Shown here in pieces: positions 1 to 46,567 of a DNA stretch of 46,567 nucleotides. Position 1 is the stretch's first letter; every line of letters starts with the position of its first letter. The notes beneath the pieces are model-generated. The model was not told the origin of the DNA. It ran no database searches and worked only from the letters and a program-made list of their open reading frames with translations. Source of the DNA: an uncultured Spirochaetales bacterium (GTDB taxonomy: Bacteria; Spirochaetota; Spirochaetia; Sphaerochaetales; Sphaerochaetaceae); contig CASFLH010000067.1 of the NCBI GenBank assembly GCA_949295505.1, positions 1 through 46,567 on the forward strand. The letters run 5' to 3'. The position numbers and the translations under genes are program-made.

Positions 1-1
1 C

Positions 2-1072
2 ATCTACGCGCTGATCAACAGGGACTTCTACATCATGCCGTACCATCTTCTGAAGGATATCTCGGATGCAGATCTCGCCTCGGACCGCTTCTGGCAGAAT
101 CCGATCGGAGCAGGCCCGTGCATCTTCGACAGCCAGATTTCCGGAGAGAGGGTGGAGTTCAAGGCTAACAAGGACTACTACCTTGGAGCGCCGGACTTTG
201 ACCGTCTCGTGTATCGCGTGGTAACGGCGCCGAACCTCCTTGCAGGACTTGTGAGCGGCGAGATTGACGTGCTGTCTGCAGATGCTTCGCTTCCTCTTAC
301 AGACTGGGAGGCAGCATGCAATACGGAAGGCATCACGACAATGTCTATTCCTTCATTCAAGTATCAGACGATGGTCATCAATACCCAGCATATTCCGCAG
401 GAAGTCAGACAGGCTATCAACATCGCTATCAACAAGGACGTGCTTGTTGAGAGTCTTCTGATGGGCGAGGGTCGCAAGATAGCAGGACCTCTCACAGATG
501 ATCATCCGTACTTCAACGACGCGATACTTCCGATTGAATACAACCCGGAGAAGGCAAAGGAGATGATTGCCGAGTCCGGATTCGATACATCGAGAACTCT
601 TACGATGCTGACAGCTACCGGTACTGATATCGGACAGAAGACAGCAGTCCTCATCCAGCAGGATCTCCAGAAGGTCGGACTGAAGATACAGATCCAGACT
701 ATAGATTTCCCGACACTGCTCACGAATACGAGAAACGGGGACTTCGACTTCAGCTTCATCGGTTTCCAGGGATCTGTTGACCCGACAGAGAGTGTTCCTA
801 ACGTGACTGTCGGATACCTCAACAACTTCCCGGGCCTTACTGACCCGACACTTGGAGAGATCGGTATGGAGAGCTCTCTCAGGGTTGATCCGGCTGAAAG
901 GCATGAGCTGATGGATCAGTATCAGGTGCTTATCAAAGAGCAGGTACCGTATGTGTATCTCTATTCGCAGAATATCCTTTCTGCACATACGAACAGGGTC
1001 TCTGGAATCCCTGAGCCTCCAGTGGATGTGTACGCCAATAAGTGCGTATGGCTCTGGGAGATCGCAGACTGA
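2..1072 (+). CDS. ABC transporter substrate-binding protein, family 5 (peptide), 5'-truncated
   Basis: The reading frame is open from base 2, so the gene starts outside the window; about 356 C-terminal residues are present, roughly two thirds of a usual 500-600 residue family 5 protein. The text NPIGAGP followed by a hydrophobic/aromatic strand, then VRQAINIAINKD and the closing VSGIPEPP region are typical of OppA/DppA-like extracytoplasmic solute-binding proteins, which capture peptides and hand them to a membrane permease. The genes for the two ATPases follow directly; the permease genes are not seen and are probably upstream of the window. Exact substrate (oligo- or dipeptide, or another solute bound by this family) cannot be read from the sequence, but the downstream dipeptidase argues for peptides. 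Confidence 0.88.
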   Translation: MYALINRDFYIMPYHLLKDISDADLASDRFWQNPIGAGPCIFDSQISGERVEFKANKDYYLGAPDFDRLVYRVVTAPNLLAGLVSGEIDVLSADASLPLTDWEAACNTEGITTMSIPSFKYQTMVINTQHIPQEVRQAINIAINKDVLVESLLMGEGRKIAGPLTDDHPYFNDAILPIEYNPEKAKEMIAESGFDTSRTLTMLTATGTDIGQKTAVLIQQDLQKVGLKIQIQTIDFPTLLTNTRNGDFDFSFIGFQGSVDPTESVPNVTVGYLNNFPGLTDPTLGEIGMESSLRVDPAERHELMDQYQVLIKEQVPYVYLYSQNILSAHTNRVSGIPEPPVDVYANKCVWLWEIAD

Positions 1073-1082
1073 CATATGCAAT

Positions 1083-1103
1083 CCTGCCCCTTCGTGGGGC
1101 AGG
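1083..1103 (+). other. Intra-operon GC-rich hairpin
   Basis: CCTGCCCC and GGGGCAGG form an 8-bp stem around a five-base loop, eleven bases after the binding-protein stop codon. No T-tract follows, so it is more likely an mRNA-stabilising or partly attenuating hairpin than a full terminator. In such operons this kind of hairpin lets binding protein be made in excess over the ATPases; that role is inferred. Confidence 0.5.
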
Positions 1104-1130
1104 TTCTAGGAAATGAGACGGAGGATGACA

Positions 1131-2120
1131 ATGGAAGATAAGGTGCTTGAAGTGAAGAATCTCACTACGGTCTTCAGTGGAAAGGCCGGTACCGTTACTG
1201 CAGTTGATGGTATTTCTTTCTCCATAGACAGGGGCAGCTGCCTCTGCATCGTAGGGGAATCGGGCTGCGGCAAGAGCGTTACGGCTCTATCCATACTTCG
1301 TCTTATTCCCCGGAATTCCGGAGAGATTGCAGGTGGTGAGATTATTTTCGATGGTAATGACCTCCTGAAGATGACGCAGGATGAGATAAGGAAGATCAGA
1401 GGCAACAGGATTTCGATGATTTTCCAGGATTCTATGACAGGCCTGAATCCTGTGATGACAGTAGGGCGGCAGGTCGTCGAGGCAATACGCATCCATGACA
1501 AGAGCATTACGAAGGAGGAGGCCGAGGAGAAGGCCATCAAAATCCTCAGCGATGTAGGCATCCCTTCTCCTGAGCTCAGAATGAAAGAGTATCCTCATCA
1601 GCTTTCTGGCGGAATGAGACAGCGCGTGATGATAGCAATGGCACTTTCCGCAGGGCACAATGAACTGCTGATTGCTGATGAGCCGACTACCGCACTGGAT
1701 GTAACGATTCAGGCGCAGATCCTGAGTCTCATGAGAATGCTCAAGGAGAAGAACGGGACGTCCATCATGATGATCACGCATGATATGGGTGTTGTCGCGG
1801 AGATGGCTGATTACGTTCTCGTCATGTATGCTGGAAAGGAGATGGAATACGCTGATGTGACATCGCTTTTCAATAATCCGCTTCATCCGTATACGGACGG
1901 GCTCCTGAAATCAATACCGAGGCTCTCGCAGTCAAGCGATGAAGAGCTCTACACCATACATGGCAATGTGCCTGATCTCTCGCATATGCCCACCGGCTGC
2001 AGATTCTCCACAAGATGCACATGCGCAAAGGGAAAGTGCTTTGAGAAAGAGCCTCCTTTCTTCTCTGTTGATGGTCATCTTGTCCGCTGCTGGAACTATG
2101 AGAAGGAGGCTGATAAATGA
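1131..2120 (+). CDS. oppD: Oligopeptide/dipeptide ABC transporter ATPase OppD-like
   Basis: ABC ATPase of 329 residues that would power peptide uptake from the cytoplasmic face of the membrane. Walker A GESGCGKS is at residues 42-49, the signature LSGGMRQR and Walker [13 protein letters not shown] follow in the usual spacing. After the nucleotide-binding domain comes the oligopeptide/dipeptide C-terminal extension with the CRFSTRC cysteine segment typical of OppD/DppD. I chose the ATG at 1131 because GGAGG lies six bases before it; an ATG at 1113 and one at 1125 are also in frame but are badly placed relative to that site. It overlaps oppF by four bases (ATGA), showing translational coupling. 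OppD rather than DppD is a convention here; the two are not separable by eye. Confidence 0.9.
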
Positions 2121-3088
2121 CAGGAAACGATGTGCTTCTCTCTGTGCAGGACCTTACCAAGAACTATGTCTCGAAGAAATCATTTTTCGGGAAACCACTG
2201 AGTTATGTCCATGCCGTCGATGATGTCTCCCTTGATATCTATCGCGGTGAGACGCTAGGTGTTGTCGGTGAATCAGGATGCGGAAAATCTACGCTTGGAA
2301 GATCAATCCTGCGTCTGATCGAGCCTACATCCGGCAAGATCATATATAACGGCACGGATCTCCGCACGCTTGATAAAGAGCAGATGAGACAGATGAGACG
2401 CAAGCTGCAGCTCATTTTCCAGGATCCATATGCTTCTCTCAACCCAAGGATGACTGTTCTTGACCTTATTAAGGCGCCACTGGATGTCTTCAACATCGGA
2501 ACGCAGGAAGAGAGGGTTGAGCGCGTTCTTGAGATGATGAGCCTCGTTGGCCTTACGGAAGAGCAGATGAACAGATACCCACACGAATTCTCCGGTGGTC
2601 AGAGACAGCGTATCGTCATTGCGCGTGCCATCATCCTCGGACCGGAATTCGTCGTCTGTGACGAGCCTGTGTCCGCTCTTGATGTCTCGGTAAGAGCGCA
2701 GGTCCTGAATCTCCTGAAAGAACTTCAGGAGAAGCGTAGCCTGACATATATGTTCATCAGCCATGATCTTTCGGTCGTCAAATACATCAGTGACAGAATC
2801 GCTGTTATGTATCTTGGCCGTGTTGCTGAGCTCGCGACCAAGGATGAGCTCTATGATTCTCCGCTTCATCCTTACACGAAGGCTCTTCTCGCTGCTATTC
2901 CTATTCCTGAGGTGGGAAGAAAGCGCGAGGGAGTTCAGCTCGAAGGGGATGTGCCAAGTCCTATCAATCCGCCATCAGGCTGTTATTTCCATACAAGATG
3001 TCCTTATGCGAAGGATATATGCAGCAAAGAGAAGCCTGAGCTGAGAGAGGTGCACCCCGGACACTGGTGCGCATGTCATTTTGCATAG
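2117..3088 (+). CDS. oppF: Oligopeptide/dipeptide ABC transporter ATPase OppF-like
   Basis: Second ATPase of the importer, 323 residues. Walker A GESGCGKS is at residues 51-58, the signature is FSGGQRQR, and Walker B reads VVCDEPVSALD. The C-terminal extension carries GCYFHTRCPYAKDIC, the cysteine-bearing segment characteristic of OppF/DppF. With OppD it would form the heterodimeric motor of a five-part peptide importer. It starts inside the oppD stop codon and is followed after eight bases by the dipeptidase gene, so uptake and hydrolysis of peptides are very likely on one transcript. Confidence 0.9.
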   Translation: MTGNDVLLSVQDLTKNYVSKKSFFGKPLSYVHAVDDVSLDIYRGETLGVVGESGCGKSTLGRSILRLIEPTSGKIIYNGTDLRTLDKEQMRQMRRKLQLIFQDPYASLNPRMTVLDLIKAPLDVFNIGTQEERVERVLEMMSLVGLTEEQMNRYPHEFSGGQRQRIVIARAIILGPEFVVCDEPVSALDVSVRAQVLNLLKELQEKRSLTYMFISHDLSVVKYISDRIAVMYLGRVAELATKDELYDSPLHPYTKALLAAIPIPEVGRKREGVQLEGDVPSPINPPSGCYFHTRCPYAKDICSKEKPELREVHPGHWCACHFA

Positions 3089-3096
3089 GAGGAATC

Positions 3097-4497
3097 ATGG
3101 ATTTCGATGAGAATCTTTCCAGTAGGCTTGATGAATGGATAGAGGCGCACAAGGAAGAGCTTCTTAATGATATTTCCTCAGTTGTCGCTATTCGCAGCGT
3201 TTCCGAGAAGGAAGCCGATGGCTATCCATATGGCAAAGGCTGCCATGATGTGCTTCTGGAGGCAGAGAGAATAGCTTCTGGCTATGGATTTGAATGCAGC
3301 AACCCTGAAGACAGGTATCTTCTTGTACGTTTCGGAAGGAATGGTGGTAAGAAGATCGGTGTTTTCAATCATATGGATGTGGTTCCGGAGGGAACAGGAT
3401 GGGAGCATGAGCCATACAGGTGTGTGCTTGAGAACGGGTTCCTTGTGGGGCGCGGCGTCGCGGATAACAAAGGTGCTGGAATGGCCTCGCTTTACGCACT
3501 CCGGTTTCTTTCAGAGCAGGGTATCTGTCTTTCCCATGATGTCGAGCTGTACTACGGAGCTGCTGAAGAGACGGGCATGGAGGATGTTGAGATATATCTT
3601 CAGCATAATGAGGCCCCGTATTTCTCGCTTGTTCCTGATAGCAATTTCCCTGTCTGCTATGGAGAAAAGGGAAATCTCCGTTTTGATCTGTCCGTCAGGC
3701 TTCCTTCTGACAGCAGGATAATCAGCCTTGAGGCAGGAGAAGTCGTCAACTCCGTTCCCAATACAGCCACTGCTGTGCTGGATGGAGGCGTTTCCGTACA
3801 TGATTATCCAGGGACTACCGTCAACAGAAATGATGGTAAGGTTGTTGTCACGGCACATGGTGCAGCAGGACATGCCGCATTCCCTGAGCTGTCCGATAAC
3901 GCTGTCCGCATCCTCCTTGAGTGCCTTTCTCTTGCAGAGGGGCTTGATGAAGCTTCCTGCCATGCGGTCAAGGCTCTGCTCAAGGCCGTTTCCGGTTATT
4001 ATGGGGAAGGATTGGGAGCGGAAGAAGAAGATGAGGCTTCCGGTAAGCTGACTGTGGTCGGCACAGTGCTCAGGATGAATGACGGCCTCGTGACACTCTC
4101 CTTTGATTCCAGGACGCCTGTTACGGTGGACGGAAACTGGGTGGAAGAGAAATACAAGGCGTTCGCTGCTTCCAATGGCCTGGAATACACCGGTATCTCC
4201 TGGTCGCGTCCGGCTTATACACCAGTGGACAGTCCCGAGGTGCAGCTTCTCTGCTCTGTGGCGGAATATGTACACAAAAGAAAGCTGACGCCGTATACGA
4301 TGGGTGGTGGTACGTATTCAAGGAAACTGCCATTTGCGGTTGGCTTCGGACCTGGTCTTCCGGATGCTCCGAATCTGTATCCTCAGGGCAAGGGAAATGG
4401 TCATCAGAGCGATGAGTGCATACTCTTCGAGCTGATTCTCAAAGATATAAAAGCAGATGTTCTCGCCCTGATTGGGCTCGATAAGATCATCGGATAG
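3097..4497 (+). CDS. pepV: M20-family dipeptidase, PepV-like
   Basis: A 466-residue member of the M20 metallopeptidases, closest by pattern to the PepV/Xaa-His dipeptidases that cut dipeptides in the cytoplasm. The first zinc motif is NHMDVVPEGTGW (H92, D94), the bridging Asp is in GRGVADNKGAG (D123), the catalytic Glu pair is in YGAAEETGMED (E157, E158), and a further ligand Asp is in PDSNFPVCYGEKG (D181). The last zinc histidine is in GNGHQSDE near the C-terminus. A strong AGGAGGA sits just before the ATG at 3097; a longer in-frame start at 3067 would run into oppF and is not needed. Placement straight after oppDF suggests it processes the imported peptides. Confidence 0.9.
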   Translation: MDFDENLSSRLDEWIEAHKEELLNDISSVVAIRSVSEKEADGYPYGKGCHDVLLEAERIASGYGFECSNPEDRYLLVRFGRNGGKKIGVFNHMDVVPEGTGWEHEPYRCVLENGFLVGRGVADNKGAGMASLYALRFLSEQGICLSHDVELYYGAAEETGMEDVEIYLQHNEAPYFSLVPDSNFPVCYGEKGNLRFDLSVRLPSDSRIISLEAGEVVNSVPNTATAVLDGGVSVHDYPGTTVNRNDGKVVVTAHGAAGHAAFPELSDNAVRILLECLSLAEGLDEASCHAVKALLKAVSGYYGEGLGAEEEDEASGKLTVVGTVLRMNDGLVTLSFDSRTPVTVDGNWVEEKYKAFAASNGLEYTGISWSRPAYTPVDSPEVQLLCSVAEYVHKRKLTPYTMGGGTYSRKLPFAVGFGPGLPDAPNLYPQGKGNGHQSDECILFELILKDIKADVLALIGLDKIIG

Positions 4498-4506
4498 GAG
4501 GTAGGT

Positions 4507-5469
4507 ATGACAAACAAGGAACGTGTTATCGCGGCAATCAAAGGTGAGAGTGTGGATAAAGTACCGGCATCCTTCTCTCTTCATTTCCCCAAGGAAGTGG
4601 CAAAGGAAGAAGCTGGTGTGAAGTCCCATCTTGATTTCTACAGGGAAACCGGTGTTGATATCATGAAGATCATGAACGAGAATCTCGTTCCTGTGTTCGA
4701 GAAATATGAAGGACCGGCTTCCTGGAGTCACTTCCCGTCATATTCACGCCATGACAAGTTCATTACTGATCAGATTGATTTCTGCAAGAGAATCATGGAT
4801 GAAAGCCCGGATGGGACATTCTTCCTCGGTACTGTGCATGGAATCTGCGCATCGATGATTCATCCTTTCGAGCCACAGGTAGGGTATGAGACCATCAGAG
4901 CAGAGCAGGTAAGGGCTTTCAGAGAGAACAGGACAGGCTATCTGGATGCCGCGAAGAAGGTCACAGAGGCGATGAATATCCTCATTGAGGAGCAGGTCAA
5001 GGCCGGAGTTGATGCAATCTACTATGCAGCCCTTGGCGGTGAGAAGCGCTATTTCAGCACAGAAGAGTTCAATGAGGCGTTCATGCCATTTGATCTTGAG
5101 ATGCTCTCAACGATAAAAGCAAACGGCGCTTATTCGTTCCTTCATATCTGCAAGGATGGCCTCGATATGGCACGCTATGCTTCCTATGCTCCGTTTGCTG
5201 ATGTGGTCAACTGGGGTATCTATGAGGATAATTACTTCACGCTTGAGGATGGTAGGGCGATGTTCCCGAAGGCCACTATCATGGGCGGTCTTGCAAACAG
5301 AAAGGGTGTTATCATCGATGGAAGCGATGATGAGCTGAAGGCTGCGGTCAGAAGCATTATCGAGGGATTCGGCAAACAGAAGTTCATCTTCGGAGCAGAC
5401 TGCACGCTCCCGACGGAGATTCCGTATTCAAGAATACGCAAGATAATGGATTACGTTGCAGAGGTGTAA
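4507..5469 (+). CDS. URO-D superfamily protein, cobalamin methyltransferase (MtaA/CmuA)-like
   Basis: A 320-residue protein of the uroporphyrinogen decarboxylase superfamily; the opening MTNKERVIAAIKGE is typical of that fold. The superfamily includes the haem enzyme HemE and corrinoid-dependent methyltransferases such as MtaA and MtbA. Here an H-X-C motif (H213, C215, in FLHICKDG) and a later cysteine (C299, in FGADCTLPT) match the His-X-Cys...Cys zinc site of the methyltransferases, so a methyl-transfer role is more likely than porphyrin decarboxylation. No corrinoid protein or haem gene is nearby; neighbours are a dipeptidase and a cysteine-desulfidase-like gene. A good AGGAGGTAGGT precedes the start. 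The real substrate is unknown. Confidence 0.75.
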   Translation: MTNKERVIAAIKGESVDKVPASFSLHFPKEVAKEEAGVKSHLDFYRETGVDIMKIMNENLVPVFEKYEGPASWSHFPSYSRHDKFITDQIDFCKRIMDESPDGTFFLGTVHGICASMIHPFEPQVGYETIRAEQVRAFRENRTGYLDAAKKVTEAMNILIEEQVKAGVDAIYYAALGGEKRYFSTEEFNEAFMPFDLEMLSTIKANGAYSFLHICKDGLDMARYASYAPFADVVNWGIYEDNYFTLEDGRAMFPKATIMGGLANRKGVIIDGSDDELKAAVRSIIEGFGKQKFIFGADCTLPTEIPYSRIRKIMDYVAEV

Positions 5470-5470
5470 T

Positions 5471-6739
5471 ATGGATCATGGTCTCAGCTACTGCGCTATA
5501 CTCAAGGAAGAGCTTATTCCGGCACTCGGATGTACGGAGCCTATAGCAATCGCATATGCCGCTGCTGTAGGCAGGAAAGAGCTTGGCGTTATGCCGGATA
5601 AGGTGATTGTCGAGGCAAGCGGCAATATCATCAAGAATGTGAAGGGCGTCGTTGTTCCCAACTGCGGTGGCCTGAAAGGAATCGGGGCGGCTGCGGCTAT
5701 CGGAATCACCGGCGGCAATCCGGATAAGGAACTTGAGGTTCTTGCAGGTGTCACTCCGGAGAATATCGAAGAGGCAAAGGCCCTTGTGAGTTCAAAGGCA
5801 GTAACCGTCAGGCATCTCAAGTCCAAAGCGAAACTTCATATCATCATCACCGAGAAACATGGTTCGGATTATTCCACCGTTGAGATCATCCATCAGCATA
5901 CGAATATCGTGAGGATTGAGAAAAATGGTGAGATGGTCCTTTCAAAGCCTTTTGCCGAGGAGGAGATGAATACCTCCCTCACCGACCGAAGCTGCCTTTC
6001 TGTGCGTGATATCGTTGACTTTGCAGAGCATGGGGATATCACACCGGTGATCCCGGTTCTCGAGAAGCAGATTGAATGCAACGAGACAATAAGCGATGAA
6101 GGTCTTAAGCATCACTGGGGCGTCGGTGTCGGCCGCATGATACTCTCTCATTATGGTGATGGAGTGGAAAGCGAGGCAAAGGCCGCCGCAGCTGCGGGAA
6201 GTGACGCGAGAATGAGTGGTTGTCTTCTGCCGGTTGTCATCAATTCCGGAAGCGGTAATCAGGGAATTACGGCATCCATGCCTGTAATCGTCTACGCAAA
6301 ACACCTTGGTGTCTCTCACGAGAAACTTCTGAGAGCGCTTGTGCTTAGCAATCTGATGGCAATCCATCAGAAGACCAGAATCGGACGTCTTTCCGCGTAT
6401 TGCGGAGCTGTAAGCGCCGCCTGTGGATCAGGTGCAGCCATCACATGGCTCAAGGGGGGTGACGAGAAGCAGATTGAGAGCACTATCATCAACACGCTTG
6501 CGAATGTGTCCGGTATTATCTGTGATGGTGCAAAGCCTTCCTGCGCTGCAAAGATTGCAAGCGCAGTTGATGCCGCTATCATCGCAGATAACCTCACATG
6601 GGAGAATGAACGTTTCTCTGATGGGGACGGAATCGTCAAAGGCGATGCGGAGAAGACCATTGAAGGTGTCGGTGTCATTGCAAGCCAGGGCATGCAGGAC
6701 ACGGATGACGAGATTCTCTCTGTGATGATTGAAGACTGA
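5471..6739 (+). CDS. UPF0597 / serine dehydratase alpha-like, probable L-cysteine desulfidase
   Basis: A 422-residue member of the L-serine dehydratase alpha-like UPF0597 family (YhaM/CyuA), whose studied members break L-cysteine into sulfide, ammonia and pyruvate with a [4Fe-4S] cluster. The expected cysteines are present: C21 in ALGCTEP, one in the CGAVSAACGSG segment, and the pair in GIICDGAKPSCAAK. The ATG at 5471 is preceded by GAGGTG; an upstream TTG would overlap the previous gene and is less likely. It starts one base after the URO-D-like gene ends and is the last gene before a clear terminator. A related substrate (serine, or another beta-eliminable amino acid) cannot be excluded. 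Confidence 0.82.
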   Translation: MDHGLSYCAILKEELIPALGCTEPIAIAYAAAVGRKELGVMPDKVIVEASGNIIKNVKGVVVPNCGGLKGIGAAAAIGITGGNPDKELEVLAGVTPENIEEAKALVSSKAVTVRHLKSKAKLHIIITEKHGSDYSTVEIIHQHTNIVRIEKNGEMVLSKPFAEEEMNTSLTDRSCLSVRDIVDFAEHGDITPVIPVLEKQIECNETISDEGLKHHWGVGVGRMILSHYGDGVESEAKAAAAAGSDARMSGCLLPVVINSGSGNQGITASMPVIVYAKHLGVSHEKLLRALVLSNLMAIHQKTRIGRLSAYCGAVSAACGSGAAITWLKGGDEKQIESTIINTLANVSGIICDGAKPSCAAKIASAVDAAIIADNLTWENERFSDGDGIVKGDAEKTIEGVGVIASQGMQDTDDEILSVMIED

Positions 6740-6761
6740 GAAATCATACAATCCATGCAGA

Positions 6762-6790
6762 CCCTCCTCATGCCAAGAGGAGGGATTTTG
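6762..6790 (+). terminator. Rho-independent terminator of the peptide operon
   Basis: CCCTCCTC and GAGGAGGG make a perfect 8-bp stem with a seven-base loop, followed by ATTTTG. It lies 23 bases after the last stop codon of the peptide-utilisation operon. Confidence 0.8.
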
Positions 6791-6954
6791 TGTATAAGAT
6801 GCAATTGAGCCGGATATTTGTTTTTCAAAGAGCTTGTTCCTTGGCACATATCAGTTAAGACATAATTCAGAGATTTCTGTATCAATGACACCTGCCTCAT
6901 AGCCATTGATAATCGAAATAGTAATAGAATCTCTGTCCGTAGCGGGGATTTTCC

Positions 6955-6984
6955 TTGACAGAAAACAACGGGGGGGGGTAGGCT
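6955..6984 (+). promoter_or_regulatory. Candidate promoter with a poly-G spacer
   Basis: A perfect -35 box TTGACA (6955-6960) is followed by a spacer holding nine consecutive Gs (6970-6978). TAGGCT at 6979-6984 would be a -10 box with an 18-base spacer; a better-looking TATAAA at 6984-6989 lies 23 bases from the -35 and would be too far. Loss of one G would give the optimal 17-base spacing for TAGGCT. Transcription would begin near 6991, just before the ribosome binding site of the lipoprotein gene. The arrangement resembles phase-variable promoters, but no start site is proven. Confidence 0.5.
6970..6978 (+). repeat. Homopolymeric G9 tract
   Basis: Nine Gs in a row, the longest such run in the window, directly upstream of the lipoprotein start region. 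Tracts of this length are prone to slipped-strand change in many bacteria. Confidence 0.95.
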
Positions 6985-7004
6985 ATAAAAGATTGGAGGG
7001 TGAT

Positions 7005-8960
7005 ATGAGGAAAAGAATAGGTTTCACTCTGATTATAGTCTCGGTCATCATGGCCGTTGTCGCATGTCAACCAGATAACTGGTGGGAAGATTACTGGTGG
7101 CCGGATAAGATGCCAGAGAAGCCGGGTGCTCCCGGATCGGAGGGCAATCCTTATAAAATCTCCTCACAAGAAGATCTCGAGAATTTGAGAAACATAGATA
7201 CCACTGGCATCTTTTATGAGCTTTCAGGAGATATTGTCCTTGCGGATGAGTTTGAACCTATTCCGGTTTTCAAGGGAACAATTGATGGAAATGGTTATAG
7301 CATAAGAGGGCTTTCTACCACGGAATATGATTCATTTGATGAATATGTAGCTGGTGGTGGTTATGTCATGGATGATACCAGAACATTCAGCGCATTCATT
7401 CAGTCGCTTGATGGAGGAACAATCCGTAATCTTAAATTCGAGGATTATCACATTTCTGCACCTCCTGCCTCAACAAATGGTAATCATCGTTATATGGCAG
7501 TCGTTGCAGGTGTTTTGTCAAATGGAGCCACACTTGAGAATATTACTGTAGGGAAAGGGGAACTCGTTTCTCCTGTACGGGCAGGTGGAATAGTCTCATA
7601 TGTTAAGAATACTGATGGTTCTGTTGCGGTCAATACGGTTGCAAGCTGCACAAATGAAGCCGACGTAACTACGGAAATAAGGACAAACACATATGGAACA
7701 GCCGGAGGAATAGTCTCCACAACGACAGATGGGCCTCTGTATATTTCTGATTGCCGCAATAGCGGTATTATCACAGGATATGTTGCTGGTGGCATCGCGG
7801 GTGACATACAGAATAGCCGTGTTGCAGGAGAGACTGCAGATGGCCTTGCGATTAATGGTGTTCTTATTTCAGAGGCAGTGAATAAAGGAGTGGTCCGTGG
7901 TGTTGAATATGCAGGTGGTATCCTAGGAAATTTCTGGAACGGTGCTGCTGGAGATATTCATTCTTCTCACAATGAAGCGACGGTAGAATGTTATATACCT
8001 GAAGGTATAAATGCTCCGAACAAGAAAATAACCAATCTTGGTGGTATTATCGGCTCATCTATAACAATTAATGAAGCCGATAAGCGAACAACACATATTA
8101 TCAAAGACTGTACTAATACTGGTGATGTAGTAAACAATGAAAGTGCCGTTGATGCGTATATAGGTGGTATTATAGGCTCGACAGTATTTGGGCATGTGAT
8201 AATTGATGATTGTCATATGACTAAAGGTACTCTTAAGACTGTACAGGGACCGAAAACAACAACAGCTGAGCCTGTTGCAGAAGTTTCTATAGGTGGGGTT
8301 ATCGGGCGTACGGAAGGTAATCAGATCGTCATCCGCAATTCATACGCCTCTTCATCAGTTGTATATGATGTACCTTCAGGATATAGATACGGAGCTATTG
8401 CTGGTTATTTTGGCAGTGCCTCGTTTGGAGTTGCTCCTGGTTATAAGCTGGATGATGGCACAACTGCAGATTGGCAGGATCCAGAGGACATAGAGAAGAT
8501 GATGAATGAAGTCATATTTGATTCTCCTGTCACGATAGCGAATCCATTCGGAATCTTATCAGCCACATCATACTCAAAAGCTCTGAGGGCAACGAATATC
8601 CGTGCGGATAAATTATATATTGGCGGAGCAAGCAACTATGTTGCCGACGAATCAACACAGGACTGGGTTGCGGGAAAGACTGAATATGATCTTTCTGGCT
8701 GTGTTATCAATGAGTTGCACAGAGATCTTGATTTCGGATCAAGAGGTGGTGGCTCGAAACAGACAAGCGTCATCTCTGGTGTTGATATCAATGCTCTGAT
8801 TATAGATGAGGATACAGGTGATCCCCCTGAGTATGCACCAATTTCTATTTTCTTTGAAATTGATGACAGCTTCAGTTTCACCAACAATGCTACAGAAAAT
8901 TTCAAGTTGAATATCAATGGGACTGAATATACCGGGACTTCTGGAAGCATAGAGATTTAA
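7005..8960 (+). CDS. Large surface lipoprotein with GLUG-like repeats
   Basis: A 651-residue predicted lipoprotein. Residues 1-20 form a signal peptide (MRKRIG, then a hydrophobic stretch) ending in a lipobox VVAC with the lipidated Cys at 21. The mature part has many loosely repeated blocks of the form GGI(I/V)-small-residues followed by a short 'CxNxGxI/V' segment, for example AGGIAGDIQ, AGGILGNF, GGIIGSSI and GGVIGRTEG; this is the pattern of GLUG-type repeats that fold as a parallel beta-solenoid in adhesins and surface proteins. The ATG at 7005 has TTGGAGGG before it; the frame is open further upstream through the G tract but that would bury the signal peptide. The gene is visibly richer in A+T than its neighbours. 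Adhesion or exopolymer binding is a guess. Confidence 0.75.
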   Translation: MRKRIGFTLIIVSVIMAVVACQPDNWWEDYWWPDKMPEKPGAPGSEGNPYKISSQEDLENLRNIDTTGIFYELSGDIVLADEFEPIPVFKGTIDGNGYSIRGLSTTEYDSFDEYVAGGGYVMDDTRTFSAFIQSLDGGTIRNLKFEDYHISAPPASTNGNHRYMAVVAGVLSNGATLENITVGKGELVSPVRAGGIVSYVKNTDGSVAVNTVASCTNEADVTTEIRTNTYGTAGGIVSTTTDGPLYISDCRNSGIITGYVAGGIAGDIQNSRVAGETADGLAINGVLISEAVNKGVVRGVEYAGGILGNFWNGAAGDIHSSHNEATVECYIPEGINAPNKKITNLGGIIGSSITINEADKRTTHIIKDCTNTGDVVNNESAVDAYIGGIIGSTVFGHVIIDDCHMTKGTLKTVQGPKTTTAEPVAEVSIGGVIGRTEGNQIVIRNSYASSSVVYDVPSGYRYGAIAGYFGSASFGVAPGYKLDDGTTADWQDPEDIEKMMNEVIFDSPVTIANPFGILSATSYSKALRATNIRADKLYIGGASNYVADESTQDWVAGKTEYDLSGCVINELHRDLDFGSRGGGSKQTSVISGVDINALIIDEDTGDPPEYAPISIFFEIDDSFSFTNNATENFKLNINGTEYTGTSGSIEI

Positions 8961-8983
8961 ATTTTGCTCATCATCACTCTCGG

Positions 8984-9020
8984 GGCTCATGGGATGGTTC
9001 TCTCATGGGCCTCTTTCATT
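8984..9020 (+). terminator. Probable terminator of the lipoprotein gene
   Basis: GGCTCATGGGA (8984-8994) pairs with TCTCATGGGCC (9001-9011) through an 11-bp stem with two G-T pairs and a six-base loop, followed by TCTTTCATT. The T-run is imperfect. Confidence 0.6.
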
Positions 9021-9098
9021 CTGGATGTTAGCAGGAATCGTCACTGAGAGCGTATATACCTACAGGGAGCCATCGAGGCTTTCCTGAAGGAGTGAATA

Positions 9099-10034
9099 GT
9101 GGGAATAGTTCAGAAAGAGGAGATGAGGAGGGTAATTTCTTCTCTTACGCTGATGGATGACGTCTTCTTTTCCAGATGTTTCTCTGAAAACATTAAGTGC
9201 ACTGCTCTCTTGCTACGCATCATACTCGGCCGCGAAGATCTTGAAGTTGTGGAGACGAGAACGCAGGAATGGATGCAGAGTATAGCGAATCATTCCGTGA
9301 GGCTTGACATATACGCAAGAGACAAGAAAGGCAATATTTACGATATTGAAATTCAGAATGTGCAGGCTGGAAACAGTTTCAGGCGAGCCCGCTATTATAG
9401 CGCCATGATGGACACAAGGAGTCTTGGAAAAGGAGAGGACTATGAGAAATTGCCGGAATCTTTTGTAATCTTCATTACACAGGGAGATGCTATCGGGGAT
9501 GGAGAAGCATTGTACACTATTGAGCGTATGGTCAGAGAAACTGGCCATAGTTTCAGTGATGGAACACATATTGTTTTCGTGAGTGCCTCTCTTGCGGAAA
9601 AGGATACTGCACTTGGCTGCTTGATGCATGACATGATGTGCGCGGATCCGAAAAGAATGCATTTTACTGAGTTGCGGGATGTTGTAAGCTATTACAAAGA
9701 GGATTTGGAAGGAGAAGCGAAGATGTCTAGTGAATTTGAACTGCTGATTCAGAAATATCTGAGGAAAGGTGAGGAAGAAGGTCATAAGAAAGGCTTGGAA
9801 CAAGGTATGAAGGAGGGTATCAGGGAAGGCCTCAAAGAGGGCAAGAGAGAAGGGATGAGAGAAGGAATGAGAGAAGGAATGAGAGAGGGGATCAAAAAAG
9901 GGAGCTTCACTACTTCCATGCAGATTGCAAGGAATATGATTGCAGATGGTTCCATTCCTCTTAATAAGATTGCTGAGTTCTCCGGACTTCCACTTGGCGA
10001 GGTTGAGAGTATAAGAAGAAGCCTCAATGGCTGA
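9099..10034 (+). CDS. Rpn-family PD-(D/E)XK nuclease / putative transposase
   Basis: A 311-residue protein of the PDDEXK_2 / Rpn family (recombination-promoting nucleases, often annotated as putative transposase). The opening MDDVFFSRCFSEN region is characteristic. The likely active-site residues are D70 in SVRLDIYARD and the E84-x-Q86 pair in YDIEIQN. The C-terminal part (about residues 225-270) is a charged low-complexity stretch of KGxxxGxxEG units, including three near-identical GMRE repeats, a common feature of this family. A GTG start at 9099 is preferred because AAGGAG precedes it by six bases; an internal ATG at 9123 is a weaker alternative. No inverted repeats or target duplications flank it, so it is not a recognisable mobile element. 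Confidence 0.8.
   Translation: MGIVQKEEMRRVISSLTLMDDVFFSRCFSENIKCTALLLRIILGREDLEVVETRTQEWMQSIANHSVRLDIYARDKKGNIYDIEIQNVQAGNSFRRARYYSAMMDTRSLGKGEDYEKLPESFVIFITQGDAIGDGEALYTIERMVRETGHSFSDGTHIVFVSASLAEKDTALGCLMHDMMCADPKRMHFTELRDVVSYYKEDLEGEAKMSSEFELLIQKYLRKGEEEGHKKGLEQGMKEGIREGLKEGKREGMREGMREGMREGIKKGSFTTSMQIARNMIADGSIPLNKIAEFSGLPLGEVESIRRSLNG
9852..9887 (+). repeat. Three tandem 12-bp repeats inside the Rpn gene
   Basis: Units at 9852-9863, 9864-9875 and 9876-9887 read GG(A/G)ATGAGAGA(A/G) and encode GMRE. Because each is a multiple of three, copy-number change would alter the length of the charged tail without breaking the frame. Confidence 0.85.
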
Positions 10035-10095
10035 ACCTTGCAGTTTTTTGATTTCCCGCTTCCATTAAGCGTGGGGTGAAATTAATATTGTAGAT

Positions 10096-11466
10096 GTGAA
10101 ACATTTATCCGCTGAAGAGAAATTTGCCCAGATGACAGAGACGCCGGTAAGGCGTCTTATTATGTCCCTTGCAGTGCCTACTGTGATAAGCAATCTCATT
10201 TCCACGCTGTATAATGCCGCGGATACGTTCTTTGTCGGCCAGATATCCACATCGGCTTCCGCTGCTGTCGGTGTCGCTTTGTCGCTGCAGGCGGTCATCC
10301 AGGCGATAGGCTTTTTCTTCGGTCAGGGTAGCGGAAACAATATGTCCAGGCAGCTTGGTGCGCATCATGAAGAGACTGCCGCAAATCTTGCTTCCACAGG
10401 TTTCTTCTCCGCGTTTATTCTCTCTGCTCTCGTCGCAGTTCCATGTCTTATCTTTCTTGAGCCTTTGTCGTTGTTCCTTGGTTCATCTGAGACGATTCTG
10501 CCATATGCGATGGATTACATGTTCTGGATTCTGCTGGCAGCTCCTTTCATGGCCTCTTCGCTGGTGCTGAATAATCAGCTGAGATTCGAGGGCAATTCAT
10601 TTTATTCGATGATTGGTCTTACGACAGGAGGCGTCCTGAATCTCTTCCTCGATCCTCTTCTGATCTTTGTCTTTGATATGGGCATTGCAGGTGCTGCGAT
10701 AGCAACTGCGATCAGTCAGGTCGTGAGTTTCACGATCCTGCTTGTTCTCTCAGAGAAGATCGGCACTGTGAAGCTCAGTATCAGGGCTTTCAGGTTCTCT
10801 AGTAAGATGTTCGGTATGATAACCAATGGCGGTCTTCCATCGCTCTGCCGTCAGAGTGTCACAAGTGTTGCAATGATCTGTCTTAACAACGCTGCGCTTC
10901 CTTTCGGCGATGCTGCCATTGCAGCTATGGCTATCGTCAACAAGATCGGCAATTTCACTAATTCGATATTGCTTGGAGTGGGGCAGGGCTTCCAGCCTGT
11001 CTGCGGCTATAATGCCGGAGCCGGCCGTTATGAAAGGGTAAAGGAAGGCTTCTGGTTCTGCGTGAAGTCAATGGCTGTATTGCTGCTTGTTCTGGCTGTG
11101 CTCGAATTCATCTGGGCCGCTCCTATTGTCGGCTTCTTCCGCAAAGGGGACCCTGATGTTATCGCAATCGGAGCTATCGCCCTGCGCCTCAGGTGCTTTA
11201 CGCTTGTGTTCTCCGCGTGGATAGTCATCAGCAACATGCTGCTTCAGACCACTGGCCGCATGTGGCGCGCTTCCATACTCGGTTTTGCAAGACAGGGTAT
11301 CGTGCTTATACCGGTTGTATGGATACTTCCGCCTCTTATCGGGATCTGGGGCATACAGATTGCTCAGCCCCTTGCTGATCTCATTACGCTTCTGATGTCA
11401 GTCCCGATGACGATGAGTGTTATCAGGACAATGAACGAGAAGGTGGCGGAGGAAACGAGAAACTGA
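10096..11466 (+). CDS. MATE-family multidrug/metabolite exporter
   Basis: A 456-residue integral membrane protein of the MATE family, which exports drugs or metabolites in exchange for Na+ or H+. The N-terminal AVPTVISNLISTLYNAADT followed by FFVGQI is the typical MATE start, and about 12 hydrophobic segments follow. The two halves show the expected internal similarity. The start is uncertain: the GTG at 10096 gives a normal-length N-terminus but has no clear ribosome binding site, and an ATG at 10132 is an alternative. It ends exactly where the convergent Hpt gene ends, with no bases between the two stop codons. Substrate is not inferable. Confidence 0.85.
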   Translation: MKHLSAEEKFAQMTETPVRRLIMSLAVPTVISNLISTLYNAADTFFVGQISTSASAAVGVALSLQAVIQAIGFFFGQGSGNNMSRQLGAHHEETAANLASTGFFSAFILSALVAVPCLIFLEPLSLFLGSSETILPYAMDYMFWILLAAPFMASSLVLNNQLRFEGNSFYSMIGLTTGGVLNLFLDPLLIFVFDMGIAGAAIATAISQVVSFTILLVLSEKIGTVKLSIRAFRFSSKMFGMITNGGLPSLCRQSVTSVAMICLNNAALPFGDAAIAAMAIVNKIGNFTNSILLGVGQGFQPVCGYNAGAGRYERVKEGFWFCVKSMAVLLLVLAVLEFIWAAPIVGFFRKGDPDVIAIGAIALRLRCFTLVFSAWIVISNMLLQTTGRMWRASILGFARQGIVLIPVVWILPPLIGIWGIQIAQPLADLITLLMSVPMTMSVIRTMNEKVAEETRN

Positions 11467-11808
11467 TCAGAGGTTCTCTTCCTCTATTGCTTTGGCAATC
11501 TCACGCTGCAGTCTTATCAGATGCTCGGAATCTGCCGGGACTTTCTCGGCATTGACCTCCTCCAGCCTTGCGGCAGAGGTCCTCAGCTCACCAAGCCCGA
11601 GCTTCTCCGCGCTCTTCCTGATAGCGTGAGCTTCCTTGCGGATACCTTCCATATCCATGCTCCTCACGCATTCTTCCAGCATAGCTGTTGCAGTTTTTGA
11701 AGGGAAAGCCCTGAGCGCATCCTTCAGTGCCGCTACATCGCCGCAGAAATCTTCTATAACGCTGTCATAATCCATGCCGATCCTTTCGGCGAGACTTTTG
11801 ATGCTCAT
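11467..11808 (-). CDS. Stand-alone Hpt (histidine phosphotransfer) domain protein
   Basis: A 113-residue protein consisting of one Hpt-like helical bundle. The phosphorylatable histidine would be H61 in EAHAIRKSAEKLGLGEL, followed by the conserved small-residue and leucine pattern and the closing AARLEEV helix. Such proteins relay phosphoryl groups between response regulators and histidine kinases. The usual HxxKG motif is altered to HAIRK, so activity is not certain. No kinase or regulator gene is adjacent; partners must be elsewhere in the genome. Confidence 0.65.
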   Translation of the reverse strand: MSIKSLAERIGMDYDSVIEDFCGDVAALKDALRAFPSKTATAMLEECVRSMDMEGIRKEAHAIRKSAEKLGLGELRTSAARLEEVNAEKVPADSEHLIRLQREIAKAIEEENL

Positions 11809-11820
11809 AGCTGAAATATC

Positions 11821-11861
11821 GAAAAAGAAACGCCTCTCGTCAATGAAGCAAGAGGCGTTTT
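11821..11861 (-). terminator. Rho-independent terminator of the gdhA-DUF1846-NSS operon
   Basis: AACGCCTCT (11829-11837) and AGAGGCGTT (11851-11859) form a 9-bp stem. On the minus strand it is followed by TTCTTTTTC, so it terminates transcription from the NSS transporter gene just upstream of the Hpt gene. Confidence 0.85.
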
Positions 11862-11879
11862 GAAGCGAAAATCCGGAAA

Positions 11880-13253
11880 TCAGGCGAAAACCCCGATGAT
11901 TCCATTAACGCAGATGACTGCGATGATGAGCGGTAGTATCCATGCGCAGTAGAATCTCAGCGCTGCGGGAACCTTGAGTCCTGCACCCTGATTGGCCTCT
12001 GCCGTGAACTTGTCCCAGCCCCAGCCATAGCGATGCGTGCAGAACAGTACGAAGGCGAGGCTGCCAAGAGGCAGGATGATGTTTGATACGAGGAAGTCCT
12101 CACCATCCAGTATCGTTGATCCCGCTCCGAGCGGCTGGATACCTGACAGGACATTGTATCCAAGCACCGCAGGTAGCGCGAGGACGAAAATCAGCACGAA
12201 GTTGATCACTGCGGCTTTCTTCCTTGACCAGCTGTGCATATCCATCCAGTAGGCGCAGATGTTCTCGAATACCGCGATAAGCGTTGAAAGAGCTGCAAAG
12301 ATCATTGCAAGGAAGAATACAGCACCCCAGATCCCGCCCATCATCATCTGCGTGAATACATTCGGCAGCGAGATGAAAAGAAGGGAAGGACCTGATCCTG
12401 CTTCGACTCCGAAAGCGGAGCAGGCTGGGAAGATGATGAAGCCTGAGAGAAGGGCGACTGTCGTGTCCAGACAGATGATTCTCACCGATTCACCACCCAG
12501 CGTTCTCTTATTGTCAAAGTATGACCCGAAAATGGCCATTGCTCCGATGCCGAGGGAGAGTGTGAAGAAAGCCTGCCCCATAGCTGCGAATACTGATTCT
12601 GAGAAACCATATTCATGGATGAGGTTGCCGAAATCAGGGCGCATATAGAACCTGATTCCCTCTCCCGCCCCTGGAAGCAGGCATGAGTGAATGGCGAGAA
12701 CAAACATGAGTATGAAAAGAATCACCATCATGACCTTTGTTATCTTCTCGACGCCGTTCTTGAGCCCGATTATTACAATTCCTGCTGTGAGTAACAGCGC
12801 AAAGCCTGTAAGGACTATCTGCAGCCCGGGGTTGAGCGTCAGCGTAGAGAAATATGATCCGACATCAGCTGTCGTGAAAGAAGCGTTGAGACTTCCTGAC
12901 AGGAATGACCAGAAGTAGTACAGAAGCCATCCTGTGATGACTGAATAGTACATCAGAAGCAGGTAGTTCCCGGCTATGGAAGCATATCCTACCGCATGCC
13001 ATTTCGATCCTTTGTTCTCCAGTCTCTTCAGTGCACCGACGATGTTCATCCTGCCGGCCCTTCCGATAGCGAATTCCATGATCATTACAGGCACGCCCAT
13101 GAATACAAGGAAGATGAGGTAGAGCAGTACGAAAGCTGCCCCGCCGTAACGGCCTGTTATGTATGGGAAGCGCCAGACATTGCCGAGTCCTATAGCGCAG
13201 CCTGCGGAAAGCAGGATGAAGCCTAATCTTGATGAGAGTCGTTCTCTTTCCAT
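11880..13253 (-). CDS. Neurotransmitter:sodium symporter (NSS/SNF) family transporter
   Basis: A 457-residue membrane protein of the Na+-dependent NSS family, which imports amino acids or amines with sodium. The first segment carries the diagnostic GFILLSAGCAIGLGNVWRFP, with the unwound TM1 that binds Na+ and substrate, and GGAAFVLLYLIF follows. Its length and hydrophobic segments fit the 11-helix form usual in bacteria. An AAAGGA site lies inside the end of the preceding gene, and only three bases separate the two, so it is expressed from the gdhA operon. An amino acid linked to glutamate metabolism is a reasonable but unproven substrate. Confidence 0.9.
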   Translation of the reverse strand: MERERLSSRLGFILLSAGCAIGLGNVWRFPYITGRYGGAAFVLLYLIFLVFMGVPVMIMEFAIGRAGRMNIVGALKRLENKGSKWHAVGYASIAGNYLLLMYYSVITGWLLYYFWSFLSGSLNASFTTADVGSYFSTLTLNPGLQIVLTGFALLLTAGIVIIGLKNGVEKITKVMMVILFILMFVLAIHSCLLPGAGEGIRFYMRPDFGNLIHEYGFSESVFAAMGQAFFTLSLGIGAMAIFGSYFDNKRTLGGESVRIICLDTTVALLSGFIIFPACSAFGVEAGSGPSLLFISLPNVFTQMMMGGIWGAVFFLAMIFAALSTLIAVFENICAYWMDMHSWSRKKAAVINFVLIFVLALPAVLGYNVLSGIQPLGAGSTILDGEDFLVSNIILPLGSLAFVLFCTHRYGWGWDKFTAEANQGAGLKVPAALRFYCAWILPLIIAVICVNGIIGVFA

Positions 13254-13256
13254 TTC

Positions 13257-14774
13257 TCAATCCTTTTTGCCAGTATTTCTTTCCGGATACTTAGGTTCGC
13301 TTGTGTAAATGAGCCCAAGCTTCCTGAGTCCGGATATATCTCCGTTCGATGGAACATGTGTCAGATGCACTTCTGCATTCTTCAGCAGAGGGAGTGCCTG
13401 CAGCGCCTTCTTTGCGTCCTCGTCCTCGGAGGCGCTCATTGCAAGCGCGATGAGAATCTCATCGAGATTCATGCTGACACCTTTTCCGCTGAGGATATCA
13501 CGCTTCATGGCCGTGATGCTTTTAATGACCGATGAGGATATGAGATCCTTCTCCTTTGGAATGCCTGTCATTGCCTTAAGGGCATTCAGAAGAAGCGCTG
13601 AGCATGCATGGAGCGTTATGGAGTTGTGAGCAGTGATGATCCTGCCGTCCGGAAGTTCAATTGCGGCGGCACAGACTGTACCATTCTTGCCCTTTCCTTC
13701 CGAAATCGCCTTCTCAAGAGCAATCCTCGCCGGTTCCACGACTGCCATGTCCTCAGGCTTTAGCCCGGCTTTGTCCATAATAGCGGAAATACGGTTGACC
13801 GTGTCTTTGTCAGCTCTGCCGGAAACATAATCCGTCCTTATCTGGAAATAACGGCGTATGATCTCCTGCCGCCCTGCTTCCCTGCATGCCTCATCATCGG
13901 TGATGCCGAATCCGACGCGGTTTACACCCATGTCCGTGGGGGACTTGTATACACAATCCCCGGTAATCCTTGTAAGGATTCTTGCAAGAAGAGGGAAGGC
14001 CTCCAGATCCCTTGAATAGTTCACGGCAATCTTGTTGTATGCTGCCAAGTGGAAGTGATCGATGAGGTTCACATCCCCGATATCTGCAGTAGCGGCCTCA
14101 TATGCGATGTTCACTGGATGGTCGAGCGGCAGATTCCATACGGGGAATGTCTCCAGCTTGGAATATGCCGGCTTCATTCCCATCTTCGCCTCATGATACA
14201 TCTGGGAAAGACATGTTGCGAGCTTTCCGGATCCGGGGCCTGGAGCTGTAACGACAACAACCGGGGCTGAGACCGGTATGTACTCATTCCTGCCATATCC
14301 CTGATCTGAGACAACGACGTCTATGTCCGATGGGTATCCCGGGGTTGCAGGATGGGTGTATACATGTATTCCCATTCTCTCGAGCTTGTTCTTGAAGACC
14401 GTGGCTGCAACCTGGTTCTCGAAGCGTGTGATGACGACTTTGTCGCACTTGAGCCCGTATGAAGCGAAGTCATCAATCATCTTCAGGACATCAGCATCAT
14501 AGCTGATTCCGAAATCAGAGCGGATCTTTCTTCTCTCGATATCACCGGCATAGATGCATATGATAATATCAAGCCTGTCTCCCAGCGCCTGGAAGACTTT
14601 CATCTTGTTGTTCTCGTCGAAGCCTGGAAGCACGCGGGCAGCATGCTTGTCATGCAGCAGCTTTCCTCCGCATTCAATATAAAGGTGTCCGGAAGAAGAC
14701 TCCCGGACCCTTTCAAGAATGAACTTTGTCTGCTCTTCGACGTACTTGACGCTATCGAAGCCTGTTCTATGCAT
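13257..14774 (-). CDS. DUF1846 (UPF0371) family protein
   Basis: A 505-residue protein matching the DUF1846/UPF0371 family, found widely in anaerobes and Firmicutes; its biochemical role is not established to my knowledge. The opening segment (TGFDSVKYVEEQTKFI) and the GGKLLHDKHAARVLPGF stretch are characteristic. Residues 177-184 read APGPGSGK, which looks like a phosphate-binding loop. Its start codon shares one base with the gdhA stop (TGATG), and the NSS transporter follows after three bases, so it is translationally coupled on both sides. That placement suggests a part in amino-acid or nitrogen metabolism, but this is only context. Confidence 0.85.
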   Translation of the reverse strand: MHRTGFDSVKYVEEQTKFILERVRESSSGHLYIECGGKLLHDKHAARVLPGFDENNKMKVFQALGDRLDIIICIYAGDIERRKIRSDFGISYDADVLKMIDDFASYGLKCDKVVITRFENQVAATVFKNKLERMGIHVYTHPATPGYPSDIDVVVSDQGYGRNEYIPVSAPVVVVTAPGPGSGKLATCLSQMYHEAKMGMKPAYSKLETFPVWNLPLDHPVNIAYEAATADIGDVNLIDHFHLAAYNKIAVNYSRDLEAFPLLARILTRITGDCVYKSPTDMGVNRVGFGITDDEACREAGRQEIIRRYFQIRTDYVSGRADKDTVNRISAIMDKAGLKPEDMAVVEPARIALEKAISEGKGKNGTVCAAAIELPDGRIITAHNSITLHACSALLLNALKAMTGIPKEKDLISSSVIKSITAMKRDILSGKGVSMNLDEILIALAMSASEDEDAKKALQALPLLKNAEVHLTHVPSNGDISGLRKLGLIYTSEPKYPERNTGKKD

Positions 14775-16132
14775 CAGACATATCCCTCTGCGAGCATCGC
14801 GCGGCTGACTTTCATGAAGCCTGCGATATTTGCTCCATCGACGTAGTTATTCTTCTCAGAATACTTCTCAGCTGCCTCGCTGATGTTCCTGTAGATATTC
14901 TGCATGATGTTCCTGAGTTCCGAGTCAACTCTTTCCCTTGTCCACTGCATGCGGGAAGAATTCTGGGCCATCTCAAGTCCTGAGACCGCAACACCGCCTG
15001 CATTTGCAGCCTTGGCAGGTGCGAGAAGCACTCCGCTGCCCATGAGAATCTTCTCGGCTTCCACCGAACATGGCATGTTCGCGCCTTCGCCGACAAGCTT
15101 GATTCCATTCTTCACAAGGTTGGAGGCATCTGCTTCAAGAATCTCGTTCTGTGTAGCGCATGGGAATGCGTAATCAGCCTTGATATCCCATACAGGGTTC
15201 GGGTCTGCAGGATTGCGTTCGATATACTCAACCCCCTTGAATGCTTCCGCATACTCGCGGATGCGGCCGCGTCTGACATTCTTAAGATTCTTGATCCAGG
15301 CAAGCTTCTCGGGAGTGATTCCGCTCTCATCGTAAATCATGCCGGATGAATCAGAGAGTGTTACGACCTTCGCACCGAGTTCCGTGAGCTTCTCGACCGT
15401 GAACTGTGCAACGTTGCCGGATCCAGAAACAAGGCAGGTCTTTCCATCGAATTTCATGCCATTGCCGCCAAGGATTGCCTCTGAAAGGTATACCAGTCCA
15501 TAACCAGTTGCTTCCGGTCTGATATTCGAGCCGCCAAAATCCATGCCCTTGCCTGTGAGTACGCCCGTGAACTGGTTCGTAATTCTCTTGTATTGGCCAA
15601 AAAGGTATCCGATTTCACGTCCGCCGACTCCAATATCTCCTGCAGGCACATCCGTATCTGCTCCAATATGCCTGTACAGCTCAGTCATGAATGACTGGCA
15701 GAAACGCATGACCTCTGCTTCTGATTTCCCCTTCGGATTGAAGTCAGAACCACCTTTGCCGCCACCCATCGGAAGACCGGTGAGGCTGTTCTTGAAGACC
15801 TGCTCGAATGCGAGGAACTTCATGATTGACAGGTTGACGGATGGATGGAATCTAAGTCCTCCCTTATACGGTCCGATCGCAGATGACATCTCGACTCTGA
15901 AGCCTCTGTTGACCTGAACTCTTCCTTCATCATCAATCCATGGAACGCGGAACATTATGACTCTCTCCGGCTCCGTCATTCTCTCAAGGATCTTATGGTA
16001 TGTCACTTCCGGGAGATCCTCGATGATTTTGTCGATTGATACAAGGAATGTGTAGACTGCCTGCTGGAATTCCTTCTGGTCAGGATCGGTCTTAAGTACG
16101 TGCTCATAGACACGCTGCGTTTCGTCATGCAT
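14774..16132 (-). CDS. gdhA: NADP-type glutamate dehydrogenase
   Basis: A 452-residue glutamate dehydrogenase of the hexameric type, interconverting glutamate and 2-oxoglutarate plus ammonia with NAD(P)H. The glutamate site GPYKGGLRFHPSVN and the catalytic-lysine motif PMGGGKGGSDFNPKG are intact, and the Rossmann motif is VSGSGNVAQF. Length and sequence fit the NADP-dependent assimilatory group. The ATG at 16132 is preceded on the minus strand by GGATAGGAG; a frame extension to 16246 has no supporting site and adds a basic, non-family tail. It is the first gene of the gdhA-DUF1846-NSS operon and is divergent from pfkA. Confidence 0.93.
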   Translation of the reverse strand: MHDETQRVYEHVLKTDPDQKEFQQAVYTFLVSIDKIIEDLPEVTYHKILERMTEPERVIMFRVPWIDDEGRVQVNRGFRVEMSSAIGPYKGGLRFHPSVNLSIMKFLAFEQVFKNSLTGLPMGGGKGGSDFNPKGKSEAEVMRFCQSFMTELYRHIGADTDVPAGDIGVGGREIGYLFGQYKRITNQFTGVLTGKGMDFGGSNIRPEATGYGLVYLSEAILGGNGMKFDGKTCLVSGSGNVAQFTVEKLTELGAKVVTLSDSSGMIYDESGITPEKLAWIKNLKNVRRGRIREYAEAFKGVEYIERNPADPNPVWDIKADYAFPCATQNEILEADASNLVKNGIKLVGEGANMPCSVEAEKILMGSGVLLAPAKAANAGGVAVSGLEMAQNSSRMQWTRERVDSELRNIMQNIYRNISEAAEKYSEKNNYVDGANIAGFMKVSRAMLAEGYV

Positions 16133-16217
16133 GGTATTTTCTCCTATCCGATGATGATAAAGACATTGCAGAAGAAGGAAAAGTAGAGAGGGGCGGCAGA
16201 TGCCTAAGTTTTTTCGC

Positions 16218-16245
16218 TTAACATGAACATGCTTTTTTCTTAACA
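16218..16245. repeat. Direct repeat TTAACA in the gdhA/pfkA divergent region
   Basis: TTAACA occurs at 16218-16223 and 16240-16245, 22 bases apart (about two helical turns), within the A+T-rich part of the 192-base region between gdhA and pfkA. It could be an operator pair for gdhA; no known consensus is matched. Confidence 0.35.
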
Positions 16246-16324
16246 CAAATGTGCCATTATCATCTTTATTCCGTTGCCTGCATATCAGGATAGTATGGTA
16301 GACTCAGATAAACGGAGGTTAGTT

Positions 16325-17395
16325 ATGAAAATAGGTATACTTACCAGTGGCGGGGATTGCCCGGGTCTCAATGCTGTCATCAGAGGTTTTGCAAAATATG
16401 TCTTCAATAATATCAAAGATGCGGAGCTCATAGGCATTTCTGAGGGTTATCTAGGCCTGATAGAGAAAGATGCGAGGAAGATGAAGCCATCTGACTTCTC
16501 CGGTATCCTCAATGTAGGAGGAACGATTCTCGGTACCAAGAGGACACCTTTCAAGCAGATGACGGAGGAAGATAGGAACGGACAGAGCAGACTGGACATG
16601 ATGAAGAAGAACTATAAGGCGCTGGGGCTTGATGTTCTTGTGACACTGGGTGGTGCCGGAACGCACAAGACAGCAGCACTTCTCTCATCTGAAGGTCTGA
16701 ATGTCGTAGGTATCCCCAAGACTATCGACAATGATATCTGGGGAACGGATGTCACCTTCGGCTTCCATTCCGCTGTTGATATCGCCACAGAGTGCATTGA
16801 CCGCATCCATACTACCGCTGCAAGCCATGGACGCACGATGCTGATTGAGCTGATGGGAAACAAAGTCGGCTGGCTGACGCTCTATGCCGGTGTCGCCGGT
16901 GGTGCTGACATCATCCTGATTCCTGAGATTCCTTATGATCCTGATACTGTTGTCAGGATGGTCAAAAAGAGACTTGATTCAGGCAAGGCCTTCAATATCA
17001 TCGCCATTGCAGAAGGAGCAATGAGCAAGGAAGAGGCCAAGATGAAGAAGAATGAGCGCCTCGAGTTCAGGAATGGACGCGCAACAGGAACCGAAAAGCT
17101 TGCTCAGTATATTGAAGAGAAGGCTGAGGTCGAGACAAGGGTTGTCGTCCCTGGGCATCTCCAGAGAGGTGGTGCACCTTCCCCGTATGACAGATTCCTT
17201 TCCACGGAGATGGGATCTTTTGCCGGAGAGCTCGTTAAGCGCGGCTGCTATGGAGTGACTGTCGCGATGAGGGACAATCATGTGACTTACAATAATCTCC
17301 AGGATATCGCGGGTAAGGCGAAGTCTGTTCCGGAAAATGATCAGAGGATTGCAATGGCAAGGGCAATCGGCATCTATTTCGGAGATGAAGCGTGA
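16325..17395 (+). CDS. pfkA: 6-phosphofructokinase, atypical GGAGT type
   Basis: A 356-residue phosphofructokinase converting fructose 6-phosphate to fructose 1,6-bisphosphate. The nucleotide loop GGDCPGLNAVIRG is at residues 9-21, and the catalytic motif PKTIDND at 131-137 contains the base D135. The motif that reads GGDGS in E. coli PfkA is GGAGT (109-113): the metal-contacting Asp is Ala, while the following Gly, usual in ATP users, is kept. Lys132 occupies the place of a Gly in classic ATP enzymes, as in pyrophosphate users and some ATP users. The phosphoryl donor is therefore uncertain. CGGAGG precedes the ATG at 16325. It overlaps the next gene by four bases, joining it to polyphosphate genes. 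Confidence 0.88.
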   Translation: MKIGILTSGGDCPGLNAVIRGFAKYVFNNIKDAELIGISEGYLGLIEKDARKMKPSDFSGILNVGGTILGTKRTPFKQMTEEDRNGQSRLDMMKKNYKALGLDVLVTLGGAGTHKTAALLSSEGLNVVGIPKTIDNDIWGTDVTFGFHSAVDIATECIDRIHTTAASHGRTMLIELMGNKVGWLTLYAGVAGGADIILIPEIPYDPDTVVRMVKKRLDSGKAFNIIAIAEGAMSKEEAKMKKNERLEFRNGRATGTEKLAQYIEEKAEVETRVVVPGHLQRGGAPSPYDRFLSTEMGSFAGELVKRGCYGVTVAMRDNHVTYNNLQDIAGKAKSVPENDQRIAMARAIGIYFGDEA

Positions 17396-18297
17396 AGATA
17401 GCTGTTATTGATTTCTCCAGCACCTCGCTTTCCCTGATTGTGGAGGATATAAGCGGTGAGATGATGATTCCTGTTGTGGGGCTCAGAAGGTCCGTTTCCA
17501 TCCTCGGGTATCTCTCGAAGAAGGGCAGGATCTCTGAACGTGGTATTGAGAAGGTTGTTGATTCCATAAAATTCCTCATGGACGCCGCAGACAAAGTCGG
17601 CGCGGAATCCGTGCACATCATCTCCACAGCCTCCATGCGGCTCATCAGGAACTATGGGGAGGTCGTAGCAGCTGTTAAGGCAGGGACAGGTCTTTCGATA
17701 ACGAATCTCGATGGCCAGTCCGAAGCCTATGCGGATTATATTGCCAACAGGGAGTTCTCAGCATTGGGAAGCTCCCTGCTGCTTGATATCGGAGGATATT
17801 CTTCCTCAATGGTCGATATGGCGAGCGGGGACCAGAACAGCATGTTCGCTCTCGATATCGGTCCTGCGGCGCTTTTCCTGCGGTTTGATGGCATGTATCC
17901 GAAAAAGGGCGATGCGAAGAAGATGCGTGCCTTTATCCGCAAGGTGATGGAAAAGAATGCTGCATTCACAGGGCGTGCTTTCTCGCGCCTGATTCTCGTG
18001 GGAAGCAATGCAGAGGCCCTCTATGGAGTCTATTCGGATTATTATTCGCTACCGGACTCCTCTCTGCACATAATGGAGAGAAAGAAGCTCAAGAAGCTTA
18101 TAAAATATCTGATTTCGTCTGACGACAGGGCTCTGATTCTGATACGGAATGTACCTGAGAAAGTCCACACACTGATTCCTTCCGCAGTGCTTGCGGAAGA
18201 GATTGCCAGCATATTCTCGGCCAGTGAGCTGATTGTCTCAGACAAGGGAGTCAAAGATGGCTACCTCAGGTTGCTGATGGAGGAAATGAATGGCTAA
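17392..18297 (+). CDS. Ppx/GppA-family exopolyphosphatase/pppGpp phosphatase-like protein
   Basis: A 301-residue protein with the actin-like ASKHA fold of the Ppx/GppA family. The first phosphate loop is IAVIDFSSTSLSLIVED, and the second is LLLDIGGYSSSMVDM, where DIGGxS is the family signature. Members remove terminal phosphates from polyphosphate or pppGpp. It is short, like the core two-domain forms, with no C-terminal HD-like domain. The start is a GTG overlapping the pfkA stop (GTGA), and its end overlaps ppk by eight bases. Being co-transcribed with polyphosphate kinase makes polyphosphate the likelier substrate. Confidence 0.8.
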   Translation: MKIAVIDFSSTSLSLIVEDISGEMMIPVVGLRRSVSILGYLSKKGRISERGIEKVVDSIKFLMDAADKVGAESVHIISTASMRLIRNYGEVVAAVKAGTGLSITNLDGQSEAYADYIANREFSALGSSLLLDIGGYSSSMVDMASGDQNSMFALDIGPAALFLRFDGMYPKKGDAKKMRAFIRKVMEKNAAFTGRAFSRLILVGSNAEALYGVYSDYYSLPDSSLHIMERKKLKKLIKYLISSDDRALILIRNVPEKVHTLIPSAVLAEEIASIFSASELIVSDKGVKDGYLRLLMEEMNG

Positions 18298-20353
18298 ACA
18301 GACAGCGGCAGCGGCTATAAGGCCGCCTTATATCAACAGGGAATATTCCTGGCTGCAGTTCGATAAGAGAGTGCTTGATCAGGCTCGGGATCCGGATAAC
18401 CCGCTTCTTGAGCGTTGCCGTTTCCTGTCGATCTTCATCTCGAATCTCGATGAGTTCGTCAGGGTGCGCCTTGGTTCGCTCCTCAACCTCGAGCTGCATT
18501 CCCCGACATACATAGACAATAAGACAGGAATGAGTGCCCGCGATCAGATTGACATGATTCTTTCATTGCTGCCCAGTCTTTACAAGAAATCCGATGAGAC
18601 CTTTGCGCGTCTCAGAAAAGAGCTCAAGAGCGCTGGTGTGGACATACTCATGCCCCAGACGATTTCCGAGACGATGAAGACAAAGGCCTTCAGATACTTC
18701 CAGGGGAGCATGATTCCCTTCCTTTCTCCGCTTGTTCTTGATGCAAAGCATCCGATGATCCGCTTCGAGAACCAGAGACTTTATCTTGTGCTTCGGCTTG
18801 AGCGCGATGGGCGGGAGATGTTCGGTGTTGTATCCATGGGCCGGAGAATCCCTGATCTTGTAAGGCTCGGAGGCGGGAAGAAAGTCCGTCTCATTCCTTC
18901 CGAGGTGCTTCTCTATCTTTTCGGCGATCTCCTTTTCCCAGGTTCGACCATCAAGGAGAAGTCTTTGCTGCGTGTCACGCGCAATGCTGATTTCGAAGCT
19001 TCTGTTGAGGATGCCGATATCGAATATGATTTTGACTTCTCAAAGCTCATCAGGAACAAGGTTGAGAGCAGGGGATCTCTTGCCGCAGTGCGCCTTGAGA
19101 TGAATACGCCCTCTGACGATCTGCGTCAGTTCCTTATCAGGCACCTTGGTATCAAGAAGAATCAGGTCTTCCTTGTCGAAGGCTGTTTCTCTTATAAATA
19201 CATGTATCAGCTTGATGACTTCTTCCCGCTTGAGACAAGGCCTCAGCTGAGGTATCCGGCATTCAGGGGAAGTGTTCCGGCTTCACTCCAGAGGGGGAAC
19301 ATGATTGATACGGTCCTCAGGCGCGATGTCTTCCTGGCGTATCCATTCCAGACGATGGATCCTCTTCTCTGGCTCCTCGAGGAATGCGCAGATGATCCGC
19401 GTGTCTCGAATATCAAGATAACGATTTACCGTCTTGCCAAGAACTCGCGTGTGGTTGCGGCTCTTGTGCGCGCTGCTGAGAATGGTAAGGATGTATCCGT
19501 TGTTATGGAACTCTGCGCCAGGTTCGATGAGGAATCCAATCTCAGTTATGCGGAGCAGCTGCAGGAAGCCGGGTGCACTGTTTTCTACGGTATGGAGAAC
19601 TATAAGGTGCATTCCAAGATCATCTCCATTGTCCTGCAGGATAATGGCAGTGTCAGATACATCACGCACCTCGGGACCGGCAATTACAATGAAAGCACTG
19701 CAAAGCAGTACACGGACCTGAACATTATCACATCTGACAAGGATATCGGACTGGATGGGGTAGCATTCTTCCGCAATCTTGCCACGCTCAACATGGATAC
19801 GAAGTACCGCCGTCTGCTTGTCGCGCCTGCAACGCTGAAGACCGGAATCATGGCAGCCATGGACAAGGAGATTGCAAAGGGTAAGGAAGGGTCCATTACA
19901 TGCAAGATGAATTCGCTCTCTGATAAAGACATGATAGACAAACTGGTGGAGGCATCGAAAGCAGGTGTCAAGGTCAAGCTGCTTATCCGTGGCATCTCGT
20001 GCCTCCTTCCGGGGGTGCCAGAGCTTACGGATAACATCACGATTCTCAGCATTGTCGGACGTTTTCTCGAGCATTCAAGGATATATAGCTTCGGATCAGG
20101 AGAGATGTACATATCCTCTGCCGATCTCATGACAAGAAATATTGACAGGAGAGTCGAGATCGCGACTCCCGTCCTTGATCCTAAGATCAGGGAGACGATA
20201 TTGAAGATGCTGGATATCATGTTCAGGGATAACATCAAAGGCAGGATTCTTGCAGGTGATGGCCATTATGCGCCAGTCCCGGAAGGTAATGAGCAGATTG
20301 ACTCCCAGGACAAGTTCCTTGAGCTATACAGGGGCGGCAAAGCGTATCTCTGA
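18290..20353 (+). CDS. ppk: Polyphosphate kinase 1
   Basis: A 687-residue PPK1, which reversibly makes polyphosphate from ATP. The N-terminal NREYSWLQFDKRVLDQA and FLSIFISNLDEFVRVR are hallmark PPK1 text. The phosphorylated histidine is H441 in YKVHSKI, followed by THLGTGNYNE; the second conserved histidine is H595 in RFLEHSRIYSFG. Both agree with the E. coli enzyme (435 and 592). The length is normal. Overlap with the Ppx/GppA gene and with pfkA forms a three-gene operon linking glycolysis and phosphate storage. Confidence 0.95.
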   Translation: MAKQTAAAAIRPPYINREYSWLQFDKRVLDQARDPDNPLLERCRFLSIFISNLDEFVRVRLGSLLNLELHSPTYIDNKTGMSARDQIDMILSLLPSLYKKSDETFARLRKELKSAGVDILMPQTISETMKTKAFRYFQGSMIPFLSPLVLDAKHPMIRFENQRLYLVLRLERDGREMFGVVSMGRRIPDLVRLGGGKKVRLIPSEVLLYLFGDLLFPGSTIKEKSLLRVTRNADFEASVEDADIEYDFDFSKLIRNKVESRGSLAAVRLEMNTPSDDLRQFLIRHLGIKKNQVFLVEGCFSYKYMYQLDDFFPLETRPQLRYPAFRGSVPASLQRGNMIDTVLRRDVFLAYPFQTMDPLLWLLEECADDPRVSNIKITIYRLAKNSRVVAALVRAAENGKDVSVVMELCARFDEESNLSYAEQLQEAGCTVFYGMENYKVHSKIISIVLQDNGSVRYITHLGTGNYNESTAKQYTDLNIITSDKDIGLDGVAFFRNLATLNMDTKYRRLLVAPATLKTGIMAAMDKEIAKGKEGSITCKMNSLSDKDMIDKLVEASKAGVKVKLLIRGISCLLPGVPELTDNITILSIVGRFLEHSRIYSFGSGEMYISSADLMTRNIDRRVEIATPVLDPKIRETILKMLDIMFRDNIKGRILAGDGHYAPVPEGNEQIDSQDKFLELYRGGKAYL

Positions 20354-20408
20354 GTTGTAAAGACTCCATGGTATAGACAGTTTTTCCCGTATCTGGTACC
20401 AACGAGCC

Positions 20409-21746
20409 ATGGAAAATGCAGCTTCAGATTTCACGCAGGGCCCGATAGCAGGCAAGCTGATCCGCTTCATGCTCCCGATTCTGGGAGCATTGGTGCTGCA
20501 GGCAGCCTATGGGGCTGTCGATGTGCTGATGGTAGGCTGGTTCGGCACCACTGAAGGTCTTTCCGGCGTTTCCACCGGTAGCAGTATCATCAATCTTGTG
20601 ACCTTTGTCCTCACCGGACTTGCTACCGGTATCACGGTGCTGCTTGGCAATTTCATTGGCAGCCGCAATACGGAGAAAGCTGGGAAGATGCTGGGGACAG
20701 CGATTGTTTTCTTCTTCATTGCAGGACTTGTGCTGACTGCCAGTCTGATTATTTTCGCAGAACCTGCGGCAAGGCTGATGAAGGCTCCGGAGGAGGCAGT
20801 CGAAAGCACGGTCTCGTATGTGAGGATATGCGGTGCAGGTATTATCTTCATCATTGCATACAATGTCATCAGCTGCATCCTGCGAGGTATAGGCAATTCC
20901 CGGCTTCCTCTCATCTTTGTTGCCATCGCATGTGTGGCGAACATCATCGGCGATTACATGCTTATTGCCATCTTCCATATGGATGAGGCAGGGGCGGCAA
21001 TTGCTACAGTTGCGGCACAGGCGCTGTCGGTTGTCCTTTCTCTGGTTATTCTCCGCCGTGAGAAGCTGCCTTTCCGCATAAGGAAGAGCGATCTGAGGCT
21101 CAGCGGGGAACTTGGCTCTTTTCTGAGGATAGGGGCTCCGATTGCCTTGCAGGAACTGATGACGCAGATCTCATTCCTGGCATTGGTCGCTTTTATCAAT
21201 AATATCGGGCTGGAAGCTTCCGGTGGGTATGGTGTTGCAAACAAGATTGTCACGTTCGTCATGCTCATACCATCTTCGATAATGCAGTCGCTCTCCTCAT
21301 TCATCGCCCAGAATGTGGGGGCAGGAAAGGAGGACAGGGCACGGCGCACGATGGCCACGGGTATGATGATTGGCGCTCTTTTCGGTGTTGTCATGTTCTC
21401 CCTGGCATTTTTCTGCGGCGAAGGGATTTCTCATATTTTCGCATCCGATAAAGGAGTCATCATTCGTTCCGCAGAGTATCTGAAGGGATTTGCCCCGGAG
21501 GCTGTAGTGACAGCCATACTCTTTTCTTTCATGGGCTATTTCAGCGGGCACGGAAAGACGTTTTTTGTTATGACTCAATCAATGATGCAGACATTTCTTT
21601 TGCGTCTTCCTGTTGCATACATCATGGCCTCTCAGCCGGACCCTAGCCTGACAATGATCGGGACAGCTGCACCGCTCGCGACAATTTTCGGCATACTCAT
21701 AAATGCTATCTATTTCATCCATTGCAGGAAAAAGGAGACTTTGTGA
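20409..21746 (+). CDS. MATE-family exporter (second copy)
   Basis: A 445-residue MATE transporter, distinct from the one at 10096. The N-terminus has FTQGPIAGKLIRFMLPILGA and later AAYGAVDVLMVGWFG, the standard first-helix pattern, and about 12 membrane segments follow. The start region lacks an obvious ribosome binding site. It is 55 bases after ppk and may be read from that operon or from its own promoter. It faces pgi, and the hairpin between the two serves pgi better. Substrate unknown. Confidence 0.85.
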   Translation: MENAASDFTQGPIAGKLIRFMLPILGALVLQAAYGAVDVLMVGWFGTTEGLSGVSTGSSIINLVTFVLTGLATGITVLLGNFIGSRNTEKAGKMLGTAIVFFFIAGLVLTASLIIFAEPAARLMKAPEEAVESTVSYVRICGAGIIFIIAYNVISCILRGIGNSRLPLIFVAIACVANIIGDYMLIAIFHMDEAGAAIATVAAQALSVVLSLVILRREKLPFRIRKSDLRLSGELGSFLRIGAPIALQELMTQISFLALVAFINNIGLEASGGYGVANKIVTFVMLIPSSIMQSLSSFIAQNVGAGKEDRARRTMATGMMIGALFGVVMFSLAFFCGEGISHIFASDKGVIIRSAEYLKGFAPEAVVTAILFSFMGYFSGHGKTFFVMTQSMMQTFLLRLPVAYIMASQPDPSLTMIGTAAPLATIFGILINAIYFIHCRKKETL

Positions 21747-21778
21747 TGAAAAAAGCGGAGCCCATGTAAGCTCCGCTC
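21747..21778 (-). terminator. Terminator of the argR-pgi operon
   Basis: AGCGGAGC (21754-21761) and GCTCCGCT (21770-21777) form a perfect 8-bp stem with an eight-base loop. On the minus strand TTTTTTC follows directly, ideal for ending pgi transcription. It may also stop the opposing MATE transcript, but the plus-strand T-run is missing. Confidence 0.85.
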
Positions 21779-21794
21779 CCGACAGTGTAAGCAA

Positions 21795-23372
21795 TCAGAT
21801 CAGCAGATCCGCATAAGCTTTAAGAAGGTCGTCTCCTTCACAGCCTGCAAGTACCTTCTTCGCAAGAACCTTTCCAAGCTGTACTCCTTCCTGGTCAAAT
21901 GAGTTGAGGTTCCAGATGAAGCCCTGGAACATTACCTTGTTCTCATAGTGTGCCAGCAGCGCCCCGAGGGACTGCGGTGTGAGCTTGTCTCCGTAAATCA
22001 GCGAAGACGGCCTGTTCCCATCGAATTCCTTGTTCGGATTTTCGTCATCCTTGCCACGTGCGAATGCTGCAATCTGTGCAGAAAGATTCGCGTTGAGCTT
22101 TGTTTGGCTGTATGAGCCTGCGGTCTCGATATCATTGCCATACTGGCAGCTGCGGAAGCCGATGAACTGCAGAGGTACGATGTCCGTTCCCTGATGAAGA
22201 AGCTGGTAGAATGAGTGCTGGCCGTTTGTGCCTGGTTCCCCGAAGATCACAGGCCCCGTAGGATATGATATCTTCTCGCCATTTCTGTTCACATGCTTGC
22301 CGTTGGATTCCATATCAAGCTGCTGGAGGTGCGCAGGGAAGCGTGAGAGTGCCTGGGAGTAGGGCAGGATTGCTGTCGCGGGGTAGCCCATGATGTTCCT
22401 GAGATAGAATCCTGCAAGGGCATCCATCAGCGCGCCGTTCTTCGTGATATCTTTCCCCGTCGATAGAACATCCTCCTCGTGTGCGCCATCAAGAAGGGCG
22501 CGGAATGTGTCAAATCCATATGCGAGGGAGAGAACTACGCCACCGACCGCGGATGTGGAGGAGTAGCGTCCTCCGATATAGTCATCCATGAAGAATGCGG
22601 CAAGCATCGACTCGTCCTTTGCAAGCGGAGAAGTCTTGCTTGTGACTGCGACCATGTGCTTGGATGGAACCAGGCCCTCAATCGGGGAGCTCTTGAGCGT
22701 CTCGAGCACAAGGTCCCTGTTCGTGAGAGTCTCCTGCGTAGTGCCGCTCTTTGAGACAAGCACGAAAAGCGTTGTCTCGAAATCAAGGCGGCGGATCACC
22801 TGAGCCGCGTCATCCGGGTCGACATTGGAGATGAATTCGCCTCTAAGCTGCTCTATCCCGTTGCCATCTGCCCAGCCTTTGAGAGCAAGATAGAGCGCTC
22901 TCGGTCCAAGATCAGAGCCTCCGATTCCAATCTGGCAGACTGTTGTGAATCTCTTTCCGGTGGAACCTGTGATCTTCCCCGATCTCACGCCTTCAGAGAA
23001 TTCCCTGATCTTTTCCAGCTCACCTTTGTAGAATTCATCCTTGTCTTCACCGTCAGCCTCGATTTTCTTTCCAAGGACATTGCCCCTTGTAAGATGATGA
23101 AGCACAAGGCGCTTCTCGCCGGTATTCATCATGACACCGGAGAGTATTTTCTTATATTTCCCGACGAGGTCCATCTCATCAGAGAGAGACTGCAGATTGC
23201 TTACCGTCTCATCCGAAAGAGGCATTGCTGCCCAGTTGTATCTCAGGCCTCCGCCGAGCGCGATGTCATGTGTCTTCACGCGTTCCGGCGTCAGCAGTTC
23301 CTTTACTGTACTCTTGTTCCCGTTCAGCAGCACCTTGTAGCTGGCTGTCTTATCGAGATTGACGTATTCCAT
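21795..23372 (-). CDS. pgi: Glucose-6-phosphate isomerase
   Basis: A 525-residue phosphoglucose isomerase interconverting glucose 6-phosphate and fructose 6-phosphate. Diagnostic segments are GIGGSDLGPRALYLALKG (the sugar phosphate loop), LVSKSGTTQETLTN, and the C-terminal NGQHSFYQLLHQGTD with the catalytic His/Glu region. GGAGTG before the ATG lies inside the argR end; only three bases separate the two genes, so they form an operon. Coupling a glycolytic gene to the arginine regulator is unusual and may only reflect gene order. Confidence 0.95.
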   Translation of the reverse strand: MEYVNLDKTASYKVLLNGNKSTVKELLTPERVKTHDIALGGGLRYNWAAMPLSDETVSNLQSLSDEMDLVGKYKKILSGVMMNTGEKRLVLHHLTRGNVLGKKIEADGEDKDEFYKGELEKIREFSEGVRSGKITGSTGKRFTTVCQIGIGGSDLGPRALYLALKGWADGNGIEQLRGEFISNVDPDDAAQVIRRLDFETTLFVLVSKSGTTQETLTNRDLVLETLKSSPIEGLVPSKHMVAVTSKTSPLAKDESMLAAFFMDDYIGGRYSSTSAVGGVVLSLAYGFDTFRALLDGAHEEDVLSTGKDITKNGALMDALAGFYLRNIMGYPATAILPYSQALSRFPAHLQQLDMESNGKHVNRNGEKISYPTGPVIFGEPGTNGQHSFYQLLHQGTDIVPLQFIGFRSCQYGNDIETAGSYSQTKLNANLSAQIAAFARGKDDENPNKEFDGNRPSSLIYGDKLTPQSLGALLAHYENKVMFQGFIWNLNSFDQEGVQLGKVLAKKVLAGCEGDDLLKAYADLLI

Positions 23373-23375
23373 AAA

Positions 23376-23846
23376 TCACTCCTTTATCTCCGGGATTCTC
23401 GCATTGAAGCTTTCCAGGAGATCCTCCTTTGTCATTCCCTCTCGCAGGATGACGAAAATCGTGTCGTCCCCTGCAACAGTTCCGAGGATTTCGGGCAGAG
23501 CAAGCACATCAAGTGCAAAGCCTACGCTGTTGGCATGTCCTGGTCTTGTCTTGATCACCCCGAAGTTCCCTGAGAACTCTATGGATATTATACCTCTTCT
23601 TACATCCTGTATGTAGCTTTTCTCTGATTCGCTCACAAGATCGCTTTCAGGCAGGGTGTAGTAATATCCGGACCATCCATCGGATATCTTTCCGACTTTG
23701 AGCATTTTCAGGTCCCTGGACAGCGTCGCCTGTGTGACGTTGTATCCTTCCTTCTTCAGAAGCTCAAGAAGTGTATCCTGATTATCTATCCTGTTGTTCC
23801 TGATTAGTTCCTTGACGATTGTCAGCCTGTTATGCCTTTCTTTCAT
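23376..23846 (-). CDS. argR: Arginine repressor
   Basis: A 156-residue ArgR/AhrC regulator. The N-terminal winged helix has the recognition segment TQATLSRDLKMLK; the C-terminal domain has GTVAGDDTIFVI, whose acidic pair binds arginine in the hexamer. It represses arginine synthesis or activates catabolism when arginine is plentiful. Its own promoter carries ARG-box-like dyads over the start site, suggesting negative autoregulation. No arginine genes are in the window, so its targets lie elsewhere. Confidence 0.93.
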   Translation of the reverse strand: MKERHNRLTIVKELIRNNRIDNQDTLLELLKKEGYNVTQATLSRDLKMLKVGKISDGWSGYYYTLPESDLVSESEKSYIQDVRRGIISIEFSGNFGVIKTRPGHANSVGFALDVLALPEILGTVAGDDTIFVILREGMTKEDLLESFNARIPEIKE

Positions 23847-23860
23847 TCTTCCTCCGGAAA

Positions 23861-23885
23861 TGCATAAGTATGCATAATCTATGCA
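23861..23885. promoter_or_regulatory. Overlapping ARG boxes upstream of argR
   Basis: TGCAT-AAGT-ATGCA (23861-23874) fits the ARG box core TGMAT-N4-ATKCA exactly, and a second dyad TGCAT-AATCT-ATGCA (23871-23885) overlaps it. Half-sites are about ten bases apart, so they fall on one face of the helix. They cover the region just downstream of the argR -10 box, where binding would block transcription. Confidence 0.7.
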
Positions 23886-23914
23886 ATATTACAGCTTTGA
23901 AACATACCTTGCAA
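23886..23914 (-). promoter_or_regulatory. argR promoter
   Basis: Read on the minus strand: TTGCAA (-35, 23914-23909), a 17-base spacer, then TAATAT (-10, 23891-23886). The ARG boxes follow immediately downstream. Confidence 0.65.
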
Positions 23915-24043
23915 TGATTATTTTGCGGATAATGTGTATGGAATTGCAGAAGATGTCTGTGCTTTTGCCGTGCCTGAAGCAATCAGGCTATCCAAAAAAC
24001 AACAATCACATTATGATGCATTACATTAATAAAGGAGGTCAGT

Positions 24044-24592
24044 ATGGTTGCTCTTATCATTATCCTTCTTGTTGCTGCTCTTGCCCTGTTGTGGGGCATC
24101 TCTGTCTACAACAGTCTCGTGAAGCTCCGGAATAGGGGAGATGAGGCAGAAGCGGGCATCGATGCGCACCTGAAGGAAAGAGCTGACCTCATCCCAAGTC
24201 TCGTGGAGACTGTGAAAGGGTATGCGGGCCATGAGAGGACAACGCTTGAAGGTGTTGTCTCTCTCAGAAGCAGGGCGGCATCCCTGACCGGCAAGGAACG
24301 GCTACAGGCGGAGAAAGAGCTCGGGAGCGCGCTCAGCCGTCTTCTTGCTGTGGCGGAAGCTTATCCTGAACTGAAAGCGAACCAGAATTTCCTTGACCTG
24401 CAGAATCAGCTTTCCCGGATAGAGGAGACACTTGCGAATGCGCGGAAATACTACAATGCGATAGTCAGGGAGTACAATGACCGGATTATGGTTTTCCCTT
24501 CCTCGCTAATAGCCTCCATGTTCCATTTCGGGAAACGGGAATATATAGACATCGATGATGCTGACAGGGAAAGAACCGAAGTGAGGTTCTGA
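24044..24592 (+). CDS. LemA-family membrane-anchored protein
   Basis: A 182-residue LemA protein: one N-terminal membrane helix (about residues 3-20) followed by the coiled-coil helical domain starting YNSLVKLRNRGDEAEAGIDAHLKERADLIPSL in outline (here split: YNSLVKLRNRGDEAEAG, IDAHLKERADLIPSL). The family function is unclear; it is often next to DUF2207 or TPM-domain proteins, as here. AAAGGAGG precedes the ATG. Its stop shares a base with the next start. Confidence 0.9.
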   Translation: MVALIIILLVAALALLWGISVYNSLVKLRNRGDEAEAGIDAHLKERADLIPSLVETVKGYAGHERTTLEGVVSLRSRAASLTGKERLQAEKELGSALSRLLAVAEAYPELKANQNFLDLQNQLSRIEETLANARKYYNAIVREYNDRIMVFPSSLIASMFHFGKREYIDIDDADRERTEVRF

Positions 24593-26430
24593 TGAGAAGG
24601 CTGGTGATTGCCATTGTCCTGGCATTGTCCATGCTGCCTGTATCCGCGGGGGACCTGCTCGTTGACTACTACGCGGTGCGGATTGAAGTTGATGAAGCCC
24701 GGTCGATGCACATAAAGGAAAATTTCTCTGTTGAATACAATGCGCCGGTACATGGTTTCCAGCGTGATATACAGTACAGGTTCCCCGATGGTACTGAGGC
24801 CGATCTTGAGCTTCTCTGGTCATCTTCAGAAGTGCAGACAGCGGATAACGGCACGTATTTATCCATCCGTTTCGGTGATCCGGATAATCTGATCATGGGC
24901 GGTCCATATGCATATGGAATCAAGTATGATTACTCATTGGGGGCTGACAGATACAGTGACTATGATGAGTTCTATTACAACATTGTCACGCCAGGAGCCT
25001 GGGACTCGGGTATCGAACGGCTGGGTTTCTTTGTCACGTTTCCTCATCCTGTGGATCCGGAACGGATCTGGCTCACAGCCGGACCATATGGATCGGAGAT
25101 GGAACTCCCATTCACGCTTTCAGATGATGGCTGTACGGTCAGCGGACGCTATTCCTCCATTCCGGAAGGCTATGGAGTGACGCTGCGTGTGGAGATGGAT
25201 GACGGATTCTTCAGCAAGGCTGTCCGTCCTTTTGATACTGCCGCTTTCGGCTTCTGGTGCTCCATCAGTCTTTCTGCCATCATGCTTGTCGCGGTTTTCC
25301 TCGTGTGGTGGTTCCGGGGCAGGGATGAGAAGCTTATCTATGGTGTGCGCTACATGCCTCCGGAAGGTCTCAGCGCAATGGATGCGGGCTTTGTCTACAA
25401 TGGTGATCTTGAGAACAGCGCGGTCTCCGCAATGCTGGTTTACTGGGCGGACAAGGGGTTTGTGGAGATTGAGGACAGGGGAGATGATGATTTCCTCTTC
25501 ACGCGGCTTTCAGAACTGCCTGACTCGACACCTGAGGCGGAAAGGCAGCTTTTCAATGCATTTTTCCAGACCTCTCACGCTGTTGATACAAAAGGCCTGA
25601 GAAAGAGCGGTTTCGCAGCAAAGCTTTCATCGGTCAGGAATGCTGAGAGCCGGTATTTCAGCGGAGAAAGAAGTCTCTCGTCCCGTCAGTCGGAGAAACT
25701 TCAGCGCCTCATGATGGGGTTTCTGCTGCTTCCAGTGCTGCTGCATGCAATCACCGCGACGCTTGTGTTTCCAGGATTCATGACGCTCTTTATCCTGGTT
25801 CCCTCTCTGATGGCATATTCCGTTCTCCGCTCTGCATCAAGGCAGGTAGAGAGGAAGATGAGACGCGGCGGGCTGAAGTTCTCGTACTTCGCATTTCCTG
25901 TTTTCTGGCTTGTCTTCATCTGGTTTTTCATGGTATCTGCACTGTCTTCCGTGAGCATGTCATACCGCCGTACCGCCATTGAGACTGCGGTATTCCTGCT
26001 ATCTCTTTTTCTCTCAATGCTCCTTGCCGCCTCGATAGAGCGCAGGAGCGCTTATGCAGATGAAGTGCTTTCCAGCGTGATGGGATACAGGGAATTCCTG
26101 GAGAGGGCGGAAAAGGACAGGATCGAGAAGCTTTCGGCAGAGGATCCTGAGTTCTTTTACCATGTCCTTCCATATGCGATGGCTATGGGCGTGGAGGATC
26201 GCTGGGTCAGGGCCTTCAGCGGTATCTATGTGCAGCCGGCACGCTGGTATCATGGGCCGGATGCCGCGGATATATACGTGCTTTCCTCTTTTGCCCGGAG
26301 ATGGAATCATGCATATGCATCTTCCATCGCGCCCCGGTCGGCGGGACATGGCGGGGGAGCGCGTACAACAAGGGGATCTTCCGGTTTTTCCGGAGGCGGA
26401 TTCTCTGGAGGCGGAGGCAGGAGCTGGTGA
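24592..26430 (+). CDS. DUF2207 membrane protein
   Basis: A 612-residue protein with an N-terminal signal peptide (MRRLVIAIVLALSMLPVSAG), an extracytoplasmic beta-rich DUF2207 domain (about 20-210), a membrane helix (about 218-240), a cytoplasmic section, a helical membrane hairpin (about 365-400) and further membrane segments, then a C-terminal soluble part. The Ser/Gly-rich tail SGFSGGGFSGGGG is typical of this family. Function is unknown; co-occurrence with LemA suggests an envelope complex. It begins inside the LemA stop and overlaps the next gene by four bases. Confidence 0.87.
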   Translation: MRRLVIAIVLALSMLPVSAGDLLVDYYAVRIEVDEARSMHIKENFSVEYNAPVHGFQRDIQYRFPDGTEADLELLWSSSEVQTADNGTYLSIRFGDPDNLIMGGPYAYGIKYDYSLGADRYSDYDEFYYNIVTPGAWDSGIERLGFFVTFPHPVDPERIWLTAGPYGSEMELPFTLSDDGCTVSGRYSSIPEGYGVTLRVEMDDGFFSKAVRPFDTAAFGFWCSISLSAIMLVAVFLVWWFRGRDEKLIYGVRYMPPEGLSAMDAGFVYNGDLENSAVSAMLVYWADKGFVEIEDRGDDDFLFTRLSELPDSTPEAERQLFNAFFQTSHAVDTKGLRKSGFAAKLSSVRNAESRYFSGERSLSSRQSEKLQRLMMGFLLLPVLLHAITATLVFPGFMTLFILVPSLMAYSVLRSASRQVERKMRRGGLKFSYFAFPVFWLVFIWFFMVSALSSVSMSYRRTAIETAVFLLSLFLSMLLAASIERRSAYADEVLSSVMGYREFLERAEKDRIEKLSAEDPEFFYHVLPYAMAMGVEDRWVRAFSGIYVQPARWYHGPDAADIYVLSSFARRWNHAYASSIAPRSAGHGGGARTTRGSSGFSGGGFSGGGGRSW

Positions 26431-27023
26431 ATGATATCCTATATATCCTTCTGACTGCTTCTTATGTTCTTTCTGTCCTTCTGATGGCGCGTCTGGCTGT
26501 ATTGAGAAGGATATTCTCCAGAGAAGATGCCCGGAAGTGCATTCATCTTCTTGTGTCCTTTCCCGTATTCATCCTTATCTTCTGCATCAAGGAGCCATGG
26601 CTTCGCCTTGCCGGACCTTTTTCTTTCATTTTCATAAACATCATCATTGCCAGGAAAACAGGAGAACGCCTTGGCGGTCTTGTGCTGTATCCCTTTTCCG
26701 AGCTTCTGCTTCTTGTCTTCATGGACGCGGGTTTTCTTTCAGCCATCTCTGTGATAGCCGGCATGCTTGTCATGGGTTTCGGTGATAGCGCAGCGGCTGT
26801 TACAGGCAGGGCGTTCGGCCGTACAAGGTTTGGCTCTAAAACTGTTGAGGGGTCTGCAGCGATGTATGCTGTATCCTTCATCGTGTTCCTTTTCTCGGCA
26901 GAGAGCTGGTACGTCTCACTTCTCCTCGCATCCTGCGTTACGGTGATTGAGGCGCTCTCGCCACGCGGCTGGGATAATCTCACGGTGCCGCTTTCAGCTG
27001 CCTTGCTGATGGAGGTTCTATGA
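26427..27023 (+). CDS. VTE5/DGK1-like CTP-dependent prenol or diacylglycerol kinase
   Basis: A 198-residue multi-helix membrane protein of the SEC59/DGK1/VTE5 family, which phosphorylates lipid alcohols (phytol, dolichol, diacylglycerol) with CTP. The motifs fit: SREDARKCIHL (31-41), GFGDSAAAVTGRAFGR (117-132), KTVEGS (138-143) and GWDNLTVPL (181-189). I chose the GTG at 26427 because GGAGGCAGGAG precedes it and it overlaps the DUF2207 stop as GTGA; an earlier in-frame ATG would add a charged non-family stretch. The next gene is of the VTE6 family, which makes a prenol rather than a diacylglycerol substrate likely. Confidence 0.72.
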   Translation: MNDILYILLTASYVLSVLLMARLAVLRRIFSREDARKCIHLLVSFPVFILIFCIKEPWLRLAGPFSFIFINIIIARKTGERLGGLVLYPFSELLLLVFMDAGFLSAISVIAGMLVMGFGDSAAAVTGRAFGRTRFGSKTVEGSAAMYAVSFIVFLFSAESWYVSLLLASCVTVIEALSPRGWDNLTVPLSAALLMEVL

Positions 27024-27844
27024 GATCGTGGAGCGCTGCTTTGGATGCTGTCTTCTTCTCCATTCATCCGCTATGGAGACTGCTTGTTATCGCGGCTGTA
27101 ATGGCTTTGATGGTGGTGGTGTCTAGAAAGAAGCGTTTCCTGACATGGGGTGGAGCGTGGACTGCTGTCGCAGTAGGCTTTGTCGTCATGTATATCGGCG
27201 GGGTATCAGGATTCACTGTTCTGCTGTTCTTTTTTCTCTCATCCTCGATTGTTTCCAGGCTTTGCCGTGAGGATGGCATGATTGCCGCCAAGAGTTCTGA
27301 GCGTGATATGATGCAAGTCATTGCCAATGCTCTTCCTGCTGCTGCCGCGCTTGTTGCGTATAGGCTTTCTCCGTATCCGGAAGCATGTCTTGCGGCATTT
27401 GCCGCGGCCATTGCGGAGGCGGAAGCTGATACTCTTTCGGGCGAGATCGGCAGGCTCAGTCATCGCGACCCTGTCTCGATCATCACGCTGACACGTGTTC
27501 CGAAGGGACTTTCAGGAGGAGTTACGGTGCTTGGCCTTTCCGCTGGAGCCATTTCATCGCTCGTTGTCGCTCTTCTTTTCATGGGGACCTTCGGCTGCTC
27601 GCTCTCCGTGCTGTTTTCCGTGGCAGCTGCCGGCTTCCTTGGTTCCGTTTTCGATTCCTTCCTTGGTGCCACGGTTCAGGTCCAGTACAGAAGAAAGGAT
27701 GGAAGCATCACTGAGAGAAGCGAGGAAGGGGGAGAGAAAAACGAAAGGGCCCGAGGTATCCGCTGGATAGACAATGATACTGTCAATCTTCTTTCCGGCT
27801 TGTTCTCTGCGGCCCTTGCGTCATCACTGGTTCTGATTCACTGA
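27020..27844 (+). CDS. DUF92/VTE6-like (phytyl-phosphate kinase-type) membrane protein
   Basis: A 274-residue DUF92 membrane protein. The family text EAEADTLSGEIGRLSHRDPV followed by TRVPKGLSGGVTVLG is clear, as is the late DNDTVNLL segment. The one functionally studied group, plant and cyanobacterial VTE6, adds a second phosphate to phytyl phosphate. It overlaps the VTE5-like gene by four bases (ATGA). Together they could turn a free prenol into its diphosphate. The true substrate in this organism, which has no sign of phytol use, is unknown. Confidence 0.75.
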   Translation: MRSWSAALDAVFFSIHPLWRLLVIAAVMALMVVVSRKKRFLTWGGAWTAVAVGFVVMYIGGVSGFTVLLFFFLSSSIVSRLCREDGMIAAKSSERDMMQVIANALPAAAALVAYRLSPYPEACLAAFAAAIAEAEADTLSGEIGRLSHRDPVSIITLTRVPKGLSGGVTVLGLSAGAISSLVVALLFMGTFGCSLSVLFSVAAAGFLGSVFDSFLGATVQVQYRRKDGSITERSEEGGEKNERARGIRWIDNDTVNLLSGLFSAALASSLVLIH

Positions 27845-27850
27845 TATGTA

Positions 27851-28321
27851 TCAGAATGCATTTGTAATTTTGTATTCAGTGCCATTGATTGTCAGCGTTT
27901 TCGAAGAACTTCTCATATCCCAGAAACCATCGAGGACGAATGTGTAGCCATCAAGGGACAGAATAACATTGCTGATTTCGTATCCTCCCTTTGATATATA
28001 GATTGCGACTTTCCCTGAAACGAACTCTGCATCAATCACGCCATACAGCATGTCATTGGCACCTGAGACATCATATTCCGTGCCATCTGGCGTAGATGGA
28101 AGAACAGGGATGCTGAGAGTCGAGAAAAGGTAATTGAATGCATATCCTATTGCGTTCTCGTCAATGATATGCCCTTCGATTGCTGTTTCGCCCACAACAC
28201 CAGTAGGTTCTATCGGAAGGGAAGGATTCTCTCCCTCATTGTCAATACCCCCCCCATTGGGGCTGCATGCGATGCCGTAGAGCATCATGATTGCCATAAG
28301 AATTACAAGAAGCTTTTTCAT
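27851..28321 (-). CDS. Small lipoprotein with coding poly-G tract
   Basis: A 156-residue predicted lipoprotein: MKKLLVILMAIMMLYGIAC gives a signal peptide with lipobox GIAC and the lipidated Cys at 19. The mature part is beta-rich, with no recognised domain. Codons 23-25 lie in a run of eight Gs, four residues after the lipidated Cys; the frame is intact in this sequence. The end has LTINGTEY, which resembles LNINGTEY near the end of the large lipoprotein at 7005, hinting at a shared module. A strong AAAGGAGGAG precedes the start. Function unknown. Confidence 0.7.
   Translation of the reverse strand: MKKLLVILMAIMMLYGIACSPNGGGIDNEGENPSLPIEPTGVVGETAIEGHIIDENAIGYAFNYLFSTLSIPVLPSTPDGTEYDVSGANDMLYGVIDAEFVSGKVAIYISKGGYEISNVILSLDGYTFVLDGFWDMRSSSKTLTINGTEYKITNAF
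28248..28255 (-). repeat. Homopolymeric G8 tract (minus strand) in the lipoprotein gene
   Basis: Eight Cs on the plus strand, read as Gs by the gene. A one-base slip would shift the frame right after the lipobox and abolish the mature protein. Confidence 0.9.
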
Positions 28322-28341
28322 ATTGCTCCTCCTTTACTTCC

Positions 28342-28370
28342 AGATTATTGGATTCATATGCCTGCATCAA
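28342..28370 (-). promoter_or_regulatory. Promoter of the small lipoprotein gene
   Basis: Minus strand TTGATG (28370-28365), a 17-base spacer and TAATCT (28347-28342). It lies 21 bases from the start codon, leaving room for the AAAGGAGGAG site. Confidence 0.5.
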
Positions 28371-28417
28371 GAAAACAGGATGTTTGCGGCAGCATGAAGA
28401 TGATGAGGTGCAAAAGC

Positions 28418-28446
28418 TTGCCGTATTCGCGCTTTCTATATATCTT
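28418..28446 (+). promoter_or_regulatory. groEL promoter candidate
   Basis: TTGCCG (28418-28423), a 17-base spacer and TATCTT (28441-28446). No CIRCE-type inverted repeat (TTAGCACTC-N9-GAGTGCTAA) is present in the 175-base upstream region. Confidence 0.5.
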
Positions 28447-28496
28447 ATCTGTTGGCAGTTATCTGCTACTCGGAAATTATAAGGAGATACATAGAT

Positions 28497-30128
28497 ATGG
28501 CAAAGCAGCTTCAGTTCAATGAAGAGGCCAGGAAGTCTCTAGTAAATGGTGTAGAGAAGATATCCAAGGCAGTTATGACTACTCTTGGTCCTAAGGGAAG
28601 GCTTGTGCTTCTCGACAAGAAGTATGGTGCTCCTACCGTAACAAAGGATGGAGTTTCCGTTGCACGTGAGATCGAGCTCGAGGATCCGTTTGAGAATATG
28701 GGCGCTCAGCTTCTGAAGGAAGTCGCTGCAAAGACCAACGATGTCGCAGGTGACGGAACGACAACAGCTACAGTCCTTGCATGGTCAATCACCAAGGAAG
28801 GCATGAAGAGCGTTGCCGCAGGCGTAAGTCCGATGGGCATCAAGAAGGGAATCGACAAGGCTGTCGAGGATGCTGTCGCATGCATCAAGGGACAGGCCAA
28901 GATGATCCAGGACAAGGAGGAGATTGCGCAGGTCGCTTCCATTTCCGCAAATAACGACAGGACAATCGGCGATGAGATTGCCAATGCAATGGACAAGGTC
29001 GGCAAGGATGGAGTCATCACGGTCGAGGAGTCCAAGACAATTGAGACAACAGTGGACTTCGTAGAAGGAATGCAGTTCGATCGTGGTTATCTCTCTGCAT
29101 ATTTCTGCAATAACAGGGACACGATGACTGCAGTTCTTGATAACCCTTACATCCTTATCTATGACAAGAAGATCTCCGCAATGAAGGACCTTCTTCCTGT
29201 TCTTGAGAAGGTTGCACAGTCTGGCAAGCCGCTTCTCATCATCGCAGAGGATGTCGATGGAGAGGCTCTTGCAACACTCGTTCTCAACGCAGTGCGTGGA
29301 ACGCTTTCCGTAGTAGCTGTCAAGGCTCCGGGCTTCGGTGACAGGAGAAAGGCAATGCTTGAGGATATCGCAATCCTCACAGGCGGTCAGGTCATCACCG
29401 AGGAGCTCGGAATGAAGCTTGAGAATGCTGATCTCACGATGCTCGGAAAGGCAAAGAGCGTTAAGGTCGAGAAGGAGAACACAACAATCATCAACGGAGC
29501 TGGTTCTTCTGAGGCTATCCGCGACAGGATCGCACAGATCAAGATGCAGATTGAGGACTGCACTTCCGATTACGACAGGGAGAAGCTCCAGGAGAGGCTT
29601 GCTAAGCTTGCAGGCGGTGTCGCTGTAGTCAATGTCGGTGCGGCTACGGAGGTTGAGCTCAAGGAGAAGAAGCACAGAGTAGAGGATGCTCTCAGCGCAA
29701 CACGCGCTGCTATCGAAGAGGGTGTTATCCCGGGCGGTGGCGTTGCTCTCGTGCAGGCTGTCAATGAGCTCCAGAAGAAGGACCTCTCATCGCTTACAGA
29801 GGAAGAAAAGGTTGGTTACAGAATCGTTATCCGCGCTCTTGAGGAGCCTATCAGGCAGATTGCAGAGAATGCTGGTGTCGATGGATCAATCATTGCGGAT
29901 ACATGCAAGAAAGAGAAGAAGGGTGTTGGTTTCGATGCTAACGCCATGAAGTGGGTCAACATGGTTGAGAGCGGAATCATCGATCCTGTCAAGGTCACAA
30001 GATCCGCACTTCAGAATGCAGCATCGATTGCATCCCTCATCCTCACGACAGAGTGTGCAATTACAGATATCCCTGCTCCAGAGCCGGCAGCTCCGGCCAA
30101 TCCGGGCATGGGTGGCGGAATGATGTGA
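28497..30128 (+). CDS. groEL: Chaperonin GroEL
   Basis: A 543-residue 60-kDa chaperonin that refolds proteins in an ATP-driven double ring. N-terminal [21 protein letters not shown], the ATP-site [13 protein letters not shown], the apical GQVITEELG region and the closing GMGGGMM tail are all canonical. The ATG at 28497 follows AAGGAG; a longer frame from 28452 has no site and is not conserved. No groES gene is adjacent; it would have to be elsewhere, as in Borrelia. A strong terminator follows, so it is a single-gene unit. Confidence 0.97.
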
Positions 30129-30148
30129 TCATTTCCTGAACCAAAGGG

Positions 30149-30176
30149 CGGCAAGGCTTGGCTTTGCCGCTTTTTC
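30149..30176 (+). terminator. groEL terminator
   Basis: GCGGCAAG (30149-30156) and CTTTGCCGC (30163-30171) pair in a strong stem with one bulge, followed by TTTTT. Confidence 0.85.
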
Positions 30177-30192
30177 CTTCACTGGAGGTTTC

Positions 30193-30678
30193 ATGATAAT
30201 CAGGGAATACCGGGAAAATGACCTACCGGATATGATTGCAATCTGGAATGAGGTCGTGGAAGAGGGAAATGCATTCCCGCAGGAGAATCCATTCTGCTGC
30301 CGGGAGGAAGCCGCTTCTTTCTTTGCCTCCCAGAACCGTACGGCAGTCGCCGATGATGACGGGAAGGTTGCCGGACTTTACATTCTTCACCCGAACAATA
30401 TCGGGCGATGCGGCCATATTGCGAATGCAAGCTATGCTGTTGCCTCCTCTGAGCGCGGCAGGGGTATAGGCAAAGCCCTTGTCCTTGATTCGCTTTCAGC
30501 TGCGAAGGCGCTTGGCTTCCGTATCCTTCAGTATAATGCAGTCGTGAGCACCAATCTTATTGCCAGGAAGCTGTATCAGGACCTTGGTTTCACTTCACTC
30601 GGGACAATACCTGGTGGATTCAGGAGGAAAGATGGAAGCTATGAGGACATCGTTCCGTATTTCCGCACCTGCATCTAG
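30193..30678 (+). CDS. GNAT-family N-acetyltransferase
   Basis: A 161-residue acetyltransferase of the GNAT fold. The start MIIREYRENDLPDMIAIWNEV and the acetyl-CoA loop SERGRGIGKALV are typical, with the C-terminal ARKLYQDLGF motif. It transfers acetyl from acetyl-CoA to an amino group of a small molecule or protein; the substrate cannot be told. TGGAGG precedes the ATG. It is a short stand-alone gene between groEL and yajC. Confidence 0.85.
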   Translation: MIIREYRENDLPDMIAIWNEVVEEGNAFPQENPFCCREEAASFFASQNRTAVADDDGKVAGLYILHPNNIGRCGHIANASYAVASSERGRGIGKALVLDSLSAAKALGFRILQYNAVVSTNLIARKLYQDLGFTSLGTIPGGFRRKDGSYEDIVPYFRTCI

Positions 30679-30740
30679 CTTGACTGCTGTTAATCTATAA
30701 TGTTAATTTCTGTGTATTACGTACTGAGAGGTTAAGAAAA

Positions 30741-31136
30741 ATGCAGGGTCAGATGACTACAACGATCATAACGTTCGTACTTATAATCCTTATTTTCTAT
30801 TTCCTTATCATCAGGCCTCAGAAGAAGAGGGATAAGGAAACCAAGGCGATGCTTGCTGCCATGAAGAAGGGCGACAGGGTTGTTACCATCGGTGGTATCC
30901 ATGGAACGATCATCACAGTCAAAGATCAGACAGTTGTCGTAAAGGTTGACGACTCGGCACGCATCGAATTCTCCAAGAGCGCAATCTCGACAGTTACCAG
31001 CAAGGACGCTGCGAAGTCAGCCCCGAAGAAAGCTGAAGCGAAGGCTGATGAGAAGACCGAGGAGAAAGGCGGAGAGGCTGGCAGCATCGGTGTCGATCCG
31101 GCTCCAGAGGCTGATTCGGAGAAGAAGGACGAGTAA
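30741..31136 (+). CDS. yajC: Preprotein translocase subunit YajC
   Basis: A 131-residue YajC protein, accessory to the Sec translocon with SecDF. One N-terminal membrane helix (about residues 6-23) is followed by the family signature FYFLIIRPQKKRDKE and the small soluble domain MKKGDRVVTIGGIHGTI. The C-terminal 45 residues are a charged Lys/Glu/Ala-rich tail, longer than in many YajC proteins. secD/secF are not in the window. A possible promoter lies around 30680-30708 (TTGACT, 17 bases, TTAATT), but its -10 box is weak. Confidence 0.9.
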   Translation: MQGQMTTTIITFVLIILIFYFLIIRPQKKRDKETKAMLAAMKKGDRVVTIGGIHGTIITVKDQTVVVKVDDSARIEFSKSAISTVTSKDAAKSAPKKAEAKADEKTEEKGGEAGSIGVDPAPEADSEKKDE

Positions 31137-31142
31137 TGCGGT

Positions 31143-31204
31143 GCAGGCGCTGCCTGTAACCATGCTTATAGGGGCAGGCCAGCTGGTTTGCCCTTTATTT
31201 TTTG
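31143..31204 (+). terminator. yajC terminator / possible ispH attenuator
   Basis: GGGCAGGCC (31172-31180) pairs with GGTTTGCCC (31185-31193) around an AGCT tetraloop, followed by TTTATTTTTT: a classic terminator. It ends only eleven bases before the ispH start, leaving no room for a promoter. Upstream, CAGGC (31144-31148) and GCCTG (31152-31156) form a small hairpin, and GCCTG could instead pair with CAGGC at 31175-31179, which would break the terminator. This is the layout of an attenuator, but the signal is unknown. Confidence 0.6.
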
Positions 31205-31214
31205 TGAGGTCAGC

Positions 31215-32039
31215 ATGAAGGTTCTGCTCCCGGAGGCATATGGTTTCTGCTACGGGGTAAGATCTGCAGTCGGAAAGGCTGAGGAAGCGCTCTCCCTTGC
31301 AGAGAGAGATTCCCTTCCTTGCTATTCATATGGTGATATCGTTCATAGCGGGGCCGTGATGGCGGGTCTTCTTGCTCGTGGCATGAAGAGAATCTTCTCC
31401 GCGCGCGAGGCTATGGAACCAGGGTATGTCGTGATCAGGGCTCATGGCATCACGGATCAGGAAAGGGCTATTCTTGTCCAGAACGGCAATACGATAATCG
31501 ATGCAACGTGCCCTGTTGTCCTTCGGAGCCAGAGCATACTCCGTTCATCTCCCTGCGCTGTTGTCATCGGACAGGGAGGACATAGTGAGGTCGTTGCGCT
31601 TCTTGGTGCAAATCGTTCCGCAGTCCTTATAGAGAATGCTGGTGATCTCTGTCGCCTGGAAAGCGGCGAATGTGATGCTGTCGTACAGACGACATTCTCT
31701 ACCGATGAACTTTCTCTCATCTTGTCTGAGGCAGAAGAAAAGGGCATTTCCCTCCGCCTCAGAAGCCAGGTGTGCAGAGCCTCCATCGAAAGACGCGAAG
31801 CGCTTATCAGGCTTTTGGAGAGAGTAGAGGCACTCGTTGTCGCGGGAGACAGGTCGTCTCGCAACACAGCAGAGCTGTGGAGAATGGGGGAAAAGGCTGG
31901 GGTTCCTTCTTTCCTTGTTTCTTCTGAGGAGGAGATTCCTGACATGGTCTGGGCATATGGTACAGTCGGATTGACAGCGGGCGCTTCTTGTCCCGATACT
32001 CTCATTGACAGCATAAAAAGGAGGCTCGAGAATGGCTGA
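31215..32039 (+). CDS. ispH: 4-hydroxy-3-methylbut-2-enyl diphosphate reductase
   Basis: A 274-residue IspH (LytB), the last enzyme of the MEP pathway, making IPP and DMAPP with a [4Fe-4S] cluster. The cluster cysteines are C12 (GFCYGV), C99 (DATCP) and C187 (SQVCRAS). Substrate residues include H44 (GDIVHSG), H77 (RAHG), H123 and E125 (GGHSEV), and T160. The C-terminus has LTAGASCPDTLID, a normal ending. GTGAGG precedes the ATG. It overlaps rex by eight bases, and expression from upstream must pass the terminator-like hairpin. Confidence 0.93.
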   Translation: MKVLLPEAYGFCYGVRSAVGKAEEALSLAERDSLPCYSYGDIVHSGAVMAGLLARGMKRIFSAREAMEPGYVVIRAHGITDQERAILVQNGNTIIDATCPVVLRSQSILRSSPCAVVIGQGGHSEVVALLGANRSAVLIENAGDLCRLESGECDAVVQTTFSTDELSLILSEAEEKGISLRLRSQVCRASIERREALIRLLERVEALVVAGDRSSRNTAELWRMGEKAGVPSFLVSSEEEIPDMVWAYGTVGLTAGASCPDTLIDSIKRRLENG

Positions 32040-32700
32040 TGCAAGAATTCCTCTCCCTTCTGTAAGGAGATTCCCATCTTATCTGCGCATACTCCTGCAG
32101 AGAAAAGAGGCAGGGGAGAGAACCATCAGCGCTACGCAGCTTGCATTGGAGCTTGGCCTGACGCCGATACAGGTGAGAAAGGATCTTGCCAGCACAGGTA
32201 TAGAAGGACGTCCGAAAGTTGGTTTTCTTATAGAGGAGATCATTGCGGCGATTACCCATTCCCTTGGATGGGATAATCTCACGGAAGCTCTGATAATAGG
32301 AGCTGGTAACCTTGGCTCTGCTCTTGCGGCATATGATGGATTCTCCGCATATGGGCTCCGGATCGTGGCAATCTTTGACAAGGATCCACAGAAAATCGGC
32401 AGGAATATCGGGCATCTCACAGTCCAGCCGCTGGAGAGTATAAACCAGTACATACGAAGCAACAGGGTCACGATTGCAGTTATTGCCGTGCCTGCCAATC
32501 AGGCGCAGGCCACTGCTGATATGCTCATAAAATGCGGAATCCGCGGAATCTGGAACTTCGCTCCGAAGAACCTCAAGGTCCCGGAGGATGTCGTGATGCA
32601 GCGCACGGATCTTGCCGCTTCCTTTGCAGTTCTCTCCGTAATGCTCAGAAGGAAATACAGAGAAGAGACGGATTTCGAAGAGTCTGATAGCGACTATTAA
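32032..32700 (+). CDS. rex: Redox-sensing transcriptional repressor Rex
   Basis: A 222-residue Rex protein. Residues 1-80 form the winged-helix domain, with ISATQLALELGLTPIQVRKDL as the recognition region (in parts: ISATQLALELGL, TPIQVRKDL). The Rossmann domain follows with ALIIGAGNLGSALAAY; it binds NADH or NAD+. High NADH releases Rex from DNA and turns on fermentation and hydrogen genes. Its place directly upstream of a hydrogenase operon is telling. It is translated with ispH through an eight-base overlap. Confidence 0.95.
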   Translation: MADARIPLPSVRRFPSYLRILLQRKEAGERTISATQLALELGLTPIQVRKDLASTGIEGRPKVGFLIEEIIAAITHSLGWDNLTEALIIGAGNLGSALAAYDGFSAYGLRIVAIFDKDPQKIGRNIGHLTVQPLESINQYIRSNRVTIAVIAVPANQAQATADMLIKCGIRGIWNFAPKNLKVPEDVVMQRTDLAASFAVLSVMLRRKYREETDFEESDSDY

Positions 32701-32719
32701 TTCTGTTTTGTCCATTTTG

Positions 32720-32737
32720 ATGTTACAGCGTTCACAT
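32720..32737. promoter_or_regulatory. Candidate Rex operator
   Basis: ATGTTA-CAGCGT-TCACAT resembles the Rex operator TTGTGA-N6-TCACAA (9 of 12 arm positions, with the inner five-base arms 9 of 10). It lies 20 bases after the rex stop and about 77 bases before the -35 box of the hydrogenase operon. The centre is less A+T-rich than usual, so this is a tentative call. Confidence 0.4.
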
Positions 32738-32813
32738 TAATTGCCGATATGGTCCGATTTAGTGCCTCAGTAGCCCCTTTAAAAAAGCTAATTCCTGTCT
32801 GCTAATCATTTTA

Positions 32814-32842
32814 TTGACTTACCTTAAAAACTCGGATAGTCT
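32814..32842 (+). promoter_or_regulatory. Promoter of the hydrogenase operon
   Basis: TTGACT (32814-32819), a 17-base spacer and TAGTCT (32837-32842), followed 12 bases later by the TAGGAGAG ribosome binding site. The only good sigma-70-like match between rex and the first hydrogenase gene. Confidence 0.55.
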
Positions 32843-32864
32843 CATATATGACTTAGGAGAGTAT

Positions 32865-33122
32865 ATGGCGGAAAAGGAGAAGCTCAGAATCGAGCTCTGC
32901 ATGGGATCAAGCTGCTTTGCCAGAGGCAACAGCGGTGCTCTTATGAGCCTTGAGGAGTTCGCGGAGCAGAACGGGTTATCGGATAGGATTGAGCTTGAGG
33001 GGCATCTCTGCCTCGGGAAATGCAATTCTGGACCGCATTTCAGAATCGGTGATAAGGAATATTCCGGAATCGCGGATCCGGAGGCTGTCATCGACCTTGT
33101 GAAGAAGGCGCTGGAGGAATAA
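32865..33122 (+). CDS. Thioredoxin-like [2Fe-2S] ferredoxin (NuoE/HydC-type), first copy
   Basis: An 85-residue protein with the thioredoxin-like [2Fe-2S] fold seen in NuoE and hydrogenase HydC subunits. Cysteines follow the pattern CMGSSC ... CLGKC (C-x4-C ... C-x3-C). It would pass electrons to or from the hydrogenase modules. The ATG at 32865 has TAGGAGAG in front. It is the first gene of a five-gene operon and is one base from the sensory hydrogenase gene. A second protein of the same family is encoded at 36118. Confidence 0.85.
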   Translation: MAEKEKLRIELCMGSSCFARGNSGALMSLEEFAEQNGLSDRIELEGHLCLGKCNSGPHFRIGDKEYSGIADPEAVIDLVKKALEE

Positions 33123-33123
33123 G

Positions 33124-34911
33124 ATGCAGAATCCTATCTACACCGAAGTCACAAGTTGCCGTGACTGTTACAAATGCGTCCGGTCCTGCCCTGTAAAGGC
33201 AATACAGATCAAGGAAGGACATGCGATGATCATAAAGGACCGCTGTATCTACTGCGGCAAATGCGTGCATGTCTGTCCGAACAGTGCAAAGAAGGTAAGG
33301 GATGACAGGGATCGTGTCAGAATCGCCATTGATTCGGGGCGCAAGGTCATCTGCTCGCTGGCGCCTTCTTATGTCTCCGAGTTCGCCGGTTATGAGAAAG
33401 AGCTTCTTGCCGCGCTGAAGAAACTGGGTTTCTCTGCAGTCTCGGAGACTGCTATCGGAGCCACTCTTGTCTCGCAGGCGCTTGATATCTACGCCTCCAG
33501 ACATGATGGCAAAGCCCCGTTCATAGGAACAGCCTGCCCATCAGTGGTTGAGCTTGTTAAGAAATACTATCCTGACAAAGTCAGTCTTCTCGCTCCGGTT
33601 CCATCCCCGCTGCAGACACATGCCGCTTATCTCAGGCATATCTATAACGAGGATTTCTCCATTGCGTTCATAGGTCCATGCATTGCCAAGAAGGTGGAAG
33701 CTGATACAACTACCGGCTATCCTGATTTCGCGATTACATTCAGGGAGCTGAGGGAGTGGATGGCAGAAGAGGGCATTGATCTTTCCTCAATAGGAGCAGG
33801 GGATGTGGATTTCGTCCCTGCCAAGGCTGGAATGGCTACAATCTATCCGATAGAAGGTGGTCAGATCGCGACTTCCAGGCTCTGGAGCGGACGTTCATTC
33901 GGCGCCGACGCGCTTGCGTTCTCCGGCATAGAGCAGGTCATGTCAGCGCTCTGCGGCAATGAATTCCCGATGCCGTTCCTTGAGCTTCTCGCATGTGATG
34001 GCGGCTGTATCAACGGTCCTGCCGCAGATGATTCTGTTTCCATGGCCACAAGGAAGAAGGCAACCTCGGACCATACTATTGAACGTCTTGATGAGCCTTC
34101 CCTTTTCCAGGGTGACGAGGAATTCGCAGAGCTTCTCCTCGAGAAGGGCTATGGAATACTCCACAGTGCAGGGCCCAAGGCTGAGCCGAATGGAAAGGGG
34201 AAATACTCCGAGGATGATATCAGAAGGGCTCTTGTCGATCTTGGAAAGCTCACGAAAGCCGATGAGCTCAACTGCGGTGGCTGCGGTTATAACACCTGCC
34301 GTGATATGGCTGTCGCTTATCTTGATGGCATGGCCGAGATTGAGATGTGCGTCACGAAGATGCGCAAGGAGGCGGAAAGCAAAGTCGATGTCCTCCTGAG
34401 GACAATCCCTACAGGTGTTGTCATCGTTGATCCGGATCTGCAGATTGCGGACTGCAATATTCATTTCCTGGAGATTTTCGGGGATATGGAAGACAGCTTC
34501 CTTGATCAGAGCGTGCTTCAGATGATCAAAGGCCTTCCTCTTGAGAGATTCGTGCCGTTTGCTGACAAGTTCCGTGATCAGTTCTATCTATCGCGCCCGG
34601 GACAGTACAGAGTCCACTTCAAGGATAAATATCTTCGCGTGACATTCTTCCTTGTTGAATCCAAGAGGCTGCTTGGCGCGATGTTCGAGGATATCACAAA
34701 CCCGACCATCAGGCGTGAGACTGTCGTCAAGAAAGCCGAGGATGTCATCCAGAAGTCCCTTGAGACGGTTCAGCAGATAGCTTCGCTTCTGGGAGAGAAT
34801 GCTGCGGAGACGGAAATCATGCTCAATTCCCTCATAGATGCTTTCAGCGTGCATGGTACGGGGGAAGGCGAGAGTGATTTCCGGCAGGATGAGAATGGAG
34901 ATCTGTCATGA
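33124..34911 (+). CDS. Sensory-type [FeFe]-hydrogenase with PAS domain (group C, HydS/HfsB-like)
   Basis: A 595-residue protein in five parts: two [4Fe-4S] ferredoxin motifs (C12/15/18/22 and C41/44/47/51), an H-cluster domain (about 70-300), an extra [4Fe-4S] motif (C384/387/392/409) and a PAS domain (about 420-530) followed by a helical tail. H-cluster loops are GTACPS (C138), FIGPCIAKK (C186) and LLACDGGC (C291, C295). All four cluster ligands are kept, but the proton-transfer cysteine of the usual TSCCP is Ala137, and the Met of MPC is Gly. These changes and the PAS domain mark the group C sensory enzymes, thought to report H2 or redox state rather than turn over fast. It overlaps the phosphatase gene by four bases. 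Confidence 0.85.
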   Translation: MQNPIYTEVTSCRDCYKCVRSCPVKAIQIKEGHAMIIKDRCIYCGKCVHVCPNSAKKVRDDRDRVRIAIDSGRKVICSLAPSYVSEFAGYEKELLAALKKLGFSAVSETAIGATLVSQALDIYASRHDGKAPFIGTACPSVVELVKKYYPDKVSLLAPVPSPLQTHAAYLRHIYNEDFSIAFIGPCIAKKVEADTTTGYPDFAITFRELREWMAEEGIDLSSIGAGDVDFVPAKAGMATIYPIEGGQIATSRLWSGRSFGADALAFSGIEQVMSALCGNEFPMPFLELLACDGGCINGPAADDSVSMATRKKATSDHTIERLDEPSLFQGDEEFAELLLEKGYGILHSAGPKAEPNGKGKYSEDDIRRALVDLGKLTKADELNCGGCGYNTCRDMAVAYLDGMAEIEMCVTKMRKEAESKVDVLLRTIPTGVVIVDPDLQIADCNIHFLEIFGDMEDSFLDQSVLQMIKGLPLERFVPFADKFRDQFYLSRPGQYRVHFKDKYLRVTFFLVESKRLLGAMFEDITNPTIRRETVVKKAEDVIQKSLETVQQIASLLGENAAETEIMLNSLIDAFSVHGTGEGESDFRQDENGDLS

Positions 34912-36104
34912 ATAATATCTTCATCGATGTGGACTATGCACAGATCTATAAGCATGGGCAGAAGATAGGAGGTGATGTCTTCCTCCTTTCCCGCAACCCT
35001 GAGAACAATCAGATTGTAGCAACGCTCTCCGATGGTCTTGGCAGCGGGGTTAAAGCCAATGTCCTTGCGTCGCTTACGGCGCACATGGCTCACAGGCTTT
35101 CCTTCTCCCCGATAGATCTCAGCCACTCGGCGAAGATCATCATGGATACGCTTCCAGTCTGCAAGGAAAGGAAGATAAGCTATTCCACGTTCACGATTGC
35201 GGATATCCGTTACAAGGAAGGGATGGAGGACATCGAGGTGAATCTTGTTGAGTATGATAATCCCTCATCCCTCCGTTTTTCCGGTCCCGAGCCGGTGTCA
35301 TGGGAGAGAAGCCGTACGGAGCTGCAGCGGGAAGGTGCTTTCAAGAAGGAAATCATCGGCCATTCCGTTTTCAAGCTGGGCTTCGGAGATCGGCTTGTGA
35401 TGTTCTCAGATGGCGTCACACAGTCCGGTCTCGGCAAGAGCCTGCCACTTGGCTGGAGACTTGACGGAGTGCGGAAATTCATTTCTGAAGAGATACGCAA
35501 GGACGAGGATATCTCATCGAGGGATCTCTCTCGAGCTATCGTGCAGAAAGCCTGTTCGCTTGACGGACTTGCAGCTAAAGATGATATTACGTGCGTAGTG
35601 GTGTATATAAGGAAGCCCCGGCGTCTCATGATTGTCACAGGGCCTCCATTCACGAAGGAAGCCGATGAGATACTCGGACAGAAGATCCGCGATTTCGATG
35701 GCAAGAAAATCGTGTCGGGCGGAACGACAGCGCAGATTGTGTCCCGCCTTTTCGGTAAGAAGCTTACGCTGGATCTCTCTTCCTGGTCAAAGGATGTGCC
35801 TCCAGCCTCGAGGATGGAGGGAATCGATCTGGTGACTGAGGGGATGCTGACGCTGTCAAAGGTCGCGACGATCCTCGAGAAGAAGATCAACCCTGTCGAT
35901 TTGCCTAATGATCCGGCAAAGAAGTTCGTGGAGATGCTTCTCGACAGCGATCAGGTGCATTTCATTGTCGGAACCAAGATCAATGAGGCGCATCAGGATC
36001 CGAATATCCCGGTGGAAATCGGCATCAGGAGAACCATAATCGGGCGATTGAGAAAAGCGCTTGAGGAAATATATCTGAAGGAAACTTCACAGGAATATCT
36101 ATAG
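34908..36104 (+). CDS. SpoIIE-type PP2C serine phosphatase of the hydrogenase operon
   Basis: A 398-residue protein. Residues about 15-235 form a SpoIIE-like PP2C domain with metal-binding aspartates D23 (GGDVFLL), D42 (TLSDGLGSG), D168 (MFSDGVTQSG) and the late KDDITCVVV pair. Residues 237-398 form an extra domain starting RRLMIVTGPPFTK that I do not recognise; such a tail accompanies hydrogenase-linked phosphatases in clostridia. It probably turns the state of the sensory hydrogenase into dephosphorylation of a target, such as an anti-sigma antagonist, but no target is in the window. Overlap with the HydS-like gene (ATGA) supports direct partnership. Confidence 0.85.
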   Translation: MNNIFIDVDYAQIYKHGQKIGGDVFLLSRNPENNQIVATLSDGLGSGVKANVLASLTAHMAHRLSFSPIDLSHSAKIIMDTLPVCKERKISYSTFTIADIRYKEGMEDIEVNLVEYDNPSSLRFSGPEPVSWERSRTELQREGAFKKEIIGHSVFKLGFGDRLVMFSDGVTQSGLGKSLPLGWRLDGVRKFISEEIRKDEDISSRDLSRAIVQKACSLDGLAAKDDITCVVVYIRKPRRLMIVTGPPFTKEADEILGQKIRDFDGKKIVSGGTTAQIVSRLFGKKLTLDLSSWSKDVPPASRMEGIDLVTEGMLTLSKVATILEKKINPVDLPNDPAKKFVEMLLDSDQVHFIVGTKINEAHQDPNIPVEIGIRRTIIGRLRKALEEIYLKETSQEYL

Positions 36105-36117
36105 GAGGATATCACAA

Positions 36118-36378
36118 ATGAAGAAGTCAAAGGTGAAAGTCAGAATCTGTCTTGGAACCGCCTGTTTCGTACAGGGAGGAGCAGACCTCCTGCTGTACAA
36201 TGATTTCGTCGATCCGGCAATCCTTGCTGAGTGCGAGATCGAGGGATGCTCATGCCTTGATGAATGCAAGGTCGGCAATGGCAGCGCACCATATGTATCA
36301 ATCAATGATAAAGTATACAGCGGAGTGAATCAGGATATGTTCTGTAAGCTTCTTGCGGAGGCTGTGAAGAATGCTTGA
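36118..36378 (+). CDS. Thioredoxin-like [2Fe-2S] ferredoxin, second copy
   Basis: An 86-residue [2Fe-2S] protein with CLGTAC (C-x4-C) and CSCLDEC (C-x3-C), the same fold as the product of 32865 but clearly diverged. TAGGAGG precedes the ATG, and the end overlaps the hydrogenase gene by eight bases, suggesting it is the electron partner of that enzyme, while the first copy serves the sensory one. Confidence 0.85.
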   Translation: MKKSKVKVRICLGTACFVQGGADLLLYNDFVDPAILAECEIEGCSCLDECKVGNGSAPYVSINDKVYSGVNQDMFCKLLAEAVKNA

Positions 36379-37822
36379 GCTGAATAATCAGTATACTCTT
36401 ATGAAGAGGAAGATCGACACTGAAGTGCTCAAATGCTTCTTTGACGATACCCTCGTTGAGCAGGCTGATAGGCTCCCACTTGAGATCATACCTAAGACTC
36501 GCACGCCTTTCCGCTGCTGTATCTACAAGGAAAGAGCGATGGTGCGTTACCGCATCATGGCACTCGCTGGCATCAATATCGAGCGCGATGACGATGAGGA
36601 GAAGCCGCTTTCTGAATACATGCAGGAAGTGTTGGATGAGGATAAGCCACCTCTACCGCTTCTTACGACAATCATCACGGGATGCTCTGGATGCCCTAAA
36701 TCGCAGTACAGGATCAGTGATGGATGCCGTGGTTGTTTCGCGCGTCCATGTATGTCGAACTGTCCGAAGGATGCAATCATATTCATCAATGGACAGGCAC
36801 ATATCCAGGAAGACAGGTGCATCAGATGCGGCAAGTGCATGGAGGTATGTCCTTTCCACGCTGTCGTGCATATCCCCGTCCCCTGCGAGGAAGCATGCCC
36901 CGTTGATGCTGTAACGAAGAACGAGCAGGGTTTTGTCGAGATCGAGCATGACAAGTGCATCGGCTGTGGCAAATGCGTACGCTCATGCCCCTTCGGAGCT
37001 ATTGTCGAACGCTCGGGCCTTTTCCCTGTGCTCAAGATGATCAAGAAGGGCGAGAAAGTCGTTGCCATGGTTGCGCCTGCTATCGAGGGGCAGTTCCCGG
37101 GTACGCTTGAGCAGCTCAAGGCAGCTATCAGGAAGGCGGGCTTCTATGATGTCGTGGAAGTTGCTGAAGGTGCTGAGATCACAGCATGCAATGAGGCTGA
37201 GGAGCTTCATGAGAAGATCGTGGAAGGAAAGGGTTTCATGACAACCTCCTGCTGCGCTGCATATATGGAGCTTATCTATAAGCACATCCCGTATCTTAAG
37301 GACAGGCATTCGACATCTCTTTCCCCGATGGGATATACGGTGAATATCATCAAGGAGAAGTATCCTGATGCCAAGATGGTCTTTGTCGGCCCTTGTCTAG
37401 CAAAGAAAGCAGAGGTTGCAAGAAGGTATAAGGATATCAGCGGTGTCATCACATTCGCAGAGCTTGCATCTGTTTTTGTTGCCAAGGGCATCGATGTCAG
37501 GGAAATGGAAGCCGAGAGCCTTGGAGATACCGAGTCTTTCCAGGATTGCCGTGAGTTCGCAGTCACACAGGGCGTTGCCAACTGCGTGATGCGCCGTTTC
37601 GAGAAAGATGGTGTCAACGCGCGTGTTCTCCCGATCAATGGACTGGACAAGAAGACTGTCCGTTTGATGAAGACATGGGAAAAGAGAGCGCCTGAGGCGG
37701 ATCTCGTCGAGGTCATGGTCTGTGAAGGCGGTTGCCTTGCAGGACCTGGTACAATCGTAAAGCCGGCACTTGCCGTCAAGCTCAGGAATGCTGCAAAGAC
37801 AGCAAAGCCTGCAGCAAAATAA
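36371..37822 (+). CDS. [FeFe]-hydrogenase, group B-like, catalytic type
   Basis: A 483-residue hydrogenase that reduces protons or oxidises H2 at an H-cluster. After an N-terminal region with extra cysteines (CSGC at 105-108) come ferredoxin-type motifs (C119/122/127/131, C150/153/156/160, C172/176 and C196/199/202/206). H-cluster loops are TSCCAAY (292-298, with both the proton-transfer C294 and ligand C295), FVGPCLAKKAE (C342) and VMVCEGGCLAGPG (C451, C455). GPC instead of MPC and CEGGC with GPG fit group B enzymes of clostridia. The full TSCC motif means catalysis is likely, unlike the sensory partner. The tail is a short Ala/Lys stretch. HydE, HydF and HydG maturases are not in this window. 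Confidence 0.88.
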   Translation: MLELNNQYTLMKRKIDTEVLKCFFDDTLVEQADRLPLEIIPKTRTPFRCCIYKERAMVRYRIMALAGINIERDDDEEKPLSEYMQEVLDEDKPPLPLLTTIITGCSGCPKSQYRISDGCRGCFARPCMSNCPKDAIIFINGQAHIQEDRCIRCGKCMEVCPFHAVVHIPVPCEEACPVDAVTKNEQGFVEIEHDKCIGCGKCVRSCPFGAIVERSGLFPVLKMIKKGEKVVAMVAPAIEGQFPGTLEQLKAAIRKAGFYDVVEVAEGAEITACNEAEELHEKIVEGKGFMTTSCCAAYMELIYKHIPYLKDRHSTSLSPMGYTVNIIKEKYPDAKMVFVGPCLAKKAEVARRYKDISGVITFAELASVFVAKGIDVREMEAESLGDTESFQDCREFAVTQGVANCVMRRFEKDGVNARVLPINGLDKKTVRLMKTWEKRAPEADLVEVMVCEGGCLAGPGTIVKPALAVKLRNAAKTAKPAAK

Positions 37823-37830
37823 GATTTCCG

Positions 37831-37856
37831 TCCGGCCTTAGGGCCGGATGTTTTTT
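37831..37856 (+). terminator. Terminator of the hydrogenase operon
   Basis: TCCGGCC (37831-37837), a TTAG loop, GGCCGGA (37842-37848), then TGTTTTTT. A strong rho-independent terminator eight bases after the stop. Confidence 0.9.
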
Positions 37857-37868
37857 CAGGAGTAGAGG

Positions 37869-38867
37869 GTGAGGATTCCTTTTGATCAGCTCTGTCATAT
37901 TCTCTGTGGCATTCTTGAGAAGCGTGGAATGGACAGTGAGGAAGCAGCTCTTTCTGCGCGTCTTTTCGTATCATCATCGGCCGATGGAGTCCACACTCAT
38001 GGGCTTAACAGATTCCCCGTGTACGTCTCGCTGATAGACAGAGGTTATATCGATGTGAAAGCCAGTCCTGTGTGTGAGAGCCGTATCGGAGTGATTGAAC
38101 GATGGAATGGCCGTAAGGGGCCGGGCAACACGAATGCGTGGAAGGCAATGGGCCGTGCGATCGAGCTTTCCCATGAAAACGGGATAGGTGTAGTCTCGCT
38201 TCGTAACACCAATCATTGGATGAGGGCCGGCAGCTATGGACTTGAAGCAGTTGACGCCGGCTGTATCGGTATTCTCTGGACAAATGCCATGCCAAACATG
38301 CCTGCCTGGGGAGCCTCGGACGCGCGTATTGGCAATAATCCCATGGTACTTGCTGTTCCTTATAAAGACACGCCCGTACTTGTTGATGTGGCGATGTCCA
38401 TGTTCAGTTATGGCAAACTTGAGAAATACAGGCTTGAAGGCAGACAGTGCCCTGTGGATGGCGGTTTTGATGAACAAGGCCTCCTCACAAGGGATCCTGG
38501 AGCAATAGAGAAAACACGGCAGGTTCTTCCGATGGGATTCTGGAAAGGTTCAAGCATGGCTATTGCACTCGATCTCATCGTCGCCCTTGTCTCTGGCGGA
38601 AAGACGACCAAGGAAATCGGGGAACTCGATTGCGAGACAGAGGTGTCTCAGATCTTCATGGCAATCGATCTCTCTCTTTTCCCCGACAAGTATGGCATGG
38701 AACACCGCATAGGGGAGACTCTTTCGTTCATTGACAGTTCAATTCCCCGTGAGGATGGCGCGTGTGTACATTATCCGGGGGAAGGGATGATGAGAAAACG
38801 AAGGGAAAGCGAGCGCCTTGGTGTCTATGTCGATGATTCTGTCTGGGAGAAGGTGCAGAAGCTCTAA
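37869..38867 (+). CDS. Malate/L-lactate dehydrogenase-family reductase, YiaK-like
   Basis: A 332-residue NAD(P)-dependent reductase of the LDH2/MDH2 family. It is especially close in text to E. coli YiaK, 2,3-diketo-L-gulonate reductase: LRNTNHWMRAGSYG, the WTNAMPNMPAWGA stretch, SMFSYGKLE, PVDGGFDEQGLLT and LPMGFWKGS all align. It may therefore reduce a 2-oxo sugar acid. The start is a GTG at 37869 with AGGAG six bases ahead. It is alone, with no other gulonate or ascorbate genes nearby, so another substrate is possible. Its stop overlaps that of the convergent endonuclease III-like gene. Confidence 0.85.
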   Translation: MRIPFDQLCHILCGILEKRGMDSEEAALSARLFVSSSADGVHTHGLNRFPVYVSLIDRGYIDVKASPVCESRIGVIERWNGRKGPGNTNAWKAMGRAIELSHENGIGVVSLRNTNHWMRAGSYGLEAVDAGCIGILWTNAMPNMPAWGASDARIGNNPMVLAVPYKDTPVLVDVAMSMFSYGKLEKYRLEGRQCPVDGGFDEQGLLTRDPGAIEKTRQVLPMGFWKGSSMAIALDLIVALVSGGKTTKEIGELDCETEVSQIFMAIDLSLFPDKYGMEHRIGETLSFIDSSIPREDGACVHYPGEGMMRKRRESERLGVYVDDSVWEKVQKL

Positions 38868-39487
38868 GCAGATGCTTTCTTGCAGACAGTGGTGAATGGG
38901 CAGCCTTTGCATTCCGGCCTCTTCCTGCAGTGGGCCTTACCATGCTCAAGGATAAGCCAGTGGAAGTGTCCATATGTCTCAGCTTCATGGGGAAGGGTCT
39001 CCGTGAGAAATGCTCTCCGCTCCCCATCATTCCCGGCTTCTATTCCCATCCGCTCAAGGAAGCGTCTTGTATATGCATCTAGGATGAATGATGGTCTGCG
39101 GAGCGCATAGACAAGAATGACATCCGCAGTCTCCTCCCCGATGCCTTTGATTCCCAGAATCTCGTTCCTGATGTCTTCCGTGCTGAGGTTTCCACTCTCA
39201 TTGATGATCTTGAGATACCATGCCGTAACTGACTTGATTGTCCGGGCCTTTGCCTTGAAGAAGCCGCAGGGACGGATCAGATTCTCGAGTTCCCCTGTCT
39301 CCATGGACAAGATGACCTCAGCTTTCATCCTGCTGCCGATAGCCTTCGAAGTCGCTTCCACATTGCTCCAGGCCGTGTTCTGCACAAGCACGGCTTCGAA
39401 AATGACTGTGTATGGATCATCGGACCACCAGCGTGGTGTTCCATAACTCCTCAGAAGCTGATCGTAGATTCCTGCTGCAGTCATCAT
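38864..39487 (-). CDS. Endonuclease III-like HhH-GPD DNA glycosylase
   Basis: A 207-residue base-excision repair protein of the HhH-GPD family. The helix-hairpin-helix reads GIKGIGEETAD, followed by the catalytic Asp in ILDAYTRR. The C-terminal cluster CRKRPECKGCPFTTVC (C-x6-C-x2-C-x5-C) binds [4Fe-4S]. The lyase lysine of endonuclease III (GVGRKTA) is Glu here, so it is probably a monofunctional glycosylase, akin to the MagIII-like branch. Two adjacent ATGs (39487, 39484) are possible; GGAG fits the first. It overlaps mutM in a repair operon. Confidence 0.82.
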   Translation of the reverse strand: MMTAAGIYDQLLRSYGTPRWWSDDPYTVIFEAVLVQNTAWSNVEATSKAIGSRMKAEVILSMETGELENLIRPCGFFKAKARTIKSVTAWYLKIINESGNLSTEDIRNEILGIKGIGEETADVILVYALRRPSFILDAYTRRFLERMGIEAGNDGERRAFLTETLPHEAETYGHFHWLILEHGKAHCRKRPECKGCPFTTVCKKASA

Positions 39488-40317
39488 CTCTTCTCCGGCT
39501 GGCATGAAGGACAGAAGACGGAGCTTCTGCCGCCTATGACTGTCTTTTTGAGCGGGGTACCGCAGCGTGGACAGGGGCTTTCGCCATGGCCATATACCTC
39601 GATATATGGCGTATTGCGGTAATCCTGTCCTTTTGTCCTCAGATAATCCTCAGCAGATATGCTGTTTTTCTCAATGAAGAATTCCATGCAGGCGGGAATG
39701 ACAGCTGCAAGTCTCTTCCACTCGGATTCCGTGATGGAAGAAGAGGAACGCGCTGGGTTGATAAATGATCGGAAGAGAATCTCATCCGAGTATATATTTC
39801 CGATTCCTGCTATCAGATGCTGATTCATCAGGCATTCTTTGATCGCTGTGCGCCTTTTCCCCATGACAGAGATGAGATACTGGTAGGATATGAAGCCCTC
39901 GCATGGTTCAGGTCCCAGCTCTCTGATGCCGCTGTATTCATCCTCTTCATTGTTTCCTATCAGCCATAAACGGCCGAAGCGGCGCATGTCAGAGAACCTC
40001 AGTTCCGTATTGTTGTCCAGATGAAGTATCACATGCGTGTGCTTCTCTTTCGGATATCCTGAAGGCGTGATAAGAAGGCATCCAGTCATGCGCAGGTGGA
40101 TGATGAGAGAGGAGCCGTCATCCAGCCCCGCGATGAGGAATTTGCCCCTGCGGCCGAGGGAGATGAAGCTGCGGTTCATGATAAGGGATGGAAAATCCTC
40201 TGCGGATGGGTGGGCGATGACAGAAGGGTGGAAGACTTCGGCTGATGTGATGCGCCGGCCGGAAAGTCCTGGTTCCAGCACTCTCCTGACAGTCTCGACT
40301 TCCGGAAGCTCAGGCAT
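39484..40317 (-). CDS. mutM: Formamidopyrimidine-DNA glycosylase
   Basis: A 277-residue Fpg/MutM that removes 8-oxoguanine and cuts the AP site. The N-terminus MPELPEVETVRR carries the nucleophile Pro2 and Glu3, LGRRGKFLI carries the conserved lysine, and the H2TH region includes NQHLIAGIGNIYSDEILF. The C-terminal zinc finger is CPRCGTPL...FCPSCQ. Normal length. It overlaps the upstream radical SAM gene by eight bases and the downstream glycosylase by four, forming a repair operon. Confidence 0.95.
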   Translation of the reverse strand: MPELPEVETVRRVLEPGLSGRRITSAEVFHPSVIAHPSAEDFPSLIMNRSFISLGRRGKFLIAGLDDGSSLIIHLRMTGCLLITPSGYPKEKHTHVILHLDNNTELRFSDMRRFGRLWLIGNNEEDEYSGIRELGPEPCEGFISYQYLISVMGKRRTAIKECLMNQHLIAGIGNIYSDEILFRSFINPARSSSSITESEWKRLAAVIPACMEFFIEKNSISAEDYLRTKGQDYRNTPYIEVYGHGESPCPRCGTPLKKTVIGGRSSVFCPSCQPEKR

Positions 40318-41194
40318 GACGGATTCCTCCTTTCCTGATTATTTCATGATAGAAGTAATTCACAACTGCAGGCGGTGCATCGAATGGCCGTGATATGCTG
40401 TCAGAATTGGTGATGTAATCAAGTCCCGCTGAAGCAGCATATTCCGACAGCTCCCTGTCGAGCGATTCCCAGTAGCTTCTATCGCCATGATTATAAATCT
40501 CCTCATAGAGTGGGAGAAGATCGGGGTGCTTTTCCCTGATATACTGCATGATGTCACTCTGGAACCCGCCGCGGAGATTGAGGTTCTCCAGCCAGATGAG
40601 ATTGCAGTCATCCTTGGCTTTCTCCATGATTTCCTCCGCCTTCGTGATGCCGGGGAATATGGGTGATATGAAGCATGTCGTGCGGATGCCGTTTCTATGG
40701 AAAATCCTCATTGCCTCCAGGCGTCTTTCGATAGATACCGCATTGTCCATATCACGGCGGAAATCTTCATCCAGTGTGTTGACTGACCATGAAACCCTTG
40801 CTTCCGGGAATGTGCTGATGATATCAAGATCTCGCAGCACCAGGTCTGATTTCGTTGCGATGCTGATGCGGGCACCGCTTCCCTGCAGGGCCTCAAGCAA
40901 TGCCCTTGTGCGGCCATATCTTTCCTCTTCAGGATTGTATGGATCAGTTACGGAGCCGATGAATATCTCCTTACCTCTGTACCGTTCCGGATCTTTGATC
41001 TCCGGCCAGTATTTCACATCCAGGAAAGAGCCCCATGGTTCGGTATGCCCTGAGAAGCGTTTCATGAAACATGCGTAGCAGTATCGGCAGCCATGTGTAC
41101 AGCCTGTGTAAGGGTTTGCGGCGTAATCACCGACGGGAAGCGTTGTCCGCGATATGATGGTCTTCACTTCTGTTGCTCTGATAACGGCGCTCAT
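40310..41194 (-). CDS. SPL-family (spore photoproduct lyase-related) radical SAM protein
   Basis: A 294-residue radical SAM protein of the Rv2578c/SPL-related type. The cluster motif is CTHGCRYC (C-x3-C-x2-C), preceded by NPYTGCTHG and followed by the SPL-type GSVTDPYNPEE segment. The start at 41194 gives a normal family N-terminus; the frame runs 360 bases further into the T-box but that is not coding. No ribosome binding site precedes it, and a TATAAT ends six bases upstream, so the mRNA may be leaderless. Co-transcription with two glycosylases suggests a DNA repair role, unproven. Confidence 0.83.
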   Translation of the reverse strand: MSAVIRATEVKTIISRTTLPVGDYAANPYTGCTHGCRYCYACFMKRFSGHTEPWGSFLDVKYWPEIKDPERYRGKEIFIGSVTDPYNPEEERYGRTRALLEALQGSGARISIATKSDLVLRDLDIISTFPEARVSWSVNTLDEDFRRDMDNAVSIERRLEAMRIFHRNGIRTTCFISPIFPGITKAEEIMEKAKDDCNLIWLENLNLRGGFQSDIMQYIREKHPDLLPLYEEIYNHGDRSYWESLDRELSEYAASAGLDYITNSDSISRPFDAPPAVVNYFYHEIIRKGGIRHA

Positions 41195-41200
41195 GCTGCC

Positions 41201-41206
41201 ATTATA
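41201..41206 (-). promoter_or_regulatory. -10 box of the radical SAM-mutM-nth-like operon
   Basis: Minus-strand TATAAT separated from the ATG at 41194 by exactly six bases (GGCAGC). Transcription would begin on the start codon itself. No good -35 box is seen at the expected place. Confidence 0.5.
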
Positions 41207-41221
41207 CCAGTTTCTGCTGTC

Positions 41222-41251
41222 TTGATTATCCGCATTGCTTTGCGGTATGCT
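41222..41251 (+). promoter_or_regulatory. thrS promoter
   Basis: TTGATT (41222-41227), an 18-base spacer and TATGCT (41246-41251), with start expected near 41258, just ahead of the T-box stem I. Confidence 0.5.
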
Positions 41252-41261
41252 CTTGGTAACG

Positions 41262-41512
41262 GCAATGACGGAGACGAGTAACATCGGATGCCGCCTCTGA
41301 GAGGGTGTCCGCTTCGGCGGGTGAGAGACACCTGGGGCTACGGTGCGAAAACCACTCCTGAGCTGCATGGAGGAAAGGACCCGAGTATTCCATGCCGTTC
41401 CCTGCGTCAATGGATAATGAGCGTCCCCGTAAGGGGGAAGCAAGGTGGAACCGCGGAGCCTTTGCAGCTTCGTCCTTGCATGTTGCGAGGATGAGACTGG
41501 AAAGGCTTTTTC
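41262..41512 (+). promoter_or_regulatory. T-box riboswitch (threonine specifier) with terminator
   Basis: The leader begins with GCAATGACGGAGACGAGTA (41262-41280), the standard 5' arm of stem I. A GGTGTCC...GGTGAGAGACACC arm gives the upper stem with the AG bulge region. The specifier is ACC (41351-41353, in GCGAAAACCACTCC), a threonine codon. AAGGTGGAACCGCGG (41442-41456) is the conserved T-box sequence that pairs with the tRNA acceptor end. A terminator follows: GCCTTT pairs with AAAGGC around a long inner stem, ending in TTTTT (41507-41511). Uncharged tRNA-Thr should let transcription proceed into thrS. This 335-base region otherwise holds only the promoters. Confidence 0.93.
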
Positions 41513-41529
41513 CTTATAAGGAGAGGATG

Positions 41530-43266
41530 ATGTCAGACAATGAAAAGCTATCAATGATCCGGCATTCGATGGCCCATGTTATGGCTCAGGCAGTGCTTGA
41601 GCTCTTCCCTGGGACAAAGATCGCAATCGGACCTGCTATCGAGAATGGCTTCTACTATGACTTCGATCTTCCAAGACCGCTGACGGATGCGGATCTGGAG
41701 ACCATCAGTGCGAAGATGAAGGAAATCATCGCATCCGGTGTGCCTTTCGAGAGAAAGGAAGTCTCGAGAGCAGAGGCAAAGGAAATTTTCAGGGATCAGC
41801 CGTATAAGCTTGAGCTTATCGATGCAATTCCTGAAGGCGATACGCTTTCGCTTTATACACAGGGATCCTTCACTGATCTCTGCCGTGGTCCGCATGTTGA
41901 GAGCACAAAGCAGCTTCACGCTGATGCTTTCAAGCTTCTGAGCATTGCAGGCGCATACTGGCGCGGCAATGAGAAGAACCCGATGCTCACCCGCATCTAC
42001 GGTACGGCATGGTCGAATCCCAAGGAACTCCGCGTTTATATGGACTATCTTGCAGATATTGAGAAGCGAGATCACAGGAAGCTCGGCAAGGAGCTTGATC
42101 TCTTCTCACTGCATGAAGAAGCCGGCCCCGGCCTTGTTTACTGGCATCCGAGGGGAGCCCGGATCAGACAGGCTATAGAGGATTTCTGGAGGGCTGAGCA
42201 CTATAAGAACGGTTATGAGCTTGTCTATACCCCACATGTGGGCCGCAGCTGGCTCTGGGAGACCTCAGGTCATCTTGGGTTCTACAAGGAATCGATGTAT
42301 CCGCCGATGGAGATGGACAAGTCCGATTACTATGTGAAGCCGATGAACTGCCCGTTCCACATCATGATTTACAAGAATACGAAGCACAGCTATCGTGAGT
42401 TCCCGTTCCGCTGGGCGGAGCTTGGAACCGTGTACAGATATGAGAAGGCAGGAGCCCTCCATGGCCTGATGAGGGTCCGTGGATTCACTCAGGATGATGC
42501 GCATCTTTTCGTGACACCGGATCAGATGGACGAGGAGATCATCGAAGTGCTTCGCTTCTCGATGTTCATGCTGCATTCCTTCGGTTTCCAGGATATTCAT
42601 GCGTATATCTCCACCCGTCCGGAGCATTCGGTAGGGGATCCGGAGAAATGGGAAGCTGCAACGGCAGCTCTGAAGAAAGCTGTCGAGAAGGAAGGCCTTA
42701 AGTATGATATCGATGAGGGTGGCGGAGCTTTCTATGGCCCGAAGATCGACCTCAAGGTCAAGGATGCGATCGGACGTGAATGGCAGCTCTCGACCGTGCA
42801 GTTCGATTTCAACCTTCCTGAGCGCTTTGATCTCACATTTGTCGACAAGGATGGTACGGAGAAGAGGCCATATATGATCCATCGTGCCCTTCTCGGTTCG
42901 CTTGAGAGATTCTTCGGTGTGCTCATCGAACATTACGCAGGAGCCTTCCCGCCATGGCTTTCACCAGATCAGATTGCGATCATACCTGTCGGTGAGAATG
43001 CATATGACTACTGTAAGGCCCTGGAGAAGAGGCTTAAAGGTGAAGGCTTCAGGGGCGTGACCGATCTCTCGTCAGACAGGATGAATGCGAAGATCCGCAA
43101 TGCCCAGAAGATGAAGACTCCTTATATGCTCATCATCGGAGAGAAGGAGATGGCTGAGGATCTTGTGTCTGTCCGTTACCGCGGTGGCAAGCAGGTCGGA
43201 GGTGTGAAGACCGCTGATTTCATCGCGGAAGTCCATAAGGCCATCGACAGCAAGGAGCAGATCTGA
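41530..43266 (+). CDS. thrS: Threonyl-tRNA synthetase lacking the TGS domain
   Basis: A 578-residue class II threonyl-tRNA synthetase. It starts directly at the editing domain (SMIRHSMAHVMAQAVLELFPG), so the ~60-residue N-terminal TGS domain of the E. coli enzyme is absent, as in Borrelia. Catalytic-domain text includes HRKLGKELDLFS, the zinc-site MNCPFH and RALLGSLERFFGVLIEHYAGAFPPWL in two parts (RALLGSLERFFGV, EHYAGAFPPWL), then the anticodon-binding domain. AAGGAG is six bases before the ATG at 41530; an ATG three bases earlier is also possible, and an open frame from 41392 is leader, not coding. Controlled by the T-box upstream. Confidence 0.95.
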   Translation: MSDNEKLSMIRHSMAHVMAQAVLELFPGTKIAIGPAIENGFYYDFDLPRPLTDADLETISAKMKEIIASGVPFERKEVSRAEAKEIFRDQPYKLELIDAIPEGDTLSLYTQGSFTDLCRGPHVESTKQLHADAFKLLSIAGAYWRGNEKNPMLTRIYGTAWSNPKELRVYMDYLADIEKRDHRKLGKELDLFSLHEEAGPGLVYWHPRGARIRQAIEDFWRAEHYKNGYELVYTPHVGRSWLWETSGHLGFYKESMYPPMEMDKSDYYVKPMNCPFHIMIYKNTKHSYREFPFRWAELGTVYRYEKAGALHGLMRVRGFTQDDAHLFVTPDQMDEEIIEVLRFSMFMLHSFGFQDIHAYISTRPEHSVGDPEKWEAATAALKKAVEKEGLKYDIDEGGGAFYGPKIDLKVKDAIGREWQLSTVQFDFNLPERFDLTFVDKDGTEKRPYMIHRALLGSLERFFGVLIEHYAGAFPPWLSPDQIAIIPVGENAYDYCKALEKRLKGEGFRGVTDLSSDRMNAKIRNAQKMKTPYMLIIGEKEMAEDLVSVRYRGGKQVGGVKTADFIAEVHKAIDSKEQI

Positions 43267-43268
43267 TT

Positions 43269-44765
43269 ATGAGGGAGAGCCCTGTGGCGAAACTCAGGAG
43301 GCTGGATGGGGAGATTGTGCTGCTTTCCCATATTCAGGGCCTGCTTGAGTGGGACCTTGAGACTGGCATGCCATGCATGGCAGAAGAAGAGAGGGGCCGG
43401 GAGCTCTCCCTTGTTTCGCGTCTTATCCATGAACGCGTGACTTCCGCAGAGATGGCGGAGACAATCGAGTCCTCTGCCTCTGTGGTGGAAAACCCAGAGG
43501 ATGCCGCTATCCTCCGCATCAGAAAGAAGGCATTGGAGAAGGAATCTCTTGTTCCCGCGGATCTTGTGGAGGAGCTCTCGGCGGAGAAAGGACTCGCTCA
43601 TGGAGCATGGGTGAAGGCCCGCGAGGATAATGACTGGAATCTATTCCGCCCTGTGCTGGAGAGACTGGTCTCGCTCTCTGTCCAGAGAGTCCGTGCAATA
43701 GACAGCAGTGCCTCACCTTATGATTCAATGCTCTCTGATTACGAAGAGGGCATGTCCGTTGCTGTGCTCGATCCTGTCTTTTCCCTGGTGGAGGATGGCG
43801 TGCATCGCATCATGGGGGAGATTTCCGGCCACGACGTGGATGATTCATTCCTTTTCAGGGCTTACGACAAGGCTGGGATGAAGGATTTCTGCAATCATGT
43901 CATTACGGCAATGGGCTTTGACTGGACACGTGGCAAGACAGGCATATCACAGCATCCTTTCACGAATACAGTCGGCTATGATGATGTCAGAATCACGAAC
44001 CGATTCACTGATGCTGGTATTTTCGATCCCATCGGTTCCGCCATTCACGAGACTGGCCATGCGCTTTATGCGCAGCATGCCTCTCTTTCTGCAGCTCTCC
44101 GCGGCACATCAGCCGGAAGGGGAGCATCCACAGGTGTCCATGAGTCACAGTCCCGTTTCTGGGAGAACATAATCGGTCGCAGCAGGGCTTTCTGGCATGG
44201 TATGTATCCTGTCCTTCGCAAATATCTCACATGCCTGGACGATATTACCGAAGAGTCATTCGTCAAAGCCATCAACCGTTCTCACCCAAGCGCTATAAGA
44301 GTCAATGCGGATGAGCTCACCTACACGCTGCATATCATAATCAGGTATGAGGTGGAGAAGGCGATGATCTCCGGCTCTGTCTCATTCTCTGATCTACCGG
44401 CTTACTGGAATGAGCTTTCAGGGAATATCCTGCATTACACTCCTGCCAATGACGCGGAAGGAATACTGCAGGACTGCCACTGGGCGGGTGCTGATTTCGG
44501 TTATTTTCCTTCCTATGCAGTCGGCAACATCTACGCCTCGCAGTTTTTTGAGGCAATGCAGAAAGATCTTGGGGCAGATAATATAGATGCCTCGCTCGCG
44601 GCGGGGGAATACAGCCTCATCACTGACTGGCAGAATCGGAATATCTGGGCGCATGGCGCGGTGTATGAACCTGCTATACTGGTAAGGAATGTGACCGGTC
44701 GGGCAATTGATGCTGGCTCATATATCAGATACCTTGAGAATAGATTCAGGGATCTCTATCTCTGA
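43269..44765 (+). CDS. M32-family metallocarboxypeptidase (Taq type)
   Basis: A 498-residue M32 carboxypeptidase, releasing C-terminal amino acids from peptides. The zinc motif is HETGH (H260, E261, H264), followed by the family segments GVHESQSRFWEN, IRVNADELTYTLHI and DCHWAGADFGYFPSYA. It starts two bases after thrS and is probably co-transcribed and thus under T-box control. Peptide degradation fits the import operon at the start of the window. Confidence 0.93.
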   Translation: MRESPVAKLRRLDGEIVLLSHIQGLLEWDLETGMPCMAEEERGRELSLVSRLIHERVTSAEMAETIESSASVVENPEDAAILRIRKKALEKESLVPADLVEELSAEKGLAHGAWVKAREDNDWNLFRPVLERLVSLSVQRVRAIDSSASPYDSMLSDYEEGMSVAVLDPVFSLVEDGVHRIMGEISGHDVDDSFLFRAYDKAGMKDFCNHVITAMGFDWTRGKTGISQHPFTNTVGYDDVRITNRFTDAGIFDPIGSAIHETGHALYAQHASLSAALRGTSAGRGASTGVHESQSRFWENIIGRSRAFWHGMYPVLRKYLTCLDDITEESFVKAINRSHPSAIRVNADELTYTLHIIIRYEVEKAMISGSVSFSDLPAYWNELSGNILHYTPANDAEGILQDCHWAGADFGYFPSYAVGNIYASQFFEAMQKDLGADNIDASLAAGEYSLITDWQNRNIWAHGAVYEPAILVRNVTGRAIDAGSYIRYLENRFRDLYL

Positions 44766-44776
44766 GTGGAGGGTTT

Positions 44777-45373
44777 ATGAACGTACCTAACAGACTAACT
44801 GTGCTCAGGCTCATCATGGTGCCTGTCTTCTTCATATCATATCTTATCTCCCTCCTGCAGTTTGAATCGGCACATGTTGTCTCTGCAGTGATGATGTTCA
44901 TCTGCTACGCAGTCGCGGAGCTGTCTGATCTTCTGGATGGGAAGATTGCAAGGAAGTACAATCTTGTCACAGATCTCGGGAAAGTCATGGATCCGTTTGC
45001 GGACACGCTCTCGCATCTGACATTCTTTGTCTGTTTCATGTCCCGCGGTATCATGCCTATCTGGGCGTTCATCATCATCATGTGGCGGGAATTCTCCATA
45101 CTTTTCATGCGTATGCTCATGATGAGGGAAGGAAAGGCGATGCCTGCAAATATCTGGGGAAAGAGCAAGACTGTCCTATATGCCATTGCGTCTATTTTCT
45201 CGATAGTGTATATAGTCGCTTCTGCTTTCGTGGCCCCAGGTGGATGGAATGCGGTATATGAGACGCTTCTTTACGTTCTTTTCGCGCTTTCTGCTGTGGC
45301 TTCGCTCCTGAGCTTCGTGACCTATCTTGCCTCTGTGCTCAGGTCAGGTGCTCTCAGCGGTATGACAAGATGA
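44777..45373 (+). CDS. pgsA: CDP-diacylglycerol-glycerol-3-phosphate 3-phosphatidyltransferase-like
   Basis: A 198-residue CDP-alcohol phosphatidyltransferase. The motif D-G-x2-A-R-x8-G-x3-D-x3-D is complete in LLDGKIARKYNLVTDLG and KVMDPFAD. N-terminal NVPNRLTVLRLIMVP and the later IWGKSKTVLYAIAS are typical of PgsA, which makes phosphatidylglycerol phosphate. Several membrane helices are present. GTGGAGGG precedes the ATG. It overlaps a HAD phosphatase gene by four bases, which may supply the next step. Confidence 0.85.
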   Translation: MNVPNRLTVLRLIMVPVFFISYLISLLQFESAHVVSAVMMFICYAVAELSDLLDGKIARKYNLVTDLGKVMDPFADTLSHLTFFVCFMSRGIMPIWAFIIIMWREFSILFMRMLMMREGKAMPANIWGKSKTVLYAIASIFSIVYIVASAFVAPGGWNAVYETLLYVLFALSAVASLLSFVTYLASVLRSGALSGMTR

Positions 45374-46152
45374 GCGAGACGGTAAAAGGCCTGCCGTTCC
45401 AGGGCTTCTCTGAAGCGGAAAGGAATGCTGTCGAGATCGTCATTACCGATGTTGACGACACGATCACTAGGAATGGCAAGCTTTATCCTAATGCCTTGCA
45501 GGCGCTCTGGAAGCTGAAGAGGATGGGCAAGATGATTGTCCTTCTTACCGGAGGCTCTGCAGGCTGGGCGGATGTGTACATCAGGCAGTGGCCAGTTGAT
45601 GCAGTAATTGCTGAAGGAGGGGCATTGATTCTTGCCCACAGCAAGGGAGGTGGGATTGTCTACAAATTCAACCCCATGATCGATCCCATGTTCCAGAAGA
45701 AAAAAGAAAACCTGATGAAGCTGACTGCAGGGTTGCAGCTTTCAAGCGATCAATTCGCGCGCATGTATGATATCGCGTATGATAAAAAGCACCTGAGTGC
45801 AGAGGAGGCGAAGACTCTTAAGGGCATGGTGCAGGCTGCAGGTGGCCACTGGAGCGAGAGCTCCATCCATATCAATGTCAGTTTCGGCAATTTCAGTAAG
45901 CGATCTGCGCTTCTTTTCTTCATGGATGCGCTTTTCGATATCAAGGCGGCAAGGATAATGGAGCATGGCATATATCTTGGGGACAGCCTCAATGATGAGG
46001 ATCTCTTCAGTTTCATGCCGCTTTCTGTCGGGATGCATAGTGTGGAGGATAACCGCAGTGCATTCTCGTTTCTGCCTTCATATATAACTTCCGGATATGG
46101 TGGAGATGGCTTTTCCGAGGTAGTTCGCAGCCTTGCGGCTCCTAATTCCTGA
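45370..46152 (+). CDS. HAD-superfamily (type IIB, Cof-like) hydrolase
   Basis: A 260-residue HAD hydrolase. Motif I is ITDVDDTITRNG (nucleophile D and general acid D), motif II LLTGGSAG, a cap domain of about 100 residues follows, and motif IV is YLGDSLNDEDLF. It removes phosphate from a small molecule. Coupling to pgsA by ATGA overlap suggests phosphatidylglycerol phosphate as one candidate, though HAD PGP phosphatases usually belong to another branch; a sugar phosphate is equally possible. It is the last protein gene before the rRNA. Confidence 0.82.
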   Translation: MSETVKGLPFQGFSEAERNAVEIVITDVDDTITRNGKLYPNALQALWKLKRMGKMIVLLTGGSAGWADVYIRQWPVDAVIAEGGALILAHSKGGGIVYKFNPMIDPMFQKKKENLMKLTAGLQLSSDQFARMYDIAYDKKHLSAEEAKTLKGMVQAAGGHWSESSIHINVSFGNFSKRSALLFFMDALFDIKAARIMEHGIYLGDSLNDEDLFSFMPLSVGMHSVEDNRSAFSFLPSYITSGYGGDGFSEVVRSLAAPNS

Positions 46153-46154
46153 GA

Positions 46155-46228
46155 AAACAAGCAAATAAAAATTTTTGAAAAATTTGTTTGGTTTTTTGTT
46201 GACAAATCAAGCGTGATTGATGTACTTT
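46155..46228 (+). promoter_or_regulatory. rRNA operon promoter with UP-like element
   Basis: An A+T tract with AAATAAAAATTTTTGAAAA (46164-46182) resembles an UP element. A perfect TTGACA (-35, 46199-46204) is followed after 18 bases by TACTTT (46223-46228) with TG directly in front. This fits a strong rRNA promoter. Confidence 0.7.
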
Positions 46229-46423
46229 ATTCAGGCACGCCAATGAGGCGTACGAAGATTTTTAAGAGTTATATCAGCGAAGGGAAGAGAAGAGAGAATA
46301 GAAGCTTGTAGGCTTCTGTCAATTCAAAACGAACTACGAGGCAGAGAAGGAAAGCCGAGTTCGTAGCGAGCGACGGAGAGAACTGAAGAAGATAATACCG
46401 CTGGCCTTGAGTCAGCGGGAACA
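46229..46423 (+). other. 16S rRNA leader
   Basis: About 195 bases between promoter and mature 16S, without coding potential. It holds hairpins ACGCC-AATGA-GGCGT (46237-46251), a longer one joining CTACGAGGC (46334-46342) with GCC (46354-46356) and TCGTAG (46361-46366), and CCGCTG/CAGCGG (46398-46403/46413-46418) just before the 16S. They are likely folding or processing signals. Confidence 0.6.
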
Positions 46424-46567
46424 ATGACGGAGAGTTCGATCCTGGCTCAGAACGAACGCTGGCGGCGCGTCTTAAGCATGCAAGTCGAGCGAATCCCGCT
46501 TCGGCGGGGGAAGCGGCGGACGGGTGAGTAACACGTGGATGATCTGCCCCCTGGACGGGAATAGCAC
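46424..46567 (+). rRNA. rrs: 16S ribosomal RNA, 5' part
   Basis: AGAGTTCGATCCTGGCTCAG (46431-46450) aligns with E. coli positions 8-27, so the mature end is near 46424. Conserved AACGAACGCTGGCGGCG and CGGACGGGTGAGTAACACG follow. GCGTCTTAAGCATGCAAG is the spirochaete form. The gene runs off the right edge after about 144 bases. One base (C at 46437) departs from the near-universal T at E. coli position 14. Confidence 0.97.

Follow-up and report, generated by a model that had tools for sequence, protein, structure and literature searches.

In the locus described here, a gut spirochaete encodes two [FeFe] hydrogenases and a protein phosphatase side by side. In the window, by which we mean the whole 46,567-nucleotide stretch of contig C67 that was analysed, the ORF list places five head-to-tail genes on the + strand at 32865-37822, in which neighbouring genes overlap or are separated by gaps of at most 13 bases. 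These encode a NuoE-like thioredoxin-fold [2Fe-2S] protein (32865..33122; PF01257 at 31.3 bits, cut-off 24.8; Cx4C and Cx3C present), a putatively PAS-linked [FeFe] hydrogenase of the sensory HydS type (33124..34911; Fe_hyd_lg_C), a SpoIIE-type PP2C serine/threonine phosphatase (34908..36104), a second NuoE-like [2Fe-2S] protein (36118..36378; PF01257 at 25.6 bits, cut-off 24.8) and a group B1 monomeric [FeFe] hydrogenase (36371..37822; TIGR04105 at 503.8 bits, cut-off 450). The HydS and phosphatase ORFs overlap by 4 bases, and those of the second [2Fe-2S] protein and the downstream hydrogenase by 8. The five-gene content and tight packing given in the initial annotation were borne out by the ORFs and by Pfam and NCBIfam, which concur on the gene types (2Fe-2S_thioredx twice, Fe_hyd_lg_C twice, SpoIIE and FeFe_hydrog_B1). 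The source is a gut spirochaete draft genome (1.76 Mb, completeness 79.6%) that has Spirochaetota as its neighbours; Candidatus Ornithospirochaeta is the nearest named relative among the matches listed, and Sphaerochaeta falls in the same clade.

The two hydrogenases differ in the residues around the H-cluster. HydS comprises two [4Fe-4S] clusters, the H-domain, a further C-terminal cluster motif, a putative PAS domain and a conserved helical tail, and in an alignment of HydS proteins from many phyla the H-cluster ligands C138, C186, C291 and C295 are present in 54/54 sequences. The protein encoded here carries the sensory substitutions C299 to A137, M353 to G184 and M497 to L289 (CpI numbering), and the same residues recur across the set, with Ala at the proton-relay Cys in 48/54, Gly at M353 in 50/54 and Leu at M497 in 48/54. 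TmHydS of Thermotoga maritima is altered at the same three positions relative to prototypical enzymes, with the same Ala and Gly as HydS but Ser instead of Leu at M497, and it has a PAS domain (PMC10055695). Between the H-domain and the PAS domain, the Cx2Cx4Cx16C cluster described in the literature for sensory hydrogenases (C384, C387, C392 and C409) is likewise invariant (54/54). The PAS match itself is weak (PAS_9, 26.2 bits and E 9.7e-6 on the isolated stretch, just under the Pfam cut-off of 27), and is located where group C enzymes have this domain. In the B1 hydrogenase, by comparison, C294, C295 and M449 are found in 22/22 sequences, so that the relay Cys and the M497 position are kept, with Gly at M353. 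From this pattern of relay Cys and methionines, HydS looks sensory and the downstream B1 enzyme looks catalytic.

Alternatively, both hydrogenases could be metabolic, with HydS acting as a slow uptake or bidirectional enzyme that assembles with HydB and with the NuoE-like proteins into a complex, whose activity would be set by the phosphatase. TmHydS is indeed catalytically active, though far below prototypical enzymes (PMC10055695), and it has been suggested that HfsABC, encoded by part of the hfsABCD operon of Thermoanaerobacterium, might form a working hydrogenase without HfsD. However, the proton-relay Cys and both methionines are changed almost throughout HydS, and pairs of HydS and phosphatase exist without a group B hydrogenase (for example, at loci L075, L077 and L135). 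Moreover, deletion of hfsB in Thermoanaerobacterium raises, rather than lowers, hydrogenase activity; it also raises the adhE transcript and changes ethanol yield (PMC5707799, PMC11837493). Taking these points together, we regard a purely metabolic role as unlikely.

The arrangement closely resembles operons already described. In hfsABCD of Thermoanaerobacterium saccharolyticum (PMC5707799, PMC11837493), to which we liken the module by gene order and description, the PAS-linked sensory HfsB, the serine phosphatase HfsC and the ferredoxin-linked HfsD appear in the same order, which places the first NuoE-like gene, hydS, the phosphatase gene and the B1 gene at the hfsA, hfsB, hfsC and hfsD (or hydA2) positions, respectively. 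The two systems differ in that HfsA is described as a poor match to any protein whereas both NuoE-like genes are clear here, in the NuoE-like gene lying between phosphatase and hydrogenase, and in the adjacent rex. In Ruminococcus albus 7 (PMC10838669), a sensory HydS and a HydA2 that depends on ferredoxin form one unit, and a bifurcating HydABC is encoded separately; the HydS-HydA2 unit is on a plasmid, and its neighbouring signalling gene has been called a Ser/Thr kinase (PMC5707799). The genome studied here has a similar set, since a third hydrogenase on contig C78 (TSCCPGW, with a HydB-like gene upstream, as in HydABC-type sets) joins the ferredoxin-type HydA2 and HydS of the operon. Group C3 of HydDB is defined as phosphatase-linked putative sensors (PMC5037454), and the module has the same sensory-type H-domain and a serine/threonine phosphatase gene linked to hydS; we found no difference from that group, the placement being made by motifs and gene linkage. 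Contig C3 encodes HydG (927 bits) and HydF (528 bits) together with an ORF that is consistent with HydE, and thus the maturases, whose absence would have counted against the module, are present.

These data uphold the earlier view that a sensory and a catalytic [FeFe] hydrogenase form a module together with a phosphatase, as judged by motifs, synteny, the intact phosphatase residues and HydEFG. We consider it probable that the locus joins a group C3 phosphatase-linked sensory operon to a group B1 fermentative hydrogenase, as the spirochaete counterpart of hfsABCD and hydS-hydA2, with a signal passing from H2 or redox state through HydS and the phosphatase to a phosphoprotein. That the module senses H2 and signals by dephosphorylation, as already proposed for its homologues, is plausible. 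H2, or a low redox potential, would alter the H-cluster state of HydS, in which the proton-relay Cys is Ala, and the change might travel via the C-terminal [4Fe-4S] domain and then the PAS domain until it reaches the conserved tail, TVQQIA.LLGENAAETE..LNS. The tail may then gate the partner PP2C phosphatase, which would dephosphorylate a Ser/Thr phosphoprotein. Fermentative redox enzymes would thereby be shifted in their expression or their activity, including the B1 hydrogenase that would get rid of reduced-ferredoxin electrons as H2. In this scheme we infer H2 as the signal, the direction of signalling and the gating of the phosphatase, and the two NuoE-like proteins probably carry electrons for the hydrogenase pair. 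In R. albus, the hydA2 transcript falls 90-fold when a partner organism removes H2 (PMC10838669). H2 sensing by [FeFe] hydrogenases has been proposed rather than proven, and in the literature consulted neither H2 sensing nor gating of the phosphatase had been demonstrated biochemically for any homologue. A published statement also weakens the relay step of the scheme.

The Pfam match of the phosphatase (PF07228, 41.2 bits, cut-off 25), its metal-binding Asp residues and its PP2C fold identify it as a SpoIIE-type PP2C enzyme. As D23, D42, D168, D225 and D226 are invariant in 47/47 sequences, the module does not fail on an inactive phosphatase domain. In the structure model (mean pLDDT 89), residues 1-237 match SpoIIE, RsbU/RsbX and related PP2C structures (3pu9, Z 25.9; 5ucg, Z 23.9). 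With SpoIIE and the RsbU/RsbX phosphatases as the best fold matches, the enzyme might be expected to act in partner switching, that is, on a phosphorylated STAS anti-anti-sigma factor whose dephosphorylation frees a sigma factor. The genomes of the genus argue otherwise. The phosphatase is present in 12/13 of them, but a STAS protein was found in only 1/13 in a search that covered PF01740, and none was found with PF01740 in the window's own assembly, which is 79.6% complete. Matches to the anti-sigma kinase family were mostly weak and lay in long frames resembling ordinary histidine kinases, the strong RsbW-like kinase being confined to the same STAS-bearing genome. Hanks-type kinases were detected in 2/13. 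The STAS and anti-sigma genes suggested as a check on the initial annotation were therefore not borne out for the genus. Because STAS proteins and Hanks-type kinases are this rare despite the prevalence of the phosphatase, a textbook SpoIIE output seems unlikely; the partner-switching reading is largely refuted for this genus by these gene profiles, and we give it very little credence for the locus.

In contrast to the two genomes with Hanks-type kinases, HPr kinase was found in 12/13. This fits an alternative in which the phosphatase acts on HPr(Ser-P) or another HprK-dependent protein, a purely conjectural link that would tie carbon catabolite control to H2 pressure. However, we saw no genomic linkage between the two, and this family of phosphatases is also present in many further phyla. 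HprK, in addition, usually bears its own phosphatase activity. We hold this target to be quite improbable.

A further feature of the phosphatase is its C-terminal part, where residues 235-398 form a separate, confidently modelled and conserved domain (pLDDT 91). This domain had no match in Pfam at E values up to 10. A known fold could not be assigned by Foldseek, whose best E value was only 2.2e-3, and VIA gave a best Z of 9.6 (6s6y_F, 116 residues, 3.1 Å), followed by molybdopterin-enzyme and NuoG Rossmann-like domains. These scores, near the level at which a match may reflect a common arrangement, are only suggestive of a Rossmann-like fold. Among 296 Spirochaetota genomes, a profile of the domain picked out exactly the 41 genomes in which the complete phosphatase was found, and no free-standing copy. 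The NEAHQDP loop of the domain, although one of its best-conserved parts, is modelled with the least order, as might be expected for a binding loop. Tentatively, and with less confidence than in the general scheme above, we suggest that the C3 phosphatase represents a distinct signalling family rather than a SpoIIE/RsbU partner switcher, in which this undescribed domain would read a redox or metabolite ligand or dock the substrate. Such an enzyme would work without STAS proteins and Hanks-type kinases, so that H2 sensing would use an undescribed phosphoprotein pathway. In a lineage that has the sensor and the phosphatase while STAS proteins and Hanks-type kinases are nearly absent, few candidate substrates are left, which would make a phosphoproteomic test simple.

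It had also been stated that no such case was described in a spirochaete. This was incorrect: a 2012 paper by Ballor et al. (cited in PMC4070709) is, by its title, concerned with hydrogen sensors of termite-gut treponemes, which are sensor-type [FeFe] hydrogenases in spirochaetes. Rumen group C3 genes have previously been assigned to Spirochaetota as well. The treponeme study reportedly stressed phosphorelay- and methylation-linked hydrogen sensors. Since these sensors, the rumen genes, HydDB group C3 and hfsABCD all predate it, the module belongs to a known type; less familiar are the phosphatase domain without a Pfam family and the phosphatase in a genus nearly devoid of STAS proteins and Hanks-type kinases. 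Group B hydrogenases are reported (PMC12578642) as the main drivers of gut H2 production, and their regulation would thus bear on H2 and methane in the rumen and gut.

Regarding the control of the operon itself, the gene directly upstream (32032..32700, + strand) encodes the redox-sensing transcriptional repressor Rex (NF003994, 255.3 bits, cut-off 130). It holds this position in most of the genus (L044, L046-L049, L051, L064, L065, L068, L069, L071-L074 and L076), being absent beside the operon in L045, L066 and L067. An imperfect inverted repeat, ATGTTACAGCGTTCACAT, at 32720..32737 is kept in relatives, with a near-perfect TGTGAN6TCACA version in L073, L067 and L051, and is a candidate binding site for either Rex or a factor of the CRP/FNR type. 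In the genome assembly, this repeat is the sole intergenic match to TGTKN6TTCACAT. The four other matches all lie within coding frames; a Rex regulon defined by the repeat was rejected for this reason, and Rex control has no support beyond adjacency and conservation. A CRP-type factor suits the repeat as well as Rex does. Of the single promoter and terminator originally proposed, the terminator is clear (37829..37856, + strand), with a 9-pair stem (7 GC) at 37829-37850, a loop of 4 and TTTTTT. The promoter did not emerge from a consensus scan upstream of gene 1, which gave nothing above background. A single promoter upstream of gene 1, predicted at 32814..32842 on the + strand (TTGACT, 17-base spacer, TAGTCT), is nevertheless likely, because the footprint TTGAC-N17/18-TA....T is kept in 18/18 aligned sequences of the genus and family.

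Finally, the gene order, for which a search across Spirochaetota had been suggested, was found to be conserved there: HydS-SpoIIE-TrxB-HydB is kept in 26/30 loci, which argues against chance, and two of the remaining four stop at a contig edge. In a wider genome scan, at least 587 stretches matched, and at every one of the 80 loci kept HydS lies immediately before the phosphatase; these loci come from Spirochaetota, Bacillota, Bacteroidota, Pseudomonadota, Acidobacteriota, Planctomycetota and other phyla. A full group-B-like hydrogenase lies beside the pair in at least 40 of these, the rest being next to other types of hydrogenase or to none at all. A quick tree of HydS proteins puts Spirochaetota at two separate positions and nests a pair from rumen Bacillota in the window's clade, which suggests either transfer or a mis-binned contig.

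The C-terminal domain of the phosphatase (residues 235–398, window 35610–36101) is conserved, and no Pfam family was matched by these residues. Across 296 Spirochaetota genomes, we found this domain always fused to this phosphatase and nowhere else; it is weakly similar to Rossmann-like domains found in NuoG and in molybdopterin enzymes.

Among the loci carrying HydS–phosphatase pairs, a Bacteroidota HydS variant was found in L106, L107, L111, L112, L124 and L129, as well as in the second copies of L118 and L123. In this variant, Asn, Lys or Phe occupies the proton-relay position, Phe is found at M497, and CxGGC is shortened by a one-residue deletion; its cofactor environment may be different. 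The partner is a normal phosphatase. L118 and L123, together with L100, each harbor two HydS–phosphatase pairs in tandem on a single contig.

Another group of loci comprises three rumen Clostridiales contigs (L075, L077 and L135), whose HydS is 58–64% identical to that of the window and from which the group B hydrogenase gene is absent. Of these three, L075 and L135 were included in the HydS tree, where the spirochaete clade encloses both, possibly as a result of transfer or mis-binning.

Upstream of the operon, a conserved inverted repeat (window 32720–32737) lies ~80 bases 5' of the −35 box. In some relatives, the repeat at this position is a near-perfect TGTGAN6TCACA, and Rex or a CRP-type factor is a candidate binder. 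Elsewhere in the window, a T-box leader (41256–41480; Rfam RF00230, 96.7 bits) precedes a gene resembling threonyl-tRNA synthetase, and at 46424–46567 a 16S rRNA gene runs off the contig, leaving only its 5' end; the contig end is probably an assembly break point.
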